A stretch of 64,000 nt of DNA, from assembly GCF_036785885.1 (NCBI RefSeq), contig NC_092323.1:14516501-14580500 (forward strand), in the 5' to 3' direction. The DNA is from Coffea arabica (taxonomy: Eukaryota; Streptophyta; Magnoliopsida; Gentianales; Rubiaceae). Positions 1 through 64,000 of the stretch are shown in pieces; the stretch's first letter is position 1; the number at the start of each line of letters is the position of its first letter. Under the pieces are notes generated by a model. It searched no databases. It was not told where the DNA came from and was given only the letters and a program-made list of their open reading frames with translations. Both the position numbers and the translations under genes were made by a program.

Positions 1-578
1 TTGGCATATGAAAATCAAATGTTTTTAAACTCTTATGAAAGTGGAGGCAGTCAGTCTGTTGGCTAACCCTCGTTACAGTATAGGACATGTTCAGCTACTG
101 GCTTTATTCTGTAGATTTTTTGCTCCATAATTATATGAAAGCATATTTTAGGCAAGATGACCAATTAATATCAAATAAGGGGGGGAAGTCAATTAAAAAG
201 TATAGACTGAACCAATCGAGCTTGTTCCTTTTTATGTGTGCTTCAGAGGTTCAGGGATGTTCCCTCGTCAATGGCCATTCCCCCAATTTGCGCTCTATTT
301 TCCCCTTTCCTCGCAAAGAATGAAGTAAAAGTTCACACTCTCTGCAACGAACCAGTTTTATATAACTATATTTAATGACTACTCAATTAGAACGAGAGAG
401 AGGGAAGTTTACAGGCATGGTATAACCGTACAAGGCTAAACCCATAAAAAACAAAGCATTCAAACAAATGAATCAGATAACTAAATGGCTAACATGCTTC
501 AAAGATAAAAGAACCTGAATATTATAAACAACATATGCACCAAAGAACAATTGCCATACCCTGCACCAAACATCACCA

Positions 579-1688
579 TCAGAACTCAGATGCCATACAA
601 TGTACAATCGCAGCTCCATTAGGAACTGTGAGAATCACGTCAGACCATAAAATCCTTCCGCTCAACATTCCATCCCCATCCTTCCAAACTTCAATATCCG
701 CACACATTATCTCCACCTCCTTCCCACTCCCCTTCCCCTCCCAAACTACACACAACCTTCCATCGAAATTCACCATCGTCGCACCACATAAAAACCTAGG
801 CAACCCTTTCCCTACACCCCTCAACTCCTTCCAAACATCTTCCTCCACATCGTACCCTCTGATCTTCCCTAAATAATCATAACAATACAACACTCCCCGA
901 ACCACCGCAGCCCGCCCCCTCCACCCCAAATCAAGCCTTTTGGACACGTTTCCCCACTTCCCCAGCCCAACATCATACACCACCCCACCTCTATCCGCCA
1001 TTGCATAAACTCTCCCCTCCACCACCGCGCTCGCGTGCATCCACTTCTCCCTCACCTCAATAGGGCTCGGCACCGGGGCCCACAACCCAGTATCCGGGTC
1101 AAAAACCTCGGCCCAGTTCACAGACCGTGCCCAGCTATCCACAACACAACCACCTAGAACATAAATCTTCCCATCAACAACCCCGGCCGCAGCGAACTCC
1201 CGTCCCACCTTCATTCTTGGGCCTTCCTCCCACCTATTAAACCTACAATCATAAACCCACATCAAATTTAACGGAATTTCGTTAATAGACCCCCCAATTA
1301 CGTATATTTTCGGGCCTAGGACGGCGAACGCAGGGCCTACGGGCTGAAACGGGATGCGGGGAAGGGGAAAAATGGGTTTTTGTGGGATTTTTCTGCTATG
1401 GCAATTAGAGAGGAGAGTGTACCAGTGGAAGGAGTAGTTGATACGGAGGTTGAGGTAGAGAGAGGTTTGGGTGGTATGGAGGAGGGACCGGGTGGTGAAG
1501 AGTGCAGAGGAGGTTATGGCGGAGCGCCATGATCTTGAGACAAGAGAGAGCTTAGGGTAATAGTATCTGGGGATTCTTGATAGGCAGTTGATGGACACGT
1601 CATCTGGGAGGTCTGGGATCAGCTGGGGTTCGGCCGATGGTCGTGGCGGCTGGCCGCCACTGGTGGTGGTGGTAGTGGTGGTGGTCAT
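579..1688 (-). CDS. SKIP6: F-box/kelch-repeat protein, SKIP6-like, copy A
   Basis: Intronless 369-aa protein, probably the substrate-recognition subunit of an SCF (SKP1-cullin-F-box) E3 ubiquitin ligase. A low-complexity poly-Thr start is followed by an F-box at about residues 24-66 (IPDLPDDVSINCLSRIP, then LSLVSRSWRSAI). Kelch motifs follow at about 125-260, with the GG doublets of KIYVIGG and KIYVLGG and the downstream WVYDCRFNRW and EVFDPDTGLW. The length fits plant F-box/kelch proteins of the SKIP6 group. The start is the first Met of the block shared with copy B. A Mutator-like MITE begins 99 bp upstream of this ATG, which may alter expression. Copy A differs from B and C in the central kelch region, where those two nearly agree. 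SKIP6 is a family-level name and substrates are unknown. Confidence 0.9.
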   Translation of the reverse strand: MTTTTTTTTSGGQPPRPSAEPQLIPDLPDDVSINCLSRIPRYYYPKLSLVSRSWRSAITSSALFTTRSLLHTTQTSLYLNLRINYSFHWYTLLSNCHSRKIPQKPIFPLPRIPFQPVGPAFAVLGPKIYVIGGSINEIPLNLMWVYDCRFNRWEEGPRMKVGREFAAAGVVDGKIYVLGGCVVDSWARSVNWAEVFDPDTGLWAPVPSPIEVREKWMHASAVVEGRVYAMADRGGVVYDVGLGKWGNVSKRLDLGWRGRAAVVRGVLYCYDYLGKIRGYDVEEDVWKELRGVGKGLPRFLCGATMVNFDGRLCVVWEGKGSGKEVEIMCADIEVWKDGDGMLSGRILWSDVILTVPNGAAIVHCMASEF

Positions 1689-1786
1689 CTAACCAATGGA
1701 CTGTGAAACTTGGGAAATGCCAATGTTGTTGCAGCTAAATACGTATAGGGACTCTAAAACTTTGGAAATGCCTATATGTTGAATTA

Positions 1787-2103
1787 GGGTTAATTCCACT
1801 TTGTCCCCCCAAACTTTGGACGATTACTCACTTCAGTCCCTAAACTTCAAAATGGGACACTTAAGTCCCTAAACTTATAAATACCTCCCACTTAAGTCCC
1901 TAAACTTATAAAATGGGATACTTAAATCCCTAAACCCTTATAAAATGGGACACTTCGACCACCAACGACATTCAGGATTTGTTAACAATTTTCCTTAAAT
2001 GGGAGGTATTTATAAGTTTAGGGATTTAAGTGTCCCATTTTGAAGTTTAGGGACTGAAGTGGGTAATCGTCCAAAGTTTGGGGGGACAAAGTGGTATTAA
2101 CCC
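1787..2103. mobile_element. Mutator-like MITE, foldback type
   Basis: The element has long terminal inverted repeats. It starts gggttaattccactttgtcc and ends with the near-exact reverse complement (ggacaaagtggtattaaccc), and the inverted match extends far inward. It is flanked by a perfect 9-bp duplication gttgaatta (1778-1786 and 2104-2112), the size typical of Mutator superfamily elements. The matching point in the other arm, near 12700, lacks it. It encodes nothing. It sits about 100 bp upstream of the copy A start codon. Confidence 0.9.
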
Positions 2104-2124
2104 GTTGAATTATTGATTGGCAAC

Positions 2125-2604
2125 TAGGGTCCCGTCGAGTCGCTCGAGCACGACTCGAGGCAAAATAACTAAGATGGAGCTCTGTTCAAGCTTTTAAAAT
2201 TTGAGTTCGAGCTTGAACTCGACATCAATTTATAGAACTCAAACTCGAACTCGAGCTCAAGTTTAAGTAAATGTAATTAATTCAAATCAAACTCAATCGA
2301 GTTTATTCGAACTCAATCAAGTCTAATGAAGGTTAAGTAATAAAAATTAATATTTTATATATAATTTTAAATAAAAAATATTATTGACATTTCATAATAA
2401 TAAAAATACAAATATATATTATAAAAAGCTCGATAGAGCTCGTCGAGCTCTCGAATATTATATTTTCAAGATTGAACTCGACTTGATAGCTCTAACGAGC
2501 AGTTCGAGCTAGAGATCGAGCTGGGTCAACTGAGCTCGAGCTCAAGCTGCTGACTAAGTAGCTCGCGAGCTCGAGCCGAGCTACTTGGTTCAGCTCCAGC
2601 CCTA
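2125..2604. mobile_element. hAT-like MITE rich in CTCGAGC/GAGCTCG motifs
   Basis: The termini are tagggt...ccctat and the element is flanked by the 8-bp duplication ttggcaac (2117-2124 and 2605-2612), which suggests the hAT superfamily. The interior is rich in gagctcgag-type motifs and AT-rich filler. It is related to the elements at 17665-18062 and 32438-32886. It is absent from the corresponding site of the other arm. No coding capacity was seen. Confidence 0.8.
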
Positions 2605-3344
2605 TTGGCAACCACCTCTATAAAATTTTCAAAATTAAACTCAAACTCGGATTGATTATTAATTTATTTTATTATTCATGCTTGATTTCAACGTCATTAT
2701 TATTAATTTTTAAGTGTTAGCAATATTTAACTAAAATTATTCATTTTATGTAATTGAAATGCTTCATTTTCTTATATACTACTAAATAAATGAAAATTGT
2801 GCAATATCTCATTGACATATCTTCTAAAAGGGCCATTTGACGTATACTCGGACGCCGTACAAAGCGTTGGGGGCCAAAGGGAAAACACAATCTGAGATTT
2901 CCAAGTTCGAACTGACAACGGGGAAACAAAATCTATCCAACTGAACTCTAAGATTGCCAGCCGTTAACAAGGAAACAGTTCCAACTGAATTGCCAAGATT
3001 TTTTACAAAGTTTCAACCAGCAAGACTGTCTGAATCCTGGTTGAACTGATCAACATATCCAGCTCCCCTTGTCCAATTGCAGTACATAATCAAAATCTGC
3101 TGAATTTCTCTTATGGGTTCCTGCCACCAATTTTGAACCATATTGCCTTTTGACAGTTTGAATTGAGATCTCTCGAAGCTTCCCGTCAGTGGGGTTCAAC
3201 TTTTGCCACCACAACACACACCTTGAAGGATGCAGAAGTTGATGCCTCCAGGAAGGAAACAAGTACTCGAGGGCCAGGCAGAGGCTATATCCCTAAGTCA
3301 GCCTAATTAAAAATTTTTGTCAACCAACATATCCAAATCACAAG

Positions 3345-3554
3345 CCACTGGCCATTTGGTCCAGTGGTCATCACCATTAAAGGTGATGCTGGAGGTCAGG
3401 GGTTCAATCCTTGCCTCCCACAAATTTGACACAATTTGTGGCGGTCTTAATTGACCTTCATCGATGGAGACTGTACTCACATCGAACCCCCTCCCCTTCC
3501 CCTTAGACTAGGCTAGATTAGGTTATAGGACATCTATCATTGCGACAAAAAAAA
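3345..3554 (+). mobile_element. tRNA-derived SINE with perfect target-site duplication
   Basis: The head resembles a tRNA-type RNA polymerase III promoter, with an A-box-like tggtccagtgg and a B-box-like ggttcaatcc. The tail ends in poly(A). It is flanked by the direct repeat catatccaaatcacaag (about 3328-3344 and 3557-3573). The other arm of the inverted duplication, near 12000-12040, has a single copy of the related sequence and no insert, so this is a filled site opposite an empty one. Confidence 0.9.
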
Positions 3555-3779
3555 AACATATCCAAATCACAAGTAACTTTATACAAATTATAATGCTGAA
3601 CTAAATTTCAATGATCTAAAGATGACAGTTTTGTAAAAATCAGCTGTAATGCTTAAACTTATAGCACCGTCAAACTACTTCACAGTATCACAAAAATATA
3701 GAGAAGGAAAATTAAAAGCACATACAATGCAAACTAGTAATGTGCTTAGCTGGAGTGATTACCAAGTAAACTGCATATT

Positions 3780-3889
3780 TCAGATCATACTCTGGTTCCT
3801 AGTTAGCTCTTCTTCTTGAACAGGCATTGGAGCAAATCTGATTCCAGCCAACTCAAACTCTTTCAATTTCAGGCAGTCATCAAGAGCAT
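3780..3889 (-). pseudogene. Orphan 3'-terminal exon relic, left-arm copy
   Basis: An apparent terminal exon follows a good acceptor (ctgcag). It encodes about 36 residues including LKLKEFELAGIRFAPMPV, then a stop. The same exon with the same acceptor occurs at 11666-11775 on the other arm. Homology between the arms ends about 20 bp upstream of the exon, so nothing here supplies its 5' part. I do not recognise the parent gene. Reading-frame conservation in both copies (one differs only by a TGA for TAA stop) suggests it was recently coding. Confidence 0.5.
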
Positions 3890-4274
3890 CTGCAGATGTG
3901 CAAATGTATTGAAATAAAATTGAGGAACATGAAATAAAATTTGTGAGGTCATGTGAAACACTGAAAAAACTGGAAGATGCCATGTAAAATGTTACAGTGT
4001 ATTTTGGCTCACAGAGGATTAAATGAAACAAAAACCAAAAAAAAAATTAAATAAAATTGTGAGGTCATAATAAATTGATGAAATTTCTGAGGGGAAGTCC
4101 AACTGAATTATCGAGTTTGAACAACTTATATGACCTAATAATATCAGTTAAGACTATTTGATTAATCATGAAAGTATCAAAGAAAATTCATAATGAACTA
4201 CATAATGCATAAACAAAAGATAATAACAAAAAAAAAAAAAATTTAGTCTCAAATATATGTGTGTGTGTGTGTAT

Positions 4275-4775
4275 ATATATATATATAGTGGATTCACGTT
4301 TTTTTCTCAATTGATTTTTCTCCATTCGAAGATAAAACCATATAAAAGTTTCTTGGAAAACCAAAATAGTAATTAATTTTTCACTTAAAAAAATTATTTG
4401 TTAGGAAAATTTTTTTGAGCTCTATTATTTGTTAAAAAATAATTAGTAGGAATATAATACTTGAAGTCTTTGAACAATTTTAAAAACTTAAGTTTAAAAA
4501 CACCAATTTGGACCAATTATATATATATATATATGTATATATATTGTGGATTCACATTTTTTTCCTCAATTGGTTTTTCTCTGCTGGAAGATAAAACCAT
4601 ATAAAAGTTTCTTGGACAGCCAAAATAGTAATTAATTTTTCACTTAAAAAATTATTTGTTAGAAAATTTATTTTTGACCTCTTTTATTTGTTAGAAAAAT
4701 AACTGCTAGGACTAGTCTTGAACAATTTAAGAAACTTAGGGTTAAAAACACCAATTTGGACCAATTTGGGCCTCC
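4275..4775. repeat. Tandem direct repeat, two units of about 240 bp
   Basis: The segment starting at about 4287 (gtggattcacgtttttttct) and the segment from about 4548 (gtggattcacatttttttcc) match along their length. Shared parts are ataaaaccatataaaagttt, agtaattaatttttcactta and the closing caccaatttggaccaat. Each unit is preceded by a (TA)n run. No gene was seen. Confidence 0.85.
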
Positions 4776-7700
4776 CCACTCGTAATATACATAATCCTAT
4801 GGCAGCATAAAAGTTTCTTCCGTTTTTAATATTGCCGTGGTCTTTCCGCCCGCCACCGCCAGGTTTTTATTTTTATTTTTAATCAGTTCTTCACCTCCCG
4901 CCTCTTTTCATGGGCTTATTTATTCTACACAGTCTTAGATATTGATCGAATTTTCTGTTCTTTTCTATCCGTGGAATTATCATGAAGAAAGCCTATTAAT
5001 TACTGAATTCAGCTGAATGCTTGCCACAACTCAGGTACAATTATAAATTTGGATACCTGTGGAAGTCTGGGAATCTTGTTTAATTTTTCTTTTCCCCTTT
5101 TTTTCCTGGTTGTAGCGTGGAGGGGTATAAGGTGAACGCATGAGTGAGAATTGTGGACTAGCTATTGAATGAAGTTTGCCTTTTGATATCTTTGAGTAGT
5201 CCCTCTATTATGTACTGTGTTTTGTCTTAATTTGGGTGTTTGGGGGGGGGGGGGGGTAATTTTTTTTTTTCATTTTTTGGCTGTTCAGCAGTTTGTTACT
5301 GAGGTTTGTGCTCTCTGTTTATGATGTGTTCTCTTATCAAATAAAGTTACATTTGTGCTCAAAATAAAAGAAAAAAGTTGATGATTAAATAGAAATTGAA
5401 TCGGCGCTGTCAAAGTTTGATTTTTGTGTTAATAATTTTGGTTTTGTTCCAGTTTATGCACTCCACTTGCACTTCAGATTGGAAAGAAACTAAACTAATA
5501 ATGAGATTGAAGAGATGGGTAGTTGACGGTTATGAAATTATTGAAGAATTTGCTACAAATAATTAGGCGTATTCCAGTGAAGTATGAGTTGTTTTTTAAG
5601 TTAATATGAGGTCTTAATTTACATGATTCACAAGGGCTTTATCAAGGTTTACTAAAAACCCATTTAGGATAGCTGGTCATTTTTTGGACTAATTGAGAAG
5701 TGAGGATGTTGGCAAAGAATGTTTACTTTTATAACATTTGTCGGTGGAAGAGTAGTGCTGAATTGTTACTGGCAACACGTATGGAAGAAATCATTCATTC
5801 GGTAGAGTGCAGATTGATTCAAGTCTATTTGCATTTGATTTATAGTGGACAAACCTTTCTTTGCTAGCTCAGCTGCAACTTTTTATGCACTTTGTTTTCA
5901 AGTTTAGGGTTTTTGGATGTTTTATCCATATTCAATTAGGTTCCTTTAATAATGCAAAGCAATAAACGATGCTTGTTTATTTAAGTGCTAACACTATATA
6001 CGAAGTCTTGAGTAGTGTTTGTTGTTGGCTGGAAGCACTGCTTGAGGTTGTCTTAACCTGGTCTTGTGAGTCATTTAGTTTGACCACCAGGACCAGAGAG
6101 ATCCACCAATTATGTTGGCAGTTGGTCTCAGGATAGGGTGGTCAGAAGGCCCCTAGTGCACTGTCTTAGAGCAGCTTAGGATGATAAAGTCAATAAATGC
6201 TGCTTGTGTCTGAATTCAAACAGGAAATTAGAACTAAGCAAGGGCATAAATAAAATGCGGAGAGTGTAATAGGGGCGGTGGAAGAAGTTATGGTAGTTGA
6301 TTCTCTTACTTGTTGATCATCAAAATAATCAAAGCCAGTTTATAAGGCAGACCATAGGAGCCCTAAATATTTGATCTCTTTCTCAGTCTTCTAAACCATG
6401 ACGTGTGTTGTCAAAGCCGTAGAATGTTAGATTCATGGAGAAAAATGCTTAGTCGTAAGAAGGATGTGCTTGTTATAGCTGAATTAAACTTACATCTCAG
6501 TTGTTCTAAAATCAATGCAAGCTAAACACTGAAGAAGATTATAGGAATTATAGTGGAGAATGAGGGGATCAGAAGTATGTGTATTTTTATGCATGTAAAT
6601 TTACATGCTTTGACTTAATCTGATCTACATATACTTACTTTTGGCTTGTTATCACTCAGAAATCATAAAGAAGCTTAGGGTTTTATGTGACAATAGTAGA
6701 AACTCTGAGACCGCAATAAGATGAGCTTAAAACTGAGAAACGGCATAAATTTTTTTAATTGTATAACATTCTTCTCTTGAAAGGAAATAAATGAAAAGGA
6801 ATAGAACTTCTTTAGTACTTTTCTACGCTGATAGTTGTCACCAAATACTTTTCATGCCAGTAAGTCATGATCTGGTTAATGAGATTTGTGGTGTTCTGTT
6901 GTCAAGCCTTTATTTTTGGTTATATTATTGTGTGACATTTTCCAATTATATGGCTTTGTTGATGGGTGTTCCTTCCCTTGAATCTTCTGATGTTGGGATT
7001 ACAATGTGGGCTATCCTCACTGGACGTAGACTGGAAAAGTGAAGTTAAAGTCTTTAGTGAAACAGGACCTTTTAATATATTGAGCATGTCTATGGCCTTG
7101 AAATGTGTAAAGGTCAAAATTTAAGTCTAGACTATGAATATGTTTCCCTACTAGTCATTTTATTACAAGGAGCAAGATTAATATTGCCATCACATAACAT
7201 CAAATCATAGATGAAGAATTTGAGATCATTGCAAATGAAGGTTAAATGGTTCCTGCACAATGTCAATTTTCAATATACAATTTTGCAAATATGTACATTA
7301 AAATGGTTTCTCACAATGCAAGGATTCCTATGTGTCTTAATCCCATTCTAGATTATTCTCGTTAAGTGTAATCTATCTCTTTTTTCATATTTTAACCATG
7401 AATTCTAATGGACTAAAAGACAATGTTAGTAATTTAGTGCTAGAAATTTTCTAATGCCATCTGCCTATGTATGCATTAGCGAGGTTAAATGTAAGTGACA
7501 TATGCAAAGTTAAAACTTAATTTCAAATTTCGTAAATCAGAGTTGTTGTAACCATAATTGGTTTTTACTTACAAATGACACATTCATTAGAGTTGTTTTA
7601 ACCATAATTGATTAAGCAGCAGTTTGATGAATATGTGCTTCTTGTATCTTTTTCTCGTTCTGCTCTGTAGTTCCACATGGTTCTAATTTTCTCTCTCTTG

Positions 7701-8260
7701 GGTTTAAAAAAAAAAAAACCCCGTGGTAAACGTAATATACAGAAAAGCCCCTCGTGGTTTCAAAACGCACAATACGAGACCTCATACTTTGAATTAAATT
7801 GTAAAGGTGATGGAATCCGTTAAATTTAACGGAAATGGACGAAATGACAAAAATGCCCTGATATAATTAAGGAAAAGACAGCTTAACAAAATCATTTATT
7901 TTATTCTCTAGAGAGAAATAATTAAGTGCTAAGGGATAGAACAGGTATATTTGTTAAAATTTAGGTATAAAATTTTTTTAAAGTTCCAATAAGTCATTTC
8001 CGTTAAACTTAACGGATTTCGTCACCTTTACAATTTAGTTCAAAACATAGGGTGTCATGTTGTACGTTTTGAAACCATAAAGGGCTGTTTTGTTTTTTAC
8101 CCTTTTCTCTTTGGGTTTGTATTTTCTGATTCTAGTTTTCCTTTTGTGTTTGCTTTAAAAGAAAAATAAATAAAGCTCTCAAACAAACCAGTAAGGACTA
8201 AACTGTTAGATGAGCAAATATTTAAGGGGTTAAACTGTTCGAAAACCCAAAATTAATAAG
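4776..8260. other. Non-coding stretch upstream of LIP2p
   Basis: No protein of conserved character was found on either strand. At about 4800-5035 the sequence looks like a plant 5' leader: it is pyrimidine-rich and ends in a plausible donor (actcag then gtacaa). It could be a distal non-coding first exon of LIP2p, but this is only an inference. A poly-G tract lies at about 5240. A foldback MITE lies at about 7705-8105. The rest is AT-rich with no feature I can support. Confidence 0.5.
7705..8105. mobile_element. Foldback MITE, probably Mutator-like
   Basis: The two ends are inverted copies over roughly 125 bp. The left half reads ...cccctcgtggtttcaaaacg...gtaaaggtgatggaatccgtt, and the right half contains the reverse complement (aacggatttcgtcacctttac...cgttttgaaaccataaaggg). 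It is bordered by similar sequence ctcttgggttt and ctctttgggttt, a likely 9-11-bp target duplication. It has no coding capacity. Confidence 0.75.
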
Positions 8261-8261
8261 A

Positions 8262-9103
8262 CCCCCTTCTTTCTTTCTTGTGTCTTCCGTCAGCCGCAGT
8301 CTACAGCGGACTACCAAGTCCACCAAAGCCCATCATCAATCTCTCCTTTTTCTCTCCCCAACTGTTTCCCCCTATCCATCATCGAAAAGAGTTGAATGGG
8401 TTCTATTTGATCGTCTTAAATTTAGGAGATAATGGTAGGAAAATTTGTCAGTTCAATGATCCAATGTTGCGCCGGCAATAAAGATACTCTTGGCTGCTTA
8501 TTGCTTTATACTAGTATTTTTAACAGATAACTGTTTTTCTAGGAATTGAATAACCACTGACTCTCGGAAAAGGCATAGGTATGCCCCTATTTCCCAGCCA
8601 TAATCTGCTACATGACGAAATAAAGATTCTTTTTTATAGACAAAGTATTTGTAGAAATGTCTGTGAGGTATTTCTGAGATGACCCTTTAATGTGGGAATT
8701 AGATTGGCATGTGTTTTGACTAGTAGTATTTAGCTTTTAACATTTTCAGCTAATGGTTATGCGATAGAACTTAGGAGATCAATACAGTTGCTGGGAGTAG
8801 ATTTTCTTTTCTTTTGAAGAATGTGAAACATGCTTTTTACTTGGATGTGAGCTATTAACTTTTATCAGTGGGAATGCTAAACGAGAAAAATTCTTCATGG
8901 AAATTATGATAGTCTCTAATTTCAACATGAAACTAACTTACTGGTTGACATCATAAGGGGTGTATTACTGCCTCGTTGCAGTTGCACGCTTTATTGAAAC
9001 ATTGCTGCAAAGAAGTGGAAAAGGTGGTATTTAGCAGACTGAGATTTGTGACTATTATACTAATATGTCTTGATTTTCTACTTGCTAGAATACCACAATA
9101 AAT
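8262..9103 (+). promoter_or_regulatory. Probable promoter and 5' leader of LIP2p
   Basis: From about 8268 the sequence changes to a CT-rich leader (ccccttctttctttcttgtg), typical of plant transcription starts. A GT donor and a leader intron may lie between here and the ATG at 9104. The short reading frame at 8278-8481 lies in this leader and has no recognisable character. The assignment rests on base composition and position only. Confidence 0.35.
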
Positions 9104-11340
9104 ATGATTCTACTAGCAAGCACTGTTTCTGGCTCAATCCCAGGAAACCAACTTATTAATTCATCAAAACAGAGGCCAAGCAGTCGTTCTTGTGTTGTAA
9201 ATTCAGCAGTTGCGATGACAAATGAAGTTAAAAGAAGGTGCATTCACTTTTGAACACTGAGACTGTTTGAACACGCTTTTGAGTTTTTCAAACTTTCATT
9301 CTTTGAATTTTTATTGCGTGGCAGTTGTGAGTTTTATGACATGCATAAAGAACTCATTCCCTATGCTGAGGCATGGTCTTGGCAGAAGGACATAGTTAAA
9401 AAGAGGAAGGAATTGATCGAAAGGGAAAAAGACTGTTCAGACACACTGATCATTTTGCAGCACCATCCTGTTTATACATTGGGTACTCGTAGTTCTGAGG
9501 CATACTTGAATTTTAGCATGAAAAATGCGCCCATTAATGTATATCGAACCGAACGGGGAGGCGAAGTTACATACCATGGACCTGGACAGGTAGATTCTAC
9601 TTTTCAGCAGAATTTTGTACCTAATATCTTAGGGTGTTATTTTTATAGCTCAGGAATATTTGGAAGATATTCAGACCTGAACCTGGGTTGACTAACTAGT
9701 GTTTTGTGCTATCCACTCAGATATGTGTTTCTCATGATAATGGTAGTCATGTTATTAGAACTTTTGTGGGATCAATTTGAAGGGAAAGCCATTTGTTTAA
9801 ACCTGACTGCATTCAGGCTGGGTATATTTGCTTCCTCAAGCATTTGGGAAGTTGGGTTTGTTCCACCATCCCAGAGTCTAGAATCAAATATGTAATCTTA
9901 TAAATAAGTAGTCTTATAAGTTGTTCCAGCAGATTCAGTAGCATGTATCCTGTATCATGCTCAAGGCTGTCAATTAAATAAATGTGTTTCTTTGAGCATC
10001 AAAACCTTTTTAATTCTGACATTTTACATTTTTGTTTTGTAGCTAGTGATTTACCCAATAATCAATCTCCGATATCACAAAATGGATCTTCATTGGTACC
10101 TCAGGGCACTTGAAGAAGTTGTTATTCGTGTTCTTTCCTCAACATTTTTCATTAAAGCTTCACGTATTGAGGGCCTAACTGGTGTTTGGGTTGGTAGGTT
10201 GGCAATCCTTTGACTAATATTCTATTGCCTTTGCCATACTTACACAAGGCATGGTTGTGAAATGAGTGAAGGTTATTCAATTTGTAATTTGGAAGGATTA
10301 GGTTTGGCCTCTAATAACTGTTTGTGTGGACAAGTATAGAATTCCTTTCTATGTGAATAAGTAACCATGTAGCTGCTGAAAATGCCTTGATATCTTCCTA
10401 TCATCAAAGAGGATTTGATTGTTGTTCATTTAACTAGTTGGAAGTGACATCCAAGGCAAGAATCTTGAATGTAGATTCCATAATAGAATGAGTTCTGTGA
10501 ACATTTTGCAAGTAGACTTTTCATTGAAAAATTGGCAGACTAAAAATATGGTCAGTGCTATCACTTTTTTCATCGGTTGTCATTAAGGATAGAAAGAACT
10601 TACACTTTTTTATGTCCTTGGATTAAATTTGTAGTCTACTATCATGTTTTCAATTCTTAAGGCACTTTGACAGTCCATTTGTTTTTAGCAACACTTGAAT
10701 CTCATTCCATATGTATCATCTGAAAATTGTGAGTTTTCAGCACATATGCATAAAGTTTTACAGATAGATTGTTCTTGTCTTTTGTCCTTGACATCTTTTC
10801 CCTTCCTCTGATGTGCTTTAGGAATTATCCTTCTGGAAAAGCTGGATTGAATGGATCCATGCGTGATGGTTTTATAGTAAAATTAATTTGCTATTGACTT
10901 CTTAATAGCAATGTCATATTTAGCATTTAATTTAAGATTGCTGGTGAAATAGACAGAGACTAACACTTGTGACCCCTTCAGGAGACCAAAAACTGGCAGC
11001 TATTGGTATAAAAGTGTCACAGTGGATAGCATACCATGGATTAGCATTGAATGTTGCCACAGATCTGACAGCATTTGGTCAAATTGTCCCTTGCGGTATT
11101 CAAGATCGTCAAGTTGGAAGCATAAAGGGTCTGTTGCAGGAACATGTTTCACCTAATCAACGTGGAGCTGAAAACAAGTATGACATTGATGATAACCAGC
11201 TGATTGATATTACTCACAAATCTTTGGTTCAAGAGTTTTGCAAAATTTTTCAAGTTCACCTCCGTCATAAGCCTATCCCAGCAGGAATTGCCTGGGAAAG
11301 GCCTGAGGTTTTACATTCCATAACTGAAAAAGGAGACTAA
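9104..11340 (+). CDS. LIP2P: Plastidial octanoyltransferase (lipoyl(octanoyl) transferase, LipB family)
   Basis: The enzyme moves the octanoyl group from acyl carrier protein onto lipoyl domains in the chloroplast, for example on plastid pyruvate dehydrogenase. This is the first step of lipoate assembly. Four exons fit GT-AG rules and phase: 9104-9237, 9325-9589, 10043-10193 and 10982-11340, giving 302 residues. The N-terminus, about 45 residues and rich in Ser/Arg/Asn, reads as a transit peptide. Family motifs are [12 protein letters not shown] at 122-133, the catalytic-type Lys of KLAAIGIK at 187, YHGLALNV at 201-208 and IVPCGI with the acyl-carrying Cys at 221. The gene is intact. It sits in the spacer of the inverted F-box duplication, and its 3' flank ends at the right-arm breakpoint at 11644. 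The plastid rather than mitochondrial form is inferred from the leader. Confidence 0.93.
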
Positions 11341-11643
11341 AAGAACATGAAGGATGCACCAGGTGCTTTCCATTTTGCTGTTAAGTATGTCTTACACTCC
11401 ATTTATGCAGAAAATTTCAAGACTCGGCTTAGTTTTACAGTGTCAGGATTCTTGAATATTCAAATTCTCTTTAAAGCAAGTTTGTGCAAATCTTTATGGT
11501 CTATTGACTTTCAGAGCATTTTATTCTTTCATTTACTGAGAGATAGGAGTCTAATAAATGGGATGATGAATCTTTTCTGCAAATAGCCTTTGGAGCGCAA
11601 AATTGCGTGACAGAATTTACATGATTCTCGAGGATTGTAATGG
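11341..11643 (+). other. 3' flank of LIP2p up to the inversion breakpoint
   Basis: This is the probable 3' UTR and short intergenic DNA. The 79-codon open frame at 11347-11586 shows no family features. Just before the breakpoint a frame reading AKLRDRIYMILEDCNGN runs into the orphan exon in a different frame from the one conserved in the left arm. Its meaning is unclear. Confidence 0.4.
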
Positions 11644-11665
11644 CAATACATTTGCACATCTGCAG

Positions 11666-11775
11666 ATGCCCTTGATGACTGCCTGAAATTGAAAGAGTTT
11701 GAGTTGGCTGGAATCAGATTTGCTCCAATGCCTGTTCAAGAAGAAGAGCTAACTAGGAACCAGAGTATGATCTAA
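11666..11775 (+). pseudogene. Orphan 3'-terminal exon relic, right-arm copy
   Basis: Partner of 3780-3889. The acceptor atctgcag is followed by a frame encoding LKLKEFELAGIRFAPMPV and an Asn-Gln-Ser-Met-Ile end with a TAA stop. It lies downstream of LIP2p on the same strand, but LIP2p already ends in its own stop at 11340 with no donor nearby. I therefore do not join them. The parent gene is not recognised. Confidence 0.5.
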
Positions 11776-12789
11776 AATATGTAGTTTACTTGGTAATTAC
11801 TCCAGCTAAGCACATTACTAGTTTGCATTGTATGTGCTTTTAATTTTCCTTCTCTATATTTTTGTGATACTGTGAAGTAGTTTGAGGGTGCTATAAGTTT
11901 AAGCATTACTAGGTTACAGCTGATTTTTACAAAACTGTCATCTTTAGATCATCTTGCTGATTGAAATTTAGTTCAGCATTATAATTTGTATAAAGTTACT
12001 TGTGATTTGGATCTGTTGATTGACAAAAAATTTTAATTAGGCTGACTTGGGGATATAGCCTCTGCCTGGCCCTCGAGTACTTGTTTCCTGGAGGCATCAA
12101 CTTCTGTATCCTTCAAGGTGTGTTGTGATGGCAAAAGTTGAACCCCACTGACGGGAAGCTTTGAGAGATCTCAATTCAAACTGTCAAAAAGCAATATGGT
12201 TCAAAATTGGTGGCAGGAACCCATAAAAGAAATTTAGCAGATTTTGATTATGTACTGCAATTGGACAAGGGGAGCTGGATATGTTGATCAGTTCAACCAG
12301 GATTCAGACAGTCTTGCTGGTTGAAACTTTGTAAAAAATCTTGGCATTTCAGTTGGAATTGTTTCCTTGTTAACGGTTGGAAATCTTAGAGTTCAGTTGG
12401 AAAGATTTTGGAAATCTGAATTGTGTTTTCCCTTTGGCCCCCAACGCTTTGTACTGCGTCCGAGTATACGTCAAATGGCCCTTTCACAAGATATGTCAAT
12501 GAGATATTGCACAATTTTCATTTATTTAGTATATAAGAAAATGAAGCATTTCAATTACATAAAATGAGCAATAAATAATAAGATAAATTATTGCTAACAC
12601 TTAAAAAATAATAATAATGACATCGAAACCAAGCATGAAGAATAAGATAAATTAATAATCAAGTCGAGTTTGAATTTAATTTTCAAAATTTTTTTCAACA
12701 TATAGGCATTTCCAAAGTTTTAAGAGTCCCTATACATATTTAGCTGCAACAACATAGGCATTTCCCGAGTTTCACAGTCCATTGGTTAG

Positions 12790-13899
12790 ATGACCACCAC
12801 TACCACCACCACCACCAGTGGCGGCCAGCCGCCACAACCATCGGCCGAACCCCAGCTGATCCCAGACGTCCCAGATGACGTGTCCATCAACTGCCTATCA
12901 AGGATCCCCAGATACCATTACCCTAAGCTCTCTCTTGTCTCAAGATCATGGCGCTCCGCCATAACCTCCTCTGCACTCTTCACCACCCGGTCCCTCCTCC
13001 ATACCACCCAAACCTCTCTCTACCTCAACCTCCGCATCAACTACTCCTTCCACTGGTACACTCTCCTCTCTAATTGCCATAGCAGAAAAAACCCACAAAA
13101 ACCCATTATTCCCCTTCGCGGCCTCCCGTTTCAGCCCGTAGGACCTGCGTTCGCCGTCCTAGGCCCGAAAATATACGTAATTGGGGGGTCTATTAACCAA
13201 ATCCCGTTAAATTGGATGTGGGTTTATGATTGTAGGTTTAATAGGTGGGAGGAAGGCCCTAGAATGAAGGTGGGCCGGGAGTTCGCCGGAGCCGGGGTTG
13301 TTGATGGGAAGATTTATGTTCTAGGTGGTTGTGTTGTGGATGTTACGGCTCAGTCTATGGACTGGGCCGAGGTTTTTGACCCGGTTACCGGGTTGTGGAC
13401 CACGGTGCCGAGCCCTGTTGAGGTGAGGTTGAAGCGGATGCACGCGAGCGTGGTGATGGAGGGGAGAGTTTATGCAATGGCGGGTAGAAGTGGGGTGGTG
13501 TATGATGTTGGGCTGGGGAAGTGGGGAAACGTGTCAAAAAGGCTTGATTTGGGGTGGAGGGGGCGGGCTGCGGTGGTTCGGGGAGTGTTGTATTGTTGTG
13601 ATTATTTAGGGAATATCAGAGGGTACGATGTGGAGGAAGATGATTGGAAGGAGTTGAAGGGTGAAGGGAAAGGGTTGCCTACGTTCGTCTATGGTGCAAC
13701 GATGGTGAATTTCGATGGAAGGTTGTGTGTTGTTTGGGAGAAAAAGGGGAGTGGGAAGGAGGTGGAGATAAAGTGCGCGGATATTGAAGTTTGGAAGAAG
13801 GTGGGTGGAATGTTGGCTGGAAGGATTTTGTGGTCTGGTGTGATTCTCAAAGTTCCTGATGGAGCTGCGATTGTACATTGTATGGCAGCTGAGTTCTGA
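12790..13899 (+). CDS. SKIP6: F-box/kelch-repeat protein, SKIP6-like, copy B
   Basis: Intronless, 369 aa, with the same architecture as copy A: poly-Thr start, F-box at about 24-66, then kelch motifs with KIYVIGG and KIYVLGG. It probably acts as an SCF E3 ligase substrate receptor. The first half is almost identical to copy A. From about 13217 to 13490 it is instead nearly identical to copy C (about three differences in some 280 bp), then returns to A-like sequence (WGNVSKRLDLGWRGRAAVV). The last 80 codons again favour C (GLPTFVYG, VVWEKKGSGKEVEIKC). This mosaic points to gene conversion. The reading frame is intact. The snoRNA cluster begins about 800 bp downstream on the same strand. Confidence 0.9.
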   Translation: MTTTTTTTTSGGQPPQPSAEPQLIPDVPDDVSINCLSRIPRYHYPKLSLVSRSWRSAITSSALFTTRSLLHTTQTSLYLNLRINYSFHWYTLLSNCHSRKNPQKPIIPLRGLPFQPVGPAFAVLGPKIYVIGGSINQIPLNWMWVYDCRFNRWEEGPRMKVGREFAGAGVVDGKIYVLGGCVVDVTAQSMDWAEVFDPVTGLWTTVPSPVEVRLKRMHASVVMEGRVYAMAGRSGVVYDVGLGKWGNVSKRLDLGWRGRAAVVRGVLYCCDYLGNIRGYDVEEDDWKELKGEGKGLPTFVYGATMVNFDGRLCVVWEKKGSGKEVEIKCADIEVWKKVGGMLAGRILWSGVILKVPDGAAIVHCMAAEF

Positions 13900-14701
13900 T
13901 GGTGATGTTTGTGCAGGGTATGGCAATTGTTCTTTGGTGCATATGTTGTTTATAATATTCAGGTTCTTTTATCTTTGAAGCATGTTAGCCATTTAGTTAT
14001 CTGATTCATTTGTTTGAATGCTTTGTTTTTTATGGGTTTAGCCTCGTACGGTTATACCATGCCTGTAAACTTCCCTCTCTCTCGTTCTAATTGAATAGTC
14101 ATTAAATATAGTTATATAAAACTGGTTCGTTGCAGAGAGTGTGAACTTTTACTTCATTCTTTGTGAGGAAAGGGGAAAATAGAGCGCAAATTGGGGCAAT
14201 GGCCATTGAGGAGGGAACATCCCTGAACCTCTGAAGCACACATAAAAAGGAACAAGCTCGATTGGTTCATTCTATACTTTTTAATTGACTTCCCCCCCCC
14301 CCCCCCCCTTTATTTGATATTAATTGGTCATCTTGCCTAAAATATGCTTTCATATAATTATGGAGCAAAAACTCTACGGAATAAAGCCAGCAGCTTAACA
14401 TGTCCTATACTGTAACAAGGGTTACCCAACAGACTGACTGCCTCCACTTTCATAAGAGTTTAAGAACATTTGATTTTCATATGCCAAGCAACGTCATTCA
14501 TCCAATCCCAGAAGACCCAAGCTAGTGTTTTATGTCTTTTGTTCTTTTGCCTAACTGTGAAGTCCCGCTGGCATACATTGTTCTTTTAGGTTCCTCCTTC
14601 TTGTTTAGACATTTTAATCATTCATTACTGCTTCTTGAGCTTCTTGCTGGAAAATTTTCTTCTTTTTTATTATCCTATTTGCCTTTGAATTTTTCCTGGA
14701 T

Positions 14702-14789
14702 GGACCGATGATGTAATAAGAAATAAACTGCGTTATCTATCTGCAATTTCCCAAATGGAATTGAAGATTAATTTGTCTTCCTGAGGTTC
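14702..14789 (+). ncRNA. Box C/D snoRNA candidate B1, snR68-like (25S rRNA 2'-O-methylation guide)
   Basis: The terminal stem is ggacc (14702-14706) with ggttc (14785-14789, one G-U pair). Box C is ATGATGT at 14708-14714 and box D is CTGA at 14781-14784. An internal D'-like CTGC lies at 14741-14744. Immediately upstream, ctgcgttatct (14728-14738) is the exact complement of AGATAACGCAG, which I recall from plant 25S rRNA just upstream of GTGTCCTAAGATGAGC. The D+5 rule selects the A of GAT, which I associate with the yeast snR68 site (Am2640). The duplicate copy at 21555 has a fully paired ggacc/ggtcc stem. The D' box is off consensus, so activity is less sure than for B3. Confidence 0.65.
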
Positions 14790-14896
14790 TGTATGATAAT
14801 TATCAGTCTAATGGTTTCATAATGTCATTTTTTCAATTTCTTTTTCGATATTGAAGTCTGTACTGGTGGTTTAATTTGTTTTATGATCTGAGGATG

Positions 14897-14981
14897 AGCA
14901 TCAGTGATGACATATGACAATTGTTATCCTTGCACTTTGATTACCAGTGAAGAAAACTATGGGGATTGACTCTGAGATGCT
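14897..14981 (+). ncRNA. Box C/D snoRNA candidate B2, target unknown
   Basis: A perfect 6-bp terminal stem, agcatc (14897-14902) with gatgct (14976-14981), encloses box C GTGATGA (14904-14910) and box D CTGA (14972-14975). A C'-like gtgaaga lies at about 14947-14953 and a D'-like TTGA at 14937-14940. The size of 85 nt is normal for plant C/D snoRNAs. The guide upstream of D is ctatggggattgact and the one upstream of D' is gttatccttgcact. I could not match either convincingly to rRNA. The D' guide resembles the complement of the U6 stretch CAAGGAUGACA, with a G-U pair. The candidate is kept in the tandem copy at 21739. Confidence 0.65.
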
Positions 14982-15309
14982 GTTCTCCTCATTTCCCACC
15001 TCTCTGTTGAGTTATGTACTTTATTTTTGATGCTGTAATCTGGAGATTCTGAGATTCAGTCGAATGGTATACTCACAGTTGTTTTACCCATGTATTCAAA
15101 ATGGATTAGAGCCAAATTCAACACGAGCATTTTGGATTTGTTTGTTTTTTAAGATATTTTCTCAATTGACAAAATGGCCTTATAATGTGATACTCTGCTA
15201 CTTTGATGTCCCCATGATGATTGCGCTGCCATTGCTTGATTTTTTTTTAGATTTAGACAGATTCAATATTTTTTGAACATTGCTGTAGTTTAGTCTTGAT
15301 TGTCCATTC

Positions 15310-15387
15310 TGGATCAGTGATGTTAATGTTTTTACTGCGTTATCTATCTGAAATCCAGTTGAGGATAGACTTACTTCCTGAGATCCA
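15310..15387 (+). ncRNA. Box C/D snoRNA candidate B3, snR68-like (25S rRNA 2'-O-methylation guide)
   Basis: The best formed of the cluster. A perfect 6-bp terminal stem, tggatc (15310-15315) with gatcca (15382-15387), encloses box C GTGATGT (15317-15323), D' CTGA (15348-15351), a C'-like ttgagga and box D CTGA (15378-15381). The guide ctgcgttatct (15335-15345), with D' spaced as in B1, is exactly complementary to AGATAACGCAG of 25S rRNA. The predicted methylated base is the A in GAT. It is a diverged paralogue of B1, so the cluster holds a local duplication as well as the segmental one. The target was assigned from memory of 25S rRNA and should be aligned to confirm. Confidence 0.75.
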
Positions 15388-16910
15388 GTCCATTTTTTAT
15401 TGAGCATCATTAATTACCACTCATGGATTATATTGCAAATGTGAGATACTACCCTCCTTGCCTTTTGTTTGTCCCGGGTTTTCTTAACAATCCGGTCCCA
15501 GAAGTGAGCATTTGAATTTATCATGAAAGTTCAATTTATACGATCGCTTTTGCTTGCTATATGATGACTTTATAGTATGGAATTGCGTGTGTAGTCAGCT
15601 ACCTTACACTTTTTCTTTCCCTCTGTTTCAACTCTTAGAATTTTGGTCCACTTTTATTTTTGAGTCATTCTGTCATGTTGTTACTTGTCCCTGGTGTGCA
15701 AAATTTGTTCTTGAAGGTGATAATATCGTATATGTTTTTGCAGCTACTTTTTTTAATTTGCAGACATCTATTGAGGGATAAGTGTTAGATGAGAACGTAT
15801 ACTCCATTTGAGTTCATTTCTTGGAGCTTTGGTTCATTTTCTAGTCATTTTCTCCTGTCGCCATCTTTCATTGGCATTCACAATTCCCTTTAAGGGAATG
15901 AGAAATTCCTGTTTACTTGTGAGGTCATTCATTTCAAAAGGCTGACAATCATTCAAGTGCCAGGCTTCCTTTATGGAACTTTGTTTCCAAAGCTGGTCGC
16001 CTCACATCTGTTCTTCTTCCCCTTCATGTAATTTCAAATTTCTTGCTTCTATAGCTAAAATGAATTTTCATCCATTCACTTCCATTGCTTATGGTCTGAA
16101 AAGGAGGGCTGCCTGAGCACGTGGGGCTTTACTGTTGATCTTCTTGTATGAGAGATGCATTATGATTTTTAGCTTCCTATTTCATTAATCCCGAGTACTT
16201 TCATTGATGACAAAAAACCATGTGGTGTTTTTAACAGGATTCTCACTGCAATCAATTTTTCAAACTATTCCGGTTGAGAAGTAGGTGATAAATTGCTCCT
16301 TAGCAAAATGATGCTACTGCAGTTTCGTCTAGCTCAGATTGTGTGACTAAGCTACATTGGGTTAGCTATCCAGCTGCTTCAGATTCTCCAAAATGCCGAG
16401 GTGTATTGCGTAGTCCAAGTCGCCACCACCTGTGGTCCATTGGTTGATAATTTGCTGGCCAAGTTTGCTATATTCAATCTGGAAATTATCTTCTGTATTT
16501 CTATTCAGCCACATTCTCGACAATATCTACTTTCTCCAATATGTGTGTATAGTAGTAGGGTTTATCTGCAGCTGGCAATGTAAGTTCGACCGGTCCTGCT
16601 GCTTCTTGTTGTATGTACCTTTCTTTTCCCTTTTGATTCGAAAGTAATTTACTGTGCTCAGACAGACCAGTGGATGTCAGATAAGCTCATGTGTTTTATT
16701 CGTGCATTGTGCTATAAATTCTACTCCCTCAGTTATTGGTTTCAGAATTGTTAAATCCTTTCATCTGGATGGAAATCTCGTGCTCTCATGCAACTGTATA
16801 TCACTTAGGATCAAATTCATATGTTTATAGTCATTCCACTTCAAATACAACTGCATGTTCAGTGATTTTGAGCATTGTTGTTCATTTCATTCGTAAATCC
16901 TGAATATGAA

Positions 16911-16962
<52 letters not shown>

Positions 16963-17664
16963 GTATAGGAGTGACTTCCCACGAAAGGTCGTTTTTACAG
17001 TTATTCTACAAGTATAGGGATCCTTCAGCAATGGAGAAAAATGTCGTGCTCGCCTTCCTAGGGACGAGGACATAGAAGAGCATGAGCCCCCACTGGACAT
17101 TCGCAGGTGGATCTTGTATGATCTTCAGACGGATCCTTAGTGACGGTCAAAATGTTTAAATTTTCTGTTTTGACACCTTTTTTTCTTGTTTTGACGGTTA
17201 ATGCCCCTCGAAATAGTGTCTAAAACTTCTATAAAAACGTCAGACCAACCACTGGTGTTAATCACTTGGCTAAGAAAATACATGATTCATTAGACAAAAG
17301 TTGCAACTTTCAAATACTTCTAGATCATATAGGGGGTGATTTGCTATAGAAAATTACTAGAATTCCCTTAAAAAACAGTCCATAGTTCAAGTAGGGTTTG
17401 TCTTACTTAGTGCAAAGAGTAAAAGATAGACAAATTTCAAATTATGGTGAAGGCTAATTTGTCCAAGCTCTATTACTAGACAACTAAAATCTAAAGAAAA
17501 GTGATTTTGAATCAAGATTTGAAACCTTTATTTTGTGTTTTTATCTTTGTATCATTCAGCCATTTTCTTTGTAATATTCCCAACATTTTGCACCTTTGAT
17601 CGTGATACATTTCCCACGCTTTGATACACCCAATATAGACCACATCATAGGTGTATATTCTGAA
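15388..17664. other. Duplicated non-coding block downstream of snoRNA cluster B
   Basis: No convincing protein was found. The short open frames here are frameshifted or changed in the tandem copy, which argues against coding. About 15840-16330 is close to 99% identical by eye to about 22630-23130, including an attccctttaagggaat palindrome and a hairpin at about 15960-15998. A (TA)n tract followed by (GTAT)n lies at about 16915-16966. Confidence 0.6.
16915..16966. repeat. (TA)n/(GTAT)n microsatellite
   Basis: A simple tandem repeat of TA followed by GTAT units. Unit 2 has only a short remnant at about 23691-23703. It also produces spurious Tyr/Ile-rich reading frames. Confidence 0.95.
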
Positions 17665-18062
17665 TAGGGGTGTAAGAGTCGAGTATATTCTGAATATACA
17701 ACATCATGGGTATATTCTGAGTTTCGAACTAATCAAACCGAGTCTCGTTCGAACTCGATTTTGAACTCGTCGAGTTCAAAATGTCTAGTTTGAGTTTAAA
17801 ATTTTTTTAAAAAATTAATTATTTTATTTTAAAATGAATAAAATAATAATTTTTCTTAACGAATAATAAAATATTAGAGATATATATATGTAATTTTACT
17901 ATTAAAATAAAAAATTAAATACATAATCAAATTTGAACCGGCTCACGAGATAATGAGATTAGTATTTTTGAACTCGAATTTGACTTGATTAACTTGAATT
18001 TGACTCGAGCTCGATGTTGACCGAACTCAAGCGATTCGATTCGTTTGCAGGTTGCGGTCCTA
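17665..18062. mobile_element. hAT-like MITE, GACTCGAGCTCG family, unit 1 only
   Basis: It is bounded by attctgaa (17657-17664) and attctgag (18063-18070), an 8-bp target duplication with one mismatch. The ends are taggggtgtaag and gcaggttgcggtccta. Internal sequence (tttgaactcgtcgagttc, gactcgagctcgatgttgac, gcgattcgattcgtttgcag) is shared with 32438-32886 and, more loosely, with 2125-2604. The equivalent point in unit 2 (about 24375-24395) lacks it. Confidence 0.78.
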
Positions 18063-18874
18063 ATTCTGAGTACAAAAGTTCCTTTCCCACACAAAATACA
18101 TATGATTGATGTCTTTTACAACATTGCCTGATATGGTACTAAAACCAATCTTGACAGTTTCTGCAGTAAATATGTTCTCATCTCAAGATCTACGTCACTA
18201 TTTATACAGTTATCCATATGCACATTTATACCAAGGCATTTCCCAAGTTTCAGGCTTTCAGCTACAGGGTTTCAACCTAGGTCCATTGGGGCCTTGTTCA
18301 GTTACAGGGTTTTTTAGTGAGTCCCTTTTATATTAGTCTTTGACTCAATTTTACGATGACTCCTGAGTGTTTCTAATTTAACTGGGTGTGTGTTGATTTC
18401 GGTTCGGAAGAAAAATTTCCCAAGTTTCAGTCCACAGCTACAGTTATGCTATGGATATGAAGTATCATAAATTGTTAGATGACCCTTTTAGAAGGTGAAT
18501 GAGATATTACTGCACAATTTTCATTTATTTAGTGCAAGAAAATGAAGCATTTCAATTACAAAAAAAAAAAAGAAATAATTTTGGTTAAATTTTGATACAT
18601 TAAAAGTTAGTATAATAACAATAATTGGGTCTGTTTGATTATCAAGATTTGCATATATATATATATATATATATATTATAAATATAATTTTGAATCACTT
18701 TTTTACCTAATATAAATTACATTACAAGTAATGCTACAGTATTATTTTAGATACTTTTTAGCTTATGGGAGGTCTCTACAGTTAAATCCCTATGCATATT
18801 TAGCTGCAACCACCTTGACCGAGCAACCAACCAACATAGGCATTTCCAAAGTTTTCACAGTACACTGGTTAGAT

Positions 18875-19960
18875 ATGACCACCACCACCTCCTCCAGTGG
18901 CAGCCAGCCGCCACAACCATCGGCTGAACCCCAGCTGATCCCGAAGCTCCCAGATGACGTGTCCATCGACTGCCTAGCAAGAGTCCCCAGCTCCCATTAC
19001 CGTGATCTCTCTCTTGTCTCGAAAACATGGCACTCCGCCATAACCTCCTCTACACTCTTGACCGCCCGGTCCCGCCTCCGTACCACCCAAACCTTTCTTT
19101 ACCTTAACCTCCGCATCGACAACTCCGTCGACTGGTACACTCTCGTCCCTAATTGCCAAAACCCACAAAAACTCATTTTTCCCCTTCCCCGCAACCGGGT
19201 CCAGCCCGTAGGGCCCGCGTTGGCTGTCCTAGGCCCGAAAATATACGTAATTGGGGGGGCTTTTGATGGAATTCCGTCAAATTCGATGTGGGTTTATGAT
19301 TGTAGGTTCAATAGGTGGGAGGAAGGCCCTAGAATGAAGGTGGGCCGGGAGTTCGCCGGAGCCGGGGTTGTTGATGGGAAGATTTATGTTCTAGGTGGTT
19401 GTGTTGTGGATGGTACGGCTCAGTCTATGGACTGGGCCGAGGTTTTTGACCCGGTTACCGGGTTGTGGACCACGGTGCCGAGCCCTGTTGAGGTGAGGTT
19501 GAAGCGGATGCACGCGAGCGTGGTGATGGAGGGGAGAGTTTATGCAATGGCGGGTAGAAGTGGGGAGGTGTATGATGTTGGGGTGGTCGGGAAGTGCGGA
19601 AACGTGTTAATAATTTGTCGGCGGCAGCCTGCGGTGGTTCAGGGAGTGTTGTATTGTTGCAATATTTTTGGGAAGATTGCAGGGTATGATGTGGAGGAAG
19701 GTGTTTGGAAGGAGTTGAAGGGTGTAGGGAAAGGGTTGCCTACGTTCGTCTATGGCACAACGATGGTGAATTTCGATGGGAGGTTGTGTGTTGTTTGGGA
19801 GAAAAAGGGAAGTGGGAAGGAGGTGGAGATAAAGTGTGCGGATATTGAAGTTTGGAAGGATGGGGATGGAATGTTGGCTGGAAGGATTTTGTGGTCTGGT
19901 GTGATTCTCAAAGTTCCTAATGGAGCTGAGATTGTGCATTGTATGGCAGCTGAGTTCTGA
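18875..19960 (+). CDS. SKIP6: F-box/kelch-repeat protein, SKIP6-like, copy C
   Basis: Intronless, 361 aa from the Met at 18875. An in-frame upstream extension to 18731 exists, but its sequence matches the non-coding upstream DNA of copies A and B, so I use the shared start. The F-box lies at about 22-64 (IPKLPDDVSIDCLARVP, LSLVSKTWHSAI), followed by kelch motifs as in B. It probably acts as an SCF E3 ligase substrate receptor. The N-terminal third and the stretch after about 19568 (VGKCGNVLIICRRQPAVV) differ from A and B. The part in between is nearly identical to B. No frame disruption. The snoRNA cluster follows about 1.6 kb downstream because of an insert. Confidence 0.9.
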   Translation: MTTTTSSSGSQPPQPSAEPQLIPKLPDDVSIDCLARVPSSHYRDLSLVSKTWHSAITSSTLLTARSRLRTTQTFLYLNLRIDNSVDWYTLVPNCQNPQKLIFPLPRNRVQPVGPALAVLGPKIYVIGGAFDGIPSNSMWVYDCRFNRWEEGPRMKVGREFAGAGVVDGKIYVLGGCVVDGTAQSMDWAEVFDPVTGLWTTVPSPVEVRLKRMHASVVMEGRVYAMAGRSGEVYDVGVVGKCGNVLIICRRQPAVVQGVLYCCNIFGKIAGYDVEEGVWKELKGVGKGLPTFVYGTTMVNFDGRLCVVWEKKGSGKEVEIKCADIEVWKDGDGMLAGRILWSGVILKVPNGAEIVHCMAAEF

Positions 19961-20311
19961 TCGTGATGTTTGGTGCAGGGCATGGCAATTGTTCTTTGGT
20001 GGACATGTTGTTTATAATATTCAGGTTCTTTCATCTTTGAAGTATGCTAGTCATTTAGTTATCTGATTCATTTGTTTGAATGCTTTGCTTTTTGTGGGTT
20101 TAACCTCATATCATGCATGTAAACTTCCCTTCCTCGTTCTAATTGAATAGTCATTTAATATAGTTATATAAAACTGGTTCGTTGCAAAGAGTGTGAACTT
20201 TTACTTCATTCTTTGTGAGGAAAGGGGAAAATAGAGCGCAAATTGGGGAAATGGCCATTGAGGAGGAACATCCCCGAACCTCTGAAGCACATATAAAAAG
20301 GAATAAGCTCG

Positions 20312-21065
20312 TGTACTACCCTACAAATTGTAGTATTGTTTCACACTGAATAAGCTCTATGGGTAGTCAAATTTTTACTGGAAAACAAAGTTAATTGTAG
20401 GCTGACATGAATAAGAATAATGGCATATATATTGCCATTGAAAAGATATTGAAAATTGCCTCTGCTTAGAGGGCCCCTTCGTTGCCTTTATTTGTCCTTT
20501 TCCATATTTTCATTTAATTTTTCAGTAATTCAAGTAACTTAGTTAGATTTTTTTATTCAAGAATTGGTGTTTCATTCATGACCTTTGGAACTTAAACACA
20601 ATGTCATGTGTTGAATTATGTAAATGTGTCTTTGGTAGCACATTTTGGTATAGTGGCTTGCAACCCTTTGATACTCTTCTGCTGGGTAAATGAACTTTAT
20701 AAATGTAGTTACCTTCACCTGTGTCCGCAAAATATTATTGCTGATAAACTGAAGTTTCATTATATATTATCAGGCAGAAAAAAACACTTAGCGAAAGAGG
20801 GGGGGAAAAGTTTGAAGGTTAAGTGTTGTGCTGTGTATACTTATTAGTAGTGAAGGTGTTTTGGACTTGTGCTTATGAATGCCGGATCCAAGTAGTCAAA
20901 AGTACTACTGAAATTATTGCATAGATTTTTGGAATTTTATTACTAAGGTTTAGCCTAAACTATAGCACTAATTTACGGGCTGCTTTGTTCGTGATCCAGA
21001 GTAACATTTGGTTTTGGAATAGTAAACTAGGCGATCGCAATGATTGTAATTCAACCTTTTGCTGT
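20312..21065. other. Insertion private to tandem unit 2
   Basis: Unit 1 runs directly from aagctcg to ggttcattctatac (14259-14280). Unit 2 has about 754 bp between the matching points. The insert is AT-rich. I found no clear terminal inverted repeats, no poly(A) tail and no recognisable protein. It could be an unclassified element, or ancestral sequence lost from unit 1. Confidence 0.55.
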
Positions 21066-21554
21066 GCTTGGCTGGTTCTATACATTTTAATTAACTTTTT
21101 TCTCCCTTATTTCTAGTTAATTTTTCATCTTCTTAGTCCTTTTCTGACTTAAATTTTTCCCCCTTATTTGATATTAATTGGTCATCTTGCCTAGAATATG
21201 CTTTCATATAATTATGGAGCAAACAATCTATGGAATAAAGCCAGCAGCTGAACATGTCCTATACTGTAATGAGGGTTACCCGGCAGACTGACTGCCTCCA
21301 CTTTCATAAGAGTTCAAAAACATTTGATTTTCATATGCCAAGCGATGTCATTCTTCCAATCCCAGAAGACCCAAACTAGTGTTTCATGTCTTTTGTTCTT
21401 TTGCCTAACTATGAAGTCCGCTGGCATAAACTGTTCTTTTAGCTTCTTTCTCCTTGTTTGGACATTTTAATCGTTCATTACTGCTTCTTGAGCTTCTTGC
21501 TGGAAAATTTTCTCCTTTTTTCTTATCCTATTCGCCTTTGAATTTTTCCTGGAT

Positions 21555-21643
21555 GGACCAATGATGTAATAAGAAATAAACTGCGTTATCTATCTGCAAT
21601 TTCCCAAATGGAATTGAAGATTAATTTGTCTTCCTGAGGGTCC
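21555..21643 (+). ncRNA. Box C/D snoRNA candidate C1, snR68-like
   Basis: Tandem copy of B1. The stem is ggacc (21555-21559) with ggtcc (21639-21643), now fully Watson-Crick paired. Box C is ATGATGT (21561-21567) and box D is CTGA (21634-21637). The 25S guide ctgcgttatct is retained, followed by the same non-consensus D' CTGC. The G-U to G-C change in the closing stem relative to B1 keeps pairing, as expected for a functional RNA stem. Confidence 0.65.
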
Positions 21644-21738
21644 TGTATGATAATTATCAGTCTATTCATTTTTTTTAATTTCTTTTTCGATATTGAAGCG
21701 TGTACTGGTGGTTTAATTTGTTTTAAGATCTGAGGATG

Positions 21739-21823
21739 AGCATCAGTGATGATATATGACAATTGTTATCCTTGCACTTTGATTACCGGTGAAGAAAACT
21801 ATGGGGATTGACTCTGATATGCT
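21739..21823 (+). ncRNA. Box C/D snoRNA candidate C2, target unknown
   Basis: Tandem copy of B2. The stem is agcatc (21739-21744) with tatgct (21818-21823), so the innermost pair is lost. Box C is GTGATGA (21746-21752) and box D is CTGA (21814-21817). Both guides are unchanged from B2. The changes sit beside box C, in the C' region and in the stem. Confidence 0.6.
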
Positions 21824-22117
21824 GTTCTCCTCGTTTCCCACCTCTCCGTTGAGTTGTGTCCTTTATTTTTGATGCTGTATACTCACAGTTGTTTTACCCA
21901 TGTATTCAAAATGGATTAGTGCCAAATTCAACACAAGCATTTTGGATTTGTTTGTTTTTTAAGATATTTTCTCAATTGACAAAATGGCCTTATAATGTGA
22001 TACTCCACTACTTTGATGTCTCCATGATGATTGCGCAGCCTTTGCTCAATTTTTTTAGATTTAGATTGATTCAATATTTTTTGAGCATTGCTGTGGCTTG
22101 GTCTTTATTGTCCATTC

Positions 22118-22195
22118 TGGATCAGTGATGTTAATGTTTTTACTGCATTATCTATCTGAAATCCAGTTGAGGATAGACTTACTTCCTGAGATCCA
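22118..22195 (+). ncRNA. Box C/D snoRNA candidate C3, snR68-like with altered guide
   Basis: Tandem copy of B3. The perfect stem tggatc (22118-22123) with gatcca (22190-22195), box C GTGATGT, D' CTGA and box D CTGA (22186-22189) are all kept. The guide reads ctgcattatct, with G to A at the fifth base. This puts an A opposite a C of the 25S target and weakens the duplex. C3 may be losing function while B3 and C1 keep the guide. Confidence 0.65.
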
Positions 22196-24640
22196 GTCCA
22201 TTTTATGTTTAGCATCATTAATTACCGCTCATGGATTATATTGCAAATGTGAGGTACTACCCTCCTTGCTTTTTCTTTGTCCCGGGCTTTCTTAACAATC
22301 TGGTCCCAGAAGTGAGCATTTGAATTTATCATGAAAGTTCAATTTATACGATCGCTTTTGCTTGCTATATGATGACTTTATAGTATGGAATTGCATGTGT
22401 AGTCAGCTACCTTGCACTTTTTCCTTCACTCTGTTTCAACTCTTAGAATTTTGGTCCTTTATTTTTGAGTCATTCTGTCATGTTGTTACTTGTCCCTGGT
22501 GTGCAAAATTTATTCTTGAACGTGATAATATCGTATATGTTTTTGCAGCTACTTTTTTTAATTTGCAGACATCTATTGAGGGATAAGTGTTAGATGAGAA
22601 CATATACTCCATTTGAGTTCATTTCTTGGAGCTTTGGTTCATTTTCTAGTCATTTTCTCCTGTCGCCATCTGTCATTGGCATTCACAATTCCCTTTAAGG
22701 GAATGAGAAATTCCTGTTTACTTGTGAGGTCATTCATTTCAAAAGGCTGACAATCATTCAAGTGCCAGGCTTCCTTTATGGAACTTTGTTTCCAAAGCTG
22801 GTCGCCTCACATCTGTTCTTCTTCCCCTTCATGTAATTTCAAATTTCTTGCTTCTATAGCTAAAATGAATTTTCATCCATTCACTTCCATTACTTATGGT
22901 CTGAAAAGGAGGGCTGCCTGAGCGCGTGGGGCTTTACTGTTGATCTTCTTGTATGAGAGATGCATTATGATTTTTAGCTTCCTATTTCATTAATCCCGAG
23001 TACTTTCATTGATGACAAAAAACCATGTGGTGTTTTTCACAGGATTCTCACTGCAATCGATTTTTCCAACTATTCCGGTTGAGAAGTAGGTGATAAATTG
23101 CTCCTTAGCAGAATGATACTACTGCAGTTTCGTCTAGCTCAGATTGTGTGACTAAGCTACATTGGGTTAGCTATCCAGCTGCTTCAGATTCTCCAAAATG
23201 CCGAGGTGTATTGCGTAGTCCAAGTCACCACCACCTGTAGTCCATTGGTTGATAATTTGCTGGCCAAGTTTGCTATAGCCAATCTGGAAATTACCTGTAT
23301 TATTCTCGACAATATCTACTTTCTCCAATATGTGTGTATAGTAGGGTTTATCTGCAGCTGGCAGTGTAAGTTCGACCGGTCCTGCTGCTTCTTCTTGTAT
23401 GTACCTTTCTTTTCCCTTTTGATTCTATAGTAATTTACTGTGCTCACACAGACCAGTGGATGTCAGATAAGTTCATGTGTTTATTCGTGCATTGTGCTAT
23501 AAATTCTACTCCCTCAGTTATTGGTTTCAGAATTGTTAAATCCTTTCATCTCGAACTCTCGTGCTCTCATACAACTGTGTATCACTTAGGGTCAAGTTCA
23601 TATGTTTATTGTCATTCTACTTCAAATACACCTCTGCATATTCAGTGATTTTGGTACATTTCATCTGTAAATCCTGAGTGAATATGAGGTATATATATAT
23701 ATGTAGGATTAACATCCACGAAGGGTTGTTTCTACAGCAATTCTACGAGTACAGGGATCCTTTTGCTATGGAGAAAAATGTCGTGCAGGGACGAGAACAT
23801 AGATGAATAGAAGTGCCCATTGGACATTGCTCCCTTATCATCTTAAAAGACTTGGCCACCAAATATGAGATGAGGACCTTGTCGCCCCCATCCTCTGCTC
23901 TGTGGCTCCAAAGAATTATGGAATCTTGCAACTCTTCGGCACAACTCCGTATTCCAATAATAATCAATTGATCTTCCAAACCTTCATCAATCTGGCTCTC
24001 AAGCGCAAGGTCCCACATGTGATGTGTAGGCATTCATTGTTGAAGATCTTCAAAATTCATAATCCGGCCATGGATTATTGAGAATCCGTCCACAAGTTCA
24101 TTTTCTTATACTCAATAGAATTCTCCGCAAAAGCACTTCAAATTATATGTTGAAAGATATTTGTCCAAATTCTATTGGACGCAAATGCCGGACAAATAAA
24201 ATCTAAAGGAAAGGGATTTTGAATCAAGAATTGAAGCCTTTATTTTGTGTTTTTATATTTGTGTCGTTCAGCCATTTTCTTTGTAATATCCCCAACATTT
24301 TGCACCTTAGACCGTTATACATTTCCCACGTTTTGGTCTGCCCAATATAGAGAGTATAGACCACATCATGGGTGTATATATATGCTCTTTGTATTCAAAG
24401 TTCCTTTCCCAGACAACATAACATGTGTTTAATGTCCTTCACGACATTGCCCGATATGGTCCTCAAACACTAAAACCAATCTTCACAGTTTCTGCAGGAA
24501 ATATGGTCCTCATCTCAAGGGATCTACATCACTACTTCGAGCACATTTACGCGCATTGGGCATGAACATTAAAAGTGACGTATATTTGCACTAAAACACA
24601 ACAGTTGTGGTCAACAAGCTGAATTGATGCTTAAATCATT
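22196..24640. other. Duplicated non-coding block downstream of snoRNA cluster C
   Basis: Matches 15388-18200 without the hAT-like MITE. The first half is very similar to unit 1. At about 23820-24130 unit 2 has private sequence containing a 96-codon minus-strand open frame (23743-24033) that I cannot assign to a family. The 3' flank of the shikimate kinase gene begins near 24640. Confidence 0.55.
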
Positions 24641-24934
24641 ATGTAGTGAACATGCTTACAAAGAATGCTGACAATCCTTCCTTGCTGACCACTGTAGTAT
24701 TTTACAGATAGAAGACAGAGAGATAGCCTATACATGAATTACTTTAACCCACCCTGCAGTGTCTAATGCAGCCTACTGAGGATACAGCACTGCACCCTAA
24801 AATGGTCAAAAAGAAGAGTATGTGAAACTCATGCGACCTTCGCCACTGGAAAACGAAAACAGGCACTTCAATGAATCATTGCCACATACGAGAAAAAACT
24901 TTGCCTCGTCCTCACTACTAACTCTGGTGCCTTC

Positions 24935-27900
24935 TTATTTCTTCAAGAACTTCTCAATTTGTACAAGTGCCTGCGGATATGTATATCAAGATAGCTACAG
25001 TCAGTAATAATGTCAATTCTATGCCCGCCGCCACCACTTGAAACCCAATTTTCAGAAATAGCAATGAGAGAAAATCTCCAGTAGGCAACAACCCATGTTT
25101 ATGAAGCCAGATGTGAAAGATATACAGGTTTAAGTTGTATGTTGCACGCTCAAGACGGTAACCAAAAACTAAAAAATAATATAACAGAATCTCCCTGGCC
25201 ACCCTATGGTCATGCTTATCATTCCCTACTCATAACTGCCCAAAAAAAAATGAAGAGGATAGTTGGCCTCTGATCTCAGGCATAGCGATCACCTCAAACA
25301 GATACATCCAAAGACCTAAAGAGCCAAAAATCTCATCTAATAAATCATTTCATCAACACAACACAAATTCAAGCATGGCACCTGTATGCACAGATACAGG
25401 TATAGAGAGAGATACCTCAATGGCGATTGCAGTAGGAGTGAGATTACAGACATCTTTGCATCCCAACTTAGCTGCAATATCTGCATTATGAAAACAGACA
25501 AGGAACTGAATAGAGTGGTTTTCCTTGTTCTTTCTCTTCTTTTCTGCATGTAATTTTTTTTTTTATTCTCATTCTAATTTAATTTCAGGACAGGGGTTGT
25601 ATCTAAAAATGCACAATTAAAATTGCTTAAAATCATACTCTCAAGGGAAACTCTTGCGCTGGCATTGGCATAGGCTTCTCCCCTATCCTCAAGAAGGGTA
25701 GACAAACGCCTGAGAGCCTGCTCAAAAACCAGATAGCAATCAAACAAAATATATGCTTCCAATTAATATTGAGAAAATTTAGCAGAATACAAAACCTTGG
25801 ACTGGTTCAGGTAAATTCTCCAATATAAGTACAATACACACCTTTGTATAGGCATCTCCTGATTCTCCATGCAGAAGGGGACGTGAATCAGTTCCTACTT
25901 TTGCAATTCTCCGTGCCAAGGCTTCTAAAGGTACGTCCAGCCAAACACTAATTCCTTTATGCATGTACTTCCTGAAATCATAAAGCAGCAAAAAGCCATG
26001 GTAAATAGATTGCTTAACAGTACCAAGTGAGATAGCAGAGAATAAGCATAAATGTCTCTTATGATAATACCAATTAATGGGCCGAACAACTGCACCCCCA
26101 CCTGTCGATACAACTAGCCGCTGCATTGAGGACAGCTTTCGTATTATTTCAGTCTAAAGAAAAGGAGCAGGATTAATAAGTTTATTTTACAAAGGATTAA
26201 GTAAAGCCAACAAAACAGAATTGTATGGATTACATTAATTAAAGTCAGCATTAGTAACTACCAGTAAATTAAAGATGATGTATTGTGCCCCCTGGGGATT
26301 GCTTGAAGACAAAGCATTTGCAAACAAACCCAAGAAATTAGATGAATGTCTACAAGCTACAAGGGTTTATATCAAAAGCTGTGTTGGCATCTCACCCAGT
26401 TAAAGGAGCACAATTTCTTTATTGATGCCTTGCTCTTTAGCCAAAGTTTATCTCGTACCAACTCTTTGTGTATAGTAGATCAAATTCAGGAATGCAAAAT
26501 AACAATTATGTCATAGAACAACATGTGCAAAATTATCATCATCCAAAGCTAGTCAATATATTGGCAATTTTAATCAACTTAGACTTGATCTTAATAAACT
26601 TTGGCATATTCATGTTCACCTTCATCAAGTCTCCCAATGCTTTAATCAGAATGTCTTACCTCCATGCTTTCAGTGCCTGCGTGCTTGATAGCATAATTTT
26701 CAATGATAAAATTGGAGTTATGATGCAACCAAACTTGTCAGAGAGAGAGAGGGGGGGGGGGCGTGGCTAGTGCCAAGAAGTCAAGTTCCTATTTGTTCCT
26801 TCAAACTGTGCTGAAATTGGTTTATCAATATAATTTTCCTCCAGCAAGCAAACAGATCTTTACTTTTCTGCATATTTTTTTCACATTGGGAGAACCCCAG
26901 TTTCCTTGCGGGTTTTACATGGCTCACTGTAGGTAAAATCTCTTATCAAAACCTTTTCCCTCAAAGCACTGGTGTCTAGCTACTTTCCCTTTTTCTCTAT
27001 AACTTTGGTTTTGGAGGGGATTAAGTTTCAAATAGAATTCTAACACTGAAAGAAGTGTCAAGTCCAGCATGAAGATCCTCTAAAAGCATGTTCAGATGTA
27101 TTATGTTGATGCATCAGAGATGTTGCATAAATGGAAAAATAACACTTAAAGTTACATCAGGAACCCAGCATTGCATCATGCATGAATACCAGAGCAAAGT
27201 CAACATATAAAACCATGTTTCTTTAACCAATTAGATAACAGCTGGGGGTTAACCCGAATCAGCTAGCCAACTTATAATTATAATTACCACTAAGGGTATA
27301 AAATCTACAAGATGCTCCTTTTCCATGCTTTTTCCCTCTCAATAGAGAAAGTTATTCAGCAAATAATGCACAGACATTTGCTTACATGATTGTGTGCACA
27401 AAAAGATAGAGCAAAATGTAAATGGACAAAGAGATAGTTGGGCAAAAAAGCTTAAATGATCCATCTGATAAAGAGAAGAAGTTCAAATCTTACGAATTTG
27501 AATCAGGATTATCATACAAAAAAACTTGAAAGGAAAGACACAGCACGGTATGTTAAGTGAGCTGTCAAGCTTGTACTCTTTTATATCTGTTGACACACTT
27601 CTTGTTTCCCTTGCATCACTCTATCAATGAACTGTTGAAGTCTTCCATATGTTTGAGGGCATGCAAATAAAGAAATTACGATGCTTAGTGTCTGACCTCG
27701 TTGTCTCTAAAGAAGCACTCGCCATATAACTTAAAGATCTCAGCAACAGTAGTCCCCCCAACAGCCTGCTCTATTAGCGTGTCACTGAAACATTACAAAG
27801 AAAATGACACGCTAAGCGTGGAGCAATTAAAGAGAACTCAAACAGCACTTGTCAACATAAAAAAGAAAACATGATGATGCAACTATTCTAATTCTTACTG

Positions 27901-30687
27901 CCTCGTCTATCATAAGTTTTAAATAATTAAATTTCTCAGGATCTTCAAAATCACCAAACTTCTGTTTATATTAGCACTAAGAAGTTGAAACTGTCAGATA
28001 ATGGTCCGAGAGAGAGAGAGAGGAAATGTTCTTGAGACGAACCAGTCAAAAAACGAATAGCCAAGAGTTTCGGACAAAATCCTGCCAACAGTAGTTTTTC
28101 CAGAACCCATCATTCCTGCAGTAGAAATTCCATGTAGTCATTGGCATACTCTTCTATGGTTAAGGAGTAAATGGACTCGAGGGTACTATCATTCCTGCAC
28201 TCTTCAAAATTATAAGCCTAGCTTAGCTTCATTCTGGTATTATCACTATAACTTCTGCATAGTCTGCCATTCTGTTGGATACTTTTACCTGCTGTTAAAA
28301 TCAAGCCCACCCTTACTAGAGAACATATAGATGACCTGTACATCCATCATTTCAGTTTTCTTTTACAGTTCTTCACCCAACAATAGTAAAACAGTACAGA
28401 TGAAAAAAATTTAGTAGCATTAGGTTCGTCATTGCTTTCAACTCAAAAGATAGACAAAGTGTGACCAAACAGTGCTTGTAGGTCTGAAAATCACATGCTT
28501 CATTGTCACAAGGCAGCAGGATCGTGAATGAGGCAGGCAGCTACCAGTGCCATCTTCCTCAGAAGAACTCACAAATTAGCGGATGAAAAGGAATTGGCCC
28601 AGTGGCCAGGGCCCTCCCTGCTGCCAGGTCCAGGGTTTCAACCCTGGGCCTTGCAGTTGTGGGCTGTGGAGAGGCAAAAAAAAAAAAGAAAGAAAGAAAG
28701 GCAGATGACAAGGAATAAATTAAGGCATGCGAAATTTGAAGCTTTCGTAGTGACACATTACACAAATATCATGCACACATTATAAATATCAGCAAAGCTT
28801 GAGAAAACACGGTCCAAGTTATTAAATATAGTATAATCAGATCCAGAGCTGATTACTGTTACCCTGATGTGTAAAAGCTTTATCCCAGTCCTTATGGAAG
28901 CTTATGACCAAAATGTTTAAAAGCCCACTTAAGTATCAGATCTGAGTTTGTTTTCTATCTTTTAGCAGTGTCAGGTTGGTAATCACGATCATCCAATTAT
29001 AAAGCTTATTCAGGTTTCCACAATACCCAGCAGCTGATTGAATATAGTGTGTTCAGAAGCTTGTATTACTTTGTAAAATGGTCAGACAAGTCTAAGGCAT
29101 CCAATAGAAGTGCAAGACGGTAGGTAAGTAGCAGTTCCTTTCTTCTTCCTTTGTCCCCTTTCAACACAGATTTTCTGGAATCTTTAGAATTTTATTTGCA
29201 GCATAACAAAATATGTTCCGGTAAGAACTCTGATTAGAAACTTTTCCATTGCTATTTAACACTAACTTTGATAGCAGAAACTAACTATAAGAGACAGAAT
29301 TGACTAATTTACCAATACTATATCATATAATAATCCCTGGATAAAACTGGGAACCATAAAATACAAAAAAGGAACTGACCAACAAGATATATACAGCGTC
29401 CATCTAGATATGGTTCAATGTCTTCTGACTTCTTCTGCAAGTAGAATAACAATACAAATAATGAAGTTAAAAATCTTCTAAAATGAGAATTCAGAATATT
29501 TGAAGCATCCCATGAGCTCATTTAGAAGTATACAATAGTGAATCATCAGGAGAATGTAACTTCCTAACTAGAGAATAATGTTGTCGAAAAAGTAAAGGTC
29601 AAAAAAAAAAAAATTTACCTTCAAGATCACAGCTTCATCAGAGGATGTTGGAACACTTCCAGATTCTAGCACTGAAGCTACCACAAAATTTAACAGAACA
29701 AATCAATAACTGTAAATCCAGGGTTGCCATTATCCACTTATGCATATTCTCCCTTCTTTTCTAGCATCAGGGAGGTTATAGCATCACAGGGAGCATTAAA
29801 GTTTATTAAGGAACTCGAGGCAATGCCAGAAAAAACATATCCTCAAGGTTTAGGCATAAATAATTTTTGAAAGCAAGAACTAACATTGCCCATGATCGAG
29901 AAATAAGGGGCAAAATGAATCTCAATGATCCGTGTTCTCAAGAAATTTGAATATCAACAGAGGATAAGAGTTCAAGGGTTGCCTCACCATTTCATCATGT
30001 GGAAACTAGACCTTGAAAAGGGATGTTGATGGACGCATAAATTGTCAAATATATGTTAAGGGTCCAAAGGATGACACTGAGCTGCTGAATTTATCTCTCA
30101 CTCCCTCTTGCTTTACATACTTCCCAGCTTGTTTTAAAACATATAAAACCTTGTCCTCTAATGTAGTACCCAACAAATTTAATACATAGTCAAACTATCT
30201 GAAATTTACCTAATTTAGTGATATCCAATAGTATATTCAAAAGATTTTTTCTACCATGTTCATCAGAAAACTATGTCTAGGCTAAAAATTCATTAAGTTC
30301 AGTAATACAAACATCCTGACTTCTTTCAACTGCACAGCACAATATACTACAGAAACAACTTCTGATTAGTATTTGCTTACTAAAATCAACATTACTCTTA
30401 AATGGAGCTGCATTTCATCATTATAAAATAAAAAATCAATTAAAGCTACATCAATCCAGACTACCTGAAACATTCTGCGAAGAACATGAAACTTTAAACA
30501 CCACTGATCTCTGCCCAATTACGCCTTTTCCAAATCCCAGATGACAAGAAGCAAGAGTTTGATGATGCCTCTGATCGTTTCCATTAAATCTTTTCGTATA
30601 ACGCAATGAACTACTCGGTCTCCTCATAATATTTTCGGAGCTATTCAACGTTGACCATTGCAAACTCTGTACAACTTTTGCCTCCAT
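24935..30687 (-). CDS. SK1: Shikimate kinase, chloroplastic
   Basis: Phosphorylates shikimate to shikimate 3-phosphate with ATP in the chloroplast, step five of aromatic amino acid synthesis. Ten exons on the minus strand: 30687-30465, 29677-29619, 29434-29380, 28115-28043, 27784-27697, 26153-26071, 25971-25842, 25717-25639, 25480-25416 and 24970-24935, giving 296 residues with consistent phases. Residues 1 to about 95 form a Ser/Arg-rich transit peptide. The kinase core shows Walker [10 protein letters not shown] at 113-121, the shikimate-binding Asp of FFDCD (136/138), FFRDNE with Arg 163, STGGGAV with GGG at 184-186 and the lid region SRPLL with Arg 224. SK1 and SK2 are close paralogues and I cannot say which orthologue this is. 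The divergent DRG gene starts 3.2 kb away. Confidence 0.95.
28594..28700 (+). mobile_element. Short tRNA-derived SINE in a shikimate kinase intron
   Basis: A-box-like tggcccagtgg and B-box-like ggtttcaaccctggg precede an A-rich tail. It is flanked by gcggatgaaaaggaa (28579-28593) and gcagatgacaaggaa (28701-28715), a 15-bp target duplication with two mismatches. It lies in intron 3 of the shikimate kinase gene, antisense to it. Confidence 0.75.
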
Positions 30688-33600
30688 GGAAATCCCACTT
30701 AAGAATCTTTTCTATTTTGGCTTTACACTAGTCCTACCATTCAACAAAATAAAGAAAAATTCATTTGGTTCAAAGCATCTAAACGAACAGATTATGTGCA
30801 CTATAAAACAAACAGCCCCAATTCAAGCATTTTAGATACAAAACCTGACGTGGGATGTTGGAAGAAAGGAAGAAGAGGAGTCGTTGCTGATGGGATTACC
30901 TGAAAATCAAAGAAGAGGAGAAGACCGGGAGTATTAGGTGAGTTTTTGTGCTATTTTCTTGGTGATGGTGGTTGGTGGTGGTCCTTCTTCACTATGGAGT
31001 TACTAAAAAGCTCTGTAGATGAGAATGTGGGGGGCCTCGGGGGTAGGTGTGAGAATGTGAGTGGGAAAATCAAAAATTGAAAGGCAAAAGAAAGATTTTT
31101 CAGACTGTTTTATAGGTGGCGGAAAATTTGCACGTGGTTGGGAGAATTTCTTTTTTCAAGTACATTAACGGAAACAAAGAGAAAATTGTGGTACCTAACT
31201 CCAATTTTGTTTGGTTTTCCGTGGCAAAATCTTACACCTAACTAACTCTAAAGCCTAGAGCGAAACAAGGAGCATGAACAAAGTTGGTAACTTAGGCAAT
31301 TGTACCATGCTAGGATAAAAGTTGAGAAGAACATTCTATGTCATGTCTTAGAAGATAACTTCGAAGCAACTATATTAGGATGAAACTTTTGATTTTTCTT
31401 CGTAAGAAGTGAATATGTCACTAATTTTCATGTAATATAATACGATGATTTGATAGGAATATTTTATTTTATATATAACGAGATAGTGTCAATATAATTA
31501 CATCGATTGAAATTTTATAATCTGTGTCGTATATGAGTGTACGTGTCACCGTCTTAATTTTGAAACACAACTTTGTGAGTGTGCTTATTTCATAGCATCC
31601 AATATCTAAAAAGACACCATTTACGCAATTATTGTCGGTTTTAAATTTATTATCATCTCCAGATGGCTTCAAAAGAAACAAATACGTCATCAAAAATAAA
31701 TACATAGGTAACCTATTTTTGTAACACAACTATGTTAAACTGAAATTATAAATTATATTGTCTATTCAAGAATGGCTTCATAAGAATTGAATATATATGA
31801 TCACCTATTTTTACAACATAATTATAGTCTAAAAGTTAACCATACGACTATATCAATTTAAAAAGTTATAGTTCGTTATTATGGTAAAAAAACTCAAACT
31901 CTAAAAGGGAGTTGAAAGTTCTTTCTAGTTGAAACACTGCAATCATATTATATATTTTTTATATTTTAGATGTTTACACGTTTCTTTTTTTTTTTCAAAG
32001 AATTCTAGAAATTACATTGTAATACTTGATAATAATGTGCAAAAAGTCTTTTCAACCTACAAAAATTAGTGTAAACAGTTAAACAAAAATTCCTTTTCAG
32101 AAGGGCTAGATTGATAGATAATAAATCATACGAAATCTTTAGTTCTTCACATATCTGGACTTTCACGATACTGCCATCTGCTTGTGAATTTTTCAACAGC
32201 CATCATTAGCTTATGAGAAGAGTCACATGAATGTTTACTTAATCCATCAATAAATTTCTTAATTTCTCTATTTTTTTCTATCTCTTGTATCTTAATTTCT
32301 CTATTTTTTTTTATTCTCTATTCCATCACGTGTGGCTGTCCCATTAATTGCTCAATAGTCAATTAAAATTTGTCAACTAGACAACTAAGAGTCTAGATAG
32401 CAAAATAATGCTAAATTAAAGTTTCATTTATTGTAACTATGGGTGCAAATCAGTCAAACCAAATCGAGTTTTGGCCTAATCGATTTGAACCTCAATTTAG
32501 TTTTATGAAATTTGAACTCCAGTTCGAGCTTGACGAACTCAAAATATAAGAATCAAATTCGAACTCGACTTAAATTTGAGTGGAGTTCGAGCTTAAAAAA
32601 ATTTTAAAAATAATTATTTTATTTTCAAAAATAAATAAAATAATAATTTTTTTAACAAATAATCAAATATTAGGAATATATATTAATTTTACTATTAAAA
32701 TAATATATATATAATCGAGTCGTCTCACGCGCTAATGAGTTGAATATTTTTGAGTTCGAATTTGATTTGATCAGCTTGAACTCGATGTTGACCAAGCTCG
32801 GATTCGAGCTACTCGCGAGCGATTCGATTCATTTGCAATTTACAAGCGGCTTGATTCGTTTGCAACCCTAATTGTATGCAGCCCTAATTGTAACACGCTC
32901 TTGTCTTCCGTTCCTTTGCCATTTCTCTCCTTCCGTAGCCGCTGCTCACCCATGACTATATAATTTTTTTTTCGCCTCAACCAGCCACTGATCTTCCTCA
33001 GTCCCTCCCCATTTGCTCCTCTCCCATGGCACTACAGAGTTTGTGCAGAATCCAAACAGAGAATCCTAGCAACCTTCTCCTTCCAATTTATGAAGAATCT
33101 TGACTTTAGATTCCTAGTTACACGTCCCCTTATCCATGCTAGTGCAATGAAAAGGAAAATTTTGAAACGTCCACCACAGCTAGTAGCCCAAATTAAGTCC
33201 CTTCTCCTTTTGTTTATTTTTTTTTAATTTAATTTGATTTTACGTAGAAAGAAACGTCGTCGCAATTAGGTGTGCCAGAGGAAGGGCGTATAAATATGAA
33301 AAGAAAAAAATATATAATGAGAGAAAGTAAAAATATTATAAAATAATTACAAATGATGAGTTGGCATATACTTTTATAAATGGATCAATGAATCGTCGAG
33401 TTGGCAAGTTTTAATTGATTATTGAATAACTTATGAGAGAACTCACAAGTTATTCAATGCTTAAAAATACTTCTATCCTCTCTAAAAATACATGTTAACA
33501 AAAGCATCGCAATCTCAAATGACCCTAAGCGCATGAAAAAAAAATATATATAAACTTATTTTAGAAATTAGAAAATGTCAAACTCCAAAGGATGTGAAAT

Positions 33601-33850
33601 TATATCGTATGTGAGGGTGAAATTGCCAATTAAATATCAATATGAGGACCGTAACGCAAAAAGTATAAACTCTAGAACCCTCTCTTCTTCAAAGGCTCGA
33701 GCTCTATTGTCTTCCCCCCCTTCCGACAAAAACCTTTTCTACCCAGTGTTCCAATCATCATCTCCTGCATAAATCCTATACACTCCGGCAAACGACGCCG
33801 TTTTCAGCTGAAGAGGAAGAAATCGCTCCATCTCCGTTTGGCTTTCGACA
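30688..33850. other. Divergent intergenic region between shikimate kinase and DRG
   Basis: Holds the 5' leader and promoter of the shikimate kinase gene (about 30690-31100, with a likely leader intron near 30710-30900) and those of DRG (about 33680-33850, CT-rich). Between them is AT-rich DNA with a hAT-like MITE at 32438-32886. No protein-coding signal was found. Confidence 0.5.
32438..32886. mobile_element. hAT-like MITE, GACTCGAGCTCG family
   Basis: The perfect 8-bp duplication attgtaac lies at 32430-32437 and 32887-32894. The ends are tatgggtgcaaatc and gcagccctaa. The interior (ttgaactccagttcgagctt, cagcttgaactcgatgttga, gcgattcgattcatttgc) matches 17665-18062. The two copies share an AT-rich core with taattttactattaaaataa. 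No coding capacity. Confidence 0.82.
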
Positions 33851-36800
33851 ATGGCTACTGTTATGCAGAAAATTAAAGACATCGAAGATGAGGTGTTATA
33901 TATTTTCTCGATTATTTATCCGATTTTTTTTTGTTTGCGTTTGATTTTTTAAACTTATATTTAATTAATATATACAAGTATGCAACAATTTTTGTAATGA
34001 AAACAGTGGCATAAATTACCTGTTTCTCAGTAGCCGTTGTTTTTGGCTAATCATGCATAGATGGGGGCAGGTAGATTCATTACTAGGTTTTTAGAAAGGA
34101 ATTAGAGAGTAAAATGAAATTAGTTTTATTGGGGGAAATTATTGTGGAAAAGGGAGGAAAAGCTGAAGAAATATGAGGAATGCTGATTGTATTGAATATA
34201 AAAATATCTAATGGTTACAGAAATCTGGGAGGTGCATAATTTGTAGGCTTTGGAATAGTTGCACCTAATTTGGGTGGGTATTTTTCTGTTCAAGTTGGAT
34301 TCTACTGCTTTAAAAGGAAGATAAAGGAATCCTTTTAGCTGATATCTGTGTACCGTGATTCTGTGCTGCTTAAATGCACCAGTATAGTGAAGTATGATAA
34401 AATTTATTTGTAACTGCACAAAAGGAGCACGAGTTTTTGGTGATATGCTGCATTATGGTAAACGTTATGGAGAAGAGAAAGAACATGAAACATATGATTT
34501 CCCGTTTATCTTTTCTTGCTTGTAAATTAGGAACTATTTTGAAAATTTTCCCTGGTACGTGTTGAAGTATTTGTGGAAAGAGGCAAGCTTGCTTTTCAAG
34601 TTTAGATCTTTCTATCATTTTTTAATAGATGAAACTAGTTTTGAATGTGATAAAGGACTTGCTTGCTTTCTAGTTCCTACGGTCGTTCTCTCTGGTTTTC
34701 CTGGTCAAACTTGTTCAACCAACTCCACACTCTCCCCCCTGGCCCAAAAAAAGGAAAAAAGGAAAAAAAAAAAAAAGTAAAGTAGTTGCATTGCTCTTCT
34801 TTTCTATGATTTTCTTCAAAGAAGTACTGTTGTAGCTAATTATCTGGTTTGCAGGGCATAGAAATGTATAGTTCAATTTGAATTTTCGCTGTCCAACTAT
34901 GGCGAGGCATCATTTCAATACTATGTTGAGTTAATGTGGATGCTTGATTGTTTGGTTTTATCTTTAATTGATTTTGCTTCAGTATCTTCCGCACTGCTGC
35001 TTGTCGTAGTTTGATTATCATGTTCCTAGGGTTTAATTCTATGCCAAGTTAAGAATTTGAAGTTGCTGAACTGTTGTTTCAGATGGCAAGGACCCAAAAG
35101 AATAAAGCTACTGCCCATCACCTTGGATTGCTAAAGGTTCGCCTTGTTCCATTGGGCACTTGTGCTGTTAATTTGCTTTATATTAGATTTCATTTATACC
35201 TGTTGGAAAACCAAAATTATTTTACTTGCATGTATTTGTTCAGGAGCCAATTGCTTTTCATCTCACACAGAGATTTTTATTTTATTTTATTTTATTTTGT
35301 TGGGCTACCGAGATTTTATTAGTTCTGGTATCTAGACTAATTCAATTTTTTTGGTCAAGTTTTCTTTTCCTTTTTTATCCACTTGTTGTTTATTCAAATT
35401 TGAAAATAGAGCCTGCAATTCAAGATTTAGGAATCTTTACATTACCATGTATTAATGATGGGATTTCTTTCAACCTTGGATTTTATCATTTTTAGCTTTT
35501 ATTTGGATATGTTTTCGTACTGGTGGTAATGTGCAATGAGATGGGTGATGCCAGTCTTTGTCATTTTATGTTTTAGACATCTCATTCACCTATTTGCTGC
35601 TCAATCATCCACTGTCTTTCTTGATGAAATTTTTATGAAGAGAGAAACTGGTCCTTTAAACTGCGCGTAATGTGTGAAACGTTAAGTTTTCTTTGTGGCT
35701 TTGTACAGTGAAATGTTATTCAGCATAGGCACCCTAAAAGGTATTGATGAATTGCAAAACGAACTATTGCACAGCCACCATTCCTCACTGTAGACTTAAC
35801 ATGATCTATGCTTTTTCTTGATGGATTTCTATTTAGATAATTATAAGGGTGATAATAAGATGTAATTTTGTGGTTACAAATGGTTTGAGCCGCGTGATAT
35901 GCAAATGTAATCATGTATTTACAAATGGTTTGAGTTATCTTAACTGTGAAATGATCATTGATCCATCTGTGATCGCTGTCAAATGGTCATTGCTTTATCT
36001 ATGATGCGTTAAGCTGACTGCAGTTTGCTGCTGTGGATATGATAATTTTTAATATCTTGGGATTATGTCTTGATGTGAGATGCACTTACTTTTGACTTTA
36101 TCGGTGATGTCCATCTGTATTTCTGGTACAAAAGTGTTCTGAAAATTTGAACATGTCTAGATTCGATTTCGGTGAATTTTAAGTCGTTGGTTAATTACTG
36201 GTTCTCTACTACCATCTGTCAGAAAATTATGCATCTTACATTGTCTAATCATTGTAGGCTAAGCTGGCAAAACTTCGGAGGGAGTTACTTACTCCATCAT
36301 CAAAGGGAGGTGGCGGTGCAGGAGAGGGTTTTGACGTTACAAAAAGTGGCGATTCTAGAGTTGGTCTAGTTGGTTTCCCGTCTGTTGGGAAATCAACACT
36401 TTTAAACAAGTTAACTGGAACTTTTTCAGAGGCATGTATCCCATGCATGTTAATAGCGTGTAATTTTTTCCTAAAGTTGCATGGAAGCTTTGCATGTTTT
36501 AAATGTGTCCTTTCAGTATTTTAACATGATATGCATTTGTTGCATTAAAAACCTTATTCCATATGTTGTTAGAGGTAGTCAGGTAGATGCCTTTGTGGAA
36601 TTAAATTTAATAGTTAAGTTCAGATTGTCTAATCCTTCTTGTAAGAAAAAGTGTCCAATTTGACCATATATTATCATATGTGATAATGTTATATCTATTT
36701 TGATACTAAAAATAAATAAACAGTTACCTAGCATAGTCTTCTCAGATTCAACATAGTTAGGGAAATCCAAATGTCAACAATTTCATTATTTTGTCACTAA

Positions 36801-39800
36801 AAGCAAATGTACGTAAAATAAGCCCTAATATATTTTTTTAATGTGAAAGTGGCTGAAATTGGTATTTAAGTCTTGCACAGTTCAGCTGATGTGGAAAGGA
36901 AGAATAAGAAAGGATTGGATTTCTGACCTGCAACATGGTTGTTATAACACCGGCTGATGTGTGGCAGGCTATTGGTAGATATGGTTCAATAGCTTGACGG
37001 TAAATGGATGTCTTTGTAAGTTAGATGTTCCTATTCTATCTTCGTCCTCTTTTTCTATACCCCTCTAGCTTACGAAAGGAATGCACCTAGTCAACCAGAA
37101 ACCTACTTCAGTTCCACTACCTCTTACGAAACTGCACCATTTTCACCTTGATAATTGAAGAAAATCCCACATGGAAGATATTAAGCCAGAGGAAACCAAT
37201 GCATGTATCAAACTTAGACCCTTTTTCTACCAAATGCATGTATAAAAGGGAACTGTAATCCGATTCCACAGAACTAGAGTGAAAACTGCGACACACCAAG
37301 TGATAATACATGCGAATAACACAATTGCTTTAATCAGCTGTAACATTGATATCGTTACCTTAACTTGAACCATCTTAGTGTTACTTTTTTCAAATTATGG
37401 TTGATCCGTTTGTTTGATTATTGCTCATTGTCTTGGAGGAACCAAATGGATATCGTTGTTTGTCTGGTGGTAGCTGGTCTTTTGGTGGCTTGATTTATTC
37501 TTGAAGTTACTTTTGTTTTCCCCTTTTGTTTTTGGTTGATTTTTTTGGAGTTACAAACTGGGAAAGTTTGGCTAAGTGATGGTCGTGACTTGTGATGATT
37601 GATTGACCGTAGGGAAACGTATTAGTGTGGGGTTGGCATTGTAGAATATTAAGAAGGGGGTTGAAACTCAAGGTTGGACCTTGTTTTTTTTTTTTGCTGG
37701 GGGGGGGGGGGGGGCGGTGGTTGGTGCGGAGAAGGGGAGAAAGAGAGCAACCAATGTTTTTGTATGGTTGACTTGGCCAGGAGAGTTTGTACTATCTTGT
37801 AGGGAGGTACTGCATGTCTCTCTTTCATATGCCTTTATCTCACGGAAGTCTCTGTAATATACAAGATTTCATCCTAAATCATACTAGTTAGATTAACTTT
37901 CCTCCCAGTTTAATTCTAGCATTTCTTTGGTTTCTTTGTAGTTCTTTAAAAAGGTTTTAGAGGCCCTTGATGCCACGAAATAAGCAAGGTTCCAATGTTT
38001 TATCTTTTTTATTTATTATGAAATTTCTTCCCTTCTTTGGCTAACAGGTTGCTTCATATGAATTTACCACATTAACCTGCATTCCAGGAGTGATAACATA
38101 TCGGGGAGCTAAGATTCAGGTATATACATATATATTTTGTTGTACTTTTTAACTTTTAGTTTGCGAGGATATCAGTTATAATCTGATATTCTGATTCCTG
38201 AATGGTTGCCTTTTTAACACGTGCTATTAGGATTTGGTATTGGTTCAGTTGTTGTATAAATTAGCCAAGTCATACTTGCATCACTACCAAGATATATATT
38301 GATGTACATTTATATTTTTCCTATATCTGGTAGTGGATTGCACATAATAATTAGGATATGGCAGTTCTTACATATTTACTTCTATGCTTTTATATTTGTG
38401 CATAATATGCTTAGTGATGGTGCTGGATGTCATGAAGGATAAATTATATGAATCTCTCATCATTCCTTTCTTTGAGAAGTTGCCTCTGATTTTCAATATG
38501 CATGCTTTGTTTGGCAGTTGTTAGATCTCCCTGGCATTATTGAGGGTGCCAAAGACGGAAAGGGTAGAGGAAGACAGGTACTCTATGAAGTTTTGTGTAA
38601 TTTATATATTTTTTTGCATCTTTCCCTGCTCCTTTTCCTGCATATCATGTGTAAAGTCACTGCTGCATTTGCCTACTGCCAATACTTTAGTTAATTTTTT
38701 GAAGATGCAAATTGGCTTTCGTGAGTCTTGGACTCTAGTTCCCATCTCAATGTATTCTGTTTCTACATCGTTTAGATGTTGGGGAAAAGAAGCTTTATTT
38801 TGGCAGGACTGTAAATTTTAGTGTTAAATGTTTCTTGTGGAAGTCCTATCCATGGTTCATTTGCGTTAGAGATTCTCAAATGTCTTTTTGCTTTTTTTTT
38901 TTGGGGCATAATTTTAAAGAAAGCACTGTCTTCAGATTTCTTGCCTAACCACAAGAGATCACGTGCCAAGTCTTTTCAAGAGGTCACAGTCATTGGTGGA
39001 ATTTCTTTTCTTGGCTCTTACTGAACCTTTTGTTCATAGACTGGTGCCAGTAAAGGAACTTAAAGTACTTATCAAAACTGATAGATTAGGTACCATCTGG
39101 TCTTCCTTCACACCATGTATCATGTAAATATAAATCACAAGATTAGTTTCCTTTAGTTTTTAATCGTATTTTTGAAGCTATATATCTTTGTGGTATCATT
39201 GACTTTTGTCTGCATGACCAGATGATGATGTTTTTCTTTTTAACTTTTGGACTATTTTTTGCTTTTCAGCTATACTTAATCATTGTGCCTGAGCTTGCAA
39301 TAAGCAATGCATCAGATAAACTTTATATACCTGTCCTTGTGATAAATTTATGATTTGTTCTTTAAACAGGTCATCAGTACCGCAAGAACGTGCAATTGTA
39401 TTCTGATCGTTCTGGATGCAATTAAGCCAATCACTCACAAACGTCTGATTGAGAAAGAGCTTGAGGGATTTGGAATCAGGTCAGAAAACTATTGATGCAG
39501 GGAGTACATATTCTTGAATCATCTAGCACCATGGCCTGATTGTGATCTATCAGTTATTGTGCCTGTCTTATTTATTTGTTTAAGAATGAGGAATGATGCC
39601 ATTTTAACCACCAGAGTTCATGATTGGTAAAAAGCATTTGTGTTCTGTATTTATCTCTATCCTCTTGAGAACTTTCCATGTGTACAACATCCATTTACTC
39701 TTACGCTTCACTGGAGTGTCTTCCACTCCTCTCTAGGCTGTGAATTTTCTCAGTTTCTTTAATTTGCTGTTTGTTGGTACATCTTTCTGTGATTACAGAT

Positions 39801-42800
39801 TGAACAAGGAACCGCCCAATCTGACATTTAGAAGGAAAGACAAGGGTGGGATCAATCTTACCTCGACTGTAACCAATACAAATCTCGACCTTGATACGGT
39901 GAAGGCAATATGCAGCGAATATAGGATACACAATGCTGATATTAGTCTAAAATATGATGCCACAGCCGATGACCTTATAGATGTTATTGAGGGGAGTAGA
40001 GTCTACATGCCTTGCATCTATGCTGTCAATAAGATTGATCAGATTACACTTGAAGAGCTGGAGATTTTGGATAAGCTTCCACACTATTGCCCAGTCAGGT
40101 AATTCTGCATTCATGGCATTTTGTGAAGCCAATAGAGAGCATTAGTAGTTATGATAGAATAATTTATGCAAGTGAGCAATGAAATGTCAAATTGTTAAGT
40201 TTGGAAAAGAAAAAAAATTGTTGTAGACACCTTTGGAGTGCATAACTGTCTTTTCTGGACACCTGGGATTGGATTTGCCGTTAATGCTGAGACTTTCAAA
40301 TATCCTAATTCATCTAATGCTAGCAAAGTTCAATCTTGGAAGCACTGAATTTCACTAATCTGAAGCATTCGTTTGTGGAGTTTTACCTGTTGTGGCAGGG
40401 GAAATTAGTTTGTCCCCATATATGGTGAATAAACTCCCTCATTCCTTATACCATTCAAAATTAACAAGCTTAAATCCTCTCTGCTCTAGGCTCTTACCTA
40501 AGCATTTCCTTCATCAGAGGACCTTTTGTTAAGTTGTGAGAATTTTCTCAAGTTCTTTTGTTCTAGTACTTGTGCCTTGAATAATAGAAGTTTCTACTTG
40601 ATGCATATATGCATGCATGCGTGTTGACAGATATAAACATATAGATACATGTTTGTTTAGGTGTTTGTCTCTGTGTGTGATTTTTATTTAAGGTTGTTTC
40701 TATTGTCTGGTAGCATTGCTTCTATCCTTTCCATATAGGCTGCTTGAGAAGTTTTTTTTATGGTGTTTTTGGATTCACAAATCATAAGGTTAGAACAGAG
40801 TCTCTGAAGTATAGCTGATTTTACTTCCATTTCTTGTGTTTGTAGTGCACATTTGGAATGGAATCTAGATGGTCTGCTGGAGAAGATCTGGGAATATCTC
40901 GATCTGACTCGTGTATACACAAAGCCGAAGGGAATGAATCCAGATTATGAGGACCCAGTGATATTATCATCAAAGAGGAGAACAGTTGAGGACTTCTGCA
41001 ATCGAATCCACAAAGATATGGTCAAACAATTTAAGTAGTGAGTCTCTCTCTAAACATTCTGTTTTCTGGGATTTTTTTTTTTTTTTTTAAGAAGGTCTGG
41101 TTGAAAGGGCTTTTCCAGTTTTATGCTTGTAATTCTTGATCTTGCTTTCTTTCTGTCTGTTGCTCCCTTGTTGCTTTGCGTATTCTCCCTCTTTTTTTTT
41201 TTTTTTGGGGGGGGGGGGGGGGGTGGGTGTTTCCCCTGCTTCAAGCTTGCAGAGGAGAGTACTGGGAGGCTTCAAGCTTCCGGAGGAGGGTATTATCTCC
41301 ATGTCAGCAGCACCGTAAACATCTGTTAAGGGAGGAGAGCGGGAGGATGTCTTGCCTCATTGTTCCCCCACCCCCACTTCACCCCTTTCCTATTTTTCTT
41401 TTCCTAACTTCCAAGTTGTTGGTGAATCTTTTTTCTACACACTTTCACTGATGCTCCAAGGTGATCGAATCATATATGGAATTTGATTATTAATTTCTTT
41501 TTTCCTTCCATTCACTGCTATAATATCCCCATAACTTTGCTACATTCATGTGAAGATGTTTAAAGTCACCTCACATAGAACATTCAGCTCTCATATTTTA
41601 TTTATTAAATGGTATTCTTGGTAAGGACTTTATCCTTTGTATGCTAACATTGCAAAAACCTGATAGTTTTTACATTGCCCGAGCATTTAGAAAGCTGTAA
41701 CTGGAAACAATGATAATACTCTTGTTTCAAGAGTCTTTATGTGTAGGAGAAAGTAATTTGTGAATTGTACCTTTAGTTTCCTTTGCTTACAATATACTCT
41801 CACTCTTTAATAAGCATTAATTGTGAAGATAAATTTATCAAGAATAGATGTTGGTTACAAAATTTGAGCATAACCTCAAGCACAGATGTCAGTTACAAAA
41901 ATTGAGCATAATCTCAAGTACAGAGGTTTACCATCCTAGTTTTCTGTGATTTTGATTTTGATCAAATAATGTATATACATTTCTGAATAATTTTGTAAAG
42001 AGATCATCTTAAAGTAAAGCTTTCCGAGAAGGCCTTGGTCTAGTGGCTAAGATTGAGGTCTCCGGAATTAGAAGTCCTGGGTTCAACTCCCCCTTCCCCC
42101 TCCTCACTTCTTAAATCCCACCTCTCCTCTGGTAGGGAAAAATTAAAGTAAAAATGCTCCTATAGGTCTTATTGAACCAAGAAAGTTTTGTTAGAGATTA
42201 CTAGCTATAATTAATAAGGTTGGTACCTCAAAAAGGAGGTACAATTAATTTAACTCCATGAATAACACTTTCTTTTAAGATATGTGATGTCAGACTTACA
42301 AGAAGTGATATGTAAATGTTACTCTTAAATTACTGATGATGCACGATATTCGTGTTTGTAATTTGGTTCTATTATGATATGTGAAACGAAGTTGGTTCCT
42401 GGAAATTTTATCAATCATTAGACACCTGGCTTTGAACTATGCTATAATAGGAGCATCAGACTTAGCCATGTGCATGTGTTTCTATGTTTGAGAATAGTCT
42501 TTCAAAGCGCTCACATTTTGTTGCGGGAATTTATGTTAGGCCATTTCCGTTTTCTTAGTTAATTGTGGTTTGTTTCATTTTGCAGTGCACTGGTCTGGGG
42601 ATCAAGTGCGAAACACAAGCCACAAAGGGTAGGCAAGGTGAGTCCTTAACTGACTGTTCAGCATGTTTCATTTTTCCACTCTTCTCAGCCTTCCTTTCTT
42701 TCCTTGTGGTTGGAATTTGTGCCAGCAGCAGTCTTCTTGTCTAATTTGGTTCATATCATCAACAGGAGCATGAGCTGGAAGATGAAGATGTTGTTCAAAT

Positions 42801-42816
42801 CATCAAAAAAGTGTGA
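33851..42816 (+). CDS. DRG3: Developmentally regulated GTP-binding protein (DRG family, orthologue type of human DRG1)
   Basis: A conserved translation-associated GTPase of the OBG-DRG family, probably cytosolic. Ten exons: 33851-33892, 35083-35136, 36258-36431, 38048-38119, 38518-38577, 39370-39479, 39799-40098, 40846-41037, 42586-42637 and 42766-42816, giving 368 residues, almost the length of human DRG1. Motifs are the N-terminal [19 protein letters not shown]1 GFPSVGKST at 71-79, G3 DLPG at 117-120, G4 NKID at 248-251, G5 around SAHLEW at 271, a TGS domain from about 285 and the C-terminal [13 protein letters not shown]. Intron 3 (36432-38047) uses a GC donor. All other introns are GT-AG. 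Arabidopsis naming of DRG genes is inconsistent; by memory this type is At4g39520. Confidence 0.95.
42019..42142 (+). mobile_element. tRNA-derived SINE in a DRG intron
   Basis: A tRNA-like head carries ttggtctagtggctaag (A box) and gggttcaactccc (B box), with a CT-rich body. It is flanked by ttaaagtaaa at 42009-42018 and 42143-42152. It lies in intron 8 of DRG, sense to the gene. There is no anticodon-stem fold I can support, so it is not a tRNA gene. Confidence 0.75.
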
Positions 42817-45742
42817 CTTTACAACCTTTGTCAACATGATGAATGTTGGCTGAGATAGATCTCTGCAGAAGAACTCCATGTGATTAAGCCTGCTATGGAC
42901 TGCACTTTTCATATATAGGCAATTAGCGGTTAGTAAAGGTGAAGAGATGGCTTGACGTGTAATTAAAGCTGTTTTGTAGTCAAGCTATTTTTGGGAAGAT
43001 GTTTTCATTCTGATTCTCTTGATAGTTATCATCAGTGAAGCAGAGACTCAGAATGCAATACCATTCCAGCATTCTATGACTGTGATTGCTGCTTTTGTCC
43101 TGTTTACTCTCTTAAATAGAGTTTTCTTAAATTAAACTGTTTGAAACATAAGTTGCAGATGAGGAGGATGTTGGACCTACAAGTCATTTTGCGCCGGGAA
43201 ACATTCAGAGGCACGTTTCAATAGCTCTGAAAGCTACAAATCTGGACTGTTTATTACTTATTTTTGCTCGTGTAAAGTAGTGTTGAACTTTCCAATTGTA
43301 TTACTGTACAGATCTGAAGCCACACTTTACCCAGACAATAAGATTGAATTCGAATCCGGACTGTAGCTCTCCATGTTCCCCTCCCTTTACTCTCTAGAGT
43401 GGCAGATTGCATTCATCAGTATCTGGCACTTGAGGGAGGACAAAATTCATGTCCTCCTTTGACATGGGGAAGCTGGGAATTCAGGGTACTGAATCAATCC
43501 TTGGCCTCAATTGTATTATTGGTGGAGCTAGTTTGTGGAGTTAAGTTGGCTAAAATACTTGACAATGACTTGGAATGGTTAAAGTTCCCTCTCTTTTCTT
43601 TATGTGGTAATTCCATTATCTCCAGAAAGAAAGAAGTGTTGCTTCAAGTCAATTTGGAACAGAAGAAAAATCCTTGAGGAATGAAAATCTAGCATGATTC
43701 AGAGAGTAGTCAACACCTTATCACTAGAATTGAGTCTCTAAAGTTGCAGATTTAGACGTTATTTTGGAAGGCCAAAATGAAACTAAGCTTTTTAAACATA
43801 AAACTCAATGATTAGTTCATAAGTTTGTTTTTCCTTTGTTTTTTTTTCTTCTTTTTCTAGTCGGGGCGTGCTTAATGAGTTTTAGTGTCGGCTAATTTTT
43901 ATTTTCAAGTATAAGTGGGGTGTCTGACTGACACTGATACTCCCTCTGCTCCTCCTCCCCTCCTAAATTTACATTTGTCTCATGGATTACTCTCACTTTG
44001 AAAAATTGCAGCTTTCAGTCCTCAAAATTTGGACAATGCACCAAATTTATTGCTAAAGTTTCAAAAAGAAAACCTTTTGTCCATCCTTTGCACGTATTAG
44101 GAAGTTTGGCTACAAGCGATCTTGATCCAAACTATTCCTTACAAAATTAGTCCTCTGTCTTCTATTGTTGGATATATACTGAGAGATTATATTTGGCCAT
44201 TTCATATCAACTGTTTTAGTGAAACCAAAGTCTATCGCTTAAAAAAAAAAAAAAATCTATATAGTTCCACGCGCCTATAGTCTTCCCTTCTACATCAAAC
44301 ATACAAATGCACCATAAGTTCTACGGTTCTCTTTTCTAAATTTTTTTTTTTCCAGCAAGGAGTAGATTTTAAGTTCCACATTTTTATTATGCTACTGCGA
44401 CACAAGTTAGCTTAGCTAGCAAAGATGGGTCATTTTCTCACAAAAAGTCGTATATTCTGTAAGTGATCTATGATTACAGAGGCATGCCCTAATCCGTACT
44501 GGTGATCGGAGCTGAATCCACCCAAACTTTTCCTTATCAAAAAAAAAAACTATGCTGCTACTCTTTGTGACTGCATTGCATTTACCATTGCCAACATAAC
44601 AACTTTTTATTTGAAATTTTTTTAACTGCATATAACTAATCTAAGTATTGATCAAAAAATAATTCTAATAATGAAAAAGGAAAATTCTACTCTAAGCGAC
44701 GTAACTACGTAAGGCCTAATTCAAGGAGGTCAACATCTTGGATTCTTTTCAATCTACAGAAAATGAAGAAATTTGGCGCTCCAAATTTGGTGAATTTGAA
44801 TAGGAGAGCTACTTTTTTTTTTTTTTTTTTTGGTTGCCTGCCACGGTATCCAGGGCTTTGCCCTGACTAATCCGTTGGTCGACCCGGGTCGCACACCTGG
44901 CTGTGGTGGGTGAGTCTCCCAACAAGGGTAGCTGCATACGCCAGGTTTCGAACCCGAGACCTGCTTAAGCGGAACCAAGCTGCTTACCACTTGGCCCAAC
45001 CCCAGTTGGTAGGAGAGCTACTTCAATAATTGCGTAATTGTTAACAAAACCTCCTGTCAACTTAGTTTTTTATGTTCTAGCTTACTCTCCCCAAGATTAT
45101 TCCTAAAAATTTGTTAGCAAATTCATGCTAGTGTTTGATTTTGGTTCGTGTGGCACTGAATTCGCATAAATTTTTTGTAGTGGTTATAGAATATTTGTAT
45201 TTTCTTTTTCCTTATACACCAATTATTCATTTTTGCATTTATCAAATTTGAGGTCTCCCATTGCAAAATCAAAGTTAAAACAACTAGTTTTAAGTTAAAA
45301 ATTCTGAGTTCAAGTTTCAGAAATTATGAGCTTAGTCTTCGAGTTTATCTTTAGCCAGAGCCACTGTTGGGAGAGCACCTTTTTCCTGAACCATAACAGA
45401 ATAACTTAGAATCATATCTGCTAAAATCAATTTCATGCCAAAAGAAAACCATTCGATTCTTTACTGCTTCCTCATTCAACAGATTGACAGCTCTACTTGA
45501 TCCTATTGTCATCAGCATCTACAATTTGCAGAATCGAAGATACAGGATTCAGGCAAGCAATGTGACACAGATGAAAGAAGCAGAACGAATCAGCAACACC
45601 TATCGTCCATGATACTCGCAAAATCACTCTTAGTTTCCAACTTCTGAGGAAGATTGATCAGAACACATGAGAAGATACACTACTTGAGGATCCATAATCA
45701 TACAGATAATTACGTTCTAAACCAAATCATTCCTGGCAAACA
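42817..45742. other. Intergenic region downstream of DRG
   Basis: The 3' UTR of DRG probably extends to about 43100. The 92-codon open frame at 43399-43677 has no recognisable domain. A minus-strand SINE lies at 44814-45009. The remainder is AT-rich, with poly(A)/poly(T) tracts and no supported feature. Confidence 0.5.
44814..45009 (-). mobile_element. tRNA-derived SINE, minus strand, near-intact
   Basis: Read on the minus strand it starts ggttgggccaagtggtaagc (A-box region), then gggttcgaaacc (B box). It continues through a GC-rich body and ends in a long poly(A), which is the poly(T) at about 44814-44831 on the plus strand. It is bounded by a perfect 13-bp duplication taggagagctact at 44801-44813 and 45010-45022. 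It appears to be the youngest SINE in the window. Confidence 0.88.
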
Positions 45743-47046
45743 TCAGGCTCTGACACAGCAGTTGAAGTAGCTGAAGATGCTCCTCCTTCCCTGCCCATTT
45801 AAACCGAAGACAAATCCGATGAGGATGAGAAGAGCACAACTATTTCAGTTTCACGGTTCAAGAATCAATTGCAGCTTAAAGAATTTGCATAAGGGATTAA
45901 GATTATTGATGCTACACAAGTAATCAGACAAGAGAGAATCTATGGATCTTAGTATAAGTTACATAAGCCACAAAATGATCTTTGTATGATAAAGGATAAT
46001 ATATCAATACCTATGACTTCCACTTAATTCTATTTAGTACAATAATGACACTCCAGCAGTAGCAGCACCTAACAGAAAATACTCGCATAACTATTTGATC
46101 CTCCAGCTAGGCTCCCTGAATTAACAAGTATAATTACTAAAAGGTGTTTTCTTGACAGGTCAATGAACTAAAGAATATTTATGGGCATAAAAGCAGGGGC
46201 ATCTGATTAAAAGTATAGGGTTGCTAACATCTGCAGCATGTGCACCATCAGTTCTTGTCTATTCCCAATGATAAAAAAAATTTTCTCTAGCTTTTCCATG
46301 GAAGGAGTCATTTCCCCTTTTGGATATGTTTCCACCCACAAGGCCACAACTTGTTACCTTATTTCATGTGATGTGGTACTCAAACCAAGGACCACATTCT
46401 ATCAGTATCATGAGCAAGAGTACTACATGGTAATATTGACTGTGGACTCAATTGGAGGAGCAAATTGCAGATGAGCTATTATCCAGCCAACTTTGATGTG
46501 GCATTCCCCAATGCCCACCCAATCTTGATACATTTAGGTTCATAAGCCTTAGATTATGTGTAACCATGAAAAGTTCATTCATACAAGTAACTGATTACTG
46601 TAATAATTTATTCGAGTTGATTATTGTTTCTTTTATCAGTGTTTCCTTGGACCAACATTCTCATATTTGATATGCCAAACAATCTTTTCTTCTCAACCAA
46701 ATTTAGCAATCAAGATCAGGGCATTTAAGGTTGCCCAATGGTGCCACCTAACTGCTTAGCCAGTTGATCAACTGAGTTAACCAACTACCAAAAGGTGAGG
46801 ATTCTTAGCCGACCAAATGTCCCACCACATGCACCCCACCAGATAAGCCTGTGCACTGTCCTTATTAATACCTACCAACTACTTTTGCTTGTGTCTGCAT
46901 TCATTGCTGGGGTTAAATCATGCATGATAAGTTACAGCTACTTGATATCTTGATATCTCTATACACGTGATCAAAGAAAACCAAATCTCATCTCACAGCC
47001 CCAAAAAGATTAAACGATAGAACAAAATATTTTTTAGAAGAAAAAT

Positions 47047-47077
<31 letters not shown>

Positions 47078-48253
47078 CTGTGAGTTTAGAAATATTACAG
47101 TTGGAGAATTGTTCTGATGGAAATGGTGGTGGTCATCGCTATGGCTAGCAATGGAATTGCTGGTGGCTGAGGATACAAGCTCTTCTTCATTACCAAGACT
47201 GGCCCTTGATGGATCCCTCTTGTTCTGCTTTCTATTTTCTCTAATTTTTGAAAAATCCATAGAGTAATCAGGCATGACACCCTTCTGGTCCCAGTCTCCA
47301 AATTGTGGCACAGATAGCCATGGTGTATTTTTCTGCAAACAACAAAATTATACACTATAACAGTTTCAGTTTCCGTTGTCCAAAGTTTCTACTGTAGAAC
47401 TTCAGAAACAATTAATATTGCGAACAATTATGTAACCACTATCACTGTTTAGACCTCGTCAAAGTTATGGAAGTTGATTATCTTGATTATTTATACAAGA
47501 GGAAGCATCCTCGAACTTGAGCGCACAAATATTATAAAGGTGGAAGAAAAGTATGAGTATGCAAAATTGACAGTTCAGATTTTGAAAATTACAGCACAAA
47601 CCTAACACCTAGCTCCAATGAGCTCATCATCATGAAAAACAACACCTTCAAGATACACACAGCAATAGAAATACAACAAGAATCTTTGAAAATCAGATAA
47701 GATTAAAGGCGAGAACTTTGACCAGTTCTCACTTCAAGAATTGTGCTTTTTGAGTTGTCAACTACTGCATGGTCAAGAAAACTACAATTGGTGACTAAAT
47801 GGATCCAAGTATGACTGCCCATTACCAAGAAGGAAAATTGAGGGAATTAAACAGGGGAAAAAAGGAAAAAGAAGCTCCACATTCCTATTGCCTTAAAGTT
47901 TCACTGATTCTTCTTTCTCATCCCCTGATGGATGAATAAAAAATACATCCCAACAACTTCTTATCATGCATTTGGGCGGAATTGCCATAATCAAATCGGC
48001 AGAATTATTCAAAACGAGCTAAAGAACTATATCGATATCTTGGAAAAAGATGAACATAAAATGTGCAAAACGAACTTCAAATCAACCAAACCAAAAATTG
48101 AGCAAGAGCAAACATAAGAAAAAACAACCAAAAACCAGAGAAAACCCCCTTCTTTTTCCATGGTAATTTTTGCAGATTTCCCCAAAGAAAAAACAAAAAA
48201 GAAGCCACAAGCTTCAAAAGGGATGAGCCCTTTACCTCCTTGCGATAATCCAT
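45743..48253 (-). CDS. RIN4/NOI-domain protein (nitrate-induced family), small, probably membrane-anchored
   Basis: A 99-aa protein from three minus-strand exons: 48253-48236 (six codons, MDYRKE), 47332-47099 and 45790-45743, all in phase 0 with GT-AG introns. The NOI domain covers about residues 14-45. It begins VPQFGDWD, the motif cleaved by the bacterial protease AvrRpt2 in RIN4 relatives, and continues DYSMDFSKIRENRKQNKR. The last exon encodes GRRSIFSYFNCCVRA with Cys 95 and Cys 96, the typical palmitoylated tail of RIN4. Plasma-membrane attachment and a role in immune signalling follow from the family, not from this sequence. The two tiny exons would be missed by most single-exon predictions. 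Intron 2 begins just before a long poly(A) tract. Confidence 0.9.
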
Positions 48254-49526
48254 GAATACCAAATCCTCGAGAACTCAGAAGATATGAAGAGAAGGTAGCA
48301 GTTATAGTAGCTAAAGAAAAAAGCCCTTTACTACTTTTATGGCTGCTACTCTTACAACTATAAAAGCAGACTAAAGCAGTAAAGAGCTCGGTCTGAGGGT
48401 GTCCAATCCGTGGGAAGAAATGAATGCTGCTGCAGAAGAAAACCAAGAAGATTACAGAAGGCAAACGCAAATAGACAAAGAAATAGATGGATGGATGGCT
48501 GGACTCTGGAGCTGGCAAGTGACTATATCTGTCTCTATTTGTCTAATTCAGGATCGACTTCATCAACATTTGGGATGTGAATTGTATATTTGTATATACA
48601 GACGTAATATATATGTATGTGGAGCTATATGCATCATATGGTCCACATCTTTTACGTGTAAATATTTTGGCCAACTGCCACAGTTTTCTTTCTTCCTGAT
48701 TCTGCTGCCTGTGTAGATGCACACGCTTTTGCCAGCCTATTTTTTACTACTCCCAACTTCTTTTCTTGCTTTCCTTTTCATGTATTGGCTGGCTTTAGGA
48801 TGGCTTTCCTTGATGCTTGTGACCTTTTTCCCTTTGTGAACTAATAATAATATATATATATGTTAAAGTGGAATCCTAATATGTTTGGATTGTATTTTTT
48901 TTTGGGAGCTTTTTGTAAAAAAATACTAACACTTTTAATATTTTCTTTTAGATTGATATACGTGAGATAAAAGTCGATTAAGAAATATATTGAAAGAAAA
49001 TTTTAAAAAAAAATCTAAAAACTTTTTGCACAAAAATATATAAGGTGGGAGGGATTGTAAATAAAAGGTTTTGAATTCAAATCCTCTCATTTATCCAAAA
49101 AATATATATAGAAAAATGCTCCATTAGTAGATATTTTACCAAACTGAACTTTATAAAGGACACTAAATCAATTCATTGTGTTTTACCCAAAGGACTAAAT
49201 GATTTTTTGTAAATCTTATGCTAAATATGCTGTTGAAAACAAGAGAGTCGAATATTATGCTAAATATTGTGTTTCAAGTAGATATACAATTTTAGTCTCA
49301 TGACGAACTACTTTGTATCCAGAAGTGTCAATAAATATCGCAAATATATATATATATGTATATCATAACTTATTTCCCTTGAAAGAATATAAGTGATAAC
49401 ACGGAAAAGGCAGAAATTTATCAACCAAATTAATTTAAACTCTTTTAAGGATATTCAAATTTGTCCTAGCAACCGACCTAAGCTGATGTCCTTGTCTTTT
49501 CTTGAGTTAATGTTTTTTTTTTCTCA

Positions 49527-50197
49527 ATGTTGTTAAACTCGAACCGGAGAGCGACTCGGCTAAACTACTAGGTTAGGGGTCAACTGGTCGGATCGATCAG
49601 ACCGTTCTCAAAAACCTGCTAATGTCAGCATGATGTTATAATTATTTTATATTTTTATAAGTTTTAGAAATATTGAAATTAAGTTCTTGATTATATTTGG
49701 CCAATCATGAAAAATGTTTCAAAAATATTAGACTTGCAATCAAATATACACCTAATAATTATATATAAAAATATAAATTCATAATTAAAATAAGTCCATT
49801 CTCCAAAATTACTTGAAAAATAAATTAAAACAAATTAATGCTAATTGGAATCACTGATGCTAGATTAATGAGATTATAGGGACGAAAACATCTTAATTTA
49901 GAAATCATTTAGGAAAGCGAATGATTTTGATATTTATACTAAATGGGTGACGTTTTCTTATTTCTATTAATAAATGAAAGTGTTACAATATATGTAACTC
50001 AAATTATGTTTAAGGAAAAGAAGAAAAAAAAAATTTGAGAAGCAGGTTAACCAATCGAATTGGGTCACTAGTTTAGCCGAATTTTAATAATTTTGACTAA
50101 TTTTTTATCAAAACGGTTTTATACTACAAACCAATTCGAAAAGAATGTTGATTCACGGTCGAACTGATCGGTTCGACCCGAATCTAACAACACTGCT
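49527..50197. mobile_element. hAT-like MITE with TGTTGTTA ends
   Basis: The left end reads atgttgttaaactcgaaccg. The right end is the inverted form (cgacccgaatctaacaacac). Inner copies of an inverted ggtcaactggtcggatcg / cgaactgatcggttcgac motif support it. The probable 8-bp duplication is ttttctca at 49519-49526 and 50198-50205. The interior is AT-rich and non-coding. Confidence 0.7.
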
Positions 50198-50339
50198 TTT
50201 TCTCAGTGTCTTCTTCTACTTCTCATCTCTCTCTTCTCTTTAGTCAAACATTTCCGCTAAATTGTTGAAGATTTATGATTCAAGTTCTACTTTTTTTTTT
50301 TTGGTCGAAACGATGGTTTCATATATTTATGATTCAAGT

Positions 50340-52363
50340 TCATTAAAGACATTTTTAGGTGCTTAGAAGTGTACATCCAAGTGTTTTCATGGTCAAACTT
50401 TAACCAGTAAAACACATCTTCTGGTAAAAAGCATCAAGTGATTGCCATGATCAAGTTGACTTTTGACATAAAAACAAAAAAAGAAGGAAAAAAGATGACC
50501 ATGATCAAACTTCTAGTCTTCCATAGACAACGGAAACTAGAGATGTAGTAAGGCTGTCATCTTTTAGAGCTTCTTCCCTAAATTACCTCCAAAGGTTTTC
50601 AAAGTTCTGCAAAAGTAAAGAAAAGAAGAAAAGGGTACTCCTTTATATACATTATAAATTATTTTTCTCCAACTATATAGCATAGTAAATAAATAAATCA
50701 ATAATCCTGTCATTTCATGTCAAATTTTTGGCCTAAACAAGTAGGAAATTTTGTCAATATATTATTTTTCATCAAGATAGTTGTAAGTATACATAGAATG
50801 AAAGTTTTTGTGTATTATTTTTTGTGGGATCTTAATACTAGAATCTAATAGATCCACTCGTCCTCAGAAATTCCGCAGGCAAGCAAACAAAGGCATGTGT
50901 CTCAAGAAGAATAATGACACATGAAGAGCTATATGACTTCTGAATGACAGGGTGGAGCAACTTTACACCAGGATTGCACATATACTTGAATACATCTATG
51001 TGTTTTTTTTTAAAAATTATTTTAAACTGTCTGTGTTTTTATTGGGGAATTTTCTTTTTATTAAAGTGCCTTCCCTTAAAAAGTGGAAAAGAAAAAGAAA
51101 GATTAACCTTAATTAACTTGCAAAGTTCTTGCAGAATAATTCTTCCTATGCCCATTATCAATACACTTTCACCTTGGAAAAAGATTTTTAAGTTATTCAA
51201 GCAAGACATCGGTGGAGAACCCTATAGTTGAATATTTATTTTAAGGAAGCTGTGCATTTCTTGGATTGATATAATATGGAGTGGTAAAACTTCGAATTAC
51301 TGCCACAATCACAATCCCTTGTCTCCTATCTTTGTTAAGAATGCAAAGCATTTCATGTTTGATGCTCAAAAATCATTATACATGGTACATTAATGCAATT
51401 TAGCCTTGTTTGGATTGTGATTTTTCGCAGAAAAATTTTTATATTTTTCATGAACACATTTTTTGAATATCCTTTTTATCTTGTATAAATTAAATCGTTA
51501 CAGTACATTTTTTTATAATAAAAAAATCCTAAAAATAAGCGTATTTAATGACAGATCTAAAATAGGGCTAACTAGGATTAATCGCAGTTTGCCCTTTTTG
51601 TAAATATGACATTGTCACACTTTATCTCCTTTTACTTATAAAGTGGAATGTAACAATTATAATCACCCCACAATTGCTTCTGATCATTAAGAAGGAATTG
51701 TAGAGGTCATTCGTCTAGACAATAATGGAGGATAATTTTTTCTGCCATATGTTGTTGCCATGAATAAGTTGTAAATCAGTACAAACAAATTGTAAGTATT
51801 TCTCACTAAGTTGGTAGAAATAGTGTGTGCTATTCATGATCAACAACACTCACATAAATCAAGATCTATACCAAAAAATGTAAACCACCCATTTTGAGCT
51901 TTACTCTAACGAAATCTAAACCACATAATTTTCTTTCTTCATGGCCACATATCTAAACCACAAAATACAAGAAAATATTTTCTATTACAGATGATGGAAA
52001 CCATATTTAAGTTTGTCATTTTTTTTATTCTTCTGAAATTGCCACCCAAAGTTTTAAAATGTTGTAGAAAAATGAAAAAAAAAAAAGGGTACTCCTGCAT
52101 ATACACTATAAGTGCTTTTCCCACAATTCGGCTTGCTCTATTACAGTAAATAAACAATTAAATAAAATTTCAGCTTATTTCATGTCCAATTTTTTGGCAT
52201 AAAAGCTTTATAGAGAGATTCATCAATACTTGCAAAATTCTGGAAGAGGGTTGAGTAAGATGATAAGATGTGAGAGATTTTAAATAGGAGATGTTGGGTT
52301 CAAAACTTTCCTTCCGTGCATGCGTGCGCGTGCACACACACATACACTGATACACACACAGAG

Positions 52364-52410
<47 letters not shown>

Positions 52411-53360
52411 CATACACAAATATATAGGTTTCTTATTGTTATGCAACATAATCAATAACGCGTGTGCACACACACACATATATATATATACACATACATA
52501 CACAAATACATACGTTTCTTATTGTTATGCGTGATAATCAATGCACTTTCACCTTGGAAAAAGATTCTAGTTATGTAATCAAGACATCGGTGGAGATCCC
52601 TATAGCTGATTATTTATTTTAAGGAAGCTTTGCATTTCTTTGATCTGTACAATGTGGAGGGGTAAAAGCAAGACTTCATATTGCTGCCACAATCATATCC
52701 CTTTTCTCTTCTATTTGTTAAGAATGCAGAGTTGGTTAAAAAACCTAGAAAACTGTCGAGCTACTAACCTTATACATTCGCAACCCTCCAACTATTTTTT
52801 TTATTTAGGTAAAAGAATTCCACTAAAATGAACTCTAGTTTGTTAAAGCTATTGTCCGATAGGTATTTATCCATGTGTTGATTTTCATGGTTCAAACTTT
52901 AACTAAAATTTCCAAGAAAATATCTAGTGATTGCCATGAATAAACTATTACAGACAATGGAAACCATAGGTTCTCCTTTTGGCAATCAGGCAAGGGCGTA
53001 CGTCTCAAGAAGTACACAAATTACACATGAAAAGCTAGGATTTTTTTTTTTTTTTGGTGGCAGCTGGGTAGTGCAACTTTAAATTACGAATACATAATTA
53101 ACTTTATGTATTTTGGTTTTATAGAAGTGTTTTCTCTCCTCAAAAGTAGAAACAAAAAAGAAAGTGACCCTAAAATGACATTAAAGTTGCTATATATAAT
53201 CTTTCCTGTGCGTTATAATCAATACACTTTTACCTTGGAATATGAGAGCTATGTAACCAAGACATAGGTAGAGATCCCAATGGTTGATTTTTTATTTTGA
53301 GGTAGCTCTGTAATTTCTTGGTTTAATACAATATATAGGGTTTAAAATTATATTTACTGA
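50340..53360. repeat. Degenerate threefold segmental repeat
   Basis: A marker (tcaatacactttcaccttgg, then gacatcggtggaga, then tatttattttaaggaagct) occurs at about 51155-51270, 52535-52650 and, more diverged, 53217-53330. A second marker (aagggtactcc, then a cagtaaataaa / atttcatgtc stretch) occurs at about 50630-50735 and 52085-52200. A third (agtgattgccatga, acaatggaaaccat type) occurs at about 50435, 51985 and 52920-52965. The order is conserved, so the region grew by tandem duplication of a unit of roughly 1-1.5 kb. No gene was found in the unit. Confidence 0.75.
52331..52500. repeat. (CA)n/(TA)n microsatellite cluster, itself duplicated
   Basis: A run of tgcacacacacatacac then (TA)n and catacatacacaaatatatag, followed by ttcttattgttatgc, recurs at about 52463-52530. 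Tyr/Ile- and His/Thr-rich reading frames here are artefacts of the repeat. Confidence 0.9.
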
Positions 53361-54077
53361 TTTATTTACTTGTATAAATTACATGACTTTATAAATGATA
53401 AACAATTAAACGCAGGTGTTTGGATACCCATTATTTCAAAAAAAATATTTATTATAATATTATAATATTTTTTGCGATGTGATATACGTGAAATAAAAAA
53501 ATAGTTGAAAAGATGAAAAATGCAATTAGAAAAAGTGTTTACGATGTAAGTCAAATAACTTTTCAAATAACAAGATATCCAAATACTTTATTTTTTGAAC
53601 CTATACAGTTTAACTCTTGATGAACTAGCTAAACAAAAATAGCAACTCAAATTCTTGAAGATTAGGTTCCAAGAAATTATTGAATCCTTTATTGAATTAA
53701 TATAAGAAAAATCTTCCCGCCAATCTATAACTTGCTCTATGTCGATGAAGGACAGAGAATTCCAAATATGCAGCACATTCTGCTAATGAAAGAAAAAGAA
53801 AGAAGAAGAAACCAAAGCTCATGTAGAAATTATGAAATAAAGCATATGGTGTAAACCAATTATGCCTAGTGCAAGTTTATATGTAAAATCTGTTTTGCAT
53901 GCTTGACATTTGTAAATAGTTTCCGTTTCATTTTTATGGATAAATGTTTTTCATTTTTAGTCCCACAAAATGCAGCATATTGTCTACCATAGAAGGCTAG
54001 CATATTGTCTATTAGCATTAGTATTTGTAACCATTAGTATTAAGACTCATATATATAGGTTGAATATAATTTATGTA

Positions 54078-54548
54078 TATCATATATAACCCCTGTGGTT
54101 TTGTTTATTGCCATATGGCTCTTCTAATGTTTCAAAATATCCATTTCACCCTCCTATAGTTTTATGAAAAGTGAAAATTTCATGGAAAATAATCTATATA
54201 ATGTCGTTAATTGAAATACCGATAGTGTCCTTACTTAAATGCTAAATCAGTTGATGACTTAACTACCTTGTATAAAAACATAGGAAAATTACGTGAATAA
54301 ATGCAAAAATCACAGGGGTAAAGTGGATATTTATACAAATTATAAGGAGATTACATGAAAATTAAGATTTTATCACGTATGTTCTCAAAGTATGTTTCAT
54401 ATGAACCCCTTGACTGATTATGCATTTCGTCCATTTTTCAATTTACATAAAATCATATGAAGCTTATAGGTTATGTGGCTATTTTGAAACCTTAAATGGG
54501 TGATCTGACATTATACAAAATAACAGAGGAATTATAAGTAATTCACCC
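54078..54548. mobile_element. Foldback element, probably Mutator-like, degenerate
   Basis: Flanked by tataatttatgta at 54065-54077 and 54549-54561. The two ends are diverged inverted copies: one has aacccctgtggttttg...aatgtttcaaaatatcc, the other has the reverse-complement pattern ...ctattttgaaacc...caaaataacagagg. There is no coding capacity. The 13-bp flank is longer than a standard target duplication, so superfamily assignment is tentative. Confidence 0.5.
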
Positions 54549-57500
54549 TATAATTTATGTAAGGGATACATACTTCTGTCTGTGTACATTCATCCTATGA
54601 TTACACGATTACAACTGGCTTTATATAATCATGATTAAACTACTATTATCAAGGAATTTGGATTATTATATTTTGAAGTGTTTCAACCAATAATCCCACG
54701 CCTGCTGGCTAGGGACGTCATGTCCCGCCTTGCAGACCGGGTACCGAACCGGTCTGCGGCATAAAACATTAAAGTACCCGTTTTTAAAAACAGATATATT
54801 ATTTCCTCAATATGACAGCAAGGCAGGATTAAGAATGATTAGTGTGGCCAGTGATCTCAGAGTTGGCTAATTGTCCGTAAGTCACAGAGAAAGAAATGGG
54901 ACCATCTCAATTAATTAGCTTTTGTTGTCATGTGCTTTTGCATTTAGTATCTAGGTAATTATCTCTTTCCTCAGCATTAAGCAAGCAGCTAATTGGCTAC
55001 TAAATTATGTCAATTAGTGTAAATTTTTTGGAGTTTTTTGCCAAAATAACACTCTTCCTAAAAAATATTCCCAATGTGATTTACTTTCAAATAACGATGT
55101 TATTGTTGCCATCTAGTTATCCTAATTGCCATGCAGGATAATAAGAAAGGAAAGTTCTAATCTAATTTATAGTTGCCATCATGAACTAAAAATTTAAAAT
55201 TTTTTATTATAGAGGCACAAGAAGATTGCATAACTTTTATAATTTCCTTATAATTATTTAAATAAATTCTGCCATTATTGGCCTTGCTATTATTGGTTTC
55301 TGAATTTTTTAAAATGTATCAAACTTATTGCATATATTTTTAAAAAAAATAAATTTTAAAAGTACAAAAATTGTAGCAAAAATTTCAATGAAAATTGTAA
55401 GCAATTACAAAAACTTCAAGGCTACCATATTTGTTTATGTTATCCTTCTTACTCCTTAAAAAGACAAGAGAATAATTTTTATTTGCCTTGAGATTATCGA
55501 TTCGAGAAGCATATTTTTTAGGTGTTGTTAATATAAATATTGGCTCCTTAGAATTACGTTTGACAAAGGAAAGATAATTAAACAAAAAAAAAATACGGGA
55601 AGGTTTAGAAAGAAAATTGGAGAAGATATTACATGGGAAAGAGAAATGAAATGTGCCTTTATCTCCATCCTAGCACATATGCAGCCTAAGTGGCAAAAAA
55701 ATGATCATAAAGACAATAAATTTTAAAATTAGGTTACTTTGGGTATATGTTTTGGAAGAAGAGTTATTTTGGTAATAAACTCAATTTTTTGCATGGGGTA
55801 CATAAGTTTTTTTTTTTTTTTTTTGCCCTTTTGTACTAAGCCTACTTGATGACCAAAGCTATAAGATTTATGACTAAAAAAATAAATATGCTAAATCTGT
55901 TTCAGTACAAAGTTTAACGGTAATTGATTTTCCCATAAGACTCAAATAGGCAATCCGTTTTAAAATGCAGTCAAGCATCCCAGCCCTTGTAGGACCTTTT
56001 TTTTTTTTTTTTTTACGGTAATGATAATATTTCTATAACCTAATCTAGAAGGAGGGAAGTCTAAATAGATTGTGTATAAGAGATTAATAGATATAAGAAT
56101 CTGACTAAATCAAAGAATGTTCTGGCACCTCCTTTGAATTTTTTTCACAGCAAGTAGGTACAGCATTTCTAATAGCCTTGTAGGACTATTAGAAGAACAA
56201 TTTATTATTTAGCAAGTTAAAAACTTGGTTATGTTGACTAGAGATATTACAAGGCAAAGACAATCATAAGTACATATTTCTAACGTTCAAACTAATTTAT
56301 AAATCGTTATGGTAAATAGTTTTTTTCTTCTATTTTCACGTATACAGGTTTTTTGAGTTATTGCCATAGTTTGCTAAGGAGTTTGTGAAATCTCCTCATA
56401 AATTTGGCATAAATTTATAGATGCTCCTATAAAGAGTTTTATGCAAGGTTGACCTTTTAAATCATAGTTATTCTTTAAAAAAAAAAAAAGCATAGAACAA
56501 TCTCCAGAACAACCCTTTAAACCATAGTTATCAAATCCAACTCTATTTTTAAAAAAATAAAAAGAAAGAAAGAAAGAAAGAGAAGGGCTCTGTCCACCAG
56601 CTTGGACCGCCCAAATTGGGAATTCGGCAACTAATGGTGACCAGTCACTAATGAAAAGGCGACGAGTCACTAATAGTGATCAAAGCAGATTACAAAAGGT
56701 TTGACCCTTACAAATTAAATTAAGCTTAAACTCTTGGTTGGACAAGAGAATTAGGATGTGTTTGATAAAATTGAGGTATGAAATATGAAATCTGAATTCA
56801 TTGATTTATTGAATTATTAAGTATCAAGTATAATACATTTGAACGTATATCAGATTAAAAAAAAATAAGTGAATAGTTTATCACTTATTTTTGAAATTAA
56901 GTTTTGTTTAAAAAATTCAGTGCTACTTAATTAACTCGGATATTCTATTTTTGATCATCAAACTTATTGAACATGTTAAGATCTGAACCGATTGAGTTTA
57001 AGTGCTAAACTCTATTTTTTATTATCAAACGCGTCTGAACACGTTAAGATATGAACCCATTAAATATAAGTGTTGATTAGGTTATTAAATAAAGCCTTAA
57101 ACCAAAAGATTAAAGATAATTTGGGCACCCACATCAATGTATTAATTACTAATTTACTATGAAGAGATTGTCAATTACTTCGTGTCTTCTTCTACAGAAT
57201 CGGTAGTTTTCATCTAAATACTTTTATAATCCGGAAATGACAAATTGCTAAAACCTTTAAATCTAATTTTTTTTTTAATCTCAATTAAATTTCTCTCTAG
57301 AAAGTCCTCTACTCATTTCTGGATGACTCCAAAGAATATTTTAGGTAATCCTGAGTTGAAGAAGTTAGAAACGTTGCAGTTTTCTATTTTATGTGAATTA
57401 TCATATTGGAGAAAGATAAAGACAAATCTTTGGTAGAACCTACGTGAATATACCCTCGTACTTGGGCTTGAATGTTTTGTTCATTGTTTTTATTGCATTT

Positions 57501-57681
57501 TCTGTAATTAGTTTAACCAAAAAGAAATTATGATAAATCAAAAAGAAGAGAAGAAAAGAAATTATATGCCCCCTCTTCAAAGAAACTGCTACTACTATTT
57601 AGAGACTCCATAATACCAACAAATAAAATTGGAGTAGTTGTCAAGTTTTATATCAACTAGTGCTTGAGGCACACCCTCACT

Positions 57682-58013
57682 CAGTGGCGGAGCCAGAAAA
57701 AATTTTCAGCGGGGGCAAAAACAACACTAAAATTTTTTTCCTACTCTTTTGTTAGTTTTTTAAGTAAAAAATATTCACCAATAAGTTAAAATGAAAAAAA
57801 AATTTTGAACTTATTTCAAATGGAATTTTGTGACCCACATATCCTTTTAGAATATTAGGTCATGAACCAATTTAAAATATCACGTAATTTTTTCACTTAT
57901 TTCATAAAAAAATTTTGGGAGCACACTTGAGATAATATCAAAATTTTATACATATTATAGGAATTTAAGAGGGAGCAGTGAGGGCTAGTGCCCCCACCTT
58001 AAATCCGCCAGTG
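57682..58013. mobile_element. hAT MITE with CAGTGGCGGA ends
   Basis: The left end is cagtggcggagcc. The right end is aaatccgccagtg, which read in reverse complement is cactggcggattt. It is flanked by the perfect 8-bp duplication ccctcact at 57674-57681 and 58014-58021. The interior is AT-rich and non-coding, 332 bp in all. Confidence 0.9.
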
Positions 58014-61000
58014 CCCTCACTTGTGTGCAGTTAATAAAAAACATATTTATCAAAATTATCTTCTTATGATATTTTTTTATTGGTTGAATCTTTTATAATG
58101 CAGATAATTATACAGAGAGATGATGGAAGTTGGGCAGATTACGTGGGAGTTGGCAGTTAGTGTGAAAAAGTTGATAACCTCAACAAATAACTAATACAAA
58201 TAGCTATCTCCTAATTGGGGGAAAAGTTATTTTTAATAAATTGGAACAAACCTACCCTTGTCATTAAGGGTAGATTAGAAATTACAAAAAATGATATAAT
58301 ATGTTTGCACTACATAGTGATTCTCAAAACATTATATATTACATAGATGGATATTTAAGGGACAACTATTAAATTCGTATTCATTGAAGAAAATAATTAT
58401 CTTCCCCATGTATTTGTTAATTGAGCTTAACAAGTATCTTGTTCAGTATAAATAAATTGATCCATGACAGTTGGAAAATGAATTTTTCCAGAGTCCGAAT
58501 TTTAATGTTATAGTAAACATGACAAGACCACTCCCATCAAATCTATCTGTGATAGTATTCGACTCGATTTGAGAGGAGTAAGGGCATGAACAATTGTCAG
58601 ACAGACAGACAAACAATCGTTTATAGATTAGTAGCCAACTTATAAATTTTTTGATGATAAATTTCTGTCTTATAACGGCATATAATTCTAACATTACTAA
58701 CATATACGACCACTATGCTCAAATGTTCAAATATCACATCTTTGTTTCAATATTGATCGTAGAGTTTTTTTTATTTTTTGTAACCCGGAACATGTCCCAA
58801 CCCGAGTCCTTAGGACCGAACCGGCACAACAAATCGTAGAGTTGTTTATACTCAATTACATTTTGTTCAAAAGGACTTGGACCATTAGCAGGTTGCACTT
58901 GCCCCAAATTCGACTTGAGAAGGCTAATGCTTTAACCCAAAAAAAAAAAAAAAAAAAGGTTGTGACAGCCATCATGTTTTGACAGAATTTCATCTTCAAT
59001 GTGGGTTTTCATATGGGAGCTACAGATTGGACACCTAGCTCAATCCATGACCGCTCCAGTGGAGCCCAATCCAGTGTAATTTCATATTGGGTTTTCGTTT
59101 CTTGGGTGTAATTTTTCTCTGGAAACAACAATTTCTTACTTTATCTTACTTTTTTTTTAAGAAAAAATTTTCTCCTCTTGAAGGTACAAAAATAGTGTTC
59201 ATATGGGCGTCTATGAGTCTCACAATAGTAGCCAATATAATGCAACAACAATTCAGGAAGTGCCAAATCTTTATCATCTATGTTGGGGCAAACAATGCTT
59301 GTGCTGGGCCAATTCTTTTTCATGAGTTTCTGGTCCATAATGAATCTTTAAGCCCAGATGATCGAGAATGTAGTAGGCTCTGCTTGGATTAGTACTTTTT
59401 TCTTGAAAACTGTTTTTGTTTTTGGAGTTTGCAGTAACATTCCGAAAAACAACTCAAAAAACACACATAATTTTAAATACAACTTACAAAAATAGAAAAA
59501 TATGTAAAAAATTATCAAATAGTATCCCATTTTTCTTTTTTTCACCCAATAGCACCACCCAACACACAACACCACCCACTGCCACCATCATCTCTTTCTC
59601 CCAAATTCCACCAAAGAAAAACCCGCATCCATATGTCCACCATCTCCCAAGCTAAGTAAGTATTTCTTATACATTTTTTTAACGAGGAGAAGAGTAGAAT
59701 TTAAGAAGCGAGAAATTGAACAAGAAACTACAATTTTCGAGGCTTCAACTTTCTGATATTACATTTTTTCCCATAGCTGATTTACTTTTTCACTCTTTTC
59801 TTTTTTTTTTTCCCTTGAAAAATGATTAACAACGTTGTAGTTACTATGCAACTTGTATGTAAATATGACAAAGTAAGTAATCATACATTTTATTATCTAT
59901 TTTTTTTCCTACACGCCTTACATAAATCACAAACCCCCTAATTTCTTGTAGAGAAACCTAGCAATTTCATTCACAAATGTCTTAGTAATATTGTAATACT
60001 CTTCCCTCAAAAAAAAAAATATTGTAATATTATTTCTTTCTTCCTTTTTTTTGGGGGGGGGGGGGGGGGTCACATTCCTATGACCCATTTATTACCACAC
60101 ATACAATATACTCTTGGAGGCACAACTCTCCCTGCTGAAAAAGTCCACTGATAACTAGAGTTGGCAAGGTCACAAAAATGACAGGATGGAATCATTTGCT
60201 TGGGGGTGTTGAAGGCTTGGAAGGGGATTGTGCACCACAAATTCTGAGAAGAGTGATTTGCCAATGGGTGGCATTATCTATCTGTTGGGGCCTTCTAACC
60301 TCAGCATCTACTTCCTTCAGCCACAGAAAAAAGTAACAAGGGACAAATGCAAAATCATAAAAATATCTCTTTTCTTGTTTTTTGGTATTATTGGCATAAT
60401 AGTAGTATCATGGTGTGAGGTATGTGAAACAAAAATGTAGATGAAAATATAAATTTGTGATTAAAAAAAAAGGTTTAAAGAACAATACATTTTTTTTCCC
60501 TAAATAATCACATGTCCAGTGGATTTAAGGAACAATGTTCTTTTTTTATTATTTCCTTTTTTTTATGTTATTATGGGAATAGCATATTTAAATGAATTTT
60601 ATGCAATAAAGCATGGTGGCACTAGGTTTGATCATTTATCTTGCAAGTGATTGCATATTTAGTTGCATCCAACAAGTGCAAAATAGTTCAATTACTTAAC
60701 AATATTATATTGATTTTGGGTAAAGATTATTTGCTTTTATCTCAATTTTCTTGGCACTTGTAACTACATTGGTGTCTTTTGGCTTATAAGAAAAAGTGGT
60801 CAATTCTTACTCCAACAATCTAAGATTACTTTTTAAGGAAACAAAATACACTTCTTGAACTTTTAAACTCAGATTCAATAAGAATCTTGGAGAAAATTTA
60901 AGTTTGTAATAGTAATTTACTAGTATTATTGATACTCTCCATTCATGAAACTTTGCTTAAAAGTATTTATCAAATATTCATTGATAACAAATTAACTACT

Positions 61001-61165
61001 CTAGGTTTGAATTAACTCATATTACTAATAAACATAACAAAAAGGCTTCCTAAGTTAATGCATACTTTAAAAAAATATCATGCATTATAAGCAAAATCAA
61101 AATATATTCCTGCCCCTTCTTCCCTTGTGGCTTCTTTAATCCCATTTATCTTTTCTTAAAAAAAA

Positions 61166-61166
61166 G

Positions 61167-61234
<68 letters not shown>
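61166..61234. repeat. (TC)n(TA)n microsatellite upstream of ABCF5
   Basis: A TC run passes directly into more than 20 TA units, about 490 bp upstream of the ABCF5 start codon. Length is likely variable between individuals. Confidence 0.95.
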
Positions 61235-61237
<3 letters not shown>

Positions 61238-61489
61238 CTTTCATTTTTTCCTAATTTTACATGGAAAAGTAGAGTGTAGCAATTTTTATTAGCAAAATGT
61301 TGACTATTCATCCATTTCAAATTTCACAATTGTGGACAAGAAAAAACTCTCATTGCTAGTAATTCTTCCATTCTATTTTCTACCACTTGTTTAGGAAACT
61401 TAAAAAAAAAAGGGGAAAAAAACAAAAAAATTTGGAAAATGGAAAAATCCCCATTTCTTTCAGCCAGAGACAAAGATTGCTAGTGTCTC

Positions 61490-61719
61490 TCCTCATCACT
61501 TCACTTTGCTTTTGCTTCTGCTTCCATTTTTACCCTCAACACTCCCACAAAAATTTCTGAGAAGAAGAAGAAGAAGCAGGAGAAGAAGAGTTTCTCTCTT
61601 CCGAACTCTGAATTTCTGAGAGTTCCTAACAGAGAGAAACCCAAACAAGAAAATTACACACACTACACACACTAATTATACTTCGAGACCCCTTTACGTT
61701 TTCCTTCTATTCAAGAATC
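61490..61719 (+). promoter_or_regulatory. 5' UTR of ABCF5
   Basis: A CT-rich leader followed by an (AAG)n run at about 61562-61590 sits immediately upstream of the ATG at 61720. The transcription start is not defined. The assignment is by composition and distance. Confidence 0.45.
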
Positions 61720-63450
61720 ATGGATTTAGCTTCAAAACTCCAACTTATCGACCTAAGGTCCACTTTCCTCAGCGGAACCTCCCGGAGAGGCTTCGCTCTC
61801 CGCCCTCCCCACCTCCCTATGCTCCCTACAACAACTGCCACGACCCTCAAAACCACAACATTTCCTAAAAAGCAGCCTAAAATTTCAGCCAAATTACAGG
61901 CTGTGGCGGTGGAAACTGCTGAAACTGAGGTGAAAGATGAAATAGAGTCGCTTTTTACGGAGGATTCGGACACCCAATTGGATTCTAAGCGTGTAAATAA
62001 GCAGTCAAGTAGTGGGGCGTCTAGTGTTTCATCTGGGATTAGGCTGGAAAATGTTAGTAAGAGTTATAAGGGTGTGACTGTGTTGAAAGATGTGAATTGG
62101 GCGGTGAAAAAAGGCGAAAAGGTCGGATTGGTAGGCGTAAATGGAGCAGGGAAAACGACCCAATTGAGGATTATATCTGGTTTAGAGGAGCCTGACTCAG
62201 GGAATGTGATTAAGGCCAAGGCTAATATGAGAATTTCGTTTTTGAGTCAAGAATTTGAGGTATTGGGGACGCGAACAGTGAAGGAAGAGTTTATGAGCGC
62301 ATTCAAGGAGGAAATGCAGGTTGCTGAGAGGTTGGAGAAGGTTCAGAAGGCTATAGAGAAGAGTGTGGATGATTTGGAGTTGATGGGAAGGCTGTTGGAT
62401 GAGTTTGACTTGTTGCAGAGAAGAGCTCAGGCTGTAGACTTGGATGTGGTTGAGGTAAAGATTAATAAGTTGATTCCTGAACTTGGATTTGTTCCTGAGG
62501 ATTCTGATAGGCTCGTGGCTTCATTTAGTAGTGGCTGGCAGATGAGGATGTCCCTTGGGAAGATTCTTTTGCAGGTAGACACCAATCTGTGGTGTATGTT
62601 TCTTGAGAAATGTTGATTTTGAGAATACGTTAAGTGGCAGTTAGGACTGAATATTACTCTTTTCTACAAAATGCGCTAACTTTGGAACTTATACTAATTA
62701 GCTGACTGATGCATTGGTCTCAGGATGATGGTCTGGCTTAGTTTGATCTGTGCTAGTTTATTTTGTATTTTGTCTGTTTAGTAATTGAAGAATTATTTTG
62801 AGGATAGAATTTAGTAGACTAGTTCAACTTAAATATATTTTTAATTCAAGGTGGCTACAATAATTACAATTTTGATGAATGTAACTAAATTTGAAACTAA
62901 ATGTCATCTGAATGATATTGAAACTGCATTGTATTTGATTTTGTACTAAAGAAGTGCTTATGATCACTAAATAGATGCTCAATTGCAGGTAGGATGCTTT
63001 TTCGTTGGAGATGTGTTACTCCTACCTAATCTAAATCCAGTTTTGATAGGTTTAGTTATGTGTTGTACGTTGTGGCACTTATACTGAGCTTATTGCAAAC
63101 ACTTGCAGGACCCAGATTTGCTACTTTTGGATGAACCTACAAATCACCTTGATCTTGATACAATTGAGTGGCTTGAAGGTTATCTCCAGAAGCAAGATGT
63201 GCCAATGGTCATCATATCTCATGATAGGGCTTTCCTAGACCAGCTGTGTACCAAAATTGTGGAAACAGATATAGGTGTATCAAGGACGTATGATGGGAAT
63301 TACTCTGATTATACTATTGCAAGGGCAGTTTGGATTGAAGCTCAGTTTGCAGCATGGGAGAAGCAACAGAAGGAAATTCAGCAGACAAAAGAGCTAATGA
63401 ACAGGCTGAGTGCAGGAGCAAATGCAGGCCGTGCATCTACTGCTGAAAAG
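61720..63450 (+). CDS. ABCF5: ABC transporter F family member 5-like, chloroplastic (5' part, truncated by window end)
   Basis: A soluble twin-ATPase of the ABC-F (translation factor) family, not a membrane transporter. Exon 1 is 61720-62574 (285 codons) and exon 2 is 63109-63450 (114 codons), both in phase 0. The rest lies beyond 64000. Residues 1 to about 65 are Ser/Thr/Arg-rich and acid-poor, a transit-peptide profile. First ATPase domain: Walker A GVNGAGKTT, an ABC-F signature reading FSSGWQMRMSLG, Walker B LLLLDEPTNHLDLDT, switch His in VIISHDR, then the start of the inter-domain linker (WEKQQKEIQQTKELMNRL). The signature has Ser where FSGGW or LSGG is usual. The window end 63451-64000 is intron, and a 76-codon open frame at 63588 does not continue the family sequence. 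Confidence 0.93.
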
Positions 63451-64000
63451 GTATGACGTTTGATTGAGAATCTTAATCTATATAAAGGACCTATATTCCT
63501 GTAGACCCATAATATGAAAACACTAGTTAAATCTTCTTAAGTGATGGTCAATTCCTTTTTACAGCTTCATTACTTTACAACTATAACTTGAGAGTCCTGC
63601 CTGGTAACCAATTTGGACACCAAAAGTCTGAAGTTTCCCCAAATCTTGATTCCTCTTACAGTTGTATGACTAAGATCAGATTCCTGTTGCATTTGATAGG
63701 ACGTACATATGATTTTCCGGAAAACATCCCCAAAACCACAGAAGAAAGGAATCTGAAGAAAGAAATGAGAAGTAGAAAACAATTAGTGGTCCATGTGGCA
63801 GTTCTGCTACTGGTATAATTTGCTTCGCTATCATGTTATTGTAACATTTTATATCTTTTCTTAAAATGAAGTAAATGTCTTTCTTATTATAATTATTTTT
63901 TAGTATATTCTTGATGACAAGGCTTTTAGGTTTAATAATTCAAACTTCATTCATGTAATCCCTTATATTCTATATCTTTCATTAGCTCATTGATTGTGCC
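63451..64000 (+). other. Intron 2 of ABCF5, incomplete
   Basis: It follows the donor gtatga at 63451. No acceptor that restores the expected ABC-F linker sequence was found before the window ends. Confidence 0.7.

Follow-up and report, generated by a model that had tools for sequence, protein, structure and literature searches.

A box C/D snoRNA cluster of the snoR26 and snoR27 families downstream of duplicated kelch-repeat F-box genes in Coffea arabica

We analysed a stretch of 64,000 nucleotides of Coffea arabica DNA (the window) and found that it carries, twice, a box C/D snoRNA cluster of two already catalogued plant families, which makes it an ordinary cluster and not a novel type. It is very likely that in each of three modules at this locus a C/D cluster of the order snoR27a-snoR26-snoR27b lies downstream of a SKIP6-like kelch-repeat F-box gene on the same strand, guides the methylation of U6 at C63 and of 25S rRNA at A2641, and was duplicated in the manner proposed below. 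The reading as a C/D cluster is supported by Rfam matches, by searches of the plant's own genome, by the fit of the guides to assumed target letters, and by a divergence below that of the flanks. Family membership, copy number, conservation and motif integrity were observed directly in these comparisons; guide pairing was seen on the assumed target letters, and expression, processing, methylation and the order of the duplications are inferred. The coordinates of the features are collected in Table 1.

Table 1. Features of the snoRNA locus and its neighbourhood, in window coordinates
Feature	Position	Strand	Evidence and remarks
snoR27 copy a, module II	14700..14792	+	Rfam RF01287, 67.0 bits (cut-off 41); motif scan; guide pairing
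Parts of snoR27a, module II	box C 14708-14714; guide 14728-14738 before D'; box D 14781-14784	+	
snoR26, module II	14895..14982	+	Rfam RF01286, 84.1 bits (cut-off 47); motif scan; pairing with assumed U6 letters
Parts of snoR26, module II	box C 14904-14910; guide 14922-14933; D' 14937-14940; box D 14972-14975	+	
snoR27 copy b, module II	15308..15389	+	Rfam RF01287, 63.0 bits; motif scan; guide pairing
Parts of snoR27b, module II	box C 15317-15323; guide 15335-15345; D' 15348-15351; box D 15378-15381	+	
snoR27 copy a, module III	21553..21646	+	Rfam RF01287, 64.8 bits; extra G between box D and stem
snoR26, module III	21737..21824	+	Rfam RF01286, 76.1 bits; terminal stem short of one pair
snoR27 copy b, module III	22116..22197	+	Rfam RF01287, 59.4 bits; guide base G to A at 22147
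Kelch-repeat F-box (SKIP6-like) gene, module II	12790..13899	+	ORF; Pfam F-box and Kelch_FKB95; homologs; about 800 nt upstream of cluster
Kelch-repeat F-box gene, module III	18875..19960	+	ORF, Pfam; start codon chosen within ORF 18716-19960
Kelch-repeat F-box gene, inverted module I	579..1688	-	ORF, Pfam, BLAST; its snoRNA cluster just left of the window
Noncoding T-rich stretch holding the cluster	14305..17101	+	BLAST; repeated at 21159-23828 (90.5%)
Shikimate kinase exon	25779-26153	-	ORF, Pfam; beside F-box array

The preliminary description of this DNA had placed three stretches with boxes C and D at 14702-14789, 14897-14981 and 15310-15387, with second copies starting at 21555, 21739 and 22118, and all of these were found again when the sequence was read. 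The Rfam scan that it had proposed for the cluster was run on the whole 64 kb, with the gathering cut-offs of 47 bits for snoR26 (RF01286) and 41 bits for snoR27 (RF01287). Six matches only were returned, all on the + strand and end to end, one at each of the six stretches, which bears out their reading as box C/D snoRNAs. The order snoR27-snoR26-snoR27 occurs at 14700-15389 and again at 21553-22197. snoR26 scored 84.1 and 76.1 bits in the window and 76.1-84.7 bits over six genomic copies, and snoR27 scored 59.4-67.0 bits in the four window copies and 58.6-71.7 bits in 12 genes, every score lying above the cut-off of its family. The cluster had been called hidden; this is true for protein-based annotation, but an ordinary Rfam scan finds it.

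Like the Rfam snoR26 family, the window copies match positions 1-94 of 94, including boxes, guide and stem; they differ from it in a guide mismatched at positions 1 and 3 and, in module III, in the loss of one stem pair. The four snoR27 copies likewise match 1-94 of 94 of their family, but copy b is 82 nt long and copy a 93, D' of copy a reads CTGC instead of CTGA, and box C ends in T, being RTGATGT rather than RTGATGA in 12 of 12 genes. No further snoRNA came to light. Rfam taken to an E value of 5 over 12000-26000 gave 16 matches, namely the six known ones and ten below the cut-off, of which six lay over the two snoR27b copies, three on a TA repeat at 16910-16978, and one was RybB (E 4.7). 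The motif scan described below showed no extra snoRNA inside the clusters. No tRNA was found in the 64-kb window, and therefore no tRNA-snoRNA dicistron.

The motif scan asked for both boxes, C and D, together with a stem no shorter than 5 bp, and covered both strands. It yielded eight candidates in the window, six of which are the Rfam snoRNAs, as compared with a mean of 0.8 and a maximum of 3 in 30 dinucleotide shuffles of the window (both strands). On the + strand between 14480 and 15500 there were three candidates, against a mean of 0.04 and a maximum of 1 in 200 shuffles. Lone candidates are thus expected by chance at 0.8 per 64 kb over both strands, and on that ground the pattern of boxes and stem could be thought a chance match; this reading has next to no probability, being contradicted by the Rfam scores, by the presence of three candidates together and by the guide fit, and it is already refuted by the family matches. 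The two other candidates of the scan, 3298-3374 and 8290-8382 (both on the minus strand), are close to what chance would give, and Rfam matched neither at the gathering threshold. Terminal stems of the six window snoRNAs measure 5, 6, 7, 5, 5 and 7 bp, against the 5-6 bp given earlier. Single-strand folding of the six was unremarkable (z from -2.19 to 0.22), as is usual for C/D snoRNAs.

The guides before D' were paired with target letters taken from assumed U6 and 25S sequences, using the module II copy only for snoR26. The guide of this copy (before D' TTGA) forms a 12-nt pairing run with the assumed U6 at guide positions 4-15, including one G.U pair, and is mismatched at positions 1 and 3; the base at D'+5 lands on U6 C63 (index 63, base C). 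In three of the four window copies of snoR27 the guide forms an 11-nt run with the assumed 25S fragment. The longest run is 6 in the fourth copy (22116-22197), where the base change at 22147 interrupts the pairing. D'+5 of snoR27 lands on the first A of GAUAACGCAG, in a fragment too short to confirm the number 2641, and this A is probably A2641. An Arabidopsis methylation map, in the portion cited here, assigns U6 C63 to SnoR26 and 25S A2641 to SnoR27 and SnoR68Y (PMC8053127), and A2641 is given again in the relevant passage of PMC10761087. On the assumed letters, therefore, the guides appear to fit the sites published for Arabidopsis, that of RF01286 snoR26 the U6 C63 assignment (PMC8053127) and that of RF01287 snoR27 the 25S A given as A2641 (PMC8053127, PMC10761087), as far as these sources go. 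The assumed U6 letters themselves gain support from the agreement between the predicted U6 position and the published one. Viral contigs scanned for pieces of the U6 and 25S targets gave no match. In the mechanism that we propose, the snoRNAs would assemble with the C/D proteins and fibrillarin; snoR26 would then guide 2'-O-methylation of U6 snRNA at C63, and the snoR27 copies that of 25S rRNA at the A presumably equivalent to Arabidopsis A2641.

Self-BLAST of the window revealed that module II (12750-17101) is repeated as module III (18832-23828), with 89.3% identity in the F-box part and 90.5% in the cluster part. An inverted copy of module II, module I, is truncated at the window's left edge, where positions 1-1783 are 94.3% identical to 14487-12694. 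We then searched the genome (1.198 Gb, 131 contigs) for both families. At least six snoR26 genes were found among the best 67 of 182350 first-look candidates that were scored, three on the window's contig (C14) and three on contig C13, and at least 12 snoR27 genes, in the same two places, among the best 65 of 294611. The snoR26 gene of module I is inverted and lies about 400 nt left of the window (C14:14516006-14516093, minus strand). Hence the claim that the cluster is carried twice by a tandem duplication is correct for the window itself, but just beyond its left edge there is a third copy in inverted orientation. C13 carries three clusters in the same arrangement as C14, and C13 and C14 are probably haplotypes, because their corresponding modules are 97.8-98.4% identical; alternatively, they may be homeologs.

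Comparison of 3-kb loci showed modules I and II to be 95-96% alike and module III to be 80-83% identical to either, a figure lowered by the inclusion of non-homologous flank; over homologous parts only, cluster regions I or II were 88.6-91.6% identical to III (BLAST). Since module I is closer to II than to III, the tandem duplication probably preceded the inverted one. The F-box gene and its cluster would thus have been duplicated in tandem as one unit, giving rise to modules II and III, and module II would probably have been copied later in inverted orientation to form module I.

The six cluster copies were finally compared over gap-free columns of 14305-16380, a restriction made because the module III flank upstream of 14300 is non-homologous. 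Variable columns numbered 9 of 251 in the snoRNAs and 179 of 1768 in the flank (odds ratio 0.33), with a Fisher p of 0.0004 that is rough because the cluster copies are related and not independent; there was one gap column in the snoRNAs and 61 in the flank. Boxes C and D, said in the preliminary description to stay intact, were found in every one of the 18 genes that make up the six genomic copies. It had also pointed to a stem change, ggttc to ggtcc, that keeps pairing. The pairing is indeed kept, as G.U against G-C, with ggtcc in four of six copies, but the change is one-sided and, taken alone, weak evidence.

In module III of the window, one stem pair has been lost from snoR26 at 21737, an additional G follows box D in snoR27a at 21553, and the guide of snoR27b carries the G to A change at 22147. 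These three changes could mean that some copies, those of module III first, have been decaying since the duplication, and that only one or two clusters are active. We consider such decay improbable, given that all 18 snoRNAs of the six genomic clusters score above their family cut-off, that the boxes are kept in every one of them, and that their divergence is about one third of that of the flanks. The change at 22147 is missing from the C13 counterpart (L005) of this copy.

Polycistronic production is described as the norm for plant snoRNAs in the cited part of PMC5122169, and the spacing and strand of the present genes fit a single polycistronic precursor by analogy. Like the plant clusters treated there, this one groups several same-strand snoRNAs within 700 nt and has duplicated isoforms; unlike them, it combines snoR26 with snoR27, a combination absent from the ten conserved clusters named in that part of the text (PMC5122169). 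We propose that a longer Pol II precursor would be processed into the individual RNAs, and 14305-17101 is the likely precursor region. On the + strand T makes up 38-44% in nine of ten 250-nt bins of 14501-17000 and 34% in the tenth, and the ORF listing has no frame of 120 aa or more in 14305-17101, which together fit a transcribed noncoding region. In the interval from the F-box stop to the cluster, a motif scan detected neither a telo box nor a site II element, and therefore no typical plant snoRNA promoter was found there. The five site II matches in 11500-26000 are all inside F-box ORFs, and the telo boxes close to the clusters (16556, 17392, 23342) all lie on the downstream side. Two of these, at 16556 in module II and 23342 in module III, read TAGGGTTT and stand about 1.2 kb downstream of the clusters, directly followed by a donor-like GTAAGT at 16580 and 23366. 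Module III has between its F-box gene and cluster about 850 nt of its own (20312-21158), with short repeats only, 26 stops in the first + frame and no listed ORF of 120 aa.

The precursor, as distinct from the identity of the RNAs, admits a second explanation, by which the clusters lack a separate transcription unit and are made from a 3' extension of the F-box transcript (3' UTR or late introns), so that the two outputs are coupled. The constant succession of F-box gene and cluster, on the same strand in all three modules, would agree with this, as would the + strand between about 14500 and 17000, which is T-rich and resembles an intron, with its donor-like GTAAGT at 16580 and 23366, and the lack of telo box and site II element between F-box stop and cluster. 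It is weakened by the AATAAA at 14380, before the cluster, which may be a poly(A) signal, by the fact that splice-site matches are few, and by the interval 20312-21158, which separates gene and cluster in module III and is missing in I and II. On balance we regard a 3' extension as possible, though rather unlikely. As regards transcription of the proposed polycistronic precursor, both a promoter of its own, of an unrecognised type, and read-through from the F-box gene are possible.

In each of the three modules a kelch F-box ORF of the same orientation precedes the cluster, in line with the earlier placement of the cluster downstream of an F-box gene; the ORF of module II is 12790-13899. The closest named homolog of the F-box protein is from Coffea canephora (87%). 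No title on snoRNAs with kelch F-box host genes or SKIP6 was found in searches of the open-licence literature. The shikimate kinase exon beside the F-box array, taken together with Arabidopsis, suggests that the F-box/shikimate-kinase neighbourhood may be old, because the same two families have neighbouring locus numbers there. We take the numbers At2g21940/At2g21950 and At4g39540/At4g39550 to denote neighbouring genes, as is the naming habit in Arabidopsis. The cited passage of PMC2593004 names At2g21940 and At4g39540 as the shikimate kinases of Arabidopsis, and that of PMC9063267 describes synteny between one potato gene and the kelch F-box pair At2g21950 and At4g39550. Elsewhere in the window, ORFs 9254-9691 and 10948-11340 match the two halves of the lipoyl protein ligase catalytic domain and are probably exons of one gene. 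A broader proposal would hold that the plant's only snoR26 and snoR27 genes derive from the 3' extension of a SKIP6-like F-box gene within a long-conserved F-box/shikimate-kinase neighbourhood, and that F-box duplications raised the dose of the U6 C63 and 25S A2641 guides. We think this doubtful.

In summary, the general understanding of snoRNAs is unchanged by this locus, and what our results add is a snoR26/snoR27 locus from an asterid that is complete and clearly bounded. In one snoR27 copy the guide is naturally mismatched, which provides a small test case for dose and redundancy. Collectively, our findings suggest that in this plant the guides of both families come from a single locus with three clusters.
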